Assembly: GCF_040515995.1 (NCBI RefSeq)
Contig: NZ_CP159485.1
Location: 1,798,001 to 1,862,000, forward strand
DNA from: Proteinivorax hydrogeniformans
GTDB lineage: Bacteria; Bacillota; Proteinivoracia; Proteinivoracales; Proteinivoracaceae
Direction: 5' to 3'
DNA: 64,000 bases
The position numbers and the translations under genes are program-made. Of this stretch, positions 1 through 64,000 are shown piece after piece; position 1 is the stretch's first letter; each line of letters starts with the position of its first letter. The notes beneath the pieces were generated by a model. The model was given only the letters and a program-made list of their open reading frames with translations. It was not told the DNA's origin and searched no databases.

Positions 1-710
1 TTGCATATAACGACTGGATGATTTGGTATCCTGATCCTAGGGGGTCAACCCAGGGATCCCAAAATACTGTCATCCTCTGTGCTCTATACGGAGCTAGCTT
101 GGCGATTAACGGGATGCCAGCCAAACCTATTGCAGCAAGGGGAACTAAATGTTTTAGAGAAGCCCCTGCAATAAAAAGCATGATGCCTATAAATCCTATA
201 ATGGTCATTCCTGTGCCAAAGTCTGGCTGTTGCATAATTAGAGCAAACGTAACGCCTATAACAATCAGCAAAGGGAGTATGCCAGAAGAAAAGCTTTTAA
301 CTCGTTCGTCTCGTAACGATAAAAAATTTGCGGTAAATAACACCATGACAAATTTAGTTAAATCTGATGGCTGGAACCTCATAAAGCCTAAATTTATCCA
401 TCTAGTGGCTCCACCAACTGTATGACCAACACCAGGAATTAAAATAACCAGTAGAAATAAAAAGTTTATTAAAAATAACAGTTTGATGAGTTTTTTCCAC
501 TTCCAATAATTTAGGCGCATACATATGTACATTCCAATTAGCCCCACCATGGCAAAAAGCACTTGGCGCTTTAAGTAATAAAAGCTGCTGCCAAATGTGT
601 TAATTGCTGACACAGCAGTGGAGCTGTAGACCATTACTAAACCTATGGCTAATAAAATGAAAGTAACAAGTAGTAATCCAAAATCTGGGGATTTCTTTCT
701 GATTGTCATA
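1..710 (-). CDS. spoVE: SpoVE/FtsW-type SEDS protein, N-terminal part (cut by window edge)
   Basis: The gene runs off the left edge, so only about 236 N-terminal codons are visible. It starts at ATG 708-710, preceded by AAGGATGG. SEDS proteins are polytopic peptidoglycan glycosyltransferases that work with a class B PBP. The opening KSPDFGLLLVTFILLAIGLV, the loop GATRWINLGFMRFQPSDLTK, the QQPDFGTGM segment and the DPLGSGYQIIQS loop at the edge follow Bacillus SpoVE closely, with several membrane helices between them. FtsW is the alternative. The close match to SpoVE through the first helices makes the sporulation (cortex synthesis) paralogue more likely, but the C-terminus and neighbours needed to decide lie outside the window. 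Confidence 0.85.
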
Positions 711-834
711 ATACCATCCTTACGTTTCCATTTTTGAGTATGCATATAATTTTAAGCTAATATAATTAATTCAACAACAGTGAAATAAAACCCTTCTAAA
801 CATACAGCTAATTACTTATTAAAAGAAACAAAAT

Positions 835-863
835 AAAAGAGTTGCCTTTGTGGCAACTCTTTT
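835..863 (-). terminator. Rho-independent terminator after the RlpA-domain gene
   Basis: A perfect 12-bp stem (AAAAGAGTTGCC / GGCAACTCTTTT) with a 5-nt loop lies just after the stop codon at 868 and is followed by a T-rich tail on the minus strand. Confidence 0.8.
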
Positions 864-867
864 CAGG

Positions 868-1890
868 TTATTTTATAACTTCTACTTTCACATCTCCAAT
901 TCCCGGTCCGACTAAACCTATCTCACGAGCAGCGGCCTTTGACAAGTCAATAATTCGTCCAGAAACATGAGGTCCATCATCATTTATCCTAACATCTACA
1001 CTTCTTCCTGTAGACTTTAACGTCACTCTAACAATTGTGCCAAACTCTAAAAAGGGATGTGCTGCTGTCAGCTGATTTTTGTCAAAAACTTCGCCGTTAG
1101 CAGTACGATTACCATGAAGCTCGCTTCCATAATAGGAAGCACTCCCTGTATATGTTGTGCCTATTGCTTTGCTCACCCTACCAGAACCACCTCGCGATGG
1201 CTGTGGAGGCCTTTCCTCTCTAGGAGGTTTGGGCTCAGGCTTTTCTGGGCCTACGTAAATCACCCTATCTTTTGGCTCTTTAACTATCTCATCTTTAATC
1301 ATTTCTCTACTTACTTTTTCTCCATCATAAAACACATACTCAAAGGTTTTCTTCCTAAGCCCTTTACTTCCCTCGCTTTTAACCTCAGTGCCACCGGGAG
1401 TAACGCTTGAATTATCAACATACCTAGTTTCAAAATCTATTTCTTCCTCTTCGTATACAAGGTCTTTTTCAACTCTAGTAATATGAATCTCTAACCCTTC
1501 TTTTAAAACAGTTTCCTTATCTAAATTTATAAAGTCATCATCGTCTAACTCTAGCTGTAATGATGACAGCACGCCCTTAACATTATCTTCCCAGCTTATT
1601 ACCTCTTCTTCTTCACCGTCAACTAATACAGTAACTTTTTTGCCAGTTTCTATATAAATATATCCTGTTTCCAATACTTCATCAACATCGGGATATACCT
1701 TATGATATTCGTTAATATCAACTTCAGCTAGTTTAAGTATCTCGCCAACTTGTTCTTTAGCTGTAGTAACCGTAATTGCTTCTTCATCTTTAAAAATTGT
1801 GATTTCAGGATTGTTTTGTGAGTACGCAGACCCAGCTACTAAAAATGTCGCAAGTAAAAGTACTGGCAACACTAAAAACTTCTTTAAAAT
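868..1890 (-). CDS. Exported DUF348-G5-RlpA (double-psi barrel) cell-wall protein
   Basis: This is a secreted or membrane-anchored wall protein of about 340 residues. An N-terminal hydrophobic segment (KKFLVLPVLLLATFLVAG) is followed by two DUF348-like repeats, a G5-like region, a Pro/Glu-rich linker (KPEPKPPREERPPQPSRG) and a C-terminal RlpA-like double-psi barrel (GSASYYGSELHGNRTANGE, AAHPFLEFGTIVRV, INDDGPHVSGRIIDLSKAAA). YabE-type relatives normally end in a 3D domain; here an RlpA domain takes that place, suggesting a peptidoglycan-binding or lytic function. The first ATG (1923) has no Shine-Dalgarno site. GGAGGTGG at about 1898-1906 sits 7 nt before an in-frame ATT (1888-1890), which I take as the likely start. 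A consensus promoter lies upstream. The gene seems monocistronic. Confidence 0.8.
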   Translation of the reverse strand: MLKKFLVLPVLLLATFLVAGSAYSQNNPEITIFKDEEAITVTTAKEQVGEILKLAEVDINEYHKVYPDVDEVLETGYIYIETGKKVTVLVDGEEEEVISWEDNVKGVLSSLQLELDDDDFINLDKETVLKEGLEIHITRVEKDLVYEEEEIDFETRYVDNSSVTPGGTEVKSEGSKGLRKKTFEYVFYDGEKVSREMIKDEIVKEPKDRVIYVGPEKPEPKPPREERPPQPSRGGSGRVSKAIGTTYTGSASYYGSELHGNRTANGEVFDKNQLTAAHPFLEFGTIVRVTLKSTGRSVDVRINDDGPHVSGRIIDLSKAAAREIGLVGPGIGDVKVEVIK

Positions 1891-1950
1891 TGTTCTCCAC
1901 CTCCACAGATTCCATGATCCCATTTAATTATACTTATTTTTTGTACCACC

Positions 1951-1978
1951 ATTATATACTAAAGAAAGTAATTGTCAA
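1951..1978 (-). promoter_or_regulatory. Consensus sigma-A promoter of the RlpA-domain gene
   Basis: On the minus strand TTGACA (1973-1978) and TATAAT (1951-1956) are separated by 16 bp. Both hexamers are perfect. The predicted transcript would start near 1944, about 20 nt before the SD-less ATG at 1923 and about 54 nt before the SD-led ATT at 1890. Confidence 0.75.
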
Positions 1979-2053
1979 TTGCAATTAATATTCCAGCACA
2001 GAAATTTATTTCCAAATCCCCTCTTTTCACTATCTAAAAACGATTTGTTTATT

Positions 2054-2093
2054 AAAAACCAGTCCTTGTACTTCACATAAGGGACTGGTTTTT
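2054..2093 (-). terminator. Terminator after exodeoxyribonuclease III gene
   Basis: Inverted repeat AAAAACCAGTCC / GGACTGGTTTTT follows the stop codon at 2114 and has a U-rich 3' arm on the minus strand. Confidence 0.8.
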
Positions 2094-2113
2094 ATCTTGT
2101 AATTAGCTTGAGC

Positions 2114-2866
2114 TTATTTTAGTTCTAACCCAACAGGGCAATGATCGCTCCCCATTATTTCGCTATAAATTTTAGCATCTTTTAGGCTATTTTTTAAAGT
2201 CTTTGACACCACAAAATAGTCCAAACGCCAACCTATATTTCTTTGTCTAGCTTGACGCATATAAGACCACCAAGAATATGCCCCTTCCTTTTCAGGGTAA
2301 AAATATCTAAACGTATCGATAAAGCCTTCTTTTAGTAGCTCCGATAATTTATCACGCTCTTCAATTGTGAAGCCTGCATTTTTCTTATTGCTTTTTGGAT
2401 TTTTGATATCAATTTCTTTGTGGGCCACATTAAAGTCTCCGCACAAAATGACTGGTTTTTTAGAGTCCAACTCTAAGATGTACTTTTTAAAGCTATCTTC
2501 CCACCTAATTCTGTAATCTAGCCTTGTAAGTCCTCTTTGTGAGTTGGGTGTATAAACATTAACAAAAAAGAACTCATCAAATTCTAAAGTAATGACTCTT
2601 CCTTCTTGGTCGTGTTCCTCTACCCCTATGCCATATTGCACTTTTAAAGGTTCTGTTTTTGTCAAAACTAAAGTGCCCGAGTATCCCTTTTTATTAGCAT
2701 AGCTCCAATAGTCATAATACCCTTGTATATCTAGTTCAACCTGTCCTGGTTGAAGCTTTGTCTCCTGTACAGCGAAGATATCAGCATTTAGATCTTTAAA
2801 GGAATCTAAAAACCCTTTCTTCAAACACGCCCTGAGCCCGTTAACATTCCATGATATTAATTTCAT
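2114..2866 (-). CDS. exoA: Exodeoxyribonuclease III (AP endonuclease, Xth/ExoA family)
   Basis: This DNA-repair enzyme cuts at abasic sites and has 3' exonuclease activity. The whole exonuclease-endonuclease-phosphatase fold is present with the expected motifs: SWNVNGLRA at the N-terminus, AVQETKL (metal-binding Glu), GDFNVAHKEIDIKNPK, and the C-terminal GSDHCPVGLEL with the catalytic Asp-His. The length of 250 residues is typical. The longest open frame starts with GTG at 2875, but that codon lies inside the Shine-Dalgarno GAGGTG, so ATG at 2866 (8 nt downstream) is the likely start. It has its own terminator, and the next upstream gene is a lipoprotein only 22 bp away, so the two may be cotranscribed. 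Confidence 0.95.
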   Translation of the reverse strand: MKLISWNVNGLRACLKKGFLDSFKDLNADIFAVQETKLQPGQVELDIQGYYDYWSYANKKGYSGTLVLTKTEPLKVQYGIGVEEHDQEGRVITLEFDEFFFVNVYTPNSQRGLTRLDYRIRWEDSFKKYILELDSKKPVILCGDFNVAHKEIDIKNPKSNKKNAGFTIEERDKLSELLKEGFIDTFRYFYPEKEGAYSWWSYMRQARQRNIGWRLDYFVVSKTLKNSLKDAKIYSEIMGSDHCPVGLELK

Positions 2867-2888
2867 CTCTTTCACCTCAACTAGTAAA

Positions 2889-3374
2889 TTAGTTCATTTC
2901 CATCCATGTTTTAACTGCTTCACTTTCACCCCAGTATTCAGTGTTTTCTTTTGTAGATCGTCCCAGTAAAAAGTGGTCTATGTCATGGACAATCCTATGT
3001 GGCATAATCCAATCGTCACGCTCATTTGGTCTAGCTGCATCCACAAGCTTTAAAAATCGTTCTAGATCCTCTTTTAGAGGTTTATAATTAGTTTTTTCAA
3101 TTATTTTTTCTATTTCTGGGATCATCTCACTAATTTGTTCGACTTGTTTATCGCTAGGTGAGTTTTCCCAACCTACAGCATTATTAAGAAGCGAGTGAAC
3201 CCGTGAAATAACTTCTAAAGAAGATTTATCAATTAAGTTATCTTCATCTTGCCCTACTACCTGCTTTGCAAACTCATCAGGATCTGCAGGCTCAGGAGCT
3301 TTGCTTTTTTCTTCACTACACCCAACTGAGATTAACAACACGGCTACTAACAAAAATATTATACTTTTCTTCAT
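2889..3374 (-). CDS. Small predicted lipoprotein of unknown function
   Basis: A short lipoprotein precursor of 161 residues. The start at ATG 3374 is chosen because GGAGGATATTT precedes it; the longer open frame from 3431 adds 19 residues without a signal. The N-terminus MKKSIIFLLVAVLLISVGC is a type II signal peptide with lipobox ISVGC, so the mature protein should be lipid-anchored on the outer face of the membrane. The remainder is hydrophilic and acidic, probably helical, ending in a region rich in His and Asp (MPHRIVHDIDHFLLGRS). I do not recognise the family. It lies between exoA and a MazG-like gene. Confidence 0.7.
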   Translation of the reverse strand: MKKSIIFLLVAVLLISVGCSEEKSKAPEPADPDEFAKQVVGQDEDNLIDKSSLEVISRVHSLLNNAVGWENSPSDKQVEQISEMIPEIEKIIEKTNYKPLKEDLERFLKLVDAARPNERDDWIMPHRIVHDIDHFLLGRSTKENTEYWGESEAVKTWMEMN

Positions 3375-3438
3375 AAATATCCTCCATGTCAAAATTAAAC
3401 TTACATGAATTATACTAAAATGTTTTGACAAGTGTATG

Positions 3439-3771
3439 TCACTTCCCAGATTTTTCTTTCCAAACTTTTTTTAGCAAAACCCCTTTTTCAAATCCTCCCC
3501 GCTCTCTTTTCTTCTTTAGTCGAATCGCCTCTAATTCTGGGCTATCAATCCCCTTGATTTTCAATATCCCATATATAACCTCTATAATGTCCGCAAGTTC
3601 CTCGGTTTTTCCAGATTCTAAGTATTCATTTACTTCCTCTATAAGTTTTTCGTCTAATAACTTTTGTAGCTCGCTATCCGTTACATAAGCGCACTCACAG
3701 TGCTTATTGCTAGCTTTAATTATTTCTGGTATTTTATCACGTACCAACTTGTTATATATTTCTTGTTGCAC
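3439..3771 (-). CDS. MazG/phosphoribosyl-ATP pyrophosphohydrolase-like protein
   Basis: A 110-residue all-alpha NTP pyrophosphohydrolase-like protein. The start YNKLVRDKIPEII and the pattern EEVNEYLESGKTEELADIIE, which supplies the EExxE and ExxD metal ligands, are typical of the small standalone MazG-like family often annotated as phosphoribosyl-ATP pyrophosphohydrolase. A role in nucleotide clean-up is likely; a role in histidine synthesis is not supported, because no his gene is near. The start codon is GTG at 3771 with GGAGG 8 nt upstream. It follows the broken CPBP gene at 3797 with a 25-bp gap and could share its transcript. Confidence 0.8.
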   Translation of the reverse strand: MQQEIYNKLVRDKIPEIIKASNKHCECAYVTDSELQKLLDEKLIEEVNEYLESGKTEELADIIEVIYGILKIKGIDSPELEAIRLKKKRERGGFEKGVLLKKVWKEKSGK

Positions 3772-3796
3772 TACTGTGGCCTCCTACATCTATATA

Positions 3797-4288
3797 TTAC
3801 TTATCTACGTCAATAGACTGAGCTGAAATGATTTCAACTTCTTTTTCAGGTTGTGGATTTCTGAGTTTAAAATCTATTCTACTCTTATATAGATACCATA
3901 AGGAAACAGGCATTATAATAAAAATAGAAATCAGCACAAAAGCAATCCCTACCGGTGTTACTTGATCTATAAAGTGTTCAAGCGGAAAGTTTCCTATGAT
4001 AATGCTAAAAATATTATTACCTGCATGTATTAAAATGGGAGCCCATATAGATCCAGTCCATACAAGAGATAACCCTAAAAATAGTCCCATCACCGTAGTG
4101 TAAACACCTTGAGCTATATTCATATGATAGACCCCAAATACAACCGCTTGTATTATTATAACAGATTTAAGCGAAATTTTTCCTTCCAGTTCATCAAATA
4201 TCAGTCCTCTAAAAATAATCTCTTCAAAAAGTGGAGCCGCCACTCCTACAGCAATAAAAAGAAGTACCCCACTACCTAAAAGCCCCAT
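3797..4288 (-). CDS. C-terminal fragment of amber-interrupted CPBP protease
   Basis: This part contains the full catalytic core: EEIIFRG (motif 1), FGVYH (motif 2) and HAGNN (motif 3), followed by helices and an acidic tail. The ATG at 4288 has no Shine-Dalgarno site, and homology to the paralogues continues upstream of it, so it is a fragment of the longer gene and not an independent start. Confidence 0.6.
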   Translation of the reverse strand: MGLLGSGVLLFIAVGVAAPLFEEIIFRGLIFDELEGKISLKSVIIIQAVVFGVYHMNIAQGVYTTVMGLFLGLSLVWTGSIWAPILIHAGNNIFSIIIGNFPLEHFIDQVTPVGIAFVLISIFIIMPVSLWYLYKSRIDFKLRNPQPEKEVEIISAQSIDVDK

Positions 4289-4318
4289 ATTATCAACATG
4301 ACTTTCTAGCGTCTGGGG

Positions 4319-4693
4319 CTATATTATAGTCACTAATTTTAGTAGCACTAAACTTAATGAAACACACCCCATACCTGCAAGGAAAGAAGCAACGCTTTTT
4401 TGCCAAGATATTTTATTAAATCTACAAACCTCGTATAGGTTGCGCCCCCGTCTTTTCATCAACCACTTATAAATAAAAAACGATATTATTCCTCCAAAAA
4501 TTACTGATAGTGCTACATTTTTCGATATAAGTTCTATTAACATCTGCTCATAAAAAGTACCACGTTGAGCTGCTCGTGCTATGAAGTAAATACCTATAGT
4601 AAATCCTGCTACCAGTGAGTACACAAATACTGCTAACACATTAACTAATAATATCTTTATTATGTTCCACGATGTCCTTAATCCCTTATTCAT
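4319..4693 (-). CDS. N-terminal fragment of amber-interrupted CPBP protease
   Basis: This 124-residue open frame has a good Shine-Dalgarno site and holds two or three membrane helices upstream of the protease core. Without the part after the TAG it lacks all three CPBP motifs and cannot be active alone. Confidence 0.6.
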   Translation of the reverse strand: MNKGLRTSWNIIKILLVNVLAVFVYSLVAGFTIGIYFIARAAQRGTFYEQMLIELISKNVALSVIFGGIISFFIYKWLMKRRGRNLYEVCRFNKISWQKSVASFLAGMGCVSLSLVLLKLVTII

Positions 4694-4854
4694 TTGTCCC
4701 CTCCTAAATAGTTTATACTAAATAGCTATTCTCCTTTGTTTACACTTATGAAAGCATAATCTTGTAACACCCTTATCCTCCTTTTTAATCTGATGATTAT
4801 AACTACTTCTATTATTTTTTGTCAAAACCTTTCTAAGCTAAAAGAAAAATTAAA

Positions 4855-4885
4855 AAACCAGCCCTGGTTTTAATAAGGCTGGTTT
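4855..4885 (-). terminator. Terminator after iadA
   Basis: Stem AAACCAGCC / GGCTGGTTT lies 11 bp after the iadA stop and is followed by a T6 run on the minus strand. Confidence 0.8.
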
Positions 4886-4895
4886 CGATACAGCG

Positions 4896-6074
4896 TTACT
4901 CAAAAGTCCCTTTAACTAAGATTTCCTTTTCTTTTACAAGGGTTTTACCTTTTGATATAACTGTTTCTATTTCGCAGGTAGGTTTATCCACAATAGTAAT
5001 ATCTGCATCTTTTCCTTTGCTTAGCTCCCCTTTATCTTTCAGTCCATAAGCCACAGCTGGATTTTTGGTTATTGTGGATATGGCTTTTTCTATAGGAACA
5101 TCTTCCTTTAAAATAGCTTCTTTAACTTCCTGGTATAAAGATTTAACTCCTCCTACCTTTAACCCTAGATACTCCCCTGATTCAGAAAAGTTTGGCAAGC
5201 TTCCCTGCCCATCTGAAGAAAGTGTTAAATTATCGAAGGGAATATTCTGTTCGTGTATTAATCTTAACGCACGGGAGCATTTTACCTCTCCACTTTCTAA
5301 AAACTTTTTTATAGTACTTGTGGTAAGATCTAAAAAACCACCATGTTTCATAAACTTTAGCCCTTCGTTAAATACTTCCTCTTTTCTATTGCCATGGGTA
5401 GCAATAAAGTGAGAAGGTGGAATTTCTGTTTCATTAATAACTTTCCAAATATCTTCAAACATTTTTCGCCCATCTCCTAGATGAACGTTAACTGCTCCTT
5501 TTTTGCCCGATAACATCGCTGAGACTCTGACTTCAGCTACCAGTTTTTTAAGTTCAGATATCGAGGGTTCAAAGGACCTGTGATCAGATAGCGCTATTTC
5601 CCCTACTCCTAGTACCTCAGGGATCAAAATAATATCCTTTTCCACCTCGCCGGTCAAGGTGACAACAGGTATTTTATAAGAGCCTGATAAAATATATGCT
5701 GTGATACCTTCTTCATTTAAAACTCTAGCTTTTGCTAAAAGATCAGTCATATTCCTTGTAAAACCATCGGTGCCTAAACATCCAATCACCGTTGTTATAC
5801 CAGCTGTGGTGATGTCAGTAAGCTGAATTTCGGGGGTGCGGGTGGCAAAACCACCTTCGCCACCCCCACCTGTTATGTGTACATGCCCATCTATAAAACC
5901 GGGGAATACATATTTACCTCGAGCATCTATTACTTCTACCAGTTCGTTATTTTCTATCTCACCTAGGCTTATTTCATCTTTTATGCAAGCAACCTTACCA
6001 CCAACTGTTAAAATGTCCTTTTGTCCTAATTTTTCAGGAGAGTATACCTCCCCACCTTTTACTAAAGTTATCAT
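4896..6074 (-). CDS. iadA: Isoaspartyl dipeptidase (beta-aspartyl-peptidase)
   Basis: A 392-residue amidohydrolase that cleaves isoaspartyl dipeptides formed from aged proteins and diets of peptides. It has the two-zinc signature GFIDGHVHITGGGGEGGF, the bridging-residue and ligand region near VNVHLGDG and FIATHGN, and the catalytic Asp in LSSDGQGSLP. Length and order agree with the IadA family. The start ATG 6074 has AAAGGGG upstream. It follows the YfcC-family transporter by 40 bp and ends in a terminator, so the two form one operon, preceded by a -24/-12 promoter and the gene for a sigma-54 activator. The set suggests uptake and hydrolysis of a small peptide or Asp derivative under dedicated control. 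Confidence 0.93.
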   Translation of the reverse strand: MITLVKGGEVYSPEKLGQKDILTVGGKVACIKDEISLGEIENNELVEVIDARGKYVFPGFIDGHVHITGGGGEGGFATRTPEIQLTDITTAGITTVIGCLGTDGFTRNMTDLLAKARVLNEEGITAYILSGSYKIPVVTLTGEVEKDIILIPEVLGVGEIALSDHRSFEPSISELKKLVAEVRVSAMLSGKKGAVNVHLGDGRKMFEDIWKVINETEIPPSHFIATHGNRKEEVFNEGLKFMKHGGFLDLTTSTIKKFLESGEVKCSRALRLIHEQNIPFDNLTLSSDGQGSLPNFSESGEYLGLKVGGVKSLYQEVKEAILKEDVPIEKAISTITKNPAVAYGLKDKGELSKGKDADITIVDKPTCEIETVISKGKTLVKEKEILVKGTFE

Positions 6075-6114
6075 AACAAGTTCCCCTTTCTATAGCCACT
6101 TCTATCAATCTATC

Positions 6115-7617
6115 TTACTGTAATCCCAAAATAACTGCCGCTATAATACTTATTGATCCCATTATAAATAATAAAATCTGGAACTTAATAATAAACTTTA
6201 CCCATTTACTCCAGTCTAGGCGAGCAACTGCTAATACACCCATCAAAGAAGCTGACGTAGGAACAATCATGTTTGTAAACCCATCACCTAATTGATAAGC
6301 TAATACAGCTACCTGTCTTGATACACCTACTAAGTCTGCAAGAGGAGCCATTAATGGCATAACAAGAGCTGCCTGACCCGAACCGGAAACTACGAAAAAG
6401 TTAAATACAGATTGGAAAACATACATAAACCAAGCAGAAAGTGTAGCAGGCAGTGCCCCTATAGTACCTCCTACCCAATTTAGCATAGTATTTAGCACAG
6501 TTCCACTTTCTGGATCTGTTCCACCTAAAACTAAGATAATTCCTTGTGCCATTCCCACAACCATTGCAGCGCCAACTAGATCTTGAACACCAACTCTAAA
6601 TGACTGAGCAATATCGTTAACTCCCATATCATTTAGCTTGAAAATAACACCTATAATACCACAAATAAGCCCCATTGTGAAAAACTGGGTAGCTAACTCT
6701 GGAATATAGTATGCATGCTTTACTACACCCCATATAATCCAAACAATACCTGCCGCCATCGTCAGCAAGACCAGACCATGTCCAAGCTTAAACTCTTCTA
6801 TGTTTTGATCACCTTCAGCGCTTTCTGGGCTTTTATGGTGAAGTTGGTCAGTCTTGTAAGCTAAAGAACTGCGTGGGTCGGCTTTTATCTTTTTAGCATA
6901 AGAGTATACATAAGCTATACCAACTGTTGTAAATATTGCCCATAACACCATTCTAAATCCTGCACCAGAGTACACCGGCACTTCTGCAACCCCTTGCGCT
7001 ATCGCAACCCCAAACGGGTTCATCCACGAGGTAGCAAATCCAATTTGTGTTGCGACATAGGTTATACATATTCCTACAATTGAGTCATAGCCCATAGCTA
7101 CCATTATAGGTATTACTATCATCGCAAAAGCCATTGCTTCTTCACTCATCCCAAAAATTGCTCCACCTAAAGAAAATAAGAAAAACATAACAGGGATGAT
7201 TAAAACTTCTCTACCTTTAGTTCTTTTAATCGTAGCTAAAATACCTGCATTTACAGCCCCTGTTCTTAAAATAATCCCGAAGGAGCCTCCGATAACTAGT
7301 ATAAACGCAACGATTCCTACGGCTGCGCCCCATTTACTTCCTGTAACAAGCCCTTCAAATACATAATTTAAGAAACCTACACCACCAAAGGGTTCAAAAA
7401 TTGAAATCCCCTCTCGAACCTTATTTCCATCTTCGTCAAGAACATATTCGAAAGATTCAGGATCAACCACAGTTCTTGTGTCGTCTAACTCTTCAACAGT
7501 CACCTCTCTTGTCTCAAATGTCCCTGTAGGGATAATAAAGGTTAACAGAGCAGCTGCTAACACCACAAAGAAAATAATTACATAAGTGTCTGGAGCCTTA
7601 AACTTAGGTTTTGACAT
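6115..7617 (-). CDS. YfcC-family (C4-dicarboxylate/basic amino acid antiporter superfamily) permease
   Basis: A 500-residue integral membrane protein with about 12-13 helices. The N-terminus FKAPDTYVIIFFVVLAAALL, the long extracytoplasmic loop after helix 1 (GTFETREV...), the FGMSEEAMAF segment and the C-terminal SGSGQAALVMPLMAPLAD and NMIVPTSASLMG motifs are typical of YfcC/DcuC-like carriers, which move amino acids, short peptides or dicarboxylates. The exact substrate cannot be read from sequence; linkage to iadA suggests an isoaspartyl or other dipeptide, or aspartate. GGGAGGG precedes ATG 7617. It is the first gene after a putative sigma-54 promoter. Confidence 0.85.
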   Translation of the reverse strand: MSKPKFKAPDTYVIIFFVVLAAALLTFIIPTGTFETREVTVEELDDTRTVVDPESFEYVLDEDGNKVREGISIFEPFGGVGFLNYVFEGLVTGSKWGAAVGIVAFILVIGGSFGIILRTGAVNAGILATIKRTKGREVLIIPVMFFLFSLGGAIFGMSEEAMAFAMIVIPIMVAMGYDSIVGICITYVATQIGFATSWMNPFGVAIAQGVAEVPVYSGAGFRMVLWAIFTTVGIAYVYSYAKKIKADPRSSLAYKTDQLHHKSPESAEGDQNIEEFKLGHGLVLLTMAAGIVWIIWGVVKHAYYIPELATQFFTMGLICGIIGVIFKLNDMGVNDIAQSFRVGVQDLVGAAMVVGMAQGIILVLGGTDPESGTVLNTMLNWVGGTIGALPATLSAWFMYVFQSVFNFFVVSGSGQAALVMPLMAPLADLVGVSRQVAVLAYQLGDGFTNMIVPTSASLMGVLAVARLDWSKWVKFIIKFQILLFIMGSISIIAAVILGLQ

Positions 7618-7659
7618 TTAACACCCTCCCAATTGATAGTTTTAATCATATTTCTTTAA

Positions 7660-7675
7660 TGCACAAACTGTGCCA
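7660..7675 (-). promoter_or_regulatory. Sigma-54 (-24/-12) promoter of the yfcC-iadA operon
   Basis: The minus strand reads TGGCACAGTTTGTGCA. It has GG and GC at the required 10-bp separation and differs from the consensus TGGCAC-N5-TTGCA at one core base. The start would lie about 33 nt before the yfcC ATG. The gene directly upstream encodes a GAFTGA-type activator. Two direct copies of TGGTTGCCA (7779-7787, 7800-7808) are spaced 21 bp and could be part of an activator site. Confidence 0.65.
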
Positions 7676-7792
7676 ACTTTGCAACTTGACTAAAAATTAT
7701 CTAAAAAGGCCAGTGACAGTTTCTTCAGACAATTCTTTTTGTTCTGTTAAGCACTGCTTGGTAATTTTACGGTTGTTTTGGTTGCCAAGTTG

Positions 7793-9850
7793 TTAACCCT
7801 GGTTGCCATCGATAACCTTTTTACCTTTTTTGGTTAAAACACTTCCGCTACCTTTACTCTTGAGAATATATCCTTTTTTCTCTAACCTGTCCAAAATTGT
7901 TCGAATCTTACCTTCCGTCAAGTAAATAGAACTTTGTTTGCTTAGCTCTGACAGTATCTTTCTTCCCGCTGTTTTGTTTTCTTCCTTCAAATCATAAATA
8001 CACTGCAATATAAAAAGTTCGCTGTCAGAAAGAGCATCTTTTAAGTTTATCTCCTCCTGTTCTTCTATTTTGGGACCTTCTTCAAAATAACCCCAGGACG
8101 GAACATCGTCTATGGTTAGGTGGTTACAATCACGAAGTGCCAACATATAGCTAACTAAGTTTCTAAGCTCCCTTACATTTCCAGGCCAATCATAGTTTTG
8201 CAAAGCTAAAATCACCTCTTTATCTACGGTGATTTTTTCTGTGGTTTCTGTGTCAATAAGCTGGTTAAACAGCTCAGAGATATCCTCCTTTCTCTGTCTT
8301 AAAGGAGGGATTTTCATATAACCCATTTTTAGCCTATAATATAAGTCTTTTCTAAACTGTCCCTGCTTCATAAGCATCTTTAAATCTTGATTTGTTGCAG
8401 CAATTATTCTAACATTTACCGGCCTAATTTTGGTATCTCCTATGCGCATTACCTCTTTTTCTTGTAAAACCCTTAAAAGTTTAGCTTGTACCTTAAGCGA
8501 GCTATCCCCTATTTCATCTAAAAATATGGTTCCTCCTTCAGCTTGCTCAAAAAGTCCAAGTTTTCCTTTTTTCGAGGCTCCGGTAAAGGCTCCTGGTTCA
8601 TAGCCAAACAGCTCACTTTCTATAAGATCGTCTGATAAGGAGCTAAAGTTTACTGCTAAAAAAGGTGCATCACCCATAGGAGATGAATTATGGATTGCAC
8701 TCGCAAATAACTCTTTACCTGTTCCGCTTTCCCCATGTAACAAAATAGTGAGCTCCGTTTTTGCCAGCTTTTTAGCGATGTTTTTGGTCTGATTCATTAA
8801 CGAACTTTCTCCTACTATATTCTCAAAGGTGTATTTTGCAAAATGTCCCTGCTTAATGTTTTCCTTTTCTTTATATTCGACGCTATTTTTATGGCTTAAA
8901 AAACGAGCGACAATATGATCGTTATCAGTTAATTTAAATTTAGAAACTAAAACTTTATCACTATTAATATCCAAAGTTAGTTCATCATCTAAACGATGAT
9001 TCATTAAGAATTCAACAAGCTTTTTGTTATAAATTAGTTCACTAATCTTAACGCCTCGTAAGTTCAAAGCAGGTATATCTAACATTTTTCTAAACTTTTC
9101 ATTATGTACACTGATTATTCCGCGGGAGTCAAAAACCACTAGACCGTCTTCTATACCGTCAATAACAGTAGTTAGGTGGTGATTAAGTTCCGATATGTAA
9201 TTAGTAGAGTGGGATAGTTTCTTTGCAAGAATAATGATCTTTTGTATATATTTTATTGAAAAATGTCTCGCTCTAGTTTCCAATTGACCAACCGCTCTTA
9301 AAAGTTTAAAGATAGTGGGAAAATCTAAAAGTCTCGGCCCGATATCATACACCTTACGAATATGATCTAAAACCTTGTCTTTTTCCCCAGGTGTTATGGC
9401 AATATCAGTGTCTTTAGTGATTTTTGACTTTTCACAATTACTCAAACCTGGATAATATGGGTAAAGATCTAAGTGGTCTATTCCCACTTCTTTTAAAGCT
9501 CTAATCCCTTCTTCAGCTGATTCTTTTGCATCACTTACAAAAAGCACCTTAGTCTTCGGTGATAGCAACACTATCCGATCAATAAACTCATAGTTTATTG
9601 TCCTATCGGCAATAATGATTTGCACTCCTTTAGGTATCATACAATTCCAGTCTTCTTCGAGCTCTCTTTTAACTAGTGAGCTTGAAAATAGCACAACATC
9701 TCCGAAATCTGAAGGAGGTTTGCTTATACCATCTAATGGGTAAGCTTGAATAGTAACACATGTAGGAATATATTCTTCTAATTGAACTTTTAAAGCATTG
9801 CAGGTTCCAACTGAACCAGTTATTAAAGTTAACTTTCTGCAAACTTGCAT
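7793..9850 (-). CDS. Sigma-54-dependent transcriptional activator with PAS and AAA+ domains
   Basis: A 685-residue bacterial enhancer-binding protein. Residues 1-200 hold a sensory region that resembles the PrpR/receiver-like N-domains. A PAS-like domain follows at about 225-320 (DGIEDGLVVFDSRGIISVHN). The AAA+ domain begins at about 340, with Walker A GESGTGKE (373-380) and the sigma-54-contacting loop GAFTGA (420-425). The C-terminus lacks the usual FIS-type helix-turn-helix; instead residues 600-685 look like a winged helix (LTEGKIRTILDRLEKKGYIL). AGGAGTG precedes ATG 9850. It sits directly upstream of a -24/-12 promoter, so control of the yfcC-iadA operon is the natural inference. The inducer is unknown. 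Confidence 0.9.
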   Translation of the reverse strand: MQVCRKLTLITGSVGTCNALKVQLEEYIPTCVTIQAYPLDGISKPPSDFGDVVLFSSSLVKRELEEDWNCMIPKGVQIIIADRTINYEFIDRIVLLSPKTKVLFVSDAKESAEEGIRALKEVGIDHLDLYPYYPGLSNCEKSKITKDTDIAITPGEKDKVLDHIRKVYDIGPRLLDFPTIFKLLRAVGQLETRARHFSIKYIQKIIILAKKLSHSTNYISELNHHLTTVIDGIEDGLVVFDSRGIISVHNEKFRKMLDIPALNLRGVKISELIYNKKLVEFLMNHRLDDELTLDINSDKVLVSKFKLTDNDHIVARFLSHKNSVEYKEKENIKQGHFAKYTFENIVGESSLMNQTKNIAKKLAKTELTILLHGESGTGKELFASAIHNSSPMGDAPFLAVNFSSLSDDLIESELFGYEPGAFTGASKKGKLGLFEQAEGGTIFLDEIGDSSLKVQAKLLRVLQEKEVMRIGDTKIRPVNVRIIAATNQDLKMLMKQGQFRKDLYYRLKMGYMKIPPLRQRKEDISELFNQLIDTETTEKITVDKEVILALQNYDWPGNVRELRNLVSYMLALRDCNHLTIDDVPSWGYFEEGPKIEEQEEINLKDALSDSELFILQCIYDLKEENKTAGRKILSELSKQSSIYLTEGKIRTILDRLEKKGYILKSKGSGSVLTKKGKKVIDGNQG

Positions 9851-9871
9851 GGTTTCACTCCTATCCCAGTG

Positions 9872-10561
9872 CTAATTTTTTTTAATAACAGCATTTAACC
9901 ATTTTTCTCCTTCTTTATTCGCTCTTAAGTCTCTAGTTGTTTTTATCTCTAAAAAATTAAGCTCCGAAAAACTTGATAGCATCCAGCGCAGGTTTTCTTC
10001 AGTAAAATCAGTAAAGTACCTTCCATCACAACTATCTCGAACACCTTCAAATTCTCCGTATTTGAAGGAAACGTATAGACAACCTCCCGACTTTAAAGCT
10101 AGCGAAAGCTTTTTAAAAATATCATATAGCTCTACAGATGGCACGTGAAGCAAGGATGCATTTGCCCAGATATCGTCAAATTTATCTTTTTCATCAAGCT
10201 CATGAAAATTTTTGCAGATAACCCTTTGACCTATGTTTTTACTTGCTATCTCACACATTTTCTTAGAACCATCCATAGCTGTAACTTTGTAACATTTTTC
10301 TAAAAATGCCTTGCTATCACGTCCCGCTCCACAGCCTAAGTCTAAAATATGAGCTCCTGATTTTAAGTTCTTTAAAAACATATTACGCTGATTTTCAAAA
10401 TCAATATTTAAAGTTTCTGAGCTAAACTCCTCTGCTCTTTGATTATAGTAATCGATAGTTTTTTGGTGAATTATTGCTGAGCTACAATAATCCAATGTTT
10501 CGTTACCTATTAGAAGATTGGTCAAAGGCAACTCTTTTTTTATATAAATACCCAAAACCAA
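9872..10561 (-). CDS. SAM-dependent methyltransferase part of frameshifted fusion
   Basis: A class I methyltransferase domain with motif I ILDLGCGAGRDSKAF and the conserved ASLLHVPSVELYDIFKK and GGCLYVSFKYGEFEG segments. It ends EKWLNAVIKKN, almost the same as EKWLNAVLKIN in the intact fusion. It overlaps the CPBP frame by 59 bp. The first codon is TTG without a Shine-Dalgarno site, and the first residues before about position 30 are only a shifted reading of the CPBP tail. It could be made only by slippage or weak reinitiation. Confidence 0.65.
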   Translation of the reverse strand: MVLGIYIKKELPLTNLLIGNETLDYCSSAIIHQKTIDYYNQRAEEFSSETLNIDFENQRNMFLKNLKSGAHILDLGCGAGRDSKAFLEKCYKVTAMDGSKKMCEIASKNIGQRVICKNFHELDEKDKFDDIWANASLLHVPSVELYDIFKKLSLALKSGGCLYVSFKYGEFEGVRDSCDGRYFTDFTEENLRWMLSSFSELNFLEIKTTRDLRANKEGEKWLNAVIKKN

Positions 10562-11042
10562 ATGGCAGTAGAATTAAAACAGAAAACAAAAATATAGCTC
10601 CATTAACTTGGTGATTATGCTGTAAAAAGTAGCCTAAAGAAGAAGCTGTTAAAGTGGTGCTATATATATTATTTCCAGCATGAATTAAGACCGGGGCCCA
10701 GATTGAGCCAGTCCATACCAGTGATACCCCTAAAAAAACTCCCACCATCGCAGCATATGCACCTTGTACTATACTCATGTGATATACCCCAAATAAAATA
10801 GCTTGAATTAAAACAACATTCTTTAATGATACTACTTTTTTTAGATTATTAAAAATTAGTCCCCTAAACATTATCTCTTCTATAAATGGAGCAGCTATCC
10901 CTATGCTCAGTAAAAGTAGTAAAAAGTTACCTTGATCTAATACTGACATTTTATCTATATGTAGTTCCACTAATCCTGGAAATCCCATATCAATAACCAT
11001 TATTAAAATACCACTAATATAAAACAGCGCTATACCTAACAA
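10503..11042 (-). CDS. CPBP protease core fragment of frameshifted fusion
   Basis: This 179-codon frame keeps all three CPBP motifs (EEIMFRG, FGVYH, HAGNN) and the following helices up to YLYKKRVAF, where the intact fusion enters its methyltransferase linker. It then shifts out of frame at the A7 tract 10535-10541 and ends after DQSSNR. Its first codon is TTG with no ribosome site. Confidence 0.6.
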   Translation of the reverse strand: MLGIALFYISGILIMVIDMGFPGLVELHIDKMSVLDQGNFLLLLLSIGIAAPFIEEIMFRGLIFNNLKKVVSLKNVVLIQAILFGVYHMSIVQGAYAAMVGVFLGVSLVWTGSIWAPVLIHAGNNIYSTTLTASSLGYFLQHNHQVNGAIFLFSVLILLPFGFGYLYKKRVAFDQSSNR

Positions 11043-11077
11043 AAACGAAACAACAGCTTTTTGCCAAGATAGAGGCT

Positions 11078-11320
11078 TTATCCTACACTCTTCTTTGATA
11101 CTGCGTTTTTTTGTTCTATCATCGATTTATAAATAAAAAATGCCCCAACAGCACCTACTATTACCGATATTTGTATATGGCTACCTAAAAAAGAACTATC
11201 ATCTAATGTAGTGCCGCCATGATAGATTAAACCAAGTATTTTGAAATATGCAATCATCACCCCGGTATGTATTAGCATTATTGCGAGAGCATACCAGCCC
11301 GATTTTAAAAAATTCTTCAA
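11078..11320 (-). CDS. N-terminal membrane fragment of frameshifted CPBP-methyltransferase fusion
   Basis: An 80-codon frame starting with TTG at 11320 after GGGGGAG. It contains two membrane helices equivalent to the first helices of the intact paralogue, then leaves the homologous frame at the A7 tract 11106-11112 and stops after KKSVG. Confidence 0.55.
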   Translation of the reverse strand: MKNFLKSGWYALAIMLIHTGVMIAYFKILGLIYHGGTTLDDSSFLGSHIQISVIVGAVGAFFIYKSMIEQKNAVSKKSVG

Positions 11321-11407
11321 AAAACTCCCCCTAAATTAAGATAATCCATTCTTTATTTTTCGACCTAATAACATAAAATTCCTTCCCCCGATGATAAGTA
11401 GTTGATG

Positions 11408-12496
11408 CTATAAAAGAAACATAAAAGCAAAAGGAACTACAAATTTAATAATCATAATCCTACATAAATGCAGCATTGAAACTCTAAATGGGTCTTTATC
11501 GTATTGTATAGCTAGTGTTGTCATTATAGTAAAGCCTCCTGGTGCTGCAGCAAGCAAACAAGTTACAAAATCCCATTTAGAAATTTTGTGAATAACTAAA
11601 GCTATCAAATAGGACGTTCCGAACACAAATATAGAAGATATTAAAAGGGGGAATAAAAGCTCTCCTGAAACAATGGTGTCAACTGTTTCCCTGGTAATGT
11701 TATCGGCGACAGTTATACCTACCCCTAGTAGCAAAAAGTTAAAAGCTGAGCCTGACGGTGCTATAACCTTAAGGCCTGATAGGGAAGCTATCCCTGTAAA
11801 TAGCATAGCTCCTACCATTACACCGGCTGGAACACCAAAACTAATAAATATATAACCTCCAGCTGCGGCGATAATGATTGAAGCGATCGCTTGTTTAATA
11901 GTTTTAAACTTTAATTTTTCTATAAAGTTCAATACCTCACCTTTAATGTTATTTTCCGTTAAACTATCATCCTTTTTCTCTATCCCTTCACCATTTTGCT
12001 TGGCAAAATAGTTAATAAAAATAGGAAAAAAAGTTATTGTCACAATAATTTTAAACATATGCATCACTATTATAGTGCCTAGGTCCGAATCAGTATCCAT
12101 CGCTATTATAGTCATCTCCGGCAACCCGCCCATACTAGACGAAAGAATTGCAGTGTACAAATCTAGAGAAGTTATTTTATAAAGGATGATTCCTAAAACA
12201 AAAACAGTAGCTATCGACCAAGAAGCGATGATAGCAGCAGGTTTAATAATATTAATCAGGTCCTTTATCGTCTCCCTATCTATCTTTGCTCCCATGTAAA
12301 TCCCTAGTAGAGTTTGAACTAAAGGAGCGATAAAAGCTGGTGCAAAAGGCAAATCAAGCCCAGCCGCCCTAAGGCCTCCTATAACAGTTAAGGTGCCTAA
12401 AAAAGACGGCACTGGAAGTTTTAAAAGCTTAAATATTAGCCACCCTACTATCGCTAGTATTACTAAAATCCCTGTGTCTGTTAATGTGTCGAGCAA
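11408..12496 (-). CDS. AbrB-family membrane protein (duplicated AbrB transporter-like)
   Basis: A polytopic membrane protein of about 362 residues, often annotated as AbrB family or putative ammonia monooxygenase regulator. It shows the internal duplication of that family: two halves each with about five helices, with PVPSFLGTLTVIGGLRAAG in the first and GVPAGVMVGAMLFTGIASLSG in the second, and the paired motifs SSSMGGLPEMTIIAMD and LAAAPGGFTIMTTLAIQYD. The substrate is unknown. The open frame starts at GTG 12505, but AAAGGA directly abuts it; TTG at 12496, 10-11 nt after the ribosome site, is the better start. It appears monocistronic. Confidence 0.8.
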   Translation of the reverse strand: MLDTLTDTGILVILAIVGWLIFKLLKLPVPSFLGTLTVIGGLRAAGLDLPFAPAFIAPLVQTLLGIYMGAKIDRETIKDLINIIKPAAIIASWSIATVFVLGIILYKITSLDLYTAILSSSMGGLPEMTIIAMDTDSDLGTIIVMHMFKIIVTITFFPIFINYFAKQNGEGIEKKDDSLTENNIKGEVLNFIEKLKFKTIKQAIASIIIAAAGGYIFISFGVPAGVMVGAMLFTGIASLSGLKVIAPSGSAFNFLLLGVGITVADNITRETVDTIVSGELLFPLLISSIFVFGTSYLIALVIHKISKWDFVTCLLAAAPGGFTIMTTLAIQYDKDPFRVSMLHLCRIMIIKFVVPFAFMFLL

Positions 12497-12604
12497 TTTA
12501 GTCACATCCTTTTAACTACAAATATTAAAAGATTTCCTTTATCTATATTTCGATTATAGTAATATCTTTTCCTTCCTAACCTATATTTTTAATCTAAAAG
12601 AAAT

Positions 12605-12636
12605 AAAAAAACCAACTATGCTCAGTTGGTTTTTTT
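12605..12636 (-). terminator. Terminator of the ABC exporter operon
   Basis: Stem AAAAAACCAACT / AGTTGGTTTTTT with a 6-nt loop sits 7 bp after the permease stop. It ends in T7 on the minus strand. Confidence 0.85.
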
Positions 12637-12642
12637 ATTTCA

Positions 12643-14250
12643 CTACCCTTTAATATCACGCCTATTGTATCCATTAAGCCCGCCCACCATTAAACATATT
12701 GCAATTACAATCAATGCCAAAAGCTTTCCAACATTCATGTCATCTGCGGGTATTTGCGGGACATTGCCAAAAGGCGTTAAGTTAACCATCCATTGGGGAA
12801 CTTGAAGCAACTCTCCTAAATAAACAACAAAAAACGTGTAAACTAAATAAACCCATGTCACCCCAGTTGCCTGGGTAGCAACTCCTATTAGCAGCGTTGC
12901 CAGGCCTATCATTACCCACATAGCTGGCACATAAACCATGCCACTTTCAATTATGGTCCTTAGAGGAATCGCTACTTCCATAACTGCTGAGCCAGCAAGC
13001 CACAAACCTAATGCAGAAAGAATGACCATAAATGGTGCAGAAACAACAGAAATAGCTAGGTAACTCCCCATAATATTATTTCTAGATACCGCTCGTGCTA
13101 GCAGATGTTCGGTGCGGTTTTTATTTTCCTCACCTTTAACTTTTAAAATCAACATTAAAGCAGGGATGGTTCCTATGATTGAAATAACTGCCATGAGCAT
13201 AGTTAAAAACTGCTCAGTTAATGATAAGTGGTCAGCCCCTTCTGGTAAAAGCTGCCTGTACATTTCGTTGCCTTCGATAAATGTTTCCAAATCCCCTAAA
13301 ACAGAGCCATATGTGGCACCTAACACAAACATCCCAATTGCCCAAGAAATAATCGCTGTCCTTTGAAGCCTAAGGCCTAAACCTAAGGGACCTTGAAGAA
13401 AACGTGAAGCGCCCTTCCTTCCTGGCTTTGCTGCTATAAACCCCGCCTCTAAATCTCGTATTGAATTTAAATAAAGGGCAACAGCTGCTATAAACCCTGC
13501 CACAGCCAGTGTGATAAATAACGGCCACCAATAATTATTTACATAAACTTGTGTTTGTGTAACCCAACCAAGTGGCGAAAACCATGAAATAGTATCAACT
13601 CCTCCATCGCCCACAGCTCTTATAAGGTAGGCAATCAGCAAAAAAGCAAAGGAATATCCCATGGCACTTCTGTTGTTGCTAGAAAGCTGTGCAAAAAGAG
13701 CTGTAACCGCAGCAAAAAATATACCGGTTACTCCCAATACAGCACCATATAACATAGATCCTGCTACGTCCATGGTTTCAACTCCTAAGGCAGATAATCC
13801 ACCGCCCACTAATAGCGCCAGCAGTATGTTAACTAAAGTCATGACTAGTAAAGTTGCTGCTAAGTTTGATAACCTACCAACTGGCAAGGAGCGCACCATT
13901 TCAATCCGCCCCTCCTCTTCGTCGGCCCTAGTATGTCGGGTAACAAGCATAATGCTCATAATAGCCACAGCTATAGCAGTAAACAACAGCATCATATGGG
14001 CCATCATACCGCCATAGGTGTAATTATCCAAGTCAAAGCCGGGGCCTACCATAGCAGACATAGCTGGATTTTTCATCGTTTCAGCCATTAACTGTATTTC
14101 TTGCTCTGTGGAAAATAGCTCGGTAAAAGCTGGTGCAATTATCAATGTTGTTAAAGTTATAGCTAGTATCCAAAGTGGTATACGTATTCGATCTCGCCGT
14201 AAATTTAACCTACACAATTTTAACGTGTTGCTAAATAAGGAATTCGACAT
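12643..14250 (-). CDS. ABC-2 type exporter permease (antibiotic-exporter-like)
   Basis: A 535-residue membrane protein with about 12 helices arranged as two six-helix halves. It resembles the permeases of ABC exporters linked with antibiotic or lantibiotic resistance, where both membrane domains are fused. The motif TRHTRADEEEGRIEMVRSLPVGR between helices in the first half and GEENKNRTEHLLARAVSRN in the second are equivalent cytoplasmic coupling loops, which supports internal duplication. The start ATG overlaps the stop of the upstream ATPase gene, indicating translational coupling. It is the last gene of a TetR-ATPase-permease operon. Confidence 0.85.
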   Translation of the reverse strand: MSNSLFSNTLKLCRLNLRRDRIRIPLWILAITLTTLIIAPAFTELFSTEQEIQLMAETMKNPAMSAMVGPGFDLDNYTYGGMMAHMMLLFTAIAVAIMSIMLVTRHTRADEEEGRIEMVRSLPVGRLSNLAATLLVMTLVNILLALLVGGGLSALGVETMDVAGSMLYGAVLGVTGIFFAAVTALFAQLSSNNRSAMGYSFAFLLIAYLIRAVGDGGVDTISWFSPLGWVTQTQVYVNNYWWPLFITLAVAGFIAAVALYLNSIRDLEAGFIAAKPGRKGASRFLQGPLGLGLRLQRTAIISWAIGMFVLGATYGSVLGDLETFIEGNEMYRQLLPEGADHLSLTEQFLTMLMAVISIIGTIPALMLILKVKGEENKNRTEHLLARAVSRNNIMGSYLAISVVSAPFMVILSALGLWLAGSAVMEVAIPLRTIIESGMVYVPAMWVMIGLATLLIGVATQATGVTWVYLVYTFFVVYLGELLQVPQWMVNLTPFGNVPQIPADDMNVGKLLALIVIAICLMVGGLNGYNRRDIKG

Positions 14251-15143
14251 TACTTAGCACCTCCAGCTCCTTCATAATGGCGCATAAATAAGTCTTCTAA
14301 AGTAGGCGGCGCGCTTTCTAATTTTGCAACATCGTATTGACTAACATACTTGATAATATTTCCTAGCTCCTCTGTATCTACCTGAAATGATAAGGCGCCT
14401 TCTTTTTCTTCTATGTCATGAACCCCTTTGATCTTATTTAAATCGGCTATCGGTTTTTTAGTTTCTAAACGTATATTAGTTCTAGTTAGGTGACGAAGTT
14501 CCTTTAAGCTACCGGATTCAATAATCTCTCCTTCGCGTATAATGCTTACCTTATCACATAATCTTTCAACCTCAGATAAGATATGACTAGAAAGCAGAAT
14601 GCTTTTGCCTTCTTTTTTTGCATCTATAACACACTGTTGAAACACCTTTTCCATCAAAGGATCAAGGCCAGATGTAGGCTCATCTAGGATATAAACGTCT
14701 GCCTCAGAAGCAAAAGCAGCAATTAACGCAACCTTCTGTCTGTTACCTTTTGAGTATGTTCTACACTTTTTGGTTGGGTCAAGATTAAACTTTTTGACCA
14801 GTTCCTCTCGTTTACTTTTATTATTTGAGCCCCTAAGTCTGACAAAAAGATCGATAACTTCACCGCCGGTTAGGTTAGGCCACAAGTTTACATCTCCTGG
14901 TACATAGGCAATATTTTTGTGAATATCCACAGCATCTTTCCAGGCATCTTTACCAAAAATACTGGCGCTTCCTTTTGTAGCCTTTAAAATCCCCAAAAGC
15001 ACACGAATGGTGGTAGTCTTGCCGGCACCATTGGGTCCTATAAACCCATAAACCTCCCCCTTATTTACCTCTAGGTTTACATCTTTTAAAGCAGTAAAAT
15101 CTCCAAACTTTTTTGTCAGGTTACTTACCTTAAGCATCGCCAT
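14250..15143 (-). CDS. ABC transporter ATP-binding protein (multidrug/antibiotic exporter type)
   Basis: A 298-residue ABC ATPase that should energise the permease encoded just downstream. Walker A GPNGAGKTTT (near residue 40), Walker B VYILDEPTSGLDPL and the H-loop LLSSHILSEVE are intact. The signature motif reads YSKGNRQKVAL in place of LSGGQ, as is common in CcmA-like antibiotic exporters. The C-terminal 90 residues carry the usual accessory domain. The first codons include two in-frame ATGs; ATG 15143, 8 nt after GGAGG, is preferred. It lies 14 bp downstream of the tetR gene, so all three genes are likely cotranscribed and repressed together. Confidence 0.9.
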   Translation of the reverse strand: MAMLKVSNLTKKFGDFTALKDVNLEVNKGEVYGFIGPNGAGKTTTIRVLLGILKATKGSASIFGKDAWKDAVDIHKNIAYVPGDVNLWPNLTGGEVIDLFVRLRGSNNKSKREELVKKFNLDPTKKCRTYSKGNRQKVALIAAFASEADVYILDEPTSGLDPLMEKVFQQCVIDAKKEGKSILLSSHILSEVERLCDKVSIIREGEIIESGSLKELRHLTRTNIRLETKKPIADLNKIKGVHDIEEKEGALSFQVDTEELGNIIKYVSQYDVAKLESAPPTLEDLFMRHYEGAGGAK

Positions 15144-15157
15144 CTCCAAAACCTCCT

Positions 15158-15784
15158 CTATTTTTTATAATAAACTTTTTTCAGTAAATCCAGCGTTTCA
15201 AAAAACTCATTCCATAGAGGCTCAATTTCTACTGAAGCTAGATTTTTGCCTTTAATCCGTTTAATTAAATCTTTTTCGTAACCTTCCATAGTCCAAATAA
15301 TTAACTTGTATATCTTATCCTGAGGTAAATCATCTCTAAACAACGAAGCGTCAACATTGCCAAAAACCTTAGCAATCCCCATCTGCCGTGTTTGGAAAAT
15401 GAGATCTTTTAATCGCTCAGTTAGCATTTCATCATCGTTGATTACAAAGTCCCCTAAAAAATTAAATGGGTGGGGATTGTTATTGTATACCTGTAGTTTT
15501 ATTTGCGCCGCCTGCCTGTATCTTTCGATAAAATCTTGTTCACTCTCATCGATTTTGCTAAGATATTCCTTTTTAATAAATTCAACTCCGTATTCAACTA
15601 AATACTGAAACAAATCCTTTTTGCTTTTAAAGTAATAAAAAAGCATTCCCTTCCCTATACCTGCATCTTTTACCATCTGATTTGTAGAAGCCTTTTCATA
15701 CCCCTGCTGCGCAAACTCCTTCATTGCAGCGTCCAAAATTCTCTGCTGTTTTTCTTCATCTAGTTTTGCAAACTTTTCAGTTAT
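15158..15784 (-). CDS. TetR/AcrR-family repressor of the ABC exporter operon
   Basis: A 208-residue regulator. The N-terminal helix-turn-helix is typical: QQRILDAAMKEFAQQGYEKA followed by IGKGMLFYYFKSKKDLF. The C-terminal domain, which binds an unknown inducer, is helical. Two AGACC-N5-GGTC(T/A) sites lie just upstream, so autorepression of the operon is likely. The longest frame starts at ATG 15802, which has no ribosome site. GAGGTGAT (matching the anti-SD for 8 nt) lies inside that frame and points to the ATA codon at 15782-15784, four bases further on, as the actual start. This would be a rare initiation codon, and the ATG remains possible. Confidence 0.85.
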   Translation of the reverse strand: MTEKFAKLDEEKQQRILDAAMKEFAQQGYEKASTNQMVKDAGIGKGMLFYYFKSKKDLFQYLVEYGVEFIKKEYLSKIDESEQDFIERYRQAAQIKLQVYNNNPHPFNFLGDFVINDDEMLTERLKDLIFQTRQMGIAKVFGNVDASLFRDDLPQDKIYKLIIWTMEGYEKDLIKRIKGKNLASVEIEPLWNEFFETLDLLKKVYYKK

Positions 15785-15805
15785 GGTAATCACCTCGCAC
15801 ATTTT

Positions 15806-15864
15806 AGACCATGTCGGTCTATTTACTATATGTTTAGTTTAGCACGTTTAGACCAAGATGGTCA
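15806..15864. promoter_or_regulatory. Paired TetR operator sites
   Basis: Two 15-bp sites of form AGACC-N5-GGTC(T/A) lie at 15806-15820 (spacer ATGTC) and 15850-15864 (spacer AAGAT). Their centres are 44 bp apart, close to four helical turns, so dimers would bind the same DNA face. They cover the predicted promoter of the tetR-ABC operon. Confidence 0.65.
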
Positions 15865-15889
15865 AGAATATTTTGTCAAATCAAAAAGA

Positions 15890-15926
15890 GGCCGTCTTTA
15901 CAGGTTTTATTCCTGCAAAGACGGCC
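15890..15926 (-). terminator. Terminator after the SEC-C gene
   Basis: Long stem GGCCGTCTTTACAGG / CCTGCAAAGACGGCC (one A-C mismatch) with T runs on both sides. It ends the SEC-C gene on the minus strand. Confidence 0.75.
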
Positions 15927-15938
15927 CTTCTTTTTTTC

Positions 15939-17240
15939 TTACTTTCCACAACACCTTTTATACTTTTTACCGCTGCCACAGGGACAGGGCTTGTTTCTGC
16001 TAACTTTCGGCTCTGTTTTGGTGTTATCTACTGCCAGGTGAACTCCTTTTGAATTGGGATTGTTTGAGGGTGAGTTACCTTCAACATCCGTTCTGAGCTC
16101 CACCGGTTTATGTCCTTTCAACGCCCATTTTCTAGTGTTATTATTTAGTTCTACTAATATAGAAGTAATTTCTTTTGTCACCTCTATATTTGGTATTTCT
16201 ACAGACTGCTTAATTTCATCTAATATTTCACTTAATTGGCTATCAGCTCTTATTTCCGTTAATATATAGTTTGCTTCCTCTTCTGCCTCTGCTAACGGCA
16301 TGTCATAGTTAAAAGTAAAGAACCTGATAAGTTTTTTGTACCAAGGGGTTCTTTCTACAAAATCATCTTGTCCTGCGCTATAAACCTCTTCATAGCTAAA
16401 AGGGTAAAACTCTAAATCTCTCCGAGCTTCTTGTTCTTCTATAATTCTATTAGGATCATTTACTTCGTTTATATAAAAGTATTTCCTATTAATAGGGTTT
16501 CCATAAAATGCTTCTGCTAAGTCGATAATGCTCAACAAATCTCCTATATTACTAATCTCTATGCCTGCATAATGTTCCATCAACTTAAAATAATCTTTAA
16601 AATCTAGCGCCCCATAGTAATGTAGTAGACCTTTAGTAATTCTTATCCACTTTGTATTTCTCTGTATGATGCTTTTTAGTTCTTTGTCCTTTGCTAATTC
16701 ATTTATTTGTGGCAAAATTTCCTCAGGAATAACATAACAAAACTCACCATCAACATTACAAGCAAACATAATCCCAAAAGCTCCATAAAAGGTTTTGTAG
16801 AAAGTTGTTTGCCGACATTGCAAGACTCCACCTTTTTTTGCTACCTTTTTGATAAACTCAAATTGCATCTGATCAAAGTGATAAAACCCAACTCCCAAGG
16901 CATCGGGTATCTTTGAACTTAAAACCTCTATAAGCTCTTTTTTTCTTAACTTGCTAGCTCCTTTTATTTGTAAAGTTTGTCTAATTATCGTTAATTCTTC
17001 CTTAGTCAAGGTGTTTAGCATTTTTTGCAACGTAAAGGGTGGTTTAACCTCTGGGTAAGCTTTACTTTTTTCGATAGCATCAATGCTATCCATTAGCAAC
17101 GACTTAAGATCATCGCTAGTTTCAAGCATAAACTCTTCTTTTATTTTCTCTAGTATTGCTATATTGCCCTCAGTAGGATTCTCGACAACATTATTCAAAA
17201 CCCCAATTTCTTCCTTAGTTAAAAGTCTGTGGTGATTCAT
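15939..17240 (-). CDS. SEC-C zinc-motif protein with Rho-N/SAP-like domain
   Basis: A 433-residue soluble protein. Its C-terminus is the SEC-C zinc motif NKPCPCGSGKKYKRCCG, found in SecA tails and YecA-like proteins, where it binds zinc and often contacts SecB or the ribosome. In the N-terminal third, LTKEELTIIRQTLQIKGASKLRKKELIEVL resembles a Rho-N/SAP helix-extended-helix motif. The middle is mixed and acidic with no motif that I recognise. ATG 17240 with GGGAGG is preferred to the longer frame from 17327. The function is unknown; regulation or protein quality control is a guess. It is monocistronic with its own terminator. Confidence 0.75.
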   Translation of the reverse strand: MNHHRLLTKEEIGVLNNVVENPTEGNIAILEKIKEEFMLETSDDLKSLLMDSIDAIEKSKAYPEVKPPFTLQKMLNTLTKEELTIIRQTLQIKGASKLRKKELIEVLSSKIPDALGVGFYHFDQMQFEFIKKVAKKGGVLQCRQTTFYKTFYGAFGIMFACNVDGEFCYVIPEEILPQINELAKDKELKSIIQRNTKWIRITKGLLHYYGALDFKDYFKLMEHYAGIEISNIGDLLSIIDLAEAFYGNPINRKYFYINEVNDPNRIIEEQEARRDLEFYPFSYEEVYSAGQDDFVERTPWYKKLIRFFTFNYDMPLAEAEEEANYILTEIRADSQLSEILDEIKQSVEIPNIEVTKEITSILVELNNNTRKWALKGHKPVELRTDVEGNSPSNNPNSKGVHLAVDNTKTEPKVSRNKPCPCGSGKKYKRCCGK

Positions 17241-17470
17241 TTTAATTAAACCTCCCAAATAAGCTCTTGTCTGTATTCTATCAGATAAAAACAAACCTGC
17301 AACTCTTTCTTCCATGAAAACCATCAACTTGATCTATTATACTTGTTAAAACATTATAAGAAATCATTTGGCTATTATATCTTATATTTAAGGTAGCAGT
17401 GGCTTTTTTACTCACTAATTCCCTCGATAAACATATAATGGGTTTAAAGTAACCAAAAGGGAGTGTTTGT

Positions 17471-17923
17471 ATGTATCATTATCGTCCACGCAAGCCTAAA
17501 TTTTGCCCTGCTAATTTTTCCGGAAGATACACTGTAGTACCAGGGGATACTATGTTTTTCATTTCCAAGCGTTTTAACGTTAACCTTGATGACTTAATTG
17601 ATGCAAATCCACACATCTCTAACCCACACAAGATTTATCCTGGCGATGTTTTGTGTGTACCAAAGAAAAAGCTACCCCCTCCTAAAAAAGAATGTCCTTG
17701 TCCTATAACATTAACAGATTTTATAAACTTCAGAGTAGAAGTTACTACCACCTGTGAAGTAGTAACAGGGCGTCTAGTAGATGTAGGTGATCATTCTATA
17801 ACCTTAGTTGAGCCAAAAACTTCTAGAAAAATTTTAGTAAGATGTAAAGAGATATGTTTTGTTCGAGTAATATCTAAACATAAGCGGGATGGGGAGGATG
17901 AAGATTATGATGAAGAGCTGTAG
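17471..17923 (+). CDS. LysM protein with C-terminal Sm-like domain (spore-coat type)
   Basis: A 150-residue protein without a signal peptide. A LysM domain (GRYTVVPGDTMFFISKRF...INPGDVLCVP pattern, about 18-65) is followed by a Pro/Lys linker with Cys residues and a small beta-barrel at about 80-135 (FRVEVTTTCEVVTGRLVDVG, ILVRCKEICFVRV) resembling the Sm-like DUF2642 fold of spore-coat proteins. It ends in an acidic tail. LysM without a secretion signal fits deposition on the spore from the mother cell, like SafA. AAGGGAG precedes ATG 17471. The stop overlaps the next gene by 17 bp. No sigma-E or sigma-K promoter was confirmed. Confidence 0.75.
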   Translation: MYHYRPRKPKFCPANFSGRYTVVPGDTMFFISKRFNVNLDDLIDANPHISNPHKIYPGDVLCVPKKKLPPPKKECPCPITLTDFINFRVEVTTTCEVVTGRLVDVGDHSITLVEPKTSRKILVRCKEICFVRVISKHKRDGEDEDYDEEL

Positions 17924-18113
17924 TTGTTGCCTTTGTCCTGAAGGATTAGAGCCTCTTTTAGACCGTAAAGTAAAAGTTGCTACAAAGTGTGGAGATATCA
18001 CAGGAATCTTAAGAGCTTTTGGAGAGACTTTCCTAGAAGTCGAAGAAGACGACTTTAAAACTGTATTAACTGTCATTCAGTGTGAGAAGGTTTGTTATAT
18101 TAGGCAAATCTAA
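17907..18113 (+). CDS. Small Cys-rich Sm-like protein, paralogous to the barrel of the preceding LysM protein
   Basis: A 68-residue protein. After a Cys-rich N-terminus (MMKSCSCCLCPEG) comes a single barrel, RKVKVATKCGDITGILRAFG to VIQCEKVCYIRQI, which matches the C-terminal domain of the LysM protein upstream in spacing and in the position of its Cys residues. ATG 17907 is chosen because GGGGAGG lies 9 nt upstream; the longer frame from 17889 includes that site. The 17-bp overlap with the upstream gene implies translational coupling. The Cys content suggests disulphide cross-linking in a spore coat. I do not recognise a named family. Confidence 0.65.
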   Translation: MMKSCSCCLCPEGLEPLLDRKVKVATKCGDITGILRAFGETFLEVEEDDFKTVLTVIQCEKVCYIRQI

Positions 18114-18127
18114 AACCTGCTATTTAG

Positions 18128-18173
18128 ACCAGTACCTCACGTATTAGTTGTACGTTATGGTACTGGTTTTTTA
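18128..18173 (+). terminator. Terminator after the LysM/Sm-like pair
   Basis: Stem ACCAGTACC / GGTACTGGT with a 22-nt loop (itself containing a short ACGT inverted repeat) is followed by T6 on the plus strand. Confidence 0.8.
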
Positions 18174-18237
18174 TTTTATATCCTTTTGTTCCTATCCGTT
18201 TATACAAAAAAGAAGTCTAGTATTTCGAGTATAGTAA

Positions 18238-18246
18238 TGATATAAT
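18238..18246 (+). promoter_or_regulatory. Extended -10 promoter of tldD
   Basis: TGATATAAT is an extended -10 element (TGnTATAAT) about 40 nt before the tldD start. No clear -35 is visible 17 bp upstream. Confidence 0.55.
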
Positions 18247-18287
18247 TTAAAGGGAATGTTCAGAAAATATTTTAGGGAGGGAATAGT

Positions 18288-19640
18288 ATGGATATTAGCT
18301 TGTTAAAAAATGCATTGCTTAAAGAAGACTTTTGTGATGTCAGGTATCAGAACTTTTCACTTACTTCTATTAAAGGCAACAAAGAAGACATCGACGAAGC
18401 TTCCATTATCAAAAAAAGTGGGGGAAATGTGCGGGTACTATCCGGTGGCGGGTTTGGAACTTTTTCTTTTACGGACTTAAAGGATATAGATTTTGCCATA
18501 AAAGAGGCTAAAGTTGCCAGCGACCTTATAGAGGGAGAGCAAAAGTTAAGCACCGTCGAAGTAAACCGAGACCATGTAAAGATTGCTCCAAAAATGGATC
18601 CTCGAAGCATCTCTATTTCTGAAAAAAAATCACTAATTGAAAGTTACATAAACCTAATAATTGAACATGAAAATATAGTTGATGTAGATGCCAGCTACTA
18701 TGAGCAGTTTACTGACACTTTAATTTTAAACAACCGAGGCACAGAGGTAAGACAAGAAGAACTTATATGTGGTTTATCCTTTAGATTAACATCAAAAAGG
18801 GATGACCTAACCCAGATAACAAGGCTAGCCTTTGGTGGATGCGAGGACTACTCTGAGCTATTAGATAAAGATGATGAAGTGTTAGCTAAAGTTAAACAAA
18901 CAGTTAACCTGTTAGATGCAGAACCAATTAAAGGTGGAAACTACGATGTTATTTTAGATAGCGATGTGGGAGGTCTATTCATCCACGAAGCTTTCGGTCA
19001 CTTAAGTGAGTCTGATAACCTTATTGGAAACGAAACCTTAGCAAAGACCATGACACTAGGCTCTGAGTTTGCTATGCCAGAGTTTAACGTTGTTGATGAC
19101 CCCACCCGTGAAGGTCACCCAGGCAGCTATGTATATGATCATGAAGGAACTAAGGGTAAGCCTACCTACTTGATTAAAGATGGTAAGCTTAGCGGCAGGT
19201 TACATTCTTTAGAAAGCGCCAACGTAATGGGCGAAGTTCCAACAGGTCATGCTAGAGCTAAAAACTTTGGGTTCACCCCTATTGTAAGGATGGGTAATAT
19301 CTACGTAGACAAAGGCAGACACTCTTTTGAAGATATGATTAAATCTATCGACAACGGACTTTACCTATTTGGCTCAGCCGGTGGACAAACAAGCGGCGAA
19401 ACCTTCACCTTTGCAGTACAAGGCGGATACAAAATAGAAAATGGTGAAATTAAAGGAATGGTTAGAGATATAGCGCTGACTGGGCACCTTTTTACCACCT
19501 TAAAAAATATCGAAATGATAGGTGATGAAGTGGAATTTTCCAAAGCCGGTGGCTGTGGAAAGGCAGGCCAAATCCTAATTCAATCCGGAAAAGGCTCAGC
19601 CCCTATCAAGATTAAAAATATGGGAATAGGAGGAAGATAA
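18288..19640 (+). CDS. tldD: TldD, catalytic subunit of the TldD/TldE metalloprotease
   Basis: A 450-residue zinc peptidase subunit. The HEXXXH motif HEAFGH is at residues 233-238 in the context VGGLFIHEAFGHLSESD, and the C-terminal glycine-rich segment GSAGGQTSGETF is typical. TldD forms a heterodimer with TldE that degrades unfolded peptides threaded into its tunnel; in Enterobacteria it matures microcin B17 and degrades CcdA. GGAGGG precedes the ATG. tldE starts 1 bp after the tldD stop, so the two are coupled. No bacteriocin gene is visible next to it, so a housekeeping peptide-degradation role is more likely. Confidence 0.95.
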   Translation: MDISLLKNALLKEDFCDVRYQNFSLTSIKGNKEDIDEASIIKKSGGNVRVLSGGGFGTFSFTDLKDIDFAIKEAKVASDLIEGEQKLSTVEVNRDHVKIAPKMDPRSISISEKKSLIESYINLIIEHENIVDVDASYYEQFTDTLILNNRGTEVRQEELICGLSFRLTSKRDDLTQITRLAFGGCEDYSELLDKDDEVLAKVKQTVNLLDAEPIKGGNYDVILDSDVGGLFIHEAFGHLSESDNLIGNETLAKTMTLGSEFAMPEFNVVDDPTREGHPGSYVYDHEGTKGKPTYLIKDGKLSGRLHSLESANVMGEVPTGHARAKNFGFTPIVRMGNIYVDKGRHSFEDMIKSIDNGLYLFGSAGGQTSGETFTFAVQGGYKIENGEIKGMVRDIALTGHLFTTLKNIEMIGDEVEFSKAGGCGKAGQILIQSGKGSAPIKIKNMGIGGR

Positions 19641-19641
19641 C

Positions 19642-20961
19642 ATGGAAAAGTTGCTAAATAAAGCGTTAGAAGTAGCAGAACAAGCAGAAATATATGTTAG
19701 GGAAGTCTCTAGCACTTCTGTAAGTATCAAACTTAATAAGCTTAAAGGAATAGAGTCTGAAAAGAAAACAGAAGTTTCATTAAGAATAGTTAAAGACGGT
19801 AACATGGGCTCCGCTGTTTCTACATCCATAGAGGATGATACCCTTATCGAAAGAGCTTTGATTGCCTTAGAAAATCAAAAGTCCAAGGCAATAACCTTTC
19901 CAAACGAAGAAAATCTTGCCGACGTTGTCTCCTCCTCAGAAGAAGTTATGAACATGGATACAAAAAAATTAACGGAGCTGGCTTTTGACCATTCTGAAAG
20001 ATTATATAAAGCTGCACCTGACATCAAGTTTGGCGTAAATGCAAACAAAACATATAGGAAGGTACATATACTAAATAGCTCAGGTTTTGACAAAAGCTAT
20101 GACTATACAAACCTATCGCTAGGGCTAAGTACCATAACCGACAAAGGCTTCTACGGTGCCTCCAAAGAATACTCCCTCGGCAAAATTCCTAACGTACCCG
20201 ATGAAGACATCCAAAACCTCATACAAATGCATCGCCTAGGTGATAACCCAGTAACTTTAGGCAACGAGAAAATGCCGGTTATCTTCGCCGGAAAAGTTAT
20301 GGGCTCTTTAATGCTAAGAGTGCTAGGCGGCGTTAGCGGAAGTAACATCGTAAAGGAAGTTTCGCCTTTAGAGGGTAAAATAGGCGAAAAATTATTCTCC
20401 GAAAACATTACCATAAGAGACGATGGGAAAATGCCCTTTGGAGTAAACACCTGCCTATTTGACGATGAAGGTACTCCCTCTCAAAACACCATGTTATATG
20501 AAAAAGGTGTCCTTAAAAACTACCTAGTAGGCATAAGCCAATCCAAAAAGCTAGACAAAGAACCCACCGGAAATGCCTTTAAAAGAACCCTCTTCTCCAA
20601 AGAAATAGAAGACAAACCAGCAGTTTTTGACACAAACATAGTAATAGAAGGAAACCACAAGGAAGATGAAGAAATAATAAAAGGCATAAAGAGAGGCCTG
20701 CTAATAACAGGCGTAATGGGCGCTCATACAGGAAATATCAATCAAGGTGAGTTTTCTATGAACATATCTTCTGGTTATCTGATTGAAGATGGTAAGTTAG
20801 TAGGGCAAGTTAAGGGCAGCATGATTGCAGGGAATATTTATGATTTGTTTAAGAATATCGAAGCTGTAGGAACGAAATATGAGGTTATGAGAAGTATTTT
20901 TTATCATATGGGGTATTCCCCGATGGTTTGTTTTTCCCAGGCCAACATAGTAGGCAAATAA
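19642..20961 (+). CDS. tldE: TldE/PmbA, non-catalytic subunit of the TldD/TldE protease
   Basis: A 439-residue partner of TldD. The family fold is present (EKKTEVSLRIVKDGNMGSAV, GVNTCLFDDEGTPSQNT, the C-terminal GVMGAHTGNINQGEFSMNIS), but it has no HEXXXH motif, as expected for PmbA/TldE. It starts 1 bp after tldD, with GGAGGAAG as ribosome site inside the tldD end. A terminator follows at 21006. The upstream half of the pair supplies the zinc site; this subunit shapes the substrate tunnel. Confidence 0.93.
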   Translation: MEKLLNKALEVAEQAEIYVREVSSTSVSIKLNKLKGIESEKKTEVSLRIVKDGNMGSAVSTSIEDDTLIERALIALENQKSKAITFPNEENLADVVSSSEEVMNMDTKKLTELAFDHSERLYKAAPDIKFGVNANKTYRKVHILNSSGFDKSYDYTNLSLGLSTITDKGFYGASKEYSLGKIPNVPDEDIQNLIQMHRLGDNPVTLGNEKMPVIFAGKVMGSLMLRVLGGVSGSNIVKEVSPLEGKIGEKLFSENITIRDDGKMPFGVNTCLFDDEGTPSQNTMLYEKGVLKNYLVGISQSKKLDKEPTGNAFKRTLFSKEIEDKPAVFDTNIVIEGNHKEDEEIIKGIKRGLLITGVMGAHTGNINQGEFSMNISSGYLIEDGKLVGQVKGSMIAGNIYDLFKNIEAVGTKYEVMRSIFYHMGYSPMVCFSQANIVGK

Positions 20962-21005
20962 CTGTCAGAGCACACAAAAGCACTTATCTTCGTTGTTGCA
21001 AAAAA

Positions 21006-21057
21006 AGTCCAGACTCCTCACGTATGAAATTATACGCTGCGGGCCTGGACTATTTTT
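21006..21057 (+). terminator. Terminator of tldDE
   Basis: Outer stem AGTCCAG / CTGGACT encloses an inner GTAT...ATAC hairpin and is followed by ATTTTTT. Its 3' half is the start of a longer direct repeat shared with 26332-26492. Confidence 0.75.
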
Positions 21058-21201
21058 TGCGCCTAGAATCTAAGCACTTTTGAGCACTCTGACCCAGTTT
21101 GGGTCTTGTTAGAAACATCTAAGTCAAAACAATGGTCGTTGTAAATTTATATTTCCAACTGTCCCCTGTCCAACTCTCAAACTGTTTTTAATTGTAAATT
21201 C
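21036..21201. repeat. Direct repeat copy A flanking the SipW/TasA module
   Basis: About 166 bp that resemble 26332-26492 along their whole length (roughly 80% identity by eye). Near-identical blocks include GCCTAGAATCT-AGCACTT, GTCGTTGTAAATTTATAT and TTCCAACTGTCCCCT. It contains no open frame with a ribosome site. It fills most of the 309-bp gap between tldE and the next gene. Confidence 0.75.
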
Positions 21202-21270
21202 GTCCTTGAACTCGGCCTTTTTAAAACAGTTGTCCATTGTCAATTGTAAATTCGCTTTGGTGCATATTAG

Positions 21271-21759
21271 CTACTTTTCAACCGGTGGTGCTACTATTGC
21301 AAACCCTCTACTCTGGTACTCATTGCCTGCTGTTTCTTCCATTTGCACTTCAATGATCATGTTAGGTTCTTTTTGAGAGTTTATCACGAAAGGGAAACAA
21401 AACAATCCATCCTGCCCACTTTTCTTTAATTCTTTCACTCTATTTTCAAAAACTATTTCATTTTCTAAAAGCACTCTCAAGATAAGGGTATCTATAATAT
21501 CAAGCTCCCCCTCTAGCTTTTGAGCATAGTTATTATCTAACTGTACAATGTCTTCAATTTCAAAAGGGTGTGCCCCCATTTTTTCTAATGTTTTAGGATC
21601 TTCTAATTGAATCACCTTGCCGGGTTCTAGGTTTGTTGTTATATCATAATCGATTACATTGATGGTACCTTTATTATTAAAAAGCGTCATTGTAAATACT
21701 CCTGCTATACCACATATAAGCACAACCCCTAAAACCAAACACAGGAAGTTTTTATTCAT
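21271..21759 (-). CDS. Exported TasA/camelysin-like protein (divergent)
   Basis: A 162-residue exported protein with an N-terminal hydrophobic segment (FLCLVLGVVLICGIAGVFTM). It lacks the AWFTS motif of its neighbours, but its C-terminal ETAGNEYQSRGFAIVA matches the AGNEYQG-type strand that closes TasA/camelysin domains, and its length fits a single such domain. It is therefore a divergent member of the local family, and may not be cleaved by SipW. AAGGAGGGGTGAT precedes the ATG. It follows the acidic-tail protein by 26 bp and is likely cotranscribed. Confidence 0.65.
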   Translation of the reverse strand: MNKNFLCLVLGVVLICGIAGVFTMTLFNNKGTINVIDYDITTNLEPGKVIQLEDPKTLEKMGAHPFEIEDIVQLDNNYAQKLEGELDIIDTLILRVLLENEIVFENRVKELKKSGQDGLFCFPFVINSQKEPNMIIEVQMEETAGNEYQSRGFAIVAPPVEK

Positions 21760-21785
21760 ATCACCCCTCCTTCTTCCCTATTTAT

Positions 21786-22553
21786 CTATTGCTCCTCATT
21801 CTCATCCACTTCACTTTCCTTATCTGATTTATGTTCTTTGATTTCATTTTCTTCCTCGCTTACATTATCTTCATTTTTATCTCCTTTTGCCTCAAAATCT
21901 GATTTTCCTTCATTGACAGGCTGCTTATTTTCTTCCTCATTTACATCGTCAACAATATCTTCTATAGGTTTTTTGCTAATTTCTTCCTCTTCTATATCTA
22001 AATCCTTATCATTTGCATTATTACCTCTTGCACTTTTTAAACTTTCAATATATTGTTTGCGTAACCACTTGCTAGAAAATTGCACTGGAAACTCTTCATT
22101 AATAAAACCATTTAAATATTTTATGTTAATTGATCCATTTATCATTCGCTCTCGACCTGCTAAATCTTTAAACTGCGATTTGCTTACGTTAACTTCTATA
22201 GGTTTAAATACTTCATCATTGTTGCTAAGTTGCACTGGATTAATATGCAAAATATAATCAGTAATTTCCCCCTTTATCTCGAAATAAATAATGGGGGTAT
22301 ACTTTCCATCTGCCTTTTTTAGTCTAATTCCTTCAAAATTTCCTTCCGAATCACTTTCAATATTAATTTTTTCTAAAATGTCATCGGTACTAGCTGCAGT
22401 AACTTTTGAGTTAAAGCTAATGCTATTAACAAACCATGAATGGGTATCCTGCGTTCCTAAAAATACCATGCTAAGCATTAGCCCTGCAACTAAGTATCCT
22501 ATTGCCTTGGATATAATTTTAAAAATGCTTTGACGAGATCTTTCTACTTTCAA
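21786..22553 (-). CDS. Exported SipW-type protein with long acidic tail
   Basis: A 255-residue exported protein. The signal region IGYLVAGLMLSMVFLGTQDTHSWFVN resembles the SipW-dependent signal, with HSWFVN in place of AWFTS. A beta-rich central region (35-170) is followed by a tail of about 85 residues made mostly of Glu, Asp, Lys and Asn. No sorting motif is present. The start is TTG 22553, which has AAGGTGGTGA upstream. The tail may interact with cations or with the cell wall; this is inference. It is the first gene of a two-gene unit with 21271-21759, and a large perfect palindrome lies just upstream. Confidence 0.6.
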   Translation of the reverse strand: MKVERSRQSIFKIISKAIGYLVAGLMLSMVFLGTQDTHSWFVNSISFNSKVTAASTDDILEKINIESDSEGNFEGIRLKKADGKYTPIIYFEIKGEITDYILHINPVQLSNNDEVFKPIEVNVSKSQFKDLAGRERMINGSINIKYLNGFINEEFPVQFSSKWLRKQYIESLKSARGNNANDKDLDIEEEEISKKPIEDIVDDVNEEENKQPVNEGKSDFEAKGDKNEDNVSEEENEIKEHKSDKESEVDENEEQ

Positions 22554-22590
22554 CTAATCACCACCTTATAGATTTTTATTTTAATACAGC

Positions 22591-22638
22591 TTTATAAAAT
22601 TCAAAAATTCCCAACCCTGCATTTTTGAATTTTATAAA
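22591..22638. repeat. Perfect 18-bp-arm inverted repeat
   Basis: TTTATAAAATTCAAAAAT (22591-22608) and its exact complement (22621-22638) are separated by 12 bp. The structure lies in the intergenic region 38 bp upstream of the acidic-tail gene. It has no GC-rich core, so it is not a standard terminator. Confidence 0.8.
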
Positions 22639-22670
22639 ACTATTAATACTTAATATGCCCTTGATAGTTT

Positions 22671-22706
22671 TGAGATAAAGGCCGACTTACATCGGCCTTT
22701 ATCTCA
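22671..22706. terminator. Strong hairpin after the camelysin-like gene
   Basis: A 15-bp perfect stem (TGAGATAAAGGCCGA / TCGGCCTTTATCTCA) with a 6-nt loop. The U tail is on the plus-strand side, whereas the gene it follows is on the minus strand. A leaky terminator or 3' mRNA-stabilising hairpin is more likely than a normal terminator. Confidence 0.55.
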
Positions 22707-22726
22707 TTTTTATTAATTTAAATTAA

Positions 22727-23287
22727 CTATTTACTTTGCTGCAAGTCAAATACAACATCAAAGTTTACCGATTTGCCTTGATAATCGTTTATTACTGTAT
22801 CTCCATTAGGCCAACCAAATGCCCACGTTACATTTAATCTAGCTGTTTCACCCGGACCCAAATTTATAGTTGCAATGTTACCCTCAGTTATTTCACCACT
22901 CTCCCATTTCCATCCACCCTCAGCATGGTTTCTTACCCAGTATTGAGGACGAATCTGCATGCCTAAAGCACCTTCAACATCATCTATCTTCATTTTTAAT
23001 TTTCCATCAATGCTACCTTCGTTTGTAACTATCCAAGATAATTCTGTCATGCCAGGGGTTGTGCCCCAGTTTCCAGCTCTATCTCCAGGTTGGATGTTGT
23101 CAAATACATAAGTCAAACCTTCTCCAGGATTGTCATGAACTCGTTCTACGTCTAACGCAAGGTCACCAGTTACTATAACACTACCAGCACTCTCTACTTC
23201 TGATGTAAACCATGCAAAAGTAGCTCCTCCAACTACTGAAGCTGCGCAAATCACAGCCATTACCAACATTGCAAACTTTTTGTCCAT
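22727..23287 (-). CDS. TasA/camelysin-family surface protein with SipW-type signal peptide
   Basis: A 186-residue secreted protein. The N-terminus KKFAMLVMAVICAASVVGGA-TFAWFTS is a SipW-dependent signal peptide with the AWFTS motif at the cleavage region. The mature part shows the jelly-roll-like pattern of TasA/camelysin: a short strand TGDLALDVE, the LQPGD-like turn IQPGDRAGNWG, a sentence-like central strand with TNEGSIDGKLKMKI, and the closing strand DYQGKSVNFDVVFDL. TasA-type proteins form extracellular fibres in biofilms. GGAGG precedes ATG 23287. It follows the 23313 gene by 25 bp, so the two are probably one operon. Confidence 0.85.
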   Translation of the reverse strand: MDKKFAMLVMAVICAASVVGGATFAWFTSEVESAGSVIVTGDLALDVERVHDNPGEGLTYVFDNIQPGDRAGNWGTTPGMTELSWIVTNEGSIDGKLKMKIDDVEGALGMQIRPQYWVRNHAEGGWKWESGEITEGNIATINLGPGETARLNVTWAFGWPNGDTVINDYQGKSVNFDVVFDLQQSK

Positions 23288-23312
23288 TTAAATCCTCCTA
23301 TGCATTTTGTTT

Positions 23313-24023
23313 TTATTGCTTATCTATTTGATCCATAAACCATCCATAATGTATACTTACATCTCCATCATCAAATAAAACCTCTAATGCGCCTTCTCTA
23401 ACTTGTGTGGCATTTACCTTGTAAGCTATGTCTAGTTGCTTATTTTGGTAATCGTTGCAAGCAGACTCATGAAACCCAAGAACAAATGACAGTCTATATG
23501 AGTTGCCTGGCTTTAGTGCCCCCATATTTTCATAATCAACCTGCGGTACCATAGCCCCGTTACCTAGCCATTGGTTTAATGTTACTACGTTAATACCGCT
23601 TGCATCTGCCATATTGTTGTACGCTCTTGGATACTCACCATGGCCTCTACCATCTTTGATAAAATGATCTGTAGGCTCCCAATATTCACCATCTTCATCT
23701 AAAAACTCCATCTTCATGCTATCAATATAAATTACATCTAATAATTCTTCATCGCCCTCTACGACAAACTTACCAAACCAAGCCAGATCTAAAGAGCCAT
23801 CATTTAAGATTTCTATAGTAGCTTCTTCACTTACGTCCCCTGGAGCCATGTTGCCTATAATCTCTCCTAAGTTAAATTCTACATTTTCTTTGCTAAGCTC
23901 CAGAGTACCTGCGGTAAATTGGTTGTTTTCGCTTACTACTTCATCGGAAAACCAGGCCATTGTTCCCAGCCCTGCACCAAACGCTAGCATACCTGCTAAA
24001 ACTACAATTAACGCTTTCTTCAT
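23313..24023 (-). CDS. TasA-family surface protein with SipW-type signal peptide
   Basis: A 236-residue secreted protein. Its signal peptide (MKKALIVVLAGMLAFGAGLG then TMAWFSDEV) is nearly the same as that of the 24307 protein. The mature part contains TAGTLELS, MAPGDVSEEATIEILNDGSL, and the closing strand NDYQNKQLDIAYKV, all typical of the TasA/camelysin fold. An extra C-terminal 25 residues follow the fold. AAGGAGG precedes ATG 24023. A conserved palindromic element (24051-24079) lies directly upstream. It heads an operon with the 22727 gene. It is a candidate fibre subunit processed by the SipW encoded at 25288. Confidence 0.85.
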   Translation of the reverse strand: MKKALIVVLAGMLAFGAGLGTMAWFSDEVVSENNQFTAGTLELSKENVEFNLGEIIGNMAPGDVSEEATIEILNDGSLDLAWFGKFVVEGDEELLDVIYIDSMKMEFLDEDGEYWEPTDHFIKDGRGHGEYPRAYNNMADASGINVVTLNQWLGNGAMVPQVDYENMGALKPGNSYRLSFVLGFHESACNDYQNKQLDIAYKVNATQVREGALEVLFDDGDVSIHYGWFMDQIDKQ

Positions 24024-24050
24024 AAATCTAATTCCTCCTTAGTTTTATAA

Positions 24051-24079
24051 TTTATATATACCATTTCTGGGTATATAAT
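24051..24079. promoter_or_regulatory. Conserved palindromic element upstream of TasA-like gene (copy 1)
   Basis: On the plus strand, TATATACC-N7-GGTATATA: 8-bp arms around ATTTCTG. A run of 20 bases is shared with copy 2 (25151-25178), and each copy lies just upstream of a ribosome site of a TasA-like gene. It may be an operator or a shared promoter. Confidence 0.55.
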
Positions 24080-24197
24080 GAGATTTTGTTGTGGATCATA
24101 TAATCAATTGATCCCTTAAGGCTATCCAACCATTTGGTACTTTAGCTCTAACTAATCCTATTGCGGTCCTGACTGAAATATTACTAATCTCAAGACA

Positions 24198-24224
24198 AAA
24201 GCCACATGTTTTACATATGGCTTT
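24198..24224 (-). terminator. Terminator after the 24307 TasA-like gene
   Basis: Inverted repeat AAAGCCACATGT / ACATATGGCTTT with one mismatch, about 80 bp after the stop; a TTTT run follows on the minus strand. Confidence 0.55.
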
Positions 24225-24306
24225 ATTCTATGATAATGTCGAAATAACAAGTTATTATTAGCGTATTTCAATTTAAATTCAGGTTTGTTAAATAATAGCA
24301 GTCCTA

Positions 24307-25125
24307 TTACTGAATCATAGCTTTTACAGTTCCACCATTAAATTCAAATACTGCATATTCCCCTTCCCAATCAGCGTTAAATCGGATAGTGAAACTACCA
24401 TCATCTTTGATTCTACTCTTATCATAAAAGGCACCTGTAGCATCACGATATATCAAAATATCACCACTTCCAGGAACAAAGTTACCATTTTCTTCGATTA
24501 TTGCTGTTCCGTCAATTAAAAGTATCGGAAATAGACCTCCTTTTAAAACCGTTTCAACTGACAAATTCTCAACGACTACATTTGGTATATTCGGCTCTGG
24601 GTCAGGTTTTTCATTAGGGAAAGTAGCGCCCTCAACGTTTTGCGTCGCTTCGATAATAATTTTAAAAGATGCTGTTTCTCCTTGATATTCGTTACCTGCT
24701 AATTTCGGCATTTTTACGTATAATTTTTTAATTGATCTTTTACCCTTTGCTAACGTATAACCATCATCTTCAAAGTACTCTGTACTAATCTGTCCCCAAT
24801 CTTCGCCATCTACACTTACGAGTAAAGGATTTTCTCCCCCTACTAACCCACCTTCTAATTCTCCTAATCTAAATCTGTACTTAAACTCTAAAGTCCCGTC
24901 ATTAATAACATCAAATTCTAACTTTGTTTGGTCTCCTGGTTGCAAATTTTGTATGTCTACTGTACCCGTTTCAGTAACACTCACACCACTCTCGTTTACC
25001 TTTAAAGTCCCAGCAGTAAAGGTATTATCAGTACTAGTAGCACTACTTGTAAACCATGCCCAAGTTGCTAGCCCTCCACCAAATGCTAGCATACATGCTA
25101 AAGCAACAATTAACACTTTTTTCAT
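24307..25125 (-). CDS. TasA-family surface protein with extra C-terminal domain
   Basis: A 272-residue secreted protein. The signal MKKVLIVALACMLAFGGGLA-TWAWFTS is SipW-dependent. The TasA-like domain runs to about residue 168 (FTAGTLKVNES, NLQPGDQTKLEFDVINDG, the closing KLAGNEYQGETASFKIIIEA). After a Pro/Asn linker (NEKPDPEPNIPN) there is an additional beta-rich domain of about 90 residues, which I do not recognise and which is absent from the neighbours. AAAGGAGG precedes ATG 25125, and the conserved palindromic element (25151-25178) lies upstream. It has its own terminator and lies between sipW and the other TasA-like genes. Confidence 0.85.
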   Translation of the reverse strand: MKKVLIVALACMLAFGGGLATWAWFTSSATSTDNTFTAGTLKVNESGVSVTETGTVDIQNLQPGDQTKLEFDVINDGTLEFKYRFRLGELEGGLVGGENPLLVSVDGEDWGQISTEYFEDDGYTLAKGKRSIKKLYVKMPKLAGNEYQGETASFKIIIEATQNVEGATFPNEKPDPEPNIPNVVVENLSVETVLKGGLFPILLIDGTAIIEENGNFVPGSGDILIYRDATGAFYDKSRIKDDGSFTIRFNADWEGEYAVFEFNGGTVKAMIQ

Positions 25126-25150
25126 AAATCTATACCTCCTTTATTTTTGT

Positions 25151-25178
25151 TTATATATACCATTTCTGGACATATAAC
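25151..25178. promoter_or_regulatory. Conserved palindromic element upstream of TasA-like gene (copy 2)
   Basis: Plus strand TTATATATACCATTTCTGG followed by ACATATAA: the same 20-bp block as at 24051-24079, with a less perfect second arm. It lies 26 bp upstream of the 25125 start. Confidence 0.55.
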
Positions 25179-25287
25179 ATTTTTTATTGACTAAACCTTA
25201 ATCCGATTTTCACTTTGTCCTATCTCAGCAGCATAAACGATTTTCCTTAACTGCTATTTATTTAGTCCATCTTACTTGTAGAGCTTA

Positions 25288-25857
25288 CTAATTACTTTTA
25301 TTTTTTTCTCTTTCTGATAGCATGTTTTTTGCTTGATTTGCTGTCATAAGGGAGATTGGAAAGATTATAAGAACTGTTATCCCTATGGGGCTTCTTATAA
25401 AGTTGGCTATGTAGCCGCCTTTGGGGATTCTGAATAGGTATGTTCCTACAACTTGATCAGCTGCCACTAGTTGAGAGTCTTTGGTGTTGTTGGCATCTCC
25501 TTTTGTTTGGAATTTTATTTCATTGCCTTCTGTAACAATGTCCACTACTCGATGAGTTACCAACGTATTTGCGCCTACTCTGTAAGTTAAAACATCATCG
25601 ATTTTTATCTCATCAATTACAGGTCGCTGAGTGAAAATCATGTCCCCTGGCTGTAACATAGGTCGCATACTTCCAGAAAGTACTGACATTGAGCTTACTC
25701 CCATAACTGATGGAATTTGCCCAGGATTCCTTCTTGCTTGTATGTTAGAAAAAAATGAAAGTACTACTATGACCATAACCATTAATAGTAGGATATTACC
25801 TATCCATTTCAAAGTTATGCTTGCTTTCGTCTTAATCCCTGTCTTAGACATTGCCAT
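25288..25857 (-). CDS. sipW: SipW-like (ER-type) signal peptidase I
   Basis: A 189-residue type I signal peptidase with an N-terminal and a C-terminal membrane helix. It is of the ER-type: the catalytic serine is in SVLSGSMRP (Ser63) and the general base is histidine in LVTHRVVD (His102) in place of the usual lysine. SipW of Bacillus processes TasA and TapA. Here the gene lies immediately upstream of five TasA/camelysin-like proteins with the matching AWFTS-type signals, so a dedicated role is clear. The start ATG 25857 is preceded by TAGGTGA. It has no TapA-like neighbour. It is separated from the 24307 gene by 162 bp and may have a separate promoter. Confidence 0.92.
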   Translation of the reverse strand: MAMSKTGIKTKASITLKWIGNILLLMVMVIVVLSFFSNIQARRNPGQIPSVMGVSSMSVLSGSMRPMLQPGDMIFTQRPVIDEIKIDDVLTYRVGANTLVTHRVVDIVTEGNEIKFQTKGDANNTKDSQLVAADQVVGTYLFRIPKGGYIANFIRSPIGITVLIIFPISLMTANQAKNMLSEREKNKSN

Positions 25858-26331
25858 TTACATATTCACCTACCGTTTTATACTTTTTTATTTCCTAGAA
25901 CTTTTGCTCTATTGAAACTTATTCCATTTCAAAGCAAGTATGACTATTTTATAGGTTTTTAAATAAGTTTTGGACAATTAAAAAAACGCATAAATTTAAA
26001 AATAAGGTTTTATTGTCTATCAAAATTTGCATATCATTGGATAAACCAGTTGAAAGCAGTGGCAAACTTTATACCTTCTAAATCTTCACAGTATCTAAAG
26101 ATAAGACCCCTAGCGCTTTGGGGTCTTCTTGATTTCTGTTCTCAAAGGCTAACTAAATATGTTTTAAAATCCCAATAGTTGTATGAACTACAATTTAGCC
26201 ATAGCTATATCATTGAAATTCTTTACACAGCTTAAGATAAGACTTAACTGCGAAAGTAAAGTTTACAATTGTCCAATGTAAATTTTAAATTAGCTTTTTC
26301 TCCCATAGTCGCCCTCATGGTCTTAAAACCC
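25858..26331. other. Long intergenic region upstream of sipW
   Basis: This is the first part of the 699-bp gap between sipW and sortase. It is AT-rich and without an open frame that has a ribosome site. One inverted repeat, AAGACCCC / GGGGTCTT, is present at 26102-26127 without a U tail. The sipW promoter must lie here but no convincing -35/-10 pair was found. Direct repeat copy B follows. Confidence 0.5.
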
Positions 26332-26492
26332 GCTGTGGGCCTTGGAGTTATTTACGCCTAGAATCTGAGCACTTCTAAACAGTCTGGCCATCTTTGGTCT
26401 TTTTGAAACCTAAGTCAAAAAAGAAGTCGTTGTAAATTTATATTTCCAACTGTCCCCTAGCCAACTGTCAAACTGTTCTTAATTGTAAATTC
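26332..26492. repeat. Direct repeat copy B flanking the SipW/TasA module
   Basis: About 161 bp in the same orientation as copy A (21036-21201). Both begin GCTG(C/T)GGGCC and end AATTGTAAATTC. Copy B has lost the terminator pairing present at the left end of copy A. Confidence 0.75.
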
Positions 26493-26521
26493 ACCCTTCC
26501 CAAAGTTGCCCATTCAAAAGA

Positions 26522-26559
26522 TAAACCCCAGCTTCTGTATAAAAAGAAGATGGGGTTTA
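26522..26559 (-). terminator. Terminator overlapping the sortase stop codon
   Basis: Stem TAAACCCCAGCTTCT / AGAAGATGGGGTTTA (one mismatch) includes the sortase stop codon at 26557-26559, so the hairpin begins within the last codon. Confidence 0.75.
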
Positions 26560-27228
26560 TCTTTCTGCCAGCCTATGTAATGTTACTTTTTCTAGACTAG
26601 ATTGTACAACTAGTCTTTTAGCTGATGTGTCAGATCCTTCGCCTTGGCATGTTGTTAGGGTTAGCATGTTTTCACCGTTTTCCTGGGCTATTGACCAGTC
26701 ATCCCTTTCGACAACTTTAACTGTATTAACAGAATAATGATAGGTATGCCTGGGGGTTCTTAGCATTATTTCATCCCCTGCCTTAAGTTCGTTTAGTTTG
26801 CGAAAATAGCCTGCTGGACCTCCTCTGTGTCCACCAATAAGTACATTACCCATCCCCGGAAAGGCGCTATCTGGATAATAGCCCGGTTGATGATTGATGT
26901 CACTAAAAGCTTCTATACTCTCACCCACCACAACCATCGTGCTGACAGTAATAGATGGTATCCTTATTTCAGTTGGTGGAAACTCAGTCAGTTTTGGAGG
27001 TATGACTTCTTCAAAAGGTGTAATTTCACCCATATCCCTTTGGTGTCCTGCTAAATCAAGTTGTTGATTTATTGGTTTTGGCTCATTTTCTATAAAATTT
27101 TCAAACTCACTTCTTAATTGACGTTGTACCCTATATGATTGAAATTTTAGAAAGGAGGGATATAAGATCATGGCTAACCCCACTAATACGATGAGTACAA
27201 AAATTAACTTTCCAACATTAAGTTTTAT
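26557..27228 (-). CDS. Sortase, partner of the adjacent LPETS protein
   Basis: A 223-residue sortase with an N-terminal membrane anchor (GKLIFVLIVLVGLAMILYP). Catalytic residues are visible: His in LIGGHRGG, Cys in LTLTTCQG and Arg in SAKRLVVQS. It most resembles class D/E sortases of sporulating Firmicutes. The sortase beta-barrel starts at about residue 85 (PTEIRIPSI). GTG 27183 has no ribosome site and cuts the anchor; AAGGTGG at 27234-27240 points to an in-frame ATA at 27226-27228, which I take as start. It lies downstream of the gene for an LPETS-anchored beta-helix protein, its likely substrate. Confidence 0.88.
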   Translation of the reverse strand: MKLNVGKLIFVLIVLVGLAMILYPSFLKFQSYRVQRQLRSEFENFIENEPKPINQQLDLAGHQRDMGEITPFEEVIPPKLTEFPPTEIRIPSITVSTMVVVGESIEAFSDINHQPGYYPDSAFPGMGNVLIGGHRGGPAGYFRKLNELKAGDEIMLRTPRHTYHYSVNTVKVVERDDWSIAQENGENMLTLTTCQGEGSDTSAKRLVVQSSLEKVTLHRLAER

Positions 27229-27257
27229 AATTATCCACCACCTTAAATGTTTTAATC

Positions 27258-27289
27258 AAAGAGATTGAGCATTACTGCTCAATCTCTTT
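27258..27289 (-). terminator. Terminator after the beta-helix surface protein
   Basis: Stem AAAGAGATTGAGC / GCTCAATCTCTTT with a 6-nt loop, 8 bp after the stop codon. It separates this gene from the sortase gene, so the sortase probably relies on readthrough or its own promoter. Confidence 0.75.
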
Positions 27290-27297
27290 TTAAGTTA

Positions 27298-28506
27298 TTA
27301 TTCTTGAAAAGCAAACCTTTTGTAACCAAATGCACCTGCAACTAGTACTAACAAGCCAGCAGGGATCAACCACATAATTCTAGATTCGCTAGTTTCAGGA
27401 AGAGGCTCTGGACCTACCCACGTAAGGATTACATTCTTAATAGTATTTTCGTGTCTCAAACTTTCCAAAATACTATTTGTACTACTCTGTTCATTTACTG
27501 TAGGTATATTATCTTTATTAGCTACAAGTTTTATACAGGCACCACCTGCATTTGTTACTGTATTATTTTCTATAGTATACTCTCCATTACCAACTAACCA
27601 AATTCCTTCATCCACTGAATTTCTTATATCGTTATTTATAATGTCCACTTTACCATCGGAGTTTCCACCAATAGCACCGTCAATAGTATTATTATCTAAT
27701 TTGATATTATCAACGCCATCAACTCTAATAGTAGGATGGCTAGTGCTTTGATTTTCAATCTTAACATTTTCAATCTTAATATTATTTGATTCTAAGACAA
27801 TTACATTTCCATAAACTGTATCTCCAGGACGATTTTTTGTTTTGCCTATTATTTTTCCATTTCTAATAGTCATTTCTTCTTGGATTTTAAGCGGTTTCGT
27901 TAATTTTTCTTTATAACCTGTTAGGTCAATAGTGCTTCCATCCGCCACTAGCTCGTGATTATTATAATAATCTAAATCAGCCACTACATCATGTAGACTT
28001 GGGAATATATCCTCTGTGTCTTTCTCTGTAAAGTTATATTTTAGAGACTCATCTGACACCACATGTTCTTTTTCACCATTATTATAGGTTATCTCAACTT
28101 CAAAGTGAGTAGGAACTTCATAAAATGTCCCTTTCCAACCATTTGTTTCCCAGTAACCATCTTCTTCATAATTGAAATCTCCATATACATCAAATGGAGC
28201 ACTATATCCACCTGCGTCAAGTTCACCAAATTTTCCATCTATTTTTGCATTAAGCGTTTTTAGTGTTTTATTACCATTAAAAAGAGTAAGTTTAATACTT
28301 TCAATGCTGCTCATAACAACTTCCTCGCTAATTCTAAAACCAGCATAATAGCCTTTTACTGTACCATGCCCTTCTGTACAAGTATGTGTTGTTACGGACA
28401 AACTTCCAGCTTTAAGCCCCTTATTCCAATTTTCAGCAGATACTTCAGGCACAAACATGAAGCAAAGTGCAAGTGCCATCATGATACAAAAAATCCTTCT
28501 AATCAC
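27298..28506 (-). CDS. Secreted right-handed beta-helix protein with LPETS sorting signal
   Basis: A surface protein of about 402 residues. Signal peptide (FCIMMALALCFMFVPEVSA), an N-terminal beta domain of about 160 residues, then parallel beta-helix repeats at about 210-330 with the N-N-x-I ladder (LESNNIKIENVKIENQST, VDGVDNIKLDNNTIDGAIGG, NGEYTIENNTVTNAGG). The C-terminus has a sortase signal: LPETS, a hydrophobic span (MWLIPAGLLVLVAGAFGY) and KR. GTG 28506, 8 nt after AAGGAG, is preferred to GTG 28515, which lies within the ribosome site. Beta-helix proteins often bind or cleave polysaccharide; no catalytic set was identified. The adjacent sortase is the likely anchor enzyme. Confidence 0.82.
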   Translation of the reverse strand: MIRRIFCIMMALALCFMFVPEVSAENWNKGLKAGSLSVTTHTCTEGHGTVKGYYAGFRISEEVVMSSIESIKLTLFNGNKTLKTLNAKIDGKFGELDAGGYSAPFDVYGDFNYEEDGYWETNGWKGTFYEVPTHFEVEITYNNGEKEHVVSDESLKYNFTEKDTEDIFPSLHDVVADLDYYNNHELVADGSTIDLTGYKEKLTKPLKIQEEMTIRNGKIIGKTKNRPGDTVYGNVIVLESNNIKIENVKIENQSTSHPTIRVDGVDNIKLDNNTIDGAIGGNSDGKVDIINNDIRNSVDEGIWLVGNGEYTIENNTVTNAGGACIKLVANKDNIPTVNEQSSTNSILESLRHENTIKNVILTWVGPEPLPETSESRIMWLIPAGLLVLVAGAFGYKRFAFQE

Positions 28507-28701
28507 AAAAACCACTCCTTAATAATTTTTTTATGCTTAAACTAGCACTATTCAATTAATATTCGAGTGGTACTAAAGTATTACTATTTTTTTATTATTT
28601 TTTAAGTTCCCATTATTGACAATGGTGTAGTCGTCACCCTAAGTAAAAAAGAGCTATGCTAGTAGGCTAGAAAGATTAGCAAGTTATATGTTGGGGTTTT
28701 A

Positions 28702-28710
28702 TGGTATAAT
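28702..28710 (+). promoter_or_regulatory. Extended -10 promoter of the VanZ-like gene
   Basis: TGGTATAAT matches the extended -10 consensus and lies 35 bp before the start codon at 28745; no good -35 is seen. Confidence 0.5.
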
Positions 28711-28744
28711 TTATACATAACCCTTACTAACGGAGTTGATTTTT

Positions 28745-29458
28745 ATGAAGGTTCGGTCTTGGCTTATTGCTGTTTTTATAGTTGGGCTTATTTTTTATTT
28801 GTCGTCTATACCTGGGCTTCAGGTGCTGCCTGTTCTTAATCAGTTAAGCTCAGTTTTAGGGCGGTTTGATGTTGGTATCACTCGTTTTTCTCATTGGGTA
28901 GCTAACACTCTTCCTCTTAATTTTAGTGAATGGGGAGCTTTTAGGGTTCTTGGTGAAGATTTTTTAGAGTATGCCAGTAATAATCCTAGACTTATAGAGT
29001 TTTTGCTGAGGAAAATAGCTCATGTTGTTATGTTTTTCTTAGTTACGATTGCTTTCTTTTTATTGGCAAGTCAGTATACTAAAAGACCACGGACAGCTAT
29101 ATTTATTGCGTTTATAGGTGGTACTGCTATGGCATTTTTAGATGAATATCGCCAAAGTTTTGTGCCCACTCGGGTAGCAAGTTTGATGGATGTTTTGATT
29201 AATTTTATTGGTGTTTCTTTAGCTATTTTTATCATCCTTTTTGCGCTATTTATAACTAAGAGTGCTCGAATACAGGAATATTACTATAATAATTTTAAAG
29301 GTAAAAATAAGAAAATCGCTAAAGAAAATAGTGATGCTAAAAATGATGTGGTGGATAATAGCAAATCAGAGCAGGTAAAATCCGATTCTAAAGAGGATTT
29401 AGATCAAGAGACGAAAGTATATGATCGGGATTTTGTAAAGAAAGTTAATGAGGAGTAG
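28745..29458 (+). CDS. VanZ-family membrane protein with charged C-terminal tail
   Basis: A 237-residue membrane protein. The N-terminal helix (LIAVFIVGLIFYLSSIPG) is followed by the VanZ core: LRKIAHVVMFFLVTIAFFLL, AFLDEYRQSFVPTRVASLMDVLIN and a final helix. The last 60 residues form a highly charged tail, which is unusual for VanZ. VanZ proteins are linked with low-level teicoplanin resistance, but most family members have no known role. The start ATG 28745 lies 9 nt after GGAG. It is a single plus-strand gene between minus-strand genes, and ends in a very strong bidirectional terminator. Confidence 0.85.
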   Translation: MKVRSWLIAVFIVGLIFYLSSIPGLQVLPVLNQLSSVLGRFDVGITRFSHWVANTLPLNFSEWGAFRVLGEDFLEYASNNPRLIEFLLRKIAHVVMFFLVTIAFFLLASQYTKRPRTAIFIAFIGGTAMAFLDEYRQSFVPTRVASLMDVLINFIGVSLAIFIILFALFITKSARIQEYYYNNFKGKNKKIAKENSDAKNDVVDNSKSEQVKSDSKEDLDQETKVYDRDFVKKVNEE

Positions 29459-29465
29459 TTGGAGT

Positions 29466-29517
29466 AAAAAAGACGTCAGCAGAGGCAAAAGTACTGCCTC
29501 TGCTGACGTCTTTTTTT
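29466..29517. terminator. Bidirectional terminator between VanZ-like and Lon-like genes
   Basis: A perfect stem of about 22 bp (AAAAAAGACGTCAGCAGAGG and its complement) flanked by A and T runs on both sides, between convergent genes. Confidence 0.9.
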
Positions 29518-29535
29518 GTTTGTGATTCTTTCCCA

Positions 29536-31923
29536 CTAAGATTCTTCCTCAGACTTTTTCAGCTTCTTCATCACCTGGGCATTGATGGTTCCCTTGGGAT
29601 ACTTTCCGTTTTTATCCTTTTTTCCTGCTGGTGTGTCTGTTAATATTTCTATTCCTTCATCTACGTGATTTATAGCATATATAAAAAATTCTTTGTTTTT
29701 TACAGCTGCTATTACTTCTTCTTTTAACATTAGGTTTTTTATATTTTGTTTAGGTATTATTACACCTTGGTCGCCGGTTAGACCTCTCATTTTGCAGATG
29801 TCATAAAAACCCTCTATCTTTTCATTTACGCCGCCTACTGGCTGAATTTCTCCCTTTTGATTTATAGATCCTGTTACAGCTATATTTTGCTTTATAGGAA
29901 CTTCCGCTATGCTGGATATAATTCCGTAGAGCTCAGTGCTTGAAGCGCTATCCCCGTCTATCTTGGAATAATTTTGTTCAAAGCTAATGCTTACAGTCAG
30001 CGACATCGGTTTATCCTGTGCATATTTGGTTCCTAGGTACCCACATAGGGTTAACACACCTTTGTCATATATGCTGCCACTTTTTTTAGTTTCTCTTTGG
30101 ATGCTAATAATCCCTGACTTCCCTTTATATGTGCTTACTGTTATCCTACTTGGCTTTCCAAAAACATGCTGGCCTGTGTTCATCACTGTAAGTCCATTTA
30201 TTTGCCCCACTTTTCTTCCGCTAACATCAATCAACACAGTCTCATCTTTGAACCGTTCATTGAGTTTATCTTCGTATTTAGAATTTCGGTAAATTTTCTT
30301 TTCTATGGCTTTTTCTACATGGTTTTTCGAGACATACTCAGCTTTTTCCATCTCAGCCCACACATCTGACTCATATAAAATCTCCACTATCTGATTAAAC
30401 TGTGAGCTTAATTTCTCTTGGCTGTTACAAAGCCGAGAGCTATATCTTATAACCCTAGCTACTGCACTTTTGTCAAAATCTCTCAGTCCTACCTGCTTGC
30501 AATGACTAGCAATAAATTGACCCATCTTTACAATATTTTCTTCTGATCTTTCCATTTCTATATCAAAGTCTGCCATTACCTTAAATAACTTTCTAAAATC
30601 CTCATCGTAGTGATATAGCAAATGATAGGTATAATCATCCCCTATCAATATTACCTTTAAATCTACCGGTATAGGTTCAGGCTTTAGGGAGGTTGTATAA
30701 ACATACCCTAGCTGTTTTCCCAGATCCTCTACGTTTATCAAGCCGGTTTTTAAGGTTCGCTTTAATGTCTCCCAAGCAAAAGGCTGAACTAGTAAGTCCT
30801 TTGCTTGAATTAACAGGTATCCCCCATTGGCCAAATGAATGGAGCCTGATTTTATCTGAGTAAAGTCAGTTTTTAACACACCCATCTCATTTTTATATTC
30901 TATAGCACCATTTAAGTTATAAAAATTAGGGTTTGTCTCATTAACTATAGGTGCTGCCTTGGTTTCATTGTTATTTACAAGATGATTAACCTTATATCTA
31001 TTATAGAAGTCTTCCTCACTCTGAGTTTGAATAAAGGGAAGTAATGGCTCACCCTTACTTTCTGAGTCATTGGATTTTGAAAAATAGCTGATATTTGCAA
31101 CGATATCTTCCTTTAACTCTTTTAAAAACTGTTTTACTTTTTTATTGTCTTCAAAAGAGTTACTAATCTTCTTTATATAATACTCCACTAACTTCCTTCC
31201 CTGTTCTTTGTCTAGATTATCAAGCTTTTCTTCTAGCTCTTCTTGTAGTTCCTTTAACTCGTCAAACCAATCCTCAGTAATCAGATCAAGCTTTTGGGAG
31301 TTAATTTTTATCTCTTCTACTTCTTCAGGCGATAGATTGTTATACTCTTTTTGACTCATCGGCTTTCCATCTTTCAAAGGTATATGGTTAAACCCTTGTT
31401 CTGAGTCTTTAAATACAAAACCATATTTCCTTGCTACTTCATTAAGATTTCTAACAAAAATCTTTTGCTTTAGCTGGATATCTTTAAATATCTCCTTTTT
31501 TTTATTTTTATACTCACTATTTTGAAATGATTTGGGGATTTCTTTTTTTAATTTTTCAATAAGATGCTCTATTTCTTTTACAAAACTTTCCCCCTCTCCC
31601 CCTCGCGTATTAATAGCCTTGGGAGAATCAGGGTTTTTAAAGTTAAAAACATATAGCCAGTCATCGGGCTTTTTCCCATTTGCAGCAAAAGACTTTGCTA
31701 TGGAATTAGCATAACTAGATTTTCCTGTACCGCTGATACCTGATATAAAAATGTTATATCCCTTTTTATCAACCCTAAGTCCAAAAGTTAAGGCCTCTAC
31801 CGCTCTACTTTGCCCGATGATTCCCTCTAACGGTTCGACCTCCTCTGTACTTTCAAATCCAAGGCTTTCAGTTACACAGCAGCTCGTTAATTGCTCAGGT
31901 CTTAGACAAAACCTATCATCCAC
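29536..31923 (-). CDS. Lon-like ATP-dependent protease (LonB/AAA_32 + S16 type)
   Basis: A 795-residue AAA+ protease related to LonB/LonC. The N-terminus carries Walker A in ISGISGTGKSSYA, a long helical insertion at about 120-280 rich in Lys and Glu, and the helical AAA lid. The C-terminal S16 protease domain (about 570-760) has the catalytic dyad Ser659 in GDSASSTELYG and Lys702 in GGVNEKIEGF. Such proteases lack the N-terminal Lon substrate domain. Start GTG 31923 follows AGGGGG by 8 nt. It probably degrades damaged or regulatory proteins; its substrate is not known. It is monocistronic and converges on the VanZ-like gene. Confidence 0.9.
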   Translation of the reverse strand: MDDRFCLRPEQLTSCCVTESLGFESTEEVEPLEGIIGQSRAVEALTFGLRVDKKGYNIFISGISGTGKSSYANSIAKSFAANGKKPDDWLYVFNFKNPDSPKAINTRGGEGESFVKEIEHLIEKLKKEIPKSFQNSEYKNKKKEIFKDIQLKQKIFVRNLNEVARKYGFVFKDSEQGFNHIPLKDGKPMSQKEYNNLSPEEVEEIKINSQKLDLITEDWFDELKELQEELEEKLDNLDKEQGRKLVEYYIKKISNSFEDNKKVKQFLKELKEDIVANISYFSKSNDSESKGEPLLPFIQTQSEEDFYNRYKVNHLVNNNETKAAPIVNETNPNFYNLNGAIEYKNEMGVLKTDFTQIKSGSIHLANGGYLLIQAKDLLVQPFAWETLKRTLKTGLINVEDLGKQLGYVYTTSLKPEPIPVDLKVILIGDDYTYHLLYHYDEDFRKLFKVMADFDIEMERSEENIVKMGQFIASHCKQVGLRDFDKSAVARVIRYSSRLCNSQEKLSSQFNQIVEILYESDVWAEMEKAEYVSKNHVEKAIEKKIYRNSKYEDKLNERFKDETVLIDVSGRKVGQINGLTVMNTGQHVFGKPSRITVSTYKGKSGIISIQRETKKSGSIYDKGVLTLCGYLGTKYAQDKPMSLTVSISFEQNYSKIDGDSASSTELYGIISSIAEVPIKQNIAVTGSINQKGEIQPVGGVNEKIEGFYDICKMRGLTGDQGVIIPKQNIKNLMLKEEVIAAVKNKEFFIYAINHVDEGIEILTDTPAGKKDKNGKYPKGTINAQVMKKLKKSEEES

Positions 31924-32023
31924 ATGCTCAACCCCCTTGAATGTAAATTACAAAACTCCCTAAATTACTTTATGCTCTAAACTTTACATGTGTTCAGCGA
32001 CTAATCTCATAGTTTTACAGATC

Positions 32024-32114
32024 TTAGCGCTATTAAAAATATATGAATAAAACGAGGCATCTACGATAAAAACATCATAGATATCCTCGTTTTATTTAAA
32101 AATTGCTTTTACTT
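32024..32114. repeat. 91-bp direct repeat, copy 1 (contains terminator hairpin)
   Basis: This copy is identical to 38585-38674 apart from one 1-bp indel. It contains ATAAAACGAGG-ATCTA / TAGAT-CCTCGTTTTAT, a long hairpin followed by T-rich sequence on the minus strand. It lies about 270 bp beyond the sortase stop. Confidence 0.9.
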
Positions 32115-32225
32115 ATATATCTTTTTTAACGATTACAGTTGCAATATATTCTTGCATGTTTTGAAAAACTATTATTTAAACTTATATACAAAGTAGGCTT
32201 AGCTAAGTTTTCTTTATCCTTTTCT

Positions 32226-32381
32226 CTACATGTTCATTTCTTTGATCTTTTCTTTGAGTCTTTCCATTGAATTTTGATGAATTCTAATTCCGTATTTGCC
32301 CTTAAAGGCATAGAAGCTAAACCCTAGAAACTTCCTTTTTGAGGCTTGTCTACACTCTTTTTCTTGTTCACTTTAAGTTAC
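32226..32381 (-). pseudogene. Remnant of a group II intron reverse transcriptase/maturase
   Basis: The minus strand encodes KRKFLGFSFYAFKGKYGIRI and HQNSMERLKEKIKEMN before a stop, closely matching the FLGF thumb region of group II intron-encoded proteins. The preceding KVNKKKSVDKPQKG is in a different frame, so the remnant is also frameshifted. No intron domain V could be found nearby. The remnant begins exactly at the stop codon of the sortase gene at 32382. Confidence 0.75.
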
Positions 32382-33029
32382 CTAAGGCGATGTTAACTTG
32401 CCACGAACTATCAGCCTTTTTTTCCCATCAGAAATACAGACTACTAAGGTCACAACGGCTTTTTCATCAACCTCTTCTAGCACCCATACTTCGTCAGGCC
32501 ACACCACAAAAGATTCATATACCTCATAATGGTACTCTTCATTCAGAAAGTGTAATTTTACTAAGTCTCCATCTTTTACCTCATTTAACCGATTAAAGAA
32601 AGATCCATATTGTCTCCCTTTATGAGCAGCAATGGCAGTATTCCCATCTTCCCATGGGAAAGCAGTTCCCTTTACCATGGCAGCCCCTTTAGCAAGGTTA
32701 CTATCGTTAGCATCGTAAAATATTGGTAGGTGTACTTTAATTTCAGGAATTTCTATAATACCTATGATATTGGTATCTTTTATTATTTTTTGAGTAGAGT
32801 CCTGCTCTTGTGGGTCAGTTACACCTAACTCTGATTCTGTATCTTCTGAAGGCAGATTTTCCATGACCTCTCTTAGGTATTCTTCTGGATCACCTTCAAA
32901 CTCATCCCTAGATTGTATGTAAGTATTTATAAGTTGCTTTTGGTGATTTCTAACGTAAAAGTCTTGAAGTGGAGGGTATATTATTAACGCTAAACCTAGA
33001 AATATTAAAATCACACCTATTATTTTCAT
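32382..33029 (-). CDS. Sortase, partner of the adjacent LPQTG S8 protease
   Basis: A 215-residue sortase. N-terminal membrane anchor (GVILIFLGLALIIYPPLQ), an acidic linker of about 60 residues, and the sortase barrel from about residue 90 (IIGIIEIPEIKVHLPIFYD). Catalytic His is in AIAAHKGRQYGS, Cys in VVTLVVCISDG and Arg in KKRLIVRGK. The sequence around Cys (VVCISDGKKR) differs from the other sortase in this window (TTCQGEG). AAGGAGG precedes ATG 33029. It lies 51 bp downstream of the S8 protease gene that ends in LPQTG, so this protease is its likely substrate and the two form one operon. Confidence 0.9.
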   Translation of the reverse strand: MKIIGVILIFLGLALIIYPPLQDFYVRNHQKQLINTYIQSRDEFEGDPEEYLREVMENLPSEDTESELGVTDPQEQDSTQKIIKDTNIIGIIEIPEIKVHLPIFYDANDSNLAKGAAMVKGTAFPWEDGNTAIAAHKGRQYGSFFNRLNEVKDGDLVKLHFLNEEYHYEVYESFVVWPDEVWVLEEVDEKAVVTLVVCISDGKKRLIVRGKLTSP

Positions 33030-33080
33030 GTAGACCTCCTTAAATTTAAAAAAGAGGGGAGGAATCTCCCCCCTTAAGTT

Positions 33081-36000
33081 CTAGGCTTTCTTCAGAACAA
33101 ATCTAGCTCCAACTGCTATTGAAATTAGCCCTAGAAGTAGGAAATAAACATAGCCTCTTTGACCGGTCTGTGGTAGCTTTTCAGACTCCTTAGGATCGGC
33201 TGGATCTTGTGGATCCTCTGGATCAACTGGGTCCTCTGGATCAACTGGGTCCTCTGGGTCTTCTGGATCCTCTGGGTCCTCTGGAGCTACAACAGTAATC
33301 GTTCCCATTGCAATTCCAGTGGCTCTATTTCCAGCTACATCATAAAGCTCAACCTCTACTGCGGCTCCATCAACCACCAGTCCTCCAGGCACTACCCATG
33401 TTCCTTGATATAGACCAGGTTCTACTTCAGTCATAGGAGTTCCTAGTGTTGTATTAAGATTTTCTCCTGTTGGCAATAAAATTCTAAAGGATGCAATTCC
33501 TCCTTTTTTATCACTGGTGAAGGAGATTGTTACTTCTTCTCCAGCTTCAACAGTTATATCTTCAGAAGGCTGAATGTCAGTTATTGTTGGAAGTACTGTA
33601 TCTACTGTTACTGTTACTTCCTTTACGGTTTCATTTCCAGCTAAATCTGTAGCTCTGATTGTAATTAAGTTTTCACCTTCTTCTAGTATCAGTCTTGTAC
33701 TGAAGCTTCCATCTTCGATAGTTGCTTCTTCTCCGTTAACTGTTACTATATCAAGGTTATCGTCTTCTACAGTTCCCGCTACTGTTACCACTTCTTTATT
33801 GGTTATAAAACCATCTGCAGGAGATTCTATTACAACTTCTGGTGCTACAGTATCCTTAACTACTTTTATAGGAGCTGAAGGATCAGTTTCACCAACTTCA
33901 ACCACTGAAGTGGCAGTTATAATGTTCTCCCCTTCTTCAAGTTGGATTTCTACATTAAACTCTCCATCTTCAGTTTCTACTTCTTCTGCAATTAGTTCGC
34001 CATTATTATAAATATTAACTTTACAGTCAACATCAACTGTTCCAGATACCATTACAGTATCTTCGTTAGTGTAAGTCTGATCTTCAGGACTTGATATTAC
34101 AGGAGCATCTAAGCTATAAGCAACTTCTGCTCTTAGCATGATATTTCCGTAACTGGAATCAAGTTGTTCAAAAACACCGTCTATTACCATATACGAGCGG
34201 TTAGCAAAAGGTCCATCTTCATCCATACCTATACCCGGAGTATTTGGACTATCGCCTACCTGAACCATCACTATAAAGAAGTCTCTATCTGTGGAAAACC
34301 CATACGATGATAGGTCAACATGATTCCATTGTCCTCTGACTCCTTCTACTTCTACAGGACTAATTACCATTTCACCAGGTTCACCATTTGGTAAGCTGTC
34401 GTAAACCGCTACCGAAAATGTGTCGGCACCAGGGTCTGGCCAGTCAGTATCCCATAGATAAACATTAGCACCAGTTACTTGAGCATAACCATCAGGTGTC
34501 ATTCTCATGGCCCATCCATTACCGGCATCAAAGAATGCTCTGGCGTTTTCTGCAGTTCCATTATCATACGCTATTTCTTCGTTGAAACCAATAAATGGGC
34601 TTAGCTCAACTGTTACCTCAGTAGTTTCATCCCCCACTACTTCTACTTCCACTTCTTCTAAAATGTAGTCAGCTGCGCCAACTTGTAGTGAGTACTCGCC
34701 CTCTAAAATATCAGGCATTACGAAATTCCCTTCTTCATCCGTAGTAGCTGAAGGTATTCTAGAGTCGCCAATTAGATTGATCTTTGCATCTTCAATTGGT
34801 TCTCCAGTCCTTTGATTTACTACTTGACCCTCAATTATGCCCTGTGGTATTTGATCTAGGATGAAGTCTTGAGTTATTTCATCACCGTCATTAAGCTCAA
34901 CGGTAGCTGTTTGACTGTAGTATCCATAGGCCTCAACCTTTACAGTCCATGGTTCGTCATCTTCGCTAGCAGCATGGATTAGACGATAGGATCCATCTGC
35001 TGGATTAGTTCTTACACTTCTTCCAGTTTCAACTATGGTAACTACTGCATCTAGAGGTAGCCCTGTTACGTCGGTAATCTCGTTGTCAACAGATACCTCG
35101 TAATCATAGTTTTCTGGATCTTGTTGAAGTTTCAGATCTATCGTTCTACTTTCTGGTTTGTTAGTTTTATCGCTTTGTTCTTCTACAGTTGATACTGTTG
35201 AAATTTGTGGTGCATCTGAACTAGAAATCATCACATCATCAACATACCAACCAGGAGCGGTTACAGATCCATCTGATTCCATGACAAATCTCAACTTGAT
35301 AGTTTCGTCAACATAATCATTTAGACTAATATTGACATTATCCCATCCACCAAAATTACCTGTATAGGTAGCTAATTCATCCCAAGTTTCGCCACCATCT
35401 GCAGATATTCTCACAAATGCGTTATCATAGCTATTTTCACAGTTAAACCAGTGATAGAAGGATAAGTCTGCAGTAGTATGACCTGTCAAATCAATTTCAG
35501 GACTCTCTATCCAGCTATCAGTATTGTTTGGATAGTCTCCATCTAAGTTTGTAGCCCAAACATTACTACCTGAGAATGCGCTAGCAGGTCCTGAAGTTGG
35601 CACTCCCCACTCCCAACTATTATTTGCTCCATCTGCTATCCAGCCACCATCATCTTCTTCGAAGTCTGAGGCATAAATTATTGTAAAGTATGGAGCGGTT
35701 GCTGAAGCTTCATTTGAGTAACCGCTTTCATTATTAGAAAAGTCATAGGCAGTTACCACATAATAATAGTCTTCACCAGCTTCAAAGTCCGTATCTGTAA
35801 AGGTAGTACTTGTGCTAGAGTCGATTAAAACATATTCCCCACCTGCTGTCTCTGAGCGATAGATATTATAACCTGCCACATCAGGATCAGTGGGAGCGGT
35901 CCAATTTAGCGTAATACCTGTGGAGTGGGTATTAGCTTCTAAATCAGTAGGCTCTCCTGGAGGGTCTGTATCTACACCTACAAGCTCTACATTATCTAAA

Positions 36001-38318
36001 TACCATCCTGGGTAATTCACTGAACCGTCGGAGAAGAAGCCAAATATTACGAATACTGGATTTGGTGAATAAGCGTAATCATTTAGATTGATAAACATAT
36101 TTCTCCATTCAGCATCTCTACCGGTATATTCACCTACGATATCCCAGGTTAAACCGAAGTCATCAGATACCGCCACTATACCCTCATCGAAATTATTTTC
36201 TATATCGTACCAGTGATTTAGTCTTACAGATGCTTCACTAGCATCTCTTAAGTCCAATGGAGGCATAAGCATTTGGCTATCGGAGTTATCAGAGTAGTTA
36301 CCAAATGGGTTTGTTGCAATTACTTTATCACCTACAACTGGTTCTGGGCCAACAGTAGGCTCTCCCCAATCCCAGTCACCATCTAAAACCCATCCAATTG
36401 GGAATTCAGAAAAGTCAGTGTGATATTCATCTGGTACTATTCCAAACATAACCTCGACATCAAAAAGATCAGTTTCATCTAAGTTTTGCCCAAAGTCATA
36501 GGCTCTTATTTGGTATTGGAATCCAGGCTTTTCGATGAACATATAGGGGATTGACCCTGAATATATTCCGTCCTTGTGATCTCCAGATATGCGATCCATT
36601 GGAGCCATTACCCAATGGTCATCTCCAGCTGATTTTATCCAAAGCTCAACCTTAGTTACAGCTACATCGTCTGTAACATGAGCTTCGATAGGAATAGATA
36701 AGCCAGAGAAGGCCTCTTCAATTGGTTCGTGCTCTATAACTGGAGGTTCAGTGTCTAAACCTTCCCTTAGTACCGAACCTTCAATTACACCACGGCCAGT
36801 AGCGATAGATGCCACAGCATCAAAAGCGTTTACAAGGCCATGACCGTAACCATAGTTCGGTGCCTCAGGATATTGACTATCTGTCAAAGGAGTTGCAGTT
36901 TCCATCATTATATCCTCTAGTTCGTCAGGGGTTAAGCTGGCATCTAGAGAAAGTAGTAGGGCTGCGGTTCCAGCTACAGCAGGAGCTGACATGGATGTTC
37001 CACTCCATCCAGCCTCATAACCTCCAGGTACCGATGAACGAATATTAGCACCAGGGGCTGATATATCAGGTTTTAGGTCATCTGGATAGGGTCCAGGACC
37101 TTGATTGGAGAAGTTAGCCCGTCTATCACTAATATCCGTTGCACCTATCGCGAAACTTTCAGGATAATTTGAAGGTGCACTTACAGATCCTGGGGAAGAA
37201 CCACCAGAGGTGTTACCTGCAGAAAATACTGGTAGTATCCCAGCTGCCCGCCAGTTTTCCACCATAGGACGATACCATTCATTTAAGCCAGGTCCTCCAC
37301 CCCATGAATTATTAACTATATCCGGAGCAAGGGCAGGATCATCATTAGGAGCTAACATGAATTCGCCTGCTGCTAACAAGTGTGCTTGGCTTCCGCCACT
37401 TTCTGTGAACGCTCTTGCTGCTATCCATTGTGCACCAGGGGCAACCCCTATTTTGTTAGCACCTTCTGGGTCTTGACCTAAGATGGTACCCATAACATGA
37501 GATCCATGGGGAGAACTAGCCAAGTCATAAGGCATCGAACGCCCTTCAACTGCATCAAACCAGTTTCCTTCTGGATTTGGGTTGCTGGGATCATCGGGAT
37601 CAAAACCACGCCACTTATCTCTAAGGGCTTCATGTTCCCAATGTACACCGCTGTCTATTATACCAACTACTGCTCCCGTTCCTTCGAGACCATAGGTATC
37701 CCAAACAGCAGGGGCACCTACTCTATCGATATTCCATTCTACATTATCTATGGTGTTATTTGCTTTTTGCACCGGGTCTACTTCTGGCCATTCTACTTCT
37801 ATATGCTGGTTAATATCTATTTTGTATATTTCATGTCTTTTTGCTAAGTTTTCTATTACATTTTTATTGGCCTTAACATAAAGAACATTCATGATATAGA
37901 AGCTTTCATATTCTTCTACATTACCCTCAAGCTGTTCCTGTTCTAAATAGCTCAGGATTTCTTTTTGGGTCTCTTGTGCTGTTTGTCTTAACGCATCTAC
38001 AACCGCAAACCTGCTGGCCATCTTCTTTTCGTAGGCTGTTGCATCTTTAGCTAAGTTATTTACTGCATTTTTTGCAACTTCTTTTGAATCAACTTGTTCT
38101 TGCATTTCTACAATAACTTCCACCATTTCTTTATCAGCTATTGTTTCTTCAACAGCAGAACTAATCTTCTCTGCTGGAGGCCTTTGATCATTCATAGAAA
38201 CGGTTAGTGGATTCTTGGTGTTCTCTTGGGCGTAAGCATTTACAGAAGCGAAAGGAGATAACATCATACAAATAATCATTAGGACTATCAGATAGCTCTT
38301 CGTGTCTCTAATCTTCAT
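33081..38318 (-). CDS. Very large LPQTG-anchored subtilisin-like (S8) protease, bacillopeptidase F type
   Basis: A 1745-residue secreted protease. Signal peptide 1-30; inhibitor-I9-like prodomain about 60-175; S8 catalytic domain about 190-500 with Asp222 (GIIDSGVHWEH), His271 (SSPHGSHVMG) and Ser442 (GTSMSAPAVAG). Then come two immune-inhibitor-A/MAM-like modules (WYLDNVELVG, WYVDDVMISS) around a fibronectin III domain, two carboxypeptidase-regulatory-like domains, a further beta module, two Ig-like repeats (APEVVIESPADGFITNKEVV), a Pro-Glu-Asp wall-spanning repeat and the sorting signal EKLPQTGQRG with hydrophobic tail and KK. Bacillopeptidase F shares the order but lacks sortase anchoring. 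It should supply peptides outside the cell. The adjacent sortase is its probable anchor enzyme. Confidence 0.93.
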   Translation of the reverse strand: MKIRDTKSYLIVLMIICMMLSPFASVNAYAQENTKNPLTVSMNDQRPPAEKISSAVEETIADKEMVEVIVEMQEQVDSKEVAKNAVNNLAKDATAYEKKMASRFAVVDALRQTAQETQKEILSYLEQEQLEGNVEEYESFYIMNVLYVKANKNVIENLAKRHEIYKIDINQHIEVEWPEVDPVQKANNTIDNVEWNIDRVGAPAVWDTYGLEGTGAVVGIIDSGVHWEHEALRDKWRGFDPDDPSNPNPEGNWFDAVEGRSMPYDLASSPHGSHVMGTILGQDPEGANKIGVAPGAQWIAARAFTESGGSQAHLLAAGEFMLAPNDDPALAPDIVNNSWGGGPGLNEWYRPMVENWRAAGILPVFSAGNTSGGSSPGSVSAPSNYPESFAIGATDISDRRANFSNQGPGPYPDDLKPDISAPGANIRSSVPGGYEAGWSGTSMSAPAVAGTAALLLSLDASLTPDELEDIMMETATPLTDSQYPEAPNYGYGHGLVNAFDAVASIATGRGVIEGSVLREGLDTEPPVIEHEPIEEAFSGLSIPIEAHVTDDVAVTKVELWIKSAGDDHWVMAPMDRISGDHKDGIYSGSIPYMFIEKPGFQYQIRAYDFGQNLDETDLFDVEVMFGIVPDEYHTDFSEFPIGWVLDGDWDWGEPTVGPEPVVGDKVIATNPFGNYSDNSDSQMLMPPLDLRDASEASVRLNHWYDIENNFDEGIVAVSDDFGLTWDIVGEYTGRDAEWRNMFINLNDYAYSPNPVFVIFGFFSDGSVNYPGWYLDNVELVGVDTDPPGEPTDLEANTHSTGITLNWTAPTDPDVAGYNIYRSETAGGEYVLIDSSTSTTFTDTDFEAGEDYYYVVTAYDFSNNESGYSNEASATAPYFTIIYASDFEEDDGGWIADGANNSWEWGVPTSGPASAFSGSNVWATNLDGDYPNNTDSWIESPEIDLTGHTTADLSFYHWFNCENSYDNAFVRISADGGETWDELATYTGNFGGWDNVNISLNDYVDETIKLRFVMESDGSVTAPGWYVDDVMISSSDAPQISTVSTVEEQSDKTNKPESRTIDLKLQQDPENYDYEVSVDNEITDVTGLPLDAVVTIVETGRSVRTNPADGSYRLIHAASEDDEPWTVKVEAYGYYSQTATVELNDGDEITQDFILDQIPQGIIEGQVVNQRTGEPIEDAKINLIGDSRIPSATTDEEGNFVMPDILEGEYSLQVGAADYILEEVEVEVVGDETTEVTVELSPFIGFNEEIAYDNGTAENARAFFDAGNGWAMRMTPDGYAQVTGANVYLWDTDWPDPGADTFSVAVYDSLPNGEPGEMVISPVEVEGVRGQWNHVDLSSYGFSTDRDFFIVMVQVGDSPNTPGIGMDEDGPFANRSYMVIDGVFEQLDSSYGNIMLRAEVAYSLDAPVISSPEDQTYTNEDTVMVSGTVDVDCKVNIYNNGELIAEEVETEDGEFNVEIQLEEGENIITATSVVEVGETDPSAPIKVVKDTVAPEVVIESPADGFITNKEVVTVAGTVEDDNLDIVTVNGEEATIEDGSFSTRLILEEGENLITIRATDLAGNETVKEVTVTVDTVLPTITDIQPSEDITVEAGEEVTISFTSDKKGGIASFRILLPTGENLNTTLGTPMTEVEPGLYQGTWVVPGGLVVDGAAVEVELYDVAGNRATGIAMGTITVVAPEDPEDPEDPEDPVDPEDPVDPEDPQDPADPKESEKLPQTGQRGYVYFLLLGLISIAVGARFVLKKA
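33198..33287 (-). repeat. Tandem repeat coding the PED wall-spanning region
   Basis: About ten 9-bp units coding E-D-P, V-D-P or Q-D-P just before the LPQTG motif. Some blocks (TCAACTGGGTCCTCTGGA) are exactly duplicated at 18-bp spacing, so copy number could vary between strains. Confidence 0.8.
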
Positions 38319-38584
38319 AACACTCCTCCTTTATAATTCTAAGAAAGTACATTTGTAATTTAGATAAGTTTCACCTCCATTTTTTATTTTAAATGTAGCC
38401 TCCCGTTATGAACTTATTAGAGAAAAACAAAAAATATAACTAATTCAGTCAAAATTTGTTAAAAACACTTTTTTGTCAATAGCAAGTAAAAAAATACATG
38501 CTATTCCAAAATGATAGTTCACTTCTTTGCGTTTGCAATATTGGGTACTTGACAGAAGAATCATTTTTTTCTTTAATTTGGAGT
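38319..38584. other. Intergenic region upstream of the S8 protease gene
   Basis: An AT-rich region without open frames with a ribosome site. A TTGACA on the minus strand near 38470 is not followed by a convincing -10. Nothing else was found before repeat copy 2 begins at 38585. Confidence 0.4.
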
Positions 38585-38674
38585 TTAGCGCTATTAAAAA
38601 TATATGAATAAAACGAGGCATCTACGATAAAAACATCATAGATACCTCGTTTTATTTAAAAATTGCTTTTACTT
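38585..38674. repeat. 90-bp direct repeat, copy 2 (terminator of the MucBP-like lipoprotein gene)
   Basis: It matches 32024-32114 except for one missing base. Here it lies 21 bp after the stop codon at 38696, so it functions as terminator of that gene. The two copies flank the sortase and S8 protease genes. Confidence 0.9.
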
Positions 38675-38695
38675 TCTATAAAGTTTACTCTCAAT

Positions 38696-39823
38696 TTAGC
38701 TAATTCTGGCTGTTGCTGTAGGTCCATCCTCGGTTTCAGAGTAGAAGTATAAAGTTAAATGCACTACCTCGTATTGCATTACATAGACACCAAAGTGAGT
38801 ATCTATATATCTATCTGCTCCTTTTCCTAGAATTTCTTCGATTTCATCAAATGTCTTTCCTACACGAGCTCCAAAGATTTCTGCTCCTTTTTCTAGGGCT
38901 ATTAACGAAGAGTTAGAATTAGGTTCAGCAAAAAACACTTGAAACTTTTCACCTTTAACTACATTTCCATACCCTTCTGTCTGCTCTATTAGCTCTCCAC
39001 CGGTTTTTTCCTCTACTTCTGATATCTTTTGATTTAAGAGACTAGCAACTGGATCGTTTGATATAACATCTGGCACCATAAACTCAGTAATAAGGTCATA
39101 ACTATCATGGTTTAACCCTAATTCGGTTGCATAATAAAGCCTGTCCACTTTTTCTTCTGAGGGTAAAGTGGTAGAATCCACAGAAATAGCATATATCTTT
39201 TCTCCCATATACATCTCGTACTCAAAATTTGTAATATCCACCCCACTAATAAATGAAAGGTAGTGCTCTAAGTATAACTCGCCGGTCTGTGCACATAAAA
39301 AACTTATAGCACCTTTGGTATCTTTTCGCTCTAAATCTTCAAACCGGTAAAAAGTTTTATTACCCACCTCATAGATAGAAGAAAAATAAAATCCATTGTT
39401 ATCTCCAATATATACTGTCCCCTCATCAATAGTTACTGCGGAATCGTTAGAATCCATACTGTCGTGTAAATGTCTATGATAAACTTTCTTTAAGATAAGA
39501 TCAGTTGCCTGCTCTATCGTTAGTAAAGCCTCTTTATACAGGAATATATGTTCATGCTGCTGCCCTTCCTTAGTAACTTCTATGTTCACTTCTGACTTGT
39601 GACCTTCCATCAGTTCAAAGCCTTCGATTTTCTTTGCCGTAAAAATTCTATGCCCTTGTACATCATTATGTATTTCGCTGTCATGTAGATTATTTCCGTT
39701 ATTATCTTCATATCTTATCACTATTTCCCCTACTGGCTTAGACTCTTCCACAACTACATCTCCCTCACTGCAACCTAAAATCATAATAACAGTTAAGGTA
39801 AATAACAGACTAACTTTTTTCAA
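38696..39823 (-). CDS. Lipoprotein with MucBP-like domain
   Basis: A 375-residue lipoprotein precursor: MKKVSLLFTLTVIMILGC is a type II signal peptide. Residues 30-100 look like a MucBP repeat (VGEIVIRYEDNNGNNLHDSE, GHRIFTAKKIEGFELMEGH), a surface-binding module. The middle (100-270) is not recognised. The C-terminal part (FGARVGKTFDEIEEILGKG to TARIS) resembles DUF4309-type domains. Start is TTG 39823, 9 nt after GGAGGG. It is monocistronic, ends in repeat copy 2, and lies upstream of the S8/sortase unit with 377 bp between. Confidence 0.65.
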   Translation of the reverse strand: MKKVSLLFTLTVIMILGCSEGDVVVEESKPVGEIVIRYEDNNGNNLHDSEIHNDVQGHRIFTAKKIEGFELMEGHKSEVNIEVTKEGQQHEHIFLYKEALLTIEQATDLILKKVYHRHLHDSMDSNDSAVTIDEGTVYIGDNNGFYFSSIYEVGNKTFYRFEDLERKDTKGAISFLCAQTGELYLEHYLSFISGVDITNFEYEMYMGEKIYAISVDSTTLPSEEKVDRLYYATELGLNHDSYDLITEFMVPDVISNDPVASLLNQKISEVEEKTGGELIEQTEGYGNVVKGEKFQVFFAEPNSNSSLIALEKGAEIFGARVGKTFDEIEEILGKGADRYIDTHFGVYVMQYEVVHLTLYFYSETEDGPTATARIS

Positions 39824-39911
39824 AATCTAATCCCTCCAATAACAAACTACTTTACTTGTTTATAATATTTCGACAAAATAATTAAAACCCCTCTAAATCT
39901 AAAATCATAAA

Positions 39912-39939
39912 AAGCTTTAGCTAAGTTAGGCTAAAGCTT
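39912..39939 (-). terminator. Probable terminator after the K+ channel gene
   Basis: Stem AAGCTTTAGC / GCTAAAGCTT with an 8-nt loop, then a T-rich tail on the minus strand. It lies 155 bp after the channel stop codon; no other feature is seen in the 270-bp gap. Confidence 0.55.
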
Positions 39940-40093
39940 AAACTTTTTTCAACTTCCCCTAAAGGCAATATATAGTGTTACTCAGCTCCTTTTGGAAATA
40001 CTTTATAACGATTTGCATTGTATAACATTTTTGGGGCCGATGCTTGTTAAATTTCTATTTACTATTTTACTTTTGGCGAGAGTTTTCCTGCAG

Positions 40094-40456
40094 TTACCTT
40101 CTCTTTTTAACATGCCACCTTATTATTTTCGGCTTAAAGACTAGATAGTTTAAAATTATTGCGTAGGGAAGAACATATCCAACTAACGCTTGAAAAATAG
40201 CAACTCCTTTTGCCAGGCCGAGAGGTGATACATCTCCGTATCCAACTGCAAACAAAGTAATAAAGCTAAAATATATCGAGCGAGTAAAAAGGTCAATTAT
40301 TTGTTGTTGATGTGATATAGAAGCATGATGGTCAACTATCGACCCAAGCTCTAAGATTTCTATAGCTATGTAGAGGAATGCGAAAAACGCAGCTATGGTC
40401 ATATAAAGAAAAAATAATATTAAAATATTGTAAACTATAATAGCCCTGCGACTCAT
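40094..40456 (-). CDS. Two-TM potassium channel
   Basis: A 120-residue membrane protein with helix 1 (VYNILILFFLYMTIAAFFAF), a pore loop containing the K+ selectivity filter LFAVGYGDVSP (VGYGD at 71-75) and helix 2 (GVAIFQALVGYVLPYAIIL). It lacks a regulatory RCK domain, so it is a minimal KcsA-like pore subunit expected to form tetramers. GGAGG precedes ATG 40456. Standalone pores of this kind are common in Firmicutes; gating is unknown. Confidence 0.88.
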   Translation of the reverse strand: MSRRAIIVYNILILFFLYMTIAAFFAFLYIAIEILELGSIVDHHASISHQQQIIDLFTRSIYFSFITLFAVGYGDVSPLGLAKGVAIFQALVGYVLPYAIILNYLVFKPKIIRWHVKKRR

Positions 40457-40518
40457 AATTTTACCTCCATAAACTTTGTTGCTAAGTACTATGCAAAAGA
40501 GAGTACATCTATGAAAAA

Positions 40519-40543
40519 AGCGCTAACCTAATGGTTAGCACTT
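40519..40543 (-). terminator. Terminator after the DUF3810 gene
   Basis: Stem GCTAACC / GGTTAGC extended by AAAG / CTTT pairs, followed by T6 on the minus strand, 12 bp after the stop codon. Confidence 0.75.
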
Positions 40544-40554
40544 TATATATGAAA

Positions 40555-41655
40555 TTAAAGCTCTTCTAGTTCTTGAAGAAATGATGCCATCATAAGATCA
40601 ATCATTCTTCCATAACTTTTTATCCCGTCTTGTTGGGCGTTAGCCCTTAAATAAGTGTTGTTAATTTGTGCTGAAACTTGGCTTGCCCGGCCTTGGTAAC
40701 TTCTATTATGCATGTTTATATGCTCCATATCTCTAGCTAAACCATCACTATAAGAGTTGGCAAGCACCTGGAAGGTCTCAAAATCAGCTCTAGATAATGC
40801 ACTCATGGTATGTCGCAGTGCTAAAAGGGTACCTGAATATTGAAAATCATAGTCAGGATGCATAACTGCTGTTAAGTATGCTATATAATCAGCCTCATCC
40901 TCTCGAGCAAATCCTCTTTGATGAGCCATTTCATGAAGTGTGATACTAGGTATCATTGACTCTGGGATAGAAATGTTGACATTTGCCTCTGCGGTAAAAG
41001 GAAAGTACGCTCCCCAAATACCAAGGTGTGACATAACATTAGACATTAGCACCATCTTAGGCTTGCCATACTTACCACCTAACTGTGGATAAACTTCTGC
41101 AGCGTTATCAAATCCCTTGTGAGCCCTTCTCATTACATCGGATTTGCCGTCAGGAAGAGTCATTATCCCTAGCTCGTCTTCTTCAATATAGTTTCGCAGA
41201 TAATTTGCCTGTAGAATCAAATGTTCTGCAAGTTGACTTAAATCCTGAGTAGAGTACTCGTGGACATCATAATCTGCAATTGAGGCAAAATCCTGTCTAT
41301 GGTAGTTTAAACCCCATACAGCTATAAAGGAAAAATATATTATACTTAAAGCGGCCAAAAGTGTTGCCCCACATTTTAGCAATATATCCAGCCTATTTTG
41401 AGGTTCTTTTTTCAAAGCTATAATTCTACTTACCAGCTTAAAAATAATAAACCCAATAAAGCAAATAATTAAGATCTCAGCTACTGATATGGGGATAACA
41501 CCAGTAATCAAACTTAAGACTTGAGCAAACCTCTTGTAAATTCGGGTGGAGTATATAGACTCCACAATTTCAGGTTTTAAAGCACCGAGCTTAGTAATTA
41601 ACCACGCTAAAGGTAATAGTAATATTAAATAAGTTCTTTTAAGATGTAAAATAAT
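40555..41655 (-). CDS. DUF3810 family membrane protein with HExxH motif
   Basis: A 366-residue membrane protein. Three N-terminal helices are followed by a soluble domain with a zincin-like motif ITLHEMAHQRGFAREDEADY, which suggests a metallopeptidase. Conventional start codons allow only GTG 41565, which has no ribosome site. Homology-like sequence continues upstream in frame for 30 codons (ILHLKRTYLILLLPLAWLIT then KLGALKPEIVESIYSTRIY), supplying the first helix and the KxPExVExxYS pattern expected in DUF3810. A perfect AGGTGATC lies just before three in-frame ATT codons; the middle one (41653-41655) has the best spacing. I therefore call an ATT start. Confidence 0.8.
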   Translation of the reverse strand: MILHLKRTYLILLLPLAWLITKLGALKPEIVESIYSTRIYKRFAQVLSLITGVIPISVAEILIICFIGFIIFKLVSRIIALKKEPQNRLDILLKCGATLLAALSIIYFSFIAVWGLNYHRQDFASIADYDVHEYSTQDLSQLAEHLILQANYLRNYIEEDELGIMTLPDGKSDVMRRAHKGFDNAAEVYPQLGGKYGKPKMVLMSNVMSHLGIWGAYFPFTAEANVNISIPESMIPSITLHEMAHQRGFAREDEADYIAYLTAVMHPDYDFQYSGTLLALRHTMSALSRADFETFQVLANSYSDGLARDMEHINMHNRSYQGRASQVSAQINNTYLRANAQQDGIKSYGRMIDLMMASFLQELEEL

Positions 41656-41740
41656 AATAGATCACCTACCTTTTTATTAAATACTATATCTATATTTTAT
41701 CATCTATAACTACTTTAAAAAACATCTCTAGTCAAAAAAA

Positions 41741-41769
41741 GTGGGATAAGGTATTAACCTTTATCCCAC
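41741..41769 (-). terminator. Terminator after the AbgT-family gene
   Basis: Stem GTGGGATAAGGT / ACCTTTATCCCAC (one bulge) with T7 on the minus strand, 23 bp after the stop. Confidence 0.8.
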
Positions 41770-41791
41770 CTTAAATCATGTTATTTTACTC

Positions 41792-43315
41792 TTAAAATCC
41801 TACCGGTATGCCAAGTAACAACCAAATTGTTAAAAGTATCATCCAAGAAATAGTAAATGCTATAGAGTATGGAAGCATTGTAGAAACCAAAGTTCCTATC
41901 CCAAGATTCTTATCATATTTTTGGGCAAATGCTATAATAAACGCAAAGTATGGGAGCAGCGGTGAAATAATGTTTGTAGTTGAGTCACCAATACGGTATG
42001 CTAGCTGCACAACTTCTGGATCTGTACCTAATAGATAAAGCATCGGTACAAATACCGGGGCCATTATACCCCACTTTGCTGTGGCACTTCCAATAAATAT
42101 GTTAATAATAGCGCATACAAGTATAAACGCTAGTATCAAAGGTATAGGCCAAGCATCTATACCAGTCCACTGTAGGAAGTTTGCACCAGAAATGGAAATG
42201 ACACTTCCTATTTGACTCCAGTTAAAGTAGCTGACAAATTGAGAGGCCGCAAATGCAAGAGCAATATAGCCACCCATATCTGCCATGGATTTACCCATGT
42301 AATTTGCAACATCATGGTTACTCTTTATTGTTCCAGCCACTTTTCCATAAAACAGAGCTGGTAGCAGGAACATTAACGCAATAAGAGGAATCATAGAGTT
42401 CATAAACGGTGTGATCGCCGTAATTATCGCTCCATCCTCTCCTCTTAAAATCCCAGATTCAGGAACTAACATTACCAAAAGCCCAGCTACAAATATTCCA
42501 ATTCCTATAAGCGAATATTTGAGGCCTTTATTTTCCCTCTCTGTAAGAGGCTCAAATTTCTCTACGTAATCGCCCTTATATTCTCCCAATCTAGGTTCAA
42601 CTATCTTTTCTGTAACAAGTGTACCTACAATCGTAATTAAAAATGTTGAAACCATCATAAATAATAAGTTAGCGGTAGCAGAGACGGAATACTCATCCAC
42701 TAACCCTGAACCTACTATAGCATCTTCAGTAAAGCCAGCTAGCATTGGATCAAGCATAGAGGGTACTAAGTTAGCACTAAAACCACCAGATACTCCAGCA
42801 AAAGCTGCAGCTAAGCCAGCAATAGGGTGTCTTCCCTTAGCAGCAAAAACTATGGCTCCAAGCGGTATTACCACTACATAACCGGCGTCAGCGGCAACGT
42901 TTGATAAGATACCAGCTAAAACCACAACTACTGTTACCAATTTGTGAGGCGCACCCAAAATCAACTTTTTAAGAGCGGCAGGTATAAGACCTGTTTTTTC
43001 TGCCACACCAACACCCAGCATAGCTACCAACACAACGCCTAGAGGTGCAAAGTTAACAAAGTTATCTACAGCTTTAGTAAAAATATCACGTATGCCGTCG
43101 GCATTTAAAAGATTGATAACTTCTACTTTGCTTCCATCAACTGGATGTTCAACTGCCACATTTAACGAGCTTAGAATTAATGAAAACACCAGTACAAGAG
43201 CAGCAAGTATGAAAAATAGCATCATAGGGTGCGGTAGTTTGTTACCCACTTTTTCAACAAAGTCTAAAAAGCGGTTTCCAAAACCTTTTTTTTCACCTTT
43301 TTTCTTAGGCACCAT
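41792..43315 (-). CDS. AbgT-family transporter (p-aminobenzoyl-glutamate type)
   Basis: A 507-residue polytopic membrane protein of the AbgT family. The amphipathic start GFGNRFLDFVEKVGNKLPHP is typical, as are the motifs SNVAADAGYVVVIPLGAIVF, AAFAGVSGGFSANL and the C-terminal IGSATAKWGIMAPVFVPML and RIGDSTTNIISPLLPYF. Family members import p-aminobenzoyl-glutamate or export sulphonamides; the actual substrate here is not known. The longer open frame begins at 43360, but AAGGAGG directly precedes two consecutive ATGs; the second (43315) has the better spacing. It is monocistronic and divergent from cardiolipin synthase. Confidence 0.88.
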   Translation of the reverse strand: MVPKKKGEKKGFGNRFLDFVEKVGNKLPHPMMLFFILAALVLVFSLILSSLNVAVEHPVDGSKVEVINLLNADGIRDIFTKAVDNFVNFAPLGVVLVAMLGVGVAEKTGLIPAALKKLILGAPHKLVTVVVVLAGILSNVAADAGYVVVIPLGAIVFAAKGRHPIAGLAAAFAGVSGGFSANLVPSMLDPMLAGFTEDAIVGSGLVDEYSVSATANLLFMMVSTFLITIVGTLVTEKIVEPRLGEYKGDYVEKFEPLTERENKGLKYSLIGIGIFVAGLLVMLVPESGILRGEDGAIITAITPFMNSMIPLIALMFLLPALFYGKVAGTIKSNHDVANYMGKSMADMGGYIALAFAASQFVSYFNWSQIGSVISISGANFLQWTGIDAWPIPLILAFILVCAIINIFIGSATAKWGIMAPVFVPMLYLLGTDPEVVQLAYRIGDSTTNIISPLLPYFAFIIAFAQKYDKNLGIGTLVSTMLPYSIAFTISWMILLTIWLLLGIPVGF

Positions 43316-43582
43316 CATTCTCCTCCTTCTATATTTTGATATATTAAAATTTATTATCAAAGAAATGTAATATGCATAATTTTATTTAACTTTTAAAACA
43401 AAAAACAAAAAAGCTTTGTTATCTTAATAGAGCGATACAAAACTTTTTTGTAAATTTTATTATCATATATATCCGTTTTCTAACCGTGGCAGCTAAAAGT
43501 GAAACTTCAAGCATTGACAATAATTAACCACTTTGAAATAATATCAACATGTTCAATTTATTTTAAGAGGGAGGTTTGATAA

Positions 43583-45031
43583 ATGTCTTGGTTAATTGGA
43601 GCTATCTACCTACTAAATTTTATATCAATCATTACCATCTTGTTTATCGAAAGAAAAAAGCCATCTAGCGCTTTTGGATGGATTCTTATACTGACATTCC
43701 TCCCAATAGTTGGGTTTATACTCTACCCTTTAATTGGCAAAACCTTAAGACCTAACCAAAAGAAGATATTTAACTTAAAAAAGGAGTTTGACAACCTTTA
43801 TAACGAAAGGCTTCAAAAGAAACATCTGCTTTCACAAAATAATCTCGATAATATTTTAGATGAAAACATGAATCAATACGAAGACCTTATCAGAATGAAT
43901 TATAATGCAGTTAACAGCATCTACTCCCAAGATAATGACATAACTATATTTACCCAAGGAAAAGATAAGTTTGACTCTTTAATTTCAGATATTGAAAATG
44001 CCAAAGATACTATTCACATTGTTTACTATATTATAAATAACGACAACCTAAGTAAAAAGATCATTAACTTACTCACCAAAAAGGCAAAAGAAGGTGTTGA
44101 GGTAAGGTTCTTATATGATCATGTAGGAAGCATTTTTACTCCTCATAAAATTTTTAAGGAATTAATTAAAGCAGGTGGACATGTGCACCGCTTCTTTCCT
44201 TTAACTGTACGCACGTATATGAGGGTTAACTACAGAAATCATCGTAAAATAGCAATCATAGATGGAAAAATTGGTTATACAGGTGGCATGAACATTGGAG
44301 ATGAGTACCTAGGTCTACATAAAAGATTAAACCCATGGAGAGATACCCATATAAGGTTAACAGGTTCCTCTGTTTATACCCTCCAAGAAAGATTTTTAAT
44401 GGATTGGTCTTATGCTTCAAACCATAAAACCGATACAGATAAAGAAACTTTGCAAAAGTTCTTTCCTCCTATAAAACCAGAAGGTGATACCGGCGTCCAA
44501 ATCCTCTCTAGCGGTCCTGACGTAAGAGGTGAGCAGATAAAAACTGCCTATATTAAAATGATAACCTCCGCTAAAAAATCTATTTACATACAAACTCCTT
44601 ACTTTATACCCGATGACTCACTTTTAGATGCATTAGAGATTGCTGCTCTTTCAGGCGTTGATGTAAAAATAATGCTCCCTGCAATTCCTGATAAAAGGTT
44701 CGTTTACCGAGCTACAACATCGTATATCGATGATGTTTTGCGACATGGTATAAAAGTTTACTTGTATAACGGTTTTCTTCACGCCAAAATGCTGACAATC
44801 GACGGAAAAGTAACATCAATAGGTACAGCAAATATGGATATTAGAAGCTTTGCACATAATTTTGAAATAAACACACTCATTTTTGACTCTAATTTGTCTA
44901 AATGGTGTAGCAAAGCCTTTGAAGAAGATATGCAAAAAAGCAAATTAGTAACTAGGGAAACGTACGACAGTAGAGGTTTGGGCGTTAAAATGTTAGAAAG
45001 CATAAGCAGGTTAATGTCCCCTCTTTTATAA
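43583..45031 (+). CDS. cls: Cardiolipin synthase
   Basis: A 482-residue phospholipase D-superfamily enzyme that joins two phosphatidylglycerols into cardiolipin at the membrane. Two N-terminal membrane helices (LIGAIYLLNFISIITILF and SSAFGWILILTFLPIVGF) precede two HKD motifs: NHRKIAIIDGKIGYTGGMN and HAKMLTIDGKVTSIGTANMD. Length and order are those of bacterial Cls. GGGAGG precedes the ATG. It is a single plus-strand gene with a strong bidirectional terminator at its end. Confidence 0.95.
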   Translation: MSWLIGAIYLLNFISIITILFIERKKPSSAFGWILILTFLPIVGFILYPLIGKTLRPNQKKIFNLKKEFDNLYNERLQKKHLLSQNNLDNILDENMNQYEDLIRMNYNAVNSIYSQDNDITIFTQGKDKFDSLISDIENAKDTIHIVYYIINNDNLSKKIINLLTKKAKEGVEVRFLYDHVGSIFTPHKIFKELIKAGGHVHRFFPLTVRTYMRVNYRNHRKIAIIDGKIGYTGGMNIGDEYLGLHKRLNPWRDTHIRLTGSSVYTLQERFLMDWSYASNHKTDTDKETLQKFFPPIKPEGDTGVQILSSGPDVRGEQIKTAYIKMITSAKKSIYIQTPYFIPDDSLLDALEIAALSGVDVKIMLPAIPDKRFVYRATTSYIDDVLRHGIKVYLYNGFLHAKMLTIDGKVTSIGTANMDIRSFAHNFEINTLIFDSNLSKWCSKAFEEDMQKSKLVTRETYDSRGLGVKMLESISRLMSPLL

Positions 45032-45048
45032 TTAGACTTTGAAAAGCC

Positions 45049-45098
45049 AAAAAAGAAGGCAAATGAACAACTAAAACTGTTCACTTGCCTTCTTTTTT
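45049..45098. terminator. Bidirectional terminator between cls and the OYE-family gene
   Basis: Stem AAAAAGAAGGCAA-TGAACA / TGTTCA-TTGCCTTCTTTTT with one internal mismatch between convergent genes. Confidence 0.88.
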
Positions 45099-45109
45099 TG
45101 TGAAGCCCA

Positions 45110-46102
45110 TTATCCATTGAGCTTGTCAAAAGCTCTTTTAGCCCATGTAGAGTCTTTGTAGATAGCCCTTCCCACACCAATAAGGTCAGCTTTATCTTCT
45201 TTTAGAAGTTCTTCAGCAGCTAAGAGATCTGTGATGCCACCTGTTAACACAACAGGAACATTTACCACTTCCTTAATCGCCTCGGTTAACGGCGCAAAAA
45301 AACCTTGACCTTTTAGACCGCTAATATTATAACCATTTACCCCTCCTGAAATATCTATAATATCAACCCCAGCCCTTTCAAACTCTTTAGCAGCAACCTT
45401 GCTGTGCTCAATGGTAGTTCCACCTTCCTCAAAGTCCGAAGCACCCAACCTTATTTGAACATGGAAATCTTCTCCCACAGCTTTGCGTACAGCTTCAATA
45501 ACCTCAAGATGAATTCGTATGCGGTTATTTAAGTCTCCACCGTATTTATCTTTTCTCTTATTAGTTAAAGGCGAAAAAAACTGATTTAAAAGATAGCTAT
45601 GGGCAGAATGGATCTGAACGCCATCAAAACCAGCTTTTTTGACCCTAAGTGCTGCATCAGCAAACTCACTGACTATATCAGAAATCTCATCTAAGCTAAG
45701 CTGATGCACCTCACCTTTCAAATGTTCACTATCCGCTGAAGGAGCGACAGGCGTATAGCCAGTAACATCTTTTTTGGCCTTTCCCCCGGCATGGTTAATT
45801 TGCGCTACCGATTTGCAGCCATTTCCTCTTAAAACATCCGCTAACTTTCGCATCCCTTCAATATCCTCATCTTTAGAAATGGAAAGCTGCCTTTCATGCG
45901 CCTTACCTTTTTGCGTTATAAATGCATGCTCTGTCACAATTAAACCGATATAGCCACCTTCAGATTTTTCTTTATAAAAATCTAAAATCTCCTGTGTAAG
46001 TGCCCCATCAACATCAGCCTTGGTAGTAGCCATCGGTGGATAAACCAACCGATTATGTAAAGACAAGTTCCTTGTATCAAGTAAGCTAAGCAAATTTTTC
46101 AT
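45110..46102 (-). CDS. NADH:flavin oxidoreductase (old yellow enzyme family)
   Basis: A 330-residue FMN-dependent ene-reductase-like TIM barrel. Family motifs are LHNRLVYPPMATTKADVDG at the N-terminus, GFDGVQIHSAHSYLLNQFFS with the substrate-binding His pair, NKRKDKYGGDLNNRIR, and the FMN phosphate region VVLTGGI and DLIGVGRAIYKD. It is the single-domain form, without the C-terminal Fe-S/FAD extension of 2,4-dienoyl-CoA reductase. The substrate is unknown. GGGAGGAG precedes ATG 46102. It lies between cls and hypB but has no evident functional link with them. Confidence 0.92.
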   Translation of the reverse strand: MKNLLSLLDTRNLSLHNRLVYPPMATTKADVDGALTQEILDFYKEKSEGGYIGLIVTEHAFITQKGKAHERQLSISKDEDIEGMRKLADVLRGNGCKSVAQINHAGGKAKKDVTGYTPVAPSADSEHLKGEVHQLSLDEISDIVSEFADAALRVKKAGFDGVQIHSAHSYLLNQFFSPLTNKRKDKYGGDLNNRIRIHLEVIEAVRKAVGEDFHVQIRLGASDFEEGGTTIEHSKVAAKEFERAGVDIIDISGGVNGYNISGLKGQGFFAPLTEAIKEVVNVPVVLTGGITDLLAAEELLKEDKADLIGVGRAIYKDSTWAKRAFDKLNG

Positions 46103-46177
46103 AATATCTCCTCCCTTAAGTGTTTGTCTTAATTATATTTGAAACTCTATGGATATGCAAAGGCTCATAGCATAAAC

Positions 46178-46219
46178 AAGCCGTGCTGAGGACTATTACT
46201 ATAGACCTCAGCACGGCTT
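46178..46219 (-). terminator. Terminator after hypB
   Basis: A 14-bp stem (AAGCCGTGCTGAGG / CCTCAGCACGGCTT) with a 14-nt loop, 10 bp after the hypB stop. Confidence 0.8.
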
Positions 46220-46229
46220 ATTATATATT

Positions 46230-46898
46230 TTAATTATTCCACTTATTTATATTTTCATTTAACCAACTAGCCCATTTATCGATGCCTTGTCCTGTTTTTG
46301 CTGAAATTTCGAATACAACAATGTTTGGATTCATCTCTGTTACTTTCTTTTTGACTGCCTCCAAATCAAAATCAAAAAACTCCATAGTGTCAATTTTGTT
46401 AATTATTAATGCATCCACATTAGCAAACATCTTTGGATATTTTAGTGGCTTGTCATCACCCTCCGGAACACTTAAAATCATTGCATTTTTTACAGCTCCT
46501 AAATCATAAGAAGCTGGACATACAAGGTTTCCGATATTTTCTATGATGACAAAATCTAAATCCTTGCTTCCTAGGCTATCTAAGCCATCCCTAGAAATTA
46601 CGGCATCTATATGGCACATACCATCTGTTTGAAGCTGAATCGCCTTTGCCCCCGCTTGATGAACCTTTTCAGCATCTACATATGAGTCTATATCAGCCTC
46701 GATTACTCCAACTTCCATCTTATCCTTAAGTGCCTCAATAGTTCTTATAACAGTGGTTGTCTTACCCGACCCAGGAGAGGACATTAAGTTTAATAAAAAA
46801 GTTTTTTCTTCTTTTAGCCTTTCTCTAACCTTATCAGCTTCTACGTTATTACTTTCATATATACTTTTTTCTACTTTAATTATTTTATAATTTTCCAT
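46230..46898 (-). CDS. hypB: HypB, GTPase for nickel insertion into hydrogenase
   Basis: A 222-residue SIMIBI-class GTPase that delivers nickel to [NiFe] hydrogenase precursors or urease together with HypA. Visible motifs: P-loop LMSSPGSGKTTT, the metal-binding Cys-His in TDGMCHIDAV, IENIGNLVCPASYDLG with the second conserved Cys, and the guanine motif INKIDTMEF. The N-terminus lacks the His-rich or CxxCGC extension of some HypB proteins. No hypA, other hyp or hydrogenase gene is in this window, so it is an orphan. AGGGGG precedes ATG 46898. A structured leader of about 135 nt lies upstream. Confidence 0.93.
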   Translation of the reverse strand: MENYKIIKVEKSIYESNNVEADKVRERLKEEKTFLLNLMSSPGSGKTTTVIRTIEALKDKMEVGVIEADIDSYVDAEKVHQAGAKAIQLQTDGMCHIDAVISRDGLDSLGSKDLDFVIIENIGNLVCPASYDLGAVKNAMILSVPEGDDKPLKYPKMFANVDALIINKIDTMEFFDFDLEAVKKKVTEMNPNIVVFEISAKTGQGIDKWASWLNENINKWNN

Positions 46899-47067
46899 GT
46901 ACTTTATCCCCCTAAATTAACTTTAATTTTTTATGTATTAACTATGCTAAAATAACTAGCCTCGCTTCCACACCTGTGTGTTAACCACCTCCGCGTTAAA
47001 CCTGCTTTGTATTTACTTAATTTTTTCACTTCTTTTTTAGTCTATATGATGCTGGTGAAAGTGTCAA
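46899..47067 (-). promoter_or_regulatory. Putative promoter and structured leader of hypB
   Basis: TTGACA (47062-47067) and TATAGA (47041-47046), 15 bp apart on the minus strand, predict a transcript start near 47034 and a leader of about 135 nt. The leader contains adjacent small hairpins (TTAAC-N9-GTTAA, then CACAC-AG-GTGTG), an enclosing CGC/GCG pair and GCTA-N7-TAGC. I could not match it to a known riboswitch class. Regulation by metal is only a guess from the gene it precedes. Confidence 0.35.
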
Positions 47068-47179
47068 TATTCACTAGCTACTTTAAGCAGGTTGGAAGTT
47101 AGCACTTTGTGTTTGCACTAACTCTTAAAATAGATATTCAAATTAACTATATATTCCATTATAATTATTTTAAACTAGG

Positions 47180-47207
47180 TGTAACCTTTTTGACGTTATT
47201 TCGTTTA
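47180..47207 (+). promoter_or_regulatory. Putative autogenous ECF-type promoter
   Basis: TGTAACC (47180) and CGTTTA (47202-47207) resemble ECF -35 and -10 elements. They lie just before the split ECF sigma gene, so the sigma factor may drive its own operon. The predicted leader is short. Confidence 0.45.
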
Positions 47208-47229
47208 TATAGTGAAGGGAGAGTTTCTT

Positions 47230-47580
47230 ATGGAAAAAGACGCCTTAGAAAAAGTTTATAAAAAATATTATAAAGAACTGTATTTTTACGTGCTCTCCCT
47301 ATGCAATGACCACGATTTAGCCAATGATCTAGTTAGCGATACGTTCTATAAAGCATTCTTAACTTTAGATAAACCTGATGACAGTCTAAAGTTTTGGCTA
47401 TTTCGCGTAGCAAAAAATCTTTTTATCGACTTAAAGCGAAAAAAAGAGGAACAAAATTCATCAATCGATGACTATGCACCCTTTATAGTAGGTGATAACT
47501 CTCCCTTAAAAACTATCCTAGCCAACGAAAGAGATCTTAGGCTCTATGAGAAGAGTGACCCTAACTCCAAAAACATATAA
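47230..47580 (+). CDS. ECF sigma factor, region 2 part (split gene)
   Basis: A 116-residue frame containing sigma region 2: YKELYFYVLSLCNDHDLAND, LVSDTFYKAFLTLDK and the -10-recognition segment FWLFRVAKNLFIDLKRKKEE. It runs into the region 2-4 linker and then reads KSDPNSKNI before the stop, where the homologous frame has moved by +1 to the next open frame. AAGGGAGAG precedes ATG 47230. It overlaps the next frame by 35 bp. On its own it lacks region 4, which reads the -35 element. Confidence 0.75.
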   Translation: MEKDALEKVYKKYYKELYFYVLSLCNDHDLANDLVSDTFYKAFLTLDKPDDSLKFWLFRVAKNLFIDLKRKKEEQNSSIDDYAPFIVGDNSPLKTILANERDLRLYEKSDPNSKNI

Positions 47581-47731
47581 AGAAGTTATTATCCTATATT
47601 ATTATGGAGGACTTAGTATTAAAGAAATAGCTAAAACCTTAGATTCTAACCCCTCACTTATTAAGACCACCTTATATAGGGCTAGAAAAAAATTACAACG
47701 AATTCTAAAGGAGGATTCCTATGAATTTTAA
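47546..47731 (+). CDS. ECF sigma factor, region 4 part (split gene)
   Basis: A 61-residue frame that is a complete sigma region 4: TPKTYKEVIILYYYGGLSIK, EIAKTLDSNPSLIKTTLYRA and RKKLQRIL. It starts at ATG 47546, which has only a weak upstream TTAGG, and overlaps the region 2 frame in the +1 frame. It could be made by reinitiation, by a frameshift, or not at all if the gene is broken. The stop overlaps the start of the anti-sigma gene by 11 bp. Two-piece sigma factors exist (SigO/RsoA in Bacillus), but there the two genes are not simple overlapping fragments of one ECF gene. Confidence 0.75.
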   Translation: MRRVTLTPKTYKEVIILYYYGGLSIKEIAKTLDSNPSLIKTTLYRARKKLQRILKEDSYEF

Positions 47732-48947
47732 AAAGCTTTTAGAAAAGTATAAAGAAGGTAAAGCCTCAGCAGAAGAGATAAACATAGTTGAAAAAGAACT
47801 AGAAAAATATCAAGCTATAGAAGACTATTATGCCGAGGATTTCCCCTTACAGTTAAATCAACAAAGCTTTTCCTCAGAAGATTTGTCCAATGAAAAATTT
47901 GAAGACAGAAGCGAAATCAAAAATATTAATAAGGTCATCAACCTTCGCCTTAGTAAAGTAGTCCTTGCTTCTGTTTTAGCTGTTGTTTTGCTGTATGTAA
48001 GTATCTTTTACGTTGTTTCACCTATAGTTGATCGGTTTTACTATAACCCTGCTGAAATATCAGAAGGGGAGTACTTCCCTGACATGTATTTTGATTTACA
48101 CGCAATTACTACTTTAAACCTACCCGGCTATTCTCTAACAGGTATAAAGCACATCGAGTCTGAGGGGTTTGGTAACTATTCGATTACCTATTACAAGCAT
48201 AATCTCTTTACCAGGGAAAATAGCGTGCACTCTCTAGAACTTAGAAAAGACCTTCCTCATGGCACTTTAACCGGATTGTTTGATTTAAACCCAAGGTATA
48301 GTAGTGGTGGCTTCAATATCGTCGCAGACCATACTCTATATGAACGTGGCTTTTATAATGATCAGGTAGATAATATGACTAAGTACCTACAAGAGCTAAA
48401 CTCCGTCGCCTATGTTTCCGCTTACATGACATTTGAAGAGGATCTCTCTCTAGAAGAGTTTGCAGAAATGAATCTGAAAAAAAGAGAGTTAGACTTTAAG
48501 TGGGTGGGGGTCAGAACCCATGATAAAGATGATATCCCTGAAGATAGGCCCAACCACCTAACAGGATTTAACCCCGACCCCAATGACGGTTCTGTAACCA
48601 ATGACAGCCCTGACCCAAAAAAGTATCCCACCTTTAATTTAGTCGAACACTTTAGAGAAGCTAGACCAGGTGATTCTACTGGGTGGGCCAAAAGCTATGA
48701 AGAGCACTATCGTTCCCTATTAAGTTATTTAAGTAACCGCCAAGATGCCGTAGAAGTTTTGGAAACCTATCCCGACAAGGTGGAGTATTACCAACAAGCT
48801 TTAGACTATATTGATGAAAATGGTATGAATGTTTTTGGGGTATTAGTACATGGCGAGGTTGAAGATATTTTAGAATTGGTAGAAGAAAACGATCTGATTT
48901 CACTACAAATAGATCAAGCGTTACCTTTATCACCGAATCTAAATTAA
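47721..48947 (+). CDS. Membrane anti-sigma factor with Sigma_reg domains
   Basis: A 408-residue single-pass membrane protein. A cytoplasmic N-terminal part of about 85 residues (KLLEKYKEGKASAEEINIVE) is followed by one helix (VVLASVLAVVLLYVSIFYVV) and a long extracytoplasmic sensor domain of the Sigma_reg_N/Sigma_reg_C type seen in clostridial and bacillar anti-sigma factors. The Pro/Asp-rich loop LTGFNPDPNDGSVTNDSPDP lies in the outer domain. AAGGAGG precedes ATG 47721, which overlaps the end of the sigma region 4 frame, as expected for a coupled sigma/anti-sigma pair. Confidence 0.82.
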   Translation: MNFKKLLEKYKEGKASAEEINIVEKELEKYQAIEDYYAEDFPLQLNQQSFSSEDLSNEKFEDRSEIKNINKVINLRLSKVVLASVLAVVLLYVSIFYVVSPIVDRFYYNPAEISEGEYFPDMYFDLHAITTLNLPGYSLTGIKHIESEGFGNYSITYYKHNLFTRENSVHSLELRKDLPHGTLTGLFDLNPRYSSGGFNIVADHTLYERGFYNDQVDNMTKYLQELNSVAYVSAYMTFEEDLSLEEFAEMNLKKRELDFKWVGVRTHDKDDIPEDRPNHLTGFNPDPNDGSVTNDSPDPKKYPTFNLVEHFREARPGDSTGWAKSYEEHYRSLLSYLSNRQDAVEVLETYPDKVEYYQQALDYIDENGMNVFGVLVHGEVEDILELVEENDLISLQIDQALPLSPNLN

Positions 48948-48958
48948 ACTTAATCGCT

Positions 48959-48991
48959 AAGAAAAGTCCGTCATTAAGACGGACTTTTCTT
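48959..48991. terminator. Bidirectional terminator after the anti-sigma gene
   Basis: Perfect 14-bp stem AAGAAAAGTCCGTC / GACGGACTTTTCTT between convergent genes. Confidence 0.88.
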
Positions 48992-49011
48992 ACGTTTTAA
49001 TTACTGTATGT

Positions 49012-51711
49012 TTAGTTTTCTTTTCCCGAGAAAACTCCCGCTACAAACTTATTGACCTTTCTGGCAGTAATCTTTCCTTTACGTTTAACCATTTGTTTTA
49101 TAACTACAGGTTTAAGCTTTTCTAACGGTACGCTCTCTGCATCGTATTTCCTATCAAGACTAATTGCATCAAATTTACATCTAATTGTACATGCGCCACA
49201 ACCTAAACACATGTATTCATCTACAGAGGTAACCCCACAACCTAAACAACGTTCAGATTCCTTTTTAACTTGTTCCTCAGTAAATGTAGCACGAAAATCA
49301 TTAAAAGACTTTTTAGCTTTAGCTACATCAACGTGCTCTGTTCTTTGTCTTGGAGTACGGTCATACCCTTCTATAACTAAGTCTTCTTTGTTAAATGTAT
49401 GGAATTCTCTTCTATCCCTACCTATTACCAAGCTCTGTCCTGGATGAACAAATCGATGTATTGAGATTGCAGCTTCTTTACCCATGGCAATAGCATCAAT
49501 AGCAAAACTTGGCCCAGTCATAGAGTCGCCACCTGCAAATACATCAGGTTCATCAGTCTGAAGAGTAAAAGAGTCAGTCTTTATAGTTTGGTTTTGGTTA
49601 AACTTCACTTTACTATCCTTTAGTAAGTCGCCCCAGTCCATAGCCTGACCAACAGAAACCAATAGATTATCTGCTTTTACAATCTTTGTTTGATTTTCAT
49701 CAAATACAGGATTAAATTTTCCACTGTCATCTAAAACTGACATGCATTTTTTAAATTCTACTCCAACCACACGTCCGTCTTCAACCATAATGCGCTTTGG
49801 TCCCCAAGAATTATTTATACCGATATCCTCGTAAATAGCCTCTTCTACTTCTTCTTTAAGGGCTGGCATTTCCTCACGATCTTCAAGGCAGAACATATCA
49901 ACCTTTGATGACCCAATTCTTGTAGCAGTTCTTGCAACATCAATTGCAACGTTGCCACCACCTATTACAACAGTTTTTCCTGAAAGCTTTAAATCTTCTC
50001 CTAGGTTAACTTTACGTAAAAACTCGATACCTGTAAGTACCCCTTTGGCCCCTTCTCCTTCTACTCCTAATTTTCTGCCTAGCTGAGCACCTATTGCTAC
50101 ATAAAAAGCTTCATACCCTTGCTTTCTTAAGTCTTGAAGACTCAAATCCTTACCAACTTCTACACCAGTTTTAAATTTAACACCAAGATCGCGTAAAATG
50201 TCAATTTCAGCATTGATTACTTCTTTTTCCAATCTATAAGATGGAATTCCAAATGTCAACATCCCACCAAGTACCTTTTCTTTCTCAAATACCGTCACAT
50301 CATAACCATCAACAGCCAAGTAATAAGCACATGAAAGTCCTGATGGTCCTGCTCCAACAATAGCAATCTTTTTACCATATCTATGTTTAATTTTAGGCAC
50401 AAAACGACTGTCTGAGCTTAACTCTTGTTCTGCAATAAACTTTTTAATATCGTCAATAGCAACTGGATCATCTACATCTCCTCTAGTACAGTCAGACTCA
50501 CATTTTTTAGGACATATGCGACCACATACTGCAGGGAACGGGTTTTCATGTTTTATAAGTTCAAGAGCTTCTAGGTAGTTACCTTGAGCAGCCAGTTTAA
50601 TATAACCTTGTACAGAAATATGAGCTGGACAATTAGTTTTACATGGGCTAGTTCCAGTTTCCACAACATTTTCCTTGTTTATGCGATAGTCTTCATTCCA
50701 TTTATCCGGGCCCCACTCTGAATTAGACGGTAACTCCTCTCTTTCTTTAGGTTTTACAGGAGTTTTACTGCATACCTTTTGACCTAGTTTTAATGCATTA
50801 ACAGGACAAACTTCAGCACACTCGCCACAACCAACACATTTTTCTTCATCTACTTGTGAAATATAGTTGGAACGAACAAAGTCACTATGCAAAAACATCC
50901 CGGCATTTCTAATAGCTAGACAGGAGCAACCACAACAATTACAGATAGCATGGGTCTCACCTACACCATCTAAATTAGGTATGCTATGCATTAAGCCATT
51001 TTCTTCGGCTTTTTTTATTATCTCAAATGCTTCTTCACGGCTAATTTCTCGTCCTCTACCTGTACGGATATAAAACTCAGCAGCTTTTCCTAGCTGAATA
51101 CACATCTCTTCTTTTAGATGCCCACAGCCTTCTCCCATTACTTCTCTTGCAGTACGGCAAGAGCAGTCTGAAACAGAAAAAAGAGTGTTGTCGTTTAAAT
51201 ACTTAGAAATTTCCTCATATGATGCTCTTCTGCTCTCCCCATCTATAGAAGTTTCGATAGGAATTACACGCATAGGCCCTGTTCCTACCGGAAAGTTTCC
51301 TACAGCAAGTGGTGCTCTTGCCCTCCCATACTCCTCAAAAGCTTGGCCTACCTGGGGATATTTCTTCACTAGCTCTTTGTTGTTAACCATCATTTCCATA
51401 TGGCCTGGAACCCAAAGCTCGATCCAATATTTATCAACACCATCAATTTTTTCTACACATACAACGCCGTACTCTGCTAGTTTCCATAAAATCTCTTCTG
51501 TATCCTTTTCGTTTTTTCCACATAACGTAGCTACTTCCGATACAGCTTGAGGTTTGCGCAGTTCAAGACAAAGGGCAACCTCCGCCATCTCTTCTGTCAC
51601 AACAGGCTCTAAAATTTTATATTCCGGCCGTTGTGGTGTTATTTCATTTTTTGCTCCCCTCTTAGTTCTACTAATTTTGTTCGCTAAATCCAACACTTTT
51701 TCTTTTACCAT
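49012..51711 (-). CDS. Large Fe-S/FAD oxidoreductase, GltD (glutamate synthase small subunit) related
   Basis: An 899-residue multidomain enzyme. Residues 1-110 look like a winged-helix region; 110-280 form a Cys-rich domain (SVSDCSCRTAREVMGEGCGH, CNCCGCSCLAIRNAG); a 2[4Fe-4S]-like motif follows (CVGCGECAEVCPVNALK). The GltD-like core comes next: its Cys motif CKTNCPAHISVQGYIKLAAQ and CGRICPKKCESDC, the FAD site IAIVGAGPSGLSCAYYLA, and the NAD(P)H site VVIGGGNVAIDVARTA. A C-terminal ferredoxin cluster (CLGCGACTIRCKFDAI) ends the protein. Such enzymes transfer electrons between NAD(P)H and ferredoxin-like partners. No glutamate synthase large subunit is adjacent, so a role apart from glutamate synthesis is likely. 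GGGGGAC precedes the ATG. Confidence 0.85.
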   Translation of the reverse strand: MVKEKVLDLANKISRTKRGAKNEITPQRPEYKILEPVVTEEMAEVALCLELRKPQAVSEVATLCGKNEKDTEEILWKLAEYGVVCVEKIDGVDKYWIELWVPGHMEMMVNNKELVKKYPQVGQAFEEYGRARAPLAVGNFPVGTGPMRVIPIETSIDGESRRASYEEISKYLNDNTLFSVSDCSCRTAREVMGEGCGHLKEEMCIQLGKAAEFYIRTGRGREISREEAFEIIKKAEENGLMHSIPNLDGVGETHAICNCCGCSCLAIRNAGMFLHSDFVRSNYISQVDEEKCVGCGECAEVCPVNALKLGQKVCSKTPVKPKEREELPSNSEWGPDKWNEDYRINKENVVETGTSPCKTNCPAHISVQGYIKLAAQGNYLEALELIKHENPFPAVCGRICPKKCESDCTRGDVDDPVAIDDIKKFIAEQELSSDSRFVPKIKHRYGKKIAIVGAGPSGLSCAYYLAVDGYDVTVFEKEKVLGGMLTFGIPSYRLEKEVINAEIDILRDLGVKFKTGVEVGKDLSLQDLRKQGYEAFYVAIGAQLGRKLGVEGEGAKGVLTGIEFLRKVNLGEDLKLSGKTVVIGGGNVAIDVARTATRIGSSKVDMFCLEDREEMPALKEEVEEAIYEDIGINNSWGPKRIMVEDGRVVGVEFKKCMSVLDDSGKFNPVFDENQTKIVKADNLLVSVGQAMDWGDLLKDSKVKFNQNQTIKTDSFTLQTDEPDVFAGGDSMTGPSFAIDAIAMGKEAAISIHRFVHPGQSLVIGRDRREFHTFNKEDLVIEGYDRTPRQRTEHVDVAKAKKSFNDFRATFTEEQVKKESERCLGCGVTSVDEYMCLGCGACTIRCKFDAISLDRKYDAESVPLEKLKPVVIKQMVKRKGKITARKVNKFVAGVFSGKEN

Positions 51712-51763
51712 GATTAGTCCCCCACTTTTTTTATTTAAGCTCTAAAACGTCCTTTTGTCTATC

Positions 51764-52585
51764 CTAAGTTTGGATCTTTAACCCAAAACTTTGGTCAGTA
51801 TTACCTGTGTATAATTGGTAGATATGCCAAAATAGATAAGGGATTGCAATGGCTAAATTGATTATCCCCCACCACATTAAAAAGCTAGTATTAAACCAAG
51901 ATGAAGAATCCATAGTTGACGGGAAAATATCAAACGTTGCCCTTAAAAGTAAATGTGTAGCTAAGGTATAAACCCTAGCATGTACATATAACTCTGGCCT
52001 TTTCTTTATAACTGGATATAAAAAAGCTACCAACAAAATGGTTAATGAGCCAGCAAAATACATTGGACTTTCTGAATATACAAAGCAAGCATTCCATGTT
52101 GTATATAAAAAGGCCCAAGCAATCGTAGTATAAGCGATTAATACCGCGTTTTCTTTTTTTCTAAATCTCCAATATTTAGTCGCATAAGGTATGGTTGCAC
52201 AAAGGATCAAACCTACAGCTGCATTAAAGTAGTTTCCTAGCTCTATATCCTGAATTGTGGCTTCTATAATATTTAAAAACATTATTGCATAAAAGAACCA
52301 TAGGAATTTAGCATTCTTTAATATATTCCACACAGAACCTTTTTTATCATCTACGTAAGCTATTCTGGTGTAACCTAATATTATGATAGGGACAAAAATA
52401 CTGAGATACTTCATCCACCTAAACCAGCCCTCTATGTTCTGCAACCAAAGAGGTGATGAAAGTAAAACTAGCACATAAAAATACGTTGCCACCTTGTAGT
52501 TTTTCCTAAAAAGTTCAACTATCACATATAACACTAAAGCATAAATAGCCATCGCACTAAAGTGCTTAAATAACGAAACCTCCAA
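51764..52585 (-). CDS. Polytopic membrane protein of unknown function
   Basis: A 273-residue membrane protein with about eight predicted helices (for example AIYALVLYVIVELF, YLSIFVPIIILGYT, GIINLAIAIPYLFW). I do not recognise the family with confidence. The start is TTG 52585 with AAAGGAG 10 nt upstream; a second GGAGG lies within the first codons. It is divergent from a TetR-family gene, and two matching palindromes lie in the shared upstream region, so its expression is probably controlled by that repressor. The gene is 52 bp upstream of the large oxidoreductase gene, so the two may be cotranscribed. Confidence 0.7.
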   Translation of the reverse strand: MEVSLFKHFSAMAIYALVLYVIVELFRKNYKVATYFYVLVLLSSPLWLQNIEGWFRWMKYLSIFVPIIILGYTRIAYVDDKKGSVWNILKNAKFLWFFYAIMFLNIIEATIQDIELGNYFNAAVGLILCATIPYATKYWRFRKKENAVLIAYTTIAWAFLYTTWNACFVYSESPMYFAGSLTILLVAFLYPVIKKRPELYVHARVYTLATHLLLRATFDIFPSTMDSSSWFNTSFLMWWGIINLAIAIPYLFWHIYQLYTGNTDQSFGLKIQT

Positions 52586-52695
52586 TTTTTACACGCTCCT
52601 TTGTTTTGATAATTCTAAAATTTTTAACTAAAAAAAATCACTTAAACCTGCTATTTTAAAGATTGCCCACCTCCTAGTAGAATTTTTAAAATAAA

Positions 52696-52711
52696 ATGAA
52701 TCAGTGTTCAT
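52696..52711. promoter_or_regulatory. TetR-type operator (site 1)
   Basis: ATGAATCAGTGTTCAT: imperfect palindrome that matches site 2 at 14 of 16 positions. It lies in the 287-bp divergent region between the membrane protein and the tetR gene. Confidence 0.6.
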
Positions 52712-52771
52712 TTGTGAAAATTATAACTTTACTTTCTCCCTTTGTCAACGATTTTGTCAGATTTTTTCAAC

Positions 52772-52789
52772 AATGAATATATGTTCATT
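52772..52789. promoter_or_regulatory. TetR-type operator (site 2)
   Basis: AATGAATATATGTTCATT: TGAAyATATrTTCA-like palindrome. Centre-to-centre spacing to site 1 is 77 bp. Confidence 0.6.
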
Positions 52790-52872
52790 CTAATTATATT
52801 CACAATCTTGTGCTTAATTCTAGAATATGATAAGATAGTTTAATCAAGGATATACAAAAGGAGATTAATTTC

Positions 52873-53511
52873 ATGGCAAGACTTTGCCTTACCGAAGCTG
52901 AAAAGGAACAAAAAAAACGCCATATTATGGACAGTTCAGTAGAACTCATGGCTACACAAGGATATGAACACACAACTATGCAACAAATCTCTAAAAAGTC
53001 CGGTGTTGCCATAGGCACTTTATACCTTTATTTCAATAATAAGCTTGAAATATATACTGCCCTTTTTGAAGAAGCGCTTGATCTACTAGAAAGTACTCTT
53101 AATGTTGCTTCTTCTATTCCTGCTACAGATACTAAGGCTAGAATATGTCTTTTATTGCAATCTTATATTCATTTTTATCAACACCACAACCATCAATATC
53201 GCATTCTATTTAGTGGATTTTTTGGAAAAAATGCTAAGGCAAATGAAAATGTCTATTTAAAAAATAGAATTATCAAAATCCTAAAGCAACTGGAGAAACC
53301 TATTATAAAAGGTGTTGAAGAAGGTATTATAAAACCTTGTGACACTTTCGAGCTAGTCATTTCCCTTTGGGCTATGTTTGATGGAGTTTTGATGTTACCG
53401 CAAAAAACAAACATCACTTCATTAGGAGATCAATTCCAAAACTATTACACTTACGGAATTGAAATAATTCTTAATGGCATCTTAATAAAAGATGAATCAA
53501 AACAAAAATAA
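52873..53511 (+). CDS. TetR/AcrR-family regulator
   Basis: A 212-residue regulator. The DNA-binding part is complete (KKRHIMDSSVELMATQGYEH then SGVAIGTLYLYFNNKLEIYTA). The C-terminal ligand domain is helical, with no known ligand motif. AAAGGAG precedes ATG 52873. The gene is divergent from the membrane protein gene and the FAD oxidoreductase gene, with two palindromic sites between them, so a local repressor role is likely. Confidence 0.9.
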   Translation: MARLCLTEAEKEQKKRHIMDSSVELMATQGYEHTTMQQISKKSGVAIGTLYLYFNNKLEIYTALFEEALDLLESTLNVASSIPATDTKARICLLLQSYIHFYQHHNHQYRILFSGFFGKNAKANENVYLKNRIIKILKQLEKPIIKGVEEGIIKPCDTFELVISLWAMFDGVLMLPQKTNITSLGDQFQNYYTYGIEIILNGILIKDESKQK

Positions 53512-53525
53512 TAATTTGCGTATAA

Positions 53526-53563
53526 AAAATCCTCCTTAGACCTGTAGGTCTAAGGAGGATTTT
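53526..53563. terminator. Bidirectional terminator between tetR and aminopeptidase P genes
   Basis: Perfect 18-bp stem AAAATCCTCCTTAGACCT and complement with a 2-nt loop between convergent genes. Confidence 0.88.
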
Positions 53564-53600
53564 GTTGGCTTTGGCATCTGCTTTTCTTTTTCTAAAATGT

Positions 53601-55376
53601 TTATATAGCGCTGGTTTCCTCTTTCAGCCACTTTTTAACATCTTCCTCTAAATACGGAGATAGTTTATCGTAAACCATTTTATGGTAGTTGTTGTACCAT
53701 AAAATCTCTTCGCTTGTTAGCATATCCTTATTAATAGGCGATTTAGATATTGGACATAAAGAAATGGTTTCAAAATTCATAAACTGTCCAAACTCTGTGT
53801 TTTCAGCCTTTTTTGCTACTACTGTATTCTCGATTCTTATTCCGTGGCTATTTTCTCGATAAACGCCAGGCTCTATTGTTGTAACCATATTTTCTTCTAG
53901 CTTGACATGGGATGCTGAGCTAAAACCTTGTGGTCCTTCATGAACGTTTAGGAAGTAGCCTATACCATGACCGGTACCGCATTTATAATCTATCCCTTGT
54001 TCCCACATTGGTTGTCTTGCTAAAACATCTAAATTACTTCCAGTTGCTCCATACAAAAACTTAGCTTTACAAAGTGCTATATGTCCTTTTACCACCAGTG
54101 TATAATCTTTTTTTAGCTGCTCCGGTAAATTTCCTAGTGGCACTGTTCTTGTAATATCTGTAGTACCATCTAGGTATTGGCCGCCCGAATCTATAAGGTA
54201 AAACCCGTTGCCTTCTAGGGTGTAATTACTCTCTTTAGTTGCTTGATAATGCATCATAGCTGCATGCTCTTTAAAAGCTGATATAGACTCAAAGCTTGCT
54301 CCTTTAAAGTAGTCTTGCTCTGCCCTAAACTCCCTAAGCTTTTGTGCCGCACTTATTTCGGTAACATTTTTGTTAGCAACGTTTTGATCTAACCAATGCA
54401 AAAAGTTAACCATGGCTACTCCATCTCTTATTTGACATTTTCTGAGATTTTCTATTTCTGTGTCATTTTTTATCGCCTTAAGATTGGTAGTGATATTAAC
54501 CCCTTTGTTAATTTTACATAGCTTATCTACTTCATTATAAATTTTGAAATTGATTCTATTGTAATCTAGATAAACCTTAGATCCCTTAGGCAGCTTGCTT
54601 AAATACTCAAAGAAATATTCATAATCATAAACTAACACTTTTTGCTCTTTTAAGTACTCATCTGCTTCACTTGTAAGACTGTCTTTATTTATAAATAAAG
54701 CTGCTTCTTTATGAGTTATAAATGCATAAGCCATGGCCACTGGATTATTAGGAATGTCACTGCTTCTTATATTAAACAGCCAAGCTATATCATCTAAGCT
54801 GGAGATTATCGTTGAATCCACATGCTTTTTATCCATATCATCCCTAACATCGCTAATCTTTTGTTGGGCGGACTTGCCACAATATTTTATGTCATGAAGA
54901 AAGATCTCGTTAAATATAATCTTTGGTCTGTCCTCCCAAACTTGTTCTAAAAAATCGCAACCACCATCTAGGGTAAAATTGGTTCCCTTTAGTTTTTCTT
55001 TTATATCATCAATGCGACGTTGAGAGAAAAGTTCGCCATTAAATCCAATGGTGCTACCGCATTCTATAGTTTCCTTAAGCCAATCACCTACAGATAAAAC
55101 TTTACCCTTTCCCATTTTAAAAACCTTTACCTCAGTATCTGCTAGCTGTTCTTCCGCCTGGATATGGTATCTGCCATCTACCCATATACCACTCTCATTT
55201 AAGGTTACTACCATAGTAGCTTGAGAGCCGGTAAAGCCTGATAGCCATTTAAGACTATTAAAGCAGTCGCTTACATACTCACTTTGATGGGGATCGCTAA
55301 TAGTAGTCATGTAAGCAGAAATCTTATTTTTCTTCATCAATTCCCGCAATCTAAGTAGTTTTTCCGCTGTTTTCAT
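53601..55376 (-). CDS. pepP: Xaa-Pro aminopeptidase (M24, long three-domain form)
   Basis: A 591-residue cytosolic metallopeptidase that removes N-terminal residues before proline. Two creatinase-like N-terminal domains (about 1-300) precede the pita-bread catalytic domain. Metal ligands are all present: Asp396 (LIDSGGQYLDG), Asp407 (TTDITRTVPL), His470 (CGTGHGIGY), Glu502 (TTIEPGVY) and Glu516 (IRIENTVV). The last 65 residues are the C-terminal domain of the long form. AAAGGAG precedes ATG 55376. It fits the peptide-based metabolism suggested by the rest of the window. Confidence 0.94.
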   Translation of the reverse strand: MKTAEKLLRLRELMKKNKISAYMTTISDPHQSEYVSDCFNSLKWLSGFTGSQATMVVTLNESGIWVDGRYHIQAEEQLADTEVKVFKMGKGKVLSVGDWLKETIECGSTIGFNGELFSQRRIDDIKEKLKGTNFTLDGGCDFLEQVWEDRPKIIFNEIFLHDIKYCGKSAQQKISDVRDDMDKKHVDSTIISSLDDIAWLFNIRSSDIPNNPVAMAYAFITHKEAALFINKDSLTSEADEYLKEQKVLVYDYEYFFEYLSKLPKGSKVYLDYNRINFKIYNEVDKLCKINKGVNITTNLKAIKNDTEIENLRKCQIRDGVAMVNFLHWLDQNVANKNVTEISAAQKLREFRAEQDYFKGASFESISAFKEHAAMMHYQATKESNYTLEGNGFYLIDSGGQYLDGTTDITRTVPLGNLPEQLKKDYTLVVKGHIALCKAKFLYGATGSNLDVLARQPMWEQGIDYKCGTGHGIGYFLNVHEGPQGFSSASHVKLEENMVTTIEPGVYRENSHGIRIENTVVAKKAENTEFGQFMNFETISLCPISKSPINKDMLTSEEILWYNNYHKMVYDKLSPYLEEDVKKWLKEETSAI

Positions 55377-55511
55377 TTTATATATCTCCTTTATTAATTT
55401 ATTTGTTAAGCTGTGAATCTCATTTTTTTAACCCTCTTATATATCTAAATTCAAGTATTTTGCTTACTTTCCTGCTTTTTAACAAAAATATTTTGGTTAT
55501 CTAAAGATAAA

Positions 55512-55550
55512 AAAACTCGCTATGAATGGTTCAAATCCCTAGCGAGTCTT
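55512..55550 (-). terminator. Terminator after the amylase gene
   Basis: Stem AACTCGCTA / TAGCGAGT with a 17-nt loop, 17 bp after the stop codon, flanked by A and T runs. Confidence 0.7.
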
Positions 55551-55566
55551 TTATTTAATTCTTTTG

Positions 55567-57585
55567 TTATTTAGACTTTACCCTCTTATATATCACAGCG
55601 CCGGCAATACCTAAAGCGCCAACTCCAATAAGAATATAGAAATAGGTCCAAAAAGCACCTTCAGGTTCTTCGTCACTAGCTACCAAGATTACCGTGCCAC
55701 CATTATCCATACTTGGCAACGTAACTGTAACCTCATTATTTCTACTTACATTTACTGTTTCGCCATTGTACAAATTAACCAAAGTAGTTCTCCTACCATA
55801 AGGAACTTCAAAGGTCGCGTCTGTCTCTTCTGTGTTTATATTTAACCCCACAATCACAGACTCATCTTCGTATGCTCGCTTAAAAATTGAGTATCCTAAA
55901 TCACCTGAGCCTTCAACCAAGTTCCGACTACCTCTAGCAAACACCTCAGGAAACTTTTGTCTAGCATTTATCACTTTTTTATAATGCTCAAGAACAACGT
56001 TACCTTCTATTTCATCCCAAGGCATATTTTGACGGTTGTCGTAGTATGGATGGTTATCCTCGCCATAAAGGCCCAATTCATCTCCATAATAAATAACAGG
56101 CTGACCTTTGGCTGTTATTTGTAAAGAAGCGGCCACCATTTGTGCACCTAAATTTTCTTCTTGACCTAATTCTGTTAAAAAGCGGGATTCATCATGGGAG
56201 CTTATAAATTGACCAAAAGTTTTTGTGTTATCCATCAATTCGTTGCGCTGCTGTAAGCTGCTTTCTACAGTATTAATGCTGCCACGAACAAAGTTTCTAG
56301 CATGATTTTTAAAGTTAAAATCCAACATCGAATCCATCATACCTGAATTTAAATAGCCATGATCATTATTGGGGTTGGAACCCCAAGACTCCCCTATCAT
56401 CTTAAATTCTGGCATCTTCTTAGTCAGTTCATTCTTAAAGGCAAACCATGTAGTATCTTCAACATGCTTTACTGTATCAACGCGAAAATAATCAATAGTG
56501 TTGCCGTTAGGAGTTGTAGACATCTCAATCCATTGGGTCTGCCAATCAATAACCTGCTGTCGCACCTTTGGATCTTCTGTTATAAAATCAGGAAGCCCAG
56601 CTAACTCTCCTTTTATCTCACGATCAACAACACCTCTTAGCATTTCGTTTGTCCGAAGCATGCCATCAAATCGCTGTCTATCTTCATCTGATGGAAAGAA
56701 AGGAATTGAACCATCGTCCAAAGCTGCATCATCTTCCTTTAGCCCATATCCCGTATGATTTAGCACTACATCAAGCATGATTTTCATACCCCGAGCATCC
56801 GCTTCATCTATTAACTGATGAAAGTCCTCCATGGTTCCAAAATGGGGGTTTAGCTCATCAAAATTTAGCGCCCAATACCCGTGATATCCATAGTAAGGAG
56901 TAATATGAGGTGTGTCACTGTGTCTAACATCATGGACAATGTTTTCAACAACTGGGCTGATCCAAATAGTGTTAACACCTAACTCATCTAAGTAATCAAG
57001 CTTCTTTGTAATCCCTTTAAAATCGCCACCTTGATATGCACCGGGGTCATCTTTATCGTACCCCACTCCATATGGGTCATCATTTGAAGGATCTCCATTA
57101 AAGAATCTATCTGTCAATAAATGATAAATTATAGCTTGATCCCAGTCAAAGTCTGCTTCTCCCACAAACTGACGTGGAGCGACGGTAAGCTCAGCTTCGC
57201 CATTATGTTGATTGCCGTCGGTATCAGTAGCGGTGACCGGCAGGATTTTAACCCCTGATGTGGTGGCATAATCCACTGCGATGGTAATTTCCTTTAGCTC
57301 AGTATCAATTTCTACTTTTTCCTCGCCACCAACTTCAGTTAAATCAACATAAATTCCTCTTATCTCAACATCTTCCCCATTTTCAATTTCCAGCTCCAGT
57401 ACAGCGTTTTCATTATAACTAATTTCACCAGGCGATACATCTGCCTTTATTTTTACCTGTACCTCTTCTTGAGAAGGGGCGTCTTCCTCAGCAAATGCCA
57501 TAGGCAAGCTGCTGCCAAAAGAGCCAAAAATCATAAATACTACCATTAATATAGCTAACTTCTGTCGATATGTATTGGCACACAT
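55567..57585 (-). CDS. Secreted, membrane-anchored GH13 alpha-amylase family enzyme
   Basis: A 672-residue surface glycoside hydrolase. Signal peptide (LAILMVVFMIFGSFGSSLPM-AFA), a beta domain at about 40-137, and the GH13 barrel with region I DVVLNH (272-277), nucleophile Asp370 (DYFRVDTVKH), acid Glu399 (MIGESWG) and Asp465 (ISSHDESRF). A C-terminal beta domain and one membrane helix (FWTYFYILIGVGALGIAGAV) followed by KRVKSK anchor it. No LPxTG motif is present. The substrate is an alpha-glucan; whether it is an amylase, pullulanase-like or maltogenic enzyme is not decided. ATG 57585 follows GGGGAG. A cre-like site lies 24 bp upstream of the start. Confidence 0.9.
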   Translation of the reverse strand: MCANTYRQKLAILMVVFMIFGSFGSSLPMAFAEEDAPSQEEVQVKIKADVSPGEISYNENAVLELEIENGEDVEIRGIYVDLTEVGGEEKVEIDTELKEITIAVDYATTSGVKILPVTATDTDGNQHNGEAELTVAPRQFVGEADFDWDQAIIYHLLTDRFFNGDPSNDDPYGVGYDKDDPGAYQGGDFKGITKKLDYLDELGVNTIWISPVVENIVHDVRHSDTPHITPYYGYHGYWALNFDELNPHFGTMEDFHQLIDEADARGMKIMLDVVLNHTGYGLKEDDAALDDGSIPFFPSDEDRQRFDGMLRTNEMLRGVVDREIKGELAGLPDFITEDPKVRQQVIDWQTQWIEMSTTPNGNTIDYFRVDTVKHVEDTTWFAFKNELTKKMPEFKMIGESWGSNPNNDHGYLNSGMMDSMLDFNFKNHARNFVRGSINTVESSLQQRNELMDNTKTFGQFISSHDESRFLTELGQEENLGAQMVAASLQITAKGQPVIYYGDELGLYGEDNHPYYDNRQNMPWDEIEGNVVLEHYKKVINARQKFPEVFARGSRNLVEGSGDLGYSIFKRAYEDESVIVGLNINTEETDATFEVPYGRRTTLVNLYNGETVNVSRNNEVTVTLPSMDNGGTVILVASDEEPEGAFWTYFYILIGVGALGIAGAVIYKRVKSK

Positions 57586-57608
57586 TTTACTCTCTCCCCT
57601 CACCGCCG

Positions 57609-57622
57609 TGCAATCGCTTGCA
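57609..57622. promoter_or_regulatory. cre-like site (CcpA) upstream of the amylase gene
   Basis: Minus strand TGCAAGCGATTGCA matches the cre pattern TGwAAnCGnTnwCA except at two W positions and is nearly a palindrome. The position just before the start codon fits repression by roadblock. Confidence 0.45.
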
Positions 57623-57640
57623 TAAAGCTGCTAAAAAAAC

Positions 57641-57668
57641 ATTTAAAAATAGCAACCTATTTTTAAAT
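57641..57668. repeat. Perfect inverted repeat in the amylase upstream region
   Basis: ATTTAAAAATAG and its complement separated by CAAC, 56 bp upstream of the amylase start. It may be an operator overlapping the promoter. Confidence 0.6.
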
Positions 57669-57721
57669 CATCTGCACAACTTTTTATTTTTAATATTAGC
57701 ATAAGAATAATACTCTTTCAA

Positions 57722-57860
57722 TGCAAAAAATAATTTCCCTCAACTGGGTCAGGGTGGACACAGTGATCCACCACTACAGTTGAGGCGTTAAAGTTATTGT
57801 CATCCTGAACGTAGTGAAGGATCTGTGGTTTTTCGTGATATGCTTGCCCAGGCTGTCTTC
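57722..57860. repeat. Copy of a dispersed intergenic repeat (TCATCCTGAACGTAGTGAAGG type)
   Basis: Contains GTCATCCTGAACGTAGTGAA and GGATCTG, a sequence type found as dispersed repeats in many bacterial genomes. Its minus-strand translation gives QILHYVQDD and HCVHPDPVEG, both common in spurious predicted proteins. It occupies most of the gap between the amylase gene and the hepT terminator. Confidence 0.6.
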
Positions 57861-57947
57861 TTAAGTGCTCCATTTTTAAGGATAAACATTTTCCTATGAG
57901 TTGTGGTATGGCCACAAAAATATATCTAAGCCATAAGTATCATAACG

Positions 57948-57994
57948 AATAAGGAAGTCTATATCGTCCTACCTACGATACAGACTTCCTTATT
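57948..57994 (-). terminator. Terminator after hepT
   Basis: Long stem AATAAGGAAGTCT-TATCGT / ACGATA-AGACTTCCTTATT with a 7-nt loop, 25 bp after the stop codon. Confidence 0.75.
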
Positions 57995-58019
57995 ATAATC
58001 TCCCAAACATTTTATATTC

Positions 58020-58436
58020 CTAGGATAATAATTTTACTACTTCCTTATTAAATAACTCTAAATCCTTCAGGTTAGAATTGATTATATCATAAACCATTAC
58101 TCTATTTAGTTTGACATAATCATGAACCAGTATATTTCTAAAAGATGCCATATCAGAAAGGCTTTCACATAACTCTTTACTTATGATTGCATTTTCATAA
58201 AGTATTAGTATTGAATCTCTATTAGTTTCTGGCTTTCTAAATCCCATATCAGAAATAATGTGGTTACTTATATCTATTACACACTCTATGGCTAAGTGCA
58301 AAAATCTTTCGCTAGATCCGTAGATAAAAGGGTCTCCAAGATATTTATCTTTACCATATTCCCTCACTTTTTCTAAAAATTGAAGGTATTCTTTCAATTT
58401 AGCAACTTTAGTTAAAACTAAATTCTGGTTAACCAT
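58020..58436 (-). CDS. hepT: HepT-like HEPN toxin (DUF86 family)
   Basis: A 138-residue all-alpha HEPN protein. The ribonuclease motif RX4HxY is present as RNILVHDY near residue 105, which is also the tyrosine that the partner MntA AMPylates in characterised systems. ATG 58436, 7 nt after AAGGAGGGG, is preferred to GTG 58442. It lies 17 bp downstream of the mntA-like gene, in the usual antitoxin-toxin order. HepT cleaves RNA (tRNA 3' ends in one system), giving phage defence or stabilisation of DNA; this role is from the family. Confidence 0.88.
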   Translation of the reverse strand: MVNQNLVLTKVAKLKEYLQFLEKVREYGKDKYLGDPFIYGSSERFLHLAIECVIDISNHIISDMGFRKPETNRDSILILYENAIISKELCESLSDMASFRNILVHDYVKLNRVMVYDIINSNLKDLELFNKEVVKLLS

Positions 58437-58453
58437 TTCCACACCCCTCCTTA

Positions 58454-58867
58454 TTATCCTTGTATACGCTTAATCAGTGCCTTATTATAGATGTCAGAGT
58501 AATAACAAAAATCAAAATACTCCCTGAAGGTTAACGATTCAAACGATGCCCTATTAGGACTATCCTTTAATACTAATCCGCTCTTAATGACCTCATATTT
58601 AAGTTGAGGTGGCGCTGTGTGAAGAAGTACAACATCCACTCTCCTATCAAAATACTTTATGCCTAGGTCAATAATATTTCCTTTTATTAAAACTTCTTCT
58701 TTATCATTGTGTTTTTCTTTTAGTTTGAATGCTAAATCAATGTCACTTTGTCCATTAGCTCTGTCTGTAGCAAAAGACCCAAATAAATATGCAAAATCTA
58801 TAGAGTATTGTTTATGAACTTTCTTAATAAAAAGTTCTAATTGCTCGTTCAAACTTTCTCTATTCAT
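58454..58867 (-). CDS. mntA: MntA-like nucleotidyltransferase antitoxin
   Basis: A 137-residue minimal nucleotidyltransferase with the signature FAYLFGSFATDRANGQSDIDL (GSx10DxD), and a third acidic residue in RRVDVVLL. MntA neutralises HepT by adding AMP to its tyrosine. The longer open frame from 58927 is rejected because GGGTGAGAAGA directly precedes ATG 58867. It forms a two-gene operon with hepT and ends in a terminator. Confidence 0.88.
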   Translation of the reverse strand: MNRESLNEQLELFIKKVHKQYSIDFAYLFGSFATDRANGQSDIDLAFKLKEKHNDKEEVLIKGNIIDLGIKYFDRRVDVVLLHTAPPQLKYEVIKSGLVLKDSPNRASFESLTFREYFDFCYYSDIYNKALIKRIQG

Positions 58868-59023
58868 TCTTCTCACCCGTCCTTTTATAACCTCTATTAA
58901 TATTTTATTTTCTCTACTATTTCGCAAACTCCTGCTTCACCTTTACTATTTTTATAATCTAACGGTTTCTGCTATATTATTCCTTTAATATGTATAAAAA
59001 TACCACTTGTGAAAGTGATAAAA

Positions 59024-59047
59024 GCTCTAGCAAAAAATTGCTAGAGC
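59024..59047 (-). terminator. Terminator after the CPBP-methyltransferase fusion
   Basis: Perfect stem GCTCTAGCAA / TTGCTAGAGC with a 4-nt loop and a T4 tail on the minus strand, about 150 bp after the stop. The rest of the 327-bp gap holds one short open stretch (see findings). Confidence 0.7.
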
Positions 59048-59194
59048 CTTTTTGGGTGTAATATTAATCTTCTTGTCATAAAGCTACCCTAGTCCATCTA
59101 AAAATCTTTTCTTAACTTCCAAACATTGTCTCCAAAGCTGCTAATGATTGTTATGCCAGTATCGATAAAATACTCCCGTCCTTGCACCCTTGCC

Positions 59195-60613
59195 TTAATT
59201 AATTTTAAGCACGGCATTTAACCATTTTTCATCCTCTCGCCCTTCTCTTAAATCAGCCGTTAATTTAATCTCGACCATCTCCCAGCTCTCATCTAGCAAA
59301 GACCGAAGGCTTTCTTCTGTCAAGTCGGTAAAGTATCTACCGCACTTTCTAATACCTTCATAATCTCCGTACTTAAACGATACATACAAATATCCTTTAG
59401 GTTTAAGTGCCACAGCAATTTTTTTAAAGATATCCTCCAATTCAGAAGATGGCACATGTAAAAGAGACGCACTTGCCCATATTCCATGAAATTCATTGAC
59501 CATATCAAGCTCATAAAACTTTTTGCAGATAACTTCTTGTTTTAAATTCTCACTAGCAATTTTACACATTTGCTTCGATCCATCAACAGCAGTAACCCTA
59601 AATCCTTTTTCCATAAAAGCCTTACTATCTCTTCCCGTTCCGCACCCCAAGTCCAAAATATGGTCACCAAAGTTTAGGTGTTTAGCAAACATATCTCTAC
59701 TTTCCTGAAGATTAATATCTATCGTATCTTTTGTGTATTTGTCGGCATTTTTATTGTAATAGTCCAAAGTCTGAAAGTGAACAATAGCAGAATTGATGTT
59801 AGCAACATCTACATCAACATCACATGGCTTAAACTTCACTCTAGTTCTAAACAAATATATCATAATAAAACCAAAAACAACGGGAAAAGCAAGCCAATAA
59901 ATATATGTATATACAACACTATCTGACATGGCTTGACCAAATGATGACAAAGAAAACACCACAGTATGAACATTATTTCCTACATGGGCCAAAATAGGCG
60001 CCCATATAGACCCTGTCCAGATTAGTAATAGTCCAAAGGTGATGCCAGCAAAAAAAGTATAAGATATTTGAGGAAGGTTTCCATGAATTAAACCAAACAA
60101 AGCAGCTTGAAATATTATTATAGTCATCAGCGACATTTTACCTTCCATTTTTTTAAATATAAGTCCCCTAAACATTACTTCCTCTATAAAGGGTGCAGCT
60201 ACACCTGTTGATAAAAATACAAGTCCAAAACGTATATCACTCATCCACGCCCAGTTTTCGTTATGGGATTCTATTGAGCCAGGGTTAATTCTTTCTAGCA
60301 AACCTAAAACAGCACTACTAGTAAAAACCCCAACCACACCAACTATAAAACATAGCACAAGTTTGTGCCAAGGAATCTTTTTAAACCTACATACCTCAGC
60401 TATCTTTCTACCCTTTAAGTGAGTAATCAAAGTATAAATTAAAAATGTAACCACTGCCGCTAAAATATAACTTATTTCAAATGCTTCAAAAAATGCAACA
60501 GTGTCCTCGCCACCAACGAAAAAAACTAGAGCTAAGTTGATTACAATTAAAATAAAATGGTAGATTAAAACAATTAAAAGTGAATACCCAAGTATGCCCA
60601 ATATTTTTCTCAT
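59195..60613 (-). CDS. CPBP intramembrane metalloprotease fused to a SAM-dependent methyltransferase
   Basis: A 472-residue fusion. Residues 1-260 are a membrane CPBP (Abi/CAAX-protease-like) protein with about eight helices and the three motifs EEVMFRG (Glu144, Glu145, Arg149), FGLIH (His177) and HVGNN (His210, Asn214). A linker at about 260-285 with an acidic DVDVDV run joins a class I methyltransferase with motif I ILDLGCGTGRDSKAF (319-333), VDGS, and ASLLHVPSSELEDIF. The methyltransferase would lie on the cytoplasmic side. CPBP proteins include bacteriocin-immunity and CAAX-processing-like enzymes; the fused activity suggests proteolysis and methylation of one substrate, as in CAAX maturation. 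This is inference. GGTGAGGGG precedes ATG 60613. It has two broken paralogues in the window. Confidence 0.88.
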   Translation of the reverse strand: MRKILGILGYSLLIVLIYHFILIVINLALVFFVGGEDTVAFFEAFEISYILAAVVTFLIYTLITHLKGRKIAEVCRFKKIPWHKLVLCFIVGVVGVFTSSAVLGLLERINPGSIESHNENWAWMSDIRFGLVFLSTGVAAPFIEEVMFRGLIFKKMEGKMSLMTIIIFQAALFGLIHGNLPQISYTFFAGITFGLLLIWTGSIWAPILAHVGNNVHTVVFSLSSFGQAMSDSVVYTYIYWLAFPVVFGFIMIYLFRTRVKFKPCDVDVDVANINSAIVHFQTLDYYNKNADKYTKDTIDINLQESRDMFAKHLNFGDHILDLGCGTGRDSKAFMEKGFRVTAVDGSKQMCKIASENLKQEVICKKFYELDMVNEFHGIWASASLLHVPSSELEDIFKKIAVALKPKGYLYVSFKYGDYEGIRKCGRYFTDLTEESLRSLLDESWEMVEIKLTADLREGREDEKWLNAVLKIN

Positions 60614-60717
60614 TCTATCCCCTCACCTTCTATATAGAATTTCGATAAACAACGCCATTTACCTTTAAACAAATTATAAAAGAAGCTGGGAGATATCTAT
60701 AGCCAAAGCAAATAAAA

Positions 60718-60757
60718 AAAACGGCTTCAATCATCAATTAGATGTTTGAAACCGTTT
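60718..60757 (-). terminator. Terminator after the HD-GYP gene
   Basis: AAAACGG-C-TTCAA-t-CATC / GATG-t-TTGAA-A-CCGTTTT hairpin, about 155 bp after the stop codon at 60912. Nothing else was recognised in this 298-bp gap. Confidence 0.65.
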
Positions 60758-60911
60758 TGGCAGATAGCAGGTGGTCAGGAGCATAGGACCAAAAGCTAAA
60801 AGAACGTGGGTTTATCTTCAATGTTTTTATCCATTTCCAGCCTCCCACTTCTCACTACTCATAAGCGAGGTTTGCCAAACGATTTACAGCGCTTTTCCCT
60901 GCGAGGCGATT

Positions 60912-61847
60912 TTACGAATTTTGTCCCATCTTACCGGTTTTCTTTAGCGGTTTTGTTAATACTTTATGTACAAACAAGTCCACAAGCTCGGGGTCATACT
61001 TGGTCCCCTTAAGCTCTTTTAATTCATCTATTGCCTCTTGTTTGCTTTTCCCTTTTTTATAAACTCTATCAGTTGTCATGGCGTCATAACTATCACAGAT
61101 AGCTATGATCTTACCTTCTTCGGAGATTTCTTTGTCAGTTAGGCCATAGGGATATCCACTTCCATCAATGCGCTCGTGATGTTGACAAGCAATATCAAAA
61201 ACAGGCTTTCCAAAGCAAGAAACAATAAAGTCTTCTCCTTTGACGACATGTGTTTTCATAACCTCAAACTCTTTTTCTGTCAACGATGAGGGTTTGTTTA
61301 AAATAGCGTCATCTATAAAGATTTTACCAACATCATGATACTTTGCAGCATGAAGGATATTCCTTAACTTCTGACCTTTGTAACCAAGCTCGAGCGCTAG
61401 CATACGCACAAACTCATACACTCTGTGAGAGTGATGACTAGTATAGTCGTCTTTTGCATGTATTTTTTCCAACGTCTCATTTAGTTCTTTAAAGTATTGA
61501 TTGCTTTTCTCGTAACTATTGTCATAAGTAGCGTTTACTAATATCTTAACGTCAGTTTTAGGATAAATATTAAAAGGTTCACTGTTATAATCAAGGATTA
61601 TCATATCACCCTTAGAATAAAATCGACCGGTATCGTAGTTATACAGCTCTCCCTCTAGTATGTAATAAGTCTTTACGCTATTTTCTTTTTTAGGCGCCCT
61701 AAAAAAGCCGGTAATATCTTTTTTAAACTCATAAATATTAACCTCTAAAATATCATCTTTATACTTATTAACTATTTTAACCTTTCCATCATCAGACGAG
61801 TGATTATATATATCTCGTTCTATTACTTTGCCAGTATAGATAATTAT
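60912..61847 (-). CDS. HD-GYP domain protein with N-terminal cupin-like domain
   Basis: A protein of about 311 residues. The N-terminal 120 residues look like a cupin-type beta barrel (VKTYYILEGELYNYDTGRFY, KGDMIILDY). The HD-GYP domain follows: YTSHHSHRVYEFVRMLALEL, the HD motif AAKYHDVGKIFIDDAIL, and QHHERIDGSGYPYGL. HD-GYP enzymes hydrolyse cyclic di-GMP or related dinucleotides. The cupin-like part may sense a ligand. The start is uncertain: the open frame begins TTG 61871; AAAGGAG directly abuts ATG 61853, and normal spacing from it leads to ATA 61847 or ATT 61844. It is monocistronic. Confidence 0.82.
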   Translation of the reverse strand: MIIYTGKVIERDIYNHSSDDGKVKIVNKYKDDILEVNIYEFKKDITGFFRAPKKENSVKTYYILEGELYNYDTGRFYSKGDMIILDYNSEPFNIYPKTDVKILVNATYDNSYEKSNQYFKELNETLEKIHAKDDYTSHHSHRVYEFVRMLALELGYKGQKLRNILHAAKYHDVGKIFIDDAILNKPSSLTEKEFEVMKTHVVKGEDFIVSCFGKPVFDIACQHHERIDGSGYPYGLTDKEISEEGKIIAICDSYDAMTTDRVYKKGKSKQEAIDELKELKGTKYDPELVDLFVHKVLTKPLKKTGKMGQNS

Positions 61848-61969
61848 AACCATCTCCTTTGTATTCGACAAAATCCTCGCTTGTAATTATATTGTAACAC
61901 CGAGTTTTTTTTATGTCTACACCTGCATAGTAAGCCTTTAGGCTTGAAAACAGTGTCGGCGCACTTTTA

Positions 61970-61998
61970 TTGAATTATCTGAAAACATGTTATATAAT
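61970..61998 (+). promoter_or_regulatory. Sigma-A promoter of a small plus-strand transcription unit
   Basis: TTGAAT (61970-61975) and TATAAT (61993-61998), with a 17-bp spacer. The transcript would start near 62005 and run towards the 3' end of nagB. Confidence 0.65.
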
Positions 61999-62028
61999 GA
62001 CATAAAAAGTAAGGAGGTTAGGTATTAA

Positions 62029-62145
62029 ATGGTTCAACGTCTGTGTCGTACAACAACCTCTATCCTTAGGTTCCTTTACAGACAAAAGCAGCTCTGTTCA
62101 AAGTCAGGGCTGCTTTTGTTATTTAAGAAGTTTCTAAATAGCTGA
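62029..62145 (+). CDS. Small ORF (38 codons), cationic and hydrophobic peptide
   Basis: This ORF is preceded by AAGTAAGGAGG, 11 nt before the ATG, and by a consensus promoter. The peptide begins MVQRLCRTTTSILRFLYRQK and continues with a hydrophobic GLLLLF and FKKFLNS; it has about eight Arg/Lys and no acidic residue. It spans two hairpins, one of which is the nagB terminator, and overlaps the nagB 3' end in antisense by 12 bp. It might be a small toxin, a leader peptide, or chance coding in an sRNA gene. Confidence 0.4.
   Translation: MVQRLCRTTTSILRFLYRQKQLCSKSGLLLLFKKFLNS
62082..62119 (-). terminator. Terminator after nagB
   Basis: Stem ACAAAAGCAGC / GCTGCTTTTGT 15 bp after the nagB stop. 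It has T-rich sequence on both sides and could also end the small plus-strand unit. Confidence 0.75.
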
Positions 62146-62889
62146 AAGCTCTACATTTTGCTTTTTTAAATACTCTATAAAAGCTTTGTCAACCACTATT
62201 GTTACTGATGGATGTAAATTTAAAATTGAAGCAGGAACATAAGTGCTTAGTTGACCCTTTAATAATTCCATTATAATAGGTGCTTTTTCTGGACCCGATG
62301 CTAAAAGTAGTATCTCCTTTGCCCTAAAAATACTTTTTATACCCATAGTTATAGCTCTAGTTGGAACATCCTCTTTTTTTTCAAAAAATCTGCTATTAGC
62401 ATTTATGGTTTCTTCTTTAAGCTTAACAAGGTGAGTTTTTGTCTTAAGATAAGCATTAGGCTCGTTAAAACCAATATGACCGTTAGTACCAATACCAAGC
62501 AACTGTAAGTCTATCCCGCCCGCTTCTAAAATCGCTTCTTCATATCTTTTACATTCCTTTTTTATATCATCTACATCCCCTTGAGGAATATTTGTATTAT
62601 TAATATCAATATTTATATGCTTAAATAATTTATCATACATATATTTTGCATAACTTTGTGGATGCCTGCCATTTAAGCCATAGTACTCATCCAAGTTAAA
62701 CGTAGTTACAGAAGAAAAATCTAGACTACCTTGTTTATATTTATCTATAAGTCGTTGGTAAGTTCCTTCCGGTGTTCCTCCGGTAGCTAGCCCCAAAACA
62801 CACTTCGGGTTAGCAGTTATTTTATCTTCAATAATATTTGAAGCCACCTCGCTTAAATGCTCATAATTTTCACAAATAAGAATTTTCAT
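62134..62889 (-). CDS. nagB: Glucosamine-6-phosphate deaminase
   Basis: A 251-residue enzyme that converts glucosamine-6-phosphate to fructose-6-phosphate and ammonia. Signature segments are present: GLATGGTPEGTYQRLI, VTTFNLDEYYGL with the catalytic Asp, LLGIGTNGHIGFNEPNA with the catalytic Glu-His region, and LLLASGPEKAP. The length fits Gram-positive NagB. GGAGGAGAGGGC precedes the ATG. The start overlaps the stop of the upstream mutase-like gene by 20 bp, so they are translationally coupled. nagA is not visible. Confidence 0.95.
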   Translation of the reverse strand: MKILICENYEHLSEVASNIIEDKITANPKCVLGLATGGTPEGTYQRLIDKYKQGSLDFSSVTTFNLDEYYGLNGRHPQSYAKYMYDKLFKHINIDINNTNIPQGDVDDIKKECKRYEEAILEAGGIDLQLLGIGTNGHIGFNEPNAYLKTKTHLVKLKEETINANSRFFEKKEDVPTRAITMGIKSIFRAKEILLLASGPEKAPIIMELLKGQLSTYVPASILNLHPSVTIVVDKAFIEYLKKQNVELSAI

Positions 62890-64000
62890 GCCCTCTCCTC
62901 CTCAAATCTGATAAAAAACTTTGTCCATTTTCTGGGTTAGTAACATTAAAATAATCTGCTATAGTTGCTGCAATATCAGATAATGTTCTTCTACACTCCA
63001 ACTTTTTTGGTATAAAAGACTTTCCGTAAACTAAAATCGGTACTTGTTCTCTTGTATGTTGACTATGTCCAACGGTAGGGTCATTGCCATGATCAGCTGT
63101 TATTATTAATAAATCTTCGTTGTCCATTACTTGAATAATTTTTTGTAAATACCTATCAACTACTATCAGCTTTTCAGCGTACTTTTCTACATCCTGAGCA
63201 TGTCCAGCTAAATCCGTCTCCTGCACTGTTGCTGCAATCAAACCAGAGTTAATAGTGGTTATCTGCTTAACTATTTTCTCCATAACTTCTTGTGTTTTTA
63301 CTGCCGGCTCTTTAATAGCTTTACTACAAGAAATTACATCCTGCATCTTACCTATTAAGGATACCTGATAATTATTTTCGGCTAAAATTGTTGAGATTTG
63401 ACTTTTAGGATTAACACCATATCCCATATGACGAACCTGATAACCCTTGTTGTAAACACCTGACTTAGGGGAGTTAACCCCAACAAGACCGTCCTCCCTA
63501 ATTTCTATACTTGATAGAATATGGTTTACAGAAACTCCTTCTCCTCCTAATGCTATTACTCTATTAACTCTAACTGTATCCCTAACTATTTTACCAATTT
63601 TTAGCACCTCTTCAAAACTAATACTGTCTAAGGGAGCAGTTACGTTATATATTTGGCCATAGTCTGTTTCTATGTTGTCTGCTACCACAACCAAGTCATT
63701 TACCAACAAAAAAGGCTTTTTACAATCAGGCGTGTTCACTTTGTATCCTTTGCTTTTTAGTTTACTTTTAACGTTATCAATCACATCGACAAACGGACTC
63801 ATAACAGGTTTAAGTGGACGGGTTCCCATTATTTCTTGATGCCCGGCATAACTGTCTGCTCCATAGTGCATTAAGTTGCTTTTTCCAAAGCTGGCTAAAT
63901 GGTTTTGACTTGTATATTTATTTTTTCCCAGTATATGATTTATGCCTAATTTCTCTAAGTTGGGCAACTTTATAGTCTGCGACTCATTTAGTATATGCTG
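62870..64000 (-). CDS. DeoB/YhfW-type phosphomutase, cut by window edge
   Basis: The frame continues past the right edge, so the N-terminus is missing; the TTG at 63967 is internal (upstream in frame QTIKLPNLEKLGI is typical of the family). It is an alkaline-phosphatase-superfamily mutase: ADSYAGHQEIMGTRPLK, TVQETDLAGHAQDVEKY and the metal-binding ADHGNDPTVGHSQHTREQVP. SYAGHQEIMGT is nearer to YhfW-like proteins than to true DeoB (which has TTTGHWE). The gene overlaps nagB, so a role in amino-sugar or pentose phosphate conversion is likely. Confidence 0.82.
   Translation of the reverse strand, partial: QHILNESQTIKLPNLEKLGINHILGKNKYTSQNHLASFGKSNLMHYGADSYAGHQEIMGTRPLKPVMSPFVDVIDNVKSKLKSKGYKVNTPDCKKPFLLVNDLVVVADNIETDYGQIYNVTAPLDSISFEEVLKIGKIVRDTVRVNRVIALGGEGVSVNHILSSIEIREDGLVGVNSPKSGVYNKGYQVRHMGYGVNPKSQISTILAENNYQVSLIGKMQDVISCSKAIKEPAVKTQEVMEKIVKQITTINSGLIAATVQETDLAGHAQDVEKYAEKLIVVDRYLQKIIQVMDNEDLLIITADHGNDPTVGHSQHTREQVPILVYGKSFIPKKLECRRTLSDIAATIADYFNVTNPENGQSFLSDLRRRGHENSYL

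Follow-up and report, generated by a model that had tools for sequence, protein, structure and literature searches.

A CPBP-type membrane protease domain joined to a class I methyltransferase domain in one predicted protein of the genus Proteinivorax

Introduction

Does a bacterial polypeptide that joins a membrane protease domain to a methyltransferase domain carry out two successive steps on one substrate? The question is raised by a gene of Proteinivorax hydrogeniformans that lies in a window of 64,000 nucleotides, the whole stretch of DNA analysed here. In eukaryotic CAAX processing, proteolysis and methylation of a prenylated substrate are carried out by separate proteins. A first-pass annotation of the window drew on this likeness, and proposed that the fused protein acts on a shared substrate and could belong to an undescribed modification or immunity system.

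Results

One intact gene carries both domains

The open reading frame coincided exactly with the interval given in Table 1, started with ATG and contained no internal stops; a plausible ribosome-binding sequence, AGGTGAGGGG, lies 5′ of the ATG. Pfam assigned residues 131–215 to the Rce1-like/CPBP family PF02517 (E 4e-21; 75.6 bits as compared with a cut-off of 22.4) and residues 319–407 to Methyltransf_25 (E 1e-15). The proposal that an unbroken gene encodes both domains, with all three CPBP motifs and an intact methyltransferase motif I, was thus confirmed, the motif columns being invariant in the respective alignments. The parts themselves are known; their combination is new.

Table 1. Features of the fusion gene, its surroundings and its damaged relatives (positions in the window).
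Feature	Position	Strand	Basis and remarks
CPBP–methyltransferase fusion gene, 472 aa	59195..60613	-	ORF list; Pfam; 90%-identical full-length fusion in second species (G001)
CPBP (Rce1-like) membrane domain, residues ~1–262, eight predicted membrane helices	59828..60613	-	Pfam; model helices; VIA-align
CPBP motif EExxxR (E144, E145, R149), TM4 of model	60167..60184	-	invariant columns; helix 126–156
CPBP motif FxxxH (F173, H177)	60083..60097	-	invariant columns
CPBP motif HxxxN (H210, N214), TM7 of model	59972..59986	-	invariant columns; helix 204–222
Linker, residues 263–280 (~18 residues), KPCDVDVDVANINSAIVHF region	59774..59827	-	position between the two domains
Class I SAM methyltransferase domain, residues 281–472 and stop	59195..59773	-	Pfam; model pLDDT; PDB 3e23
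SAM-binding motif I ILDLGCGTGRD, residues 319–329	59627..59659	-	invariant columns
Stem-loop, 10 bp stem, between fusion and downstream toxin–antitoxin pair	59024..59047	+	terminator-like on +; T-rich also on - side
Intact type VII HepT/MntA toxin–antitoxin pair	58020-58442 and 58454-58927		both over NCBIfam cut-offs; kept in G001
Decayed second CPBP–methyltransferase fusion, two frame breaks	9872..11330	-	frames, DNA, domains
CPBP-only paralogue with in-frame TAG	3797..4693	-	frames; G001 synteny

The membrane half resembles Rce1-like proteases

The CPBP and methyltransferase halves were aligned separately, a joint alignment having been discarded after CPBPs were mis-aligned onto methyltransferases. 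Because two separate alignments were used, the models describe each half but not the orientation of one to the other. In an alignment of 13 CPBP relatives, E144, E145, R149, F173, H177, H210 and N214 were invariant, and the fusion carries the EExxxR, FxxxH and HxxxN motifs expected of members of PF02517. The model of this half, built with CPBP relatives, consisted of eight long helices with pLDDT mostly 75–96. MmRce1 and myxosortase show the same placement of the motifs, EExxxR in TM4 and HxxxN in TM7 (PMC11980579). The top solved folds found by VIA-align were SpdC (6u0o; Z 11.2 over 211 residues) and MmRce1 (4cad; Z 9.5 over 201 residues); middling Z values can arise by chance between helical folds, yet the matches of the CPBP half were CPBP entries only. 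Model and fold matches together give this half a multi-pass membrane fold of the MmRce1 type. A search of the PDB with its sequence profile found no chain.

The fusion is thus like the CPBP/Rce1-like proteases (PF02517; MmRce1 4cad, MroQ, myxosortase MrtX) in its three motifs, eight-helix fold and TM4/TM7 placement, but differs from them by its C-terminal methyltransferase and by falling under every NCBIfam cut-off for the named subfamilies MroQ, MrtS, MrtX, MrtJ and Rv0804 (for MroQ, 43 bits as compared with a cut-off of 270). Basic residues occur in the TM2–TM3 loop (HLKGRK...RFKK) and after TM8 (RTRVKFK). The even number of helices, together with these basic segments, would place both termini of the fusion in the cytosol. 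The membrane half is predicted to be a glutamic-type intramembrane endopeptidase.

The second half is a soluble-type methyltransferase outside the ICMT family

In an alignment of 18 methyltransferases, D321, G323, G325, G327, R328 and D329 were invariant, as was D344, the acidic residue after β-2. The model of this half had pLDDT mostly >90, and its best match was PDB 3e23 (RPA2492, solved with SAM), both by sequence (phmmer E 5e-28, residues 282–452) and by fold (Foldseek E 2.8e-17). A Rossmann fold, the glycine-rich motif I, D344 and the 3e23 match identify this half as a class I SAM methyltransferase. RPA2492, itself uncharacterised, stands alone at about 200 residues, whereas in the fusion the domain is preceded by a membrane protease. 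DPPY-type and PCQ motifs of DNA methyltransferases were absent, the corresponding region reading WASASLLHVP (WAxASLLHxP family-wide), and no DNA-methyltransferase Pfam family matched the fusion. ICMT (PF04140) was absent from the Pfam matches both of the fusion and of the genome. The methyltransferase half is, as judged from its predicted fold and family matches, a soluble class I Rossmann enzyme and not a member of the multi-pass ICMT family.

Relatives of the methyltransferase accompany restriction-type enzymes

The methyltransferase half falls in an unnamed family, and proteins 42–54% identical to it were mostly separate polypeptides of ~195 aa. We sampled 47 loci; the following counts are not unbiased frequencies, because some loci were chosen for long frames and five viral loci are near-copies. 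At 15 of the 47, a SauUSI-like PLDc-DEAD helicase, matching PADLOC mREase_IV, adjoined the methyltransferase or was fused to it, often with overlapping genes. Overlapping or adjoining PLDc-helicase genes were seen across phyla, at L059, L060, L061, L062, L063, L065, L067, L137, L147 and others, and fusions at L085 and L135. A nuclease was the partner at eight loci: six HNH by similarity, one HNH_4 (L148) and one Endonuclease_NS (L064). The HNH gene lay within a few tens of bases at L087, L088, L089, L091, L012, L066 and L148, on plasmids and chromosomes. Further fusions occurred once each, to TfoX_N (L010:946-1905), a PIF1-like helicase (L134:2871-5003) and DUF1232 (L084:4656-5651, Acetoanaerobium). 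Some relatives were on plasmids or adjoined a phage integrase. No CPBP gene was found near any of the 47 free or differently fused methyltransferases.

SauUSI is a type IV enzyme that cuts DNA containing m5C or hm5C (PMC3874153), and in the passages found in a 2020 survey a MutT homologue is the only companion named for SauUSI neighbourhoods (PMC7641849). No report of the pairing with a methyltransferase was found in the literature searched. It is possible that the ~195-aa methyltransferase serves type IV restriction enzymes as a modification partner that has so far gone unreported. The fusion differs from these helicase companions in having no helicase. The methyltransferase half also gave a weak match to Mad2 of the MADS system (PADLOC mad2, E 3e-18), covering only model positions 277–422 of 492; when the flanking proteins were compared with PADLOC, no MADS match was obtained.

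The fusion is conserved in a second species

A second species of the genus (G001) encoded the same fusion end to end (residues 1–472, 90% identity) at the syntenic place, where the MntA/HepT pair, an M24 peptidase, a TetR gene and further genes were shared. The fusion is neither a chance product nor a mis-join, because the second species has it at this identity; an assembly error or a strain-only oddity, either of which would have spoken against the initial proposal, is thereby ruled out. Among ~1,250 genomes searched, a protein spanning both halves was found only in these two species. The genomes comprised 61 relatives, searched at E 1e-3, and three larger sets, searched at 1e-20 to 1e-30 (398 genomes from the phylum, 398 from the phylum to which an Alphaproteobacteria relative belongs and 391 from a Clostridia-type class). 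The phylum-, class- and outgroup-level searches returned no other CPBP–methyltransferase fusion at those thresholds, at which distant or weak fusions could have been missed. A prophage, plasmid or viral origin of the fusion was rejected; matches in phage, plasmid and viral collections covered one half only, mostly the methyltransferase.

No helicase or nuclease gene lay beside the fusion in P. hydrogeniformans or G001, so that the locus is not of the SauUSI-like type, and no conserved operon partner that might point to a substrate was present at the locus in the two species. The toxin–antitoxin pair of G001 is set off from the fusion by an ABC-F-like gene encoded on the opposite strand.

As compared with G001, overall dN/dS of the fusion was 0.21, and that of the methyltransferase half was 0.10, like neighbouring genes; synonymous divergence was ~0.3–0.5 in that half and in the neighbours. 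The constraint signal was much weaker in the membrane half (residues 41–280). No amino-acid difference between the two species fell on a CPBP catalytic residue. That the fusion retains two intact predicted active sites under purifying selection is well supported by these comparisons.

The segment encoding residues 41–280 (59774-60493) was also unusual in its synonymous divergence, about one-fifth of that seen in the methyltransferase half and the neighbours, while amino-acid divergence was equal. It showed 11.5 synonymous changes in 158 sites as compared with 38 in 112 in the methyltransferase half (p 5e-8), and 25.5 nonsynonymous against 11.5 synonymous changes, an N/S contrast with the methyltransferase half of p 0.002. 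Recent exchange of this segment between lineages followed by quicker amino-acid change, or constraint on synonymous sites, could explain the pattern, among other possible causes.

A second fusion and a CPBP-only gene are damaged

Of the two paralogues within 60 kb noted in the first-pass annotation, both proved to be related genes, but neither is intact and just one derives from a fusion. The decayed second fusion is broken near 11100, in a run of A close to the N-terminus, and at ~10500, in the linker. Its linker matches that of the intact fusion in length and in shared residues (SAIIH for SAIVH), and free methyltransferases start at the next residues, which argues that this locus once encoded a fusion. 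Programmed frameshifting was rejected as an explanation of its broken frame, because a +1 shift at the linker would not suffice and the frame would have to change again near the N-terminus; decay, or a sequencing error at the run of A, is simpler.

The methyltransferase part of the second copy was 60% identical to that of the intact fusion, and in the methyltransferase tree it was sister to the intact fusions in one clade (support 97/94). Its CPBP part was 48–51% identical to other CPBP paralogues and 38% to the fusion; the CPBP tree grouped it with those paralogues (85/89), so that a single fusion event is not proven. The CPBP tree and the identities suggest that one methyltransferase was joined to two CPBPs in separate, convergent events, although monophyly with the fusion, and hence a single origin, was not rejected (p-AU 0.09).

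The second fusion was not found at the syntenic place in G001, and the genes at 4.9–9.9 kb were likewise absent. This stretch beside the decayed copy (4896-9850) encodes an amidohydrolase, a DcuC carrier and a sigma-54 activator. At the syntenic place of the CPBP-only gene at 3.8–4.7 kb, G001 has a frameshifted remnant. In the P. hydrogeniformans genome, eight CPBP genes score above the Pfam cut-off. Besides the fusion, the genome encodes another long CPBP protein, of 509 aa (L006:1444-2970), whose N-terminal extension of ~240 hydrophobic residues has no match in Pfam.

Discussion

The comparison of sequences establishes that one predicted polypeptide holds both active sites and is conserved in two species. 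Our best reading is that it represents a genus-level fusion in which a cytosolic methyltransferase with links to defence would be carried by a membrane protease. In an ancestor of the genus, a mobile, restriction-associated gene for a ~195-aa methyltransferase may have been appended 3′ to one of several CPBP genes. The eight membrane helices would form the CPBP protease, with N and C termini facing the cytosol, and because of this topology the methyltransferase would sit at the cytosolic face, where SAM is. The CPBP half may cleave a peptide that is either membrane-bound or lipidated, and the methyltransferase may modify a substrate recruited to the membrane. These substrates may differ, and the point of the fusion would be co-localisation. 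We favour a tethered bifunctional enzyme of this kind, whose halves may act on different substrates, and rate this reading as an even call.

The analogy with CAAX maturation found no support. In eukaryotes Rce1 has the CPBP fold, as does the membrane half of the fusion, but ICMT is embedded in the membrane and belongs to a fold family other than that of the methyltransferase described here, and the genome has no ICMT match. The nearest relatives of the methyltransferase keep company with restriction-type helicases and nucleases rather than with proteases or peptide clusters, and none adjoins a CPBP gene; because the family usually travels with DNA-cutting defence enzymes, the cut-then-methylate likeness is not supported, and neither is a substrate common to both halves. 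Sequential processing, in which the CPBP half would cut and the methyltransferase would methylate the same substrate in a CAAX-like or small-modified-peptide maturation, is consistent with two intact active sites in one chain and with the weak similarity of the methyltransferase to peptide N-methyltransferases (daptide E 2e-9, cypemycin E 6e-5). We consider it quite improbable in view of the family relationships and of a locus at which no operon partner is shared, the toxin–antitoxin pair next to the fusion being set apart in G001. Still more doubtful is a two-step membrane modification enzyme in which the CPBP half would release a peptide and the methyltransferase would cap the same product, reusing a restriction companion in a phage-defence or bacteriocin-type conflict system. 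The links of the relatives to restriction enzymes lend weak, indirect support to a role in immunity.

The membrane half might instead serve only as an anchor for the methyltransferase, its protease activity irrelevant or lost in practice. The high N/S in residues 41–280 as compared with the methyltransferase half points in this direction, as do the fusion of a related methyltransferase to membrane-type DUF1232 in Acetoanaerobium and the precedent of LnsB and SpdC of Staphylococcus aureus, CPBP folds used without protease activity (PMC7387801). The CPBP catalytic residues are, however, all intact in both species and are avoided by the interspecies differences, and we regard the anchor explanation as unlikely. 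A neutral read-through fusion, in which a transposed methyltransferase gene met a CPBP gene by chance and the halves have unrelated jobs or are drifting to loss, would fit the restriction to one genus, the decay of one of two fusion copies, the several unrelated partners of the methyltransferase family and the presence of some relatives on plasmids or beside a phage integrase. Against it, the main copy is intact and in frame in two species despite the synonymous divergence between them, and the methyltransferase half is constrained, so that this explanation too carries little weight with us. The module may nevertheless be dispensable, because the intact fusion occurs in two species only and neither the second copy nor the CPBP-only neighbour is undamaged.

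If both halves of the tethered enzyme act together, a single bacterial polypeptide would perform intramembrane proteolysis and methylation, with a requirement in cis; even without joint action, a restriction-associated methyltransferase would have been moved onto the membrane. The fusion also drew attention to the widespread pairing of this methyltransferase with SauUSI-like helicases and HNH nucleases, the chemistry of which is apparently unexplained in the literature searched.

Other features of the window

The stem-loop downstream of the fusion gene is only suggestive of a terminator; two stem-loops were counted, as compared with a mean of 1.7 after shuffling. Elsewhere in the window, 33081-38318 encodes a 1745-aa subtilase with MAM-like, carboxypeptidase-regulatory and Ig-like domains.
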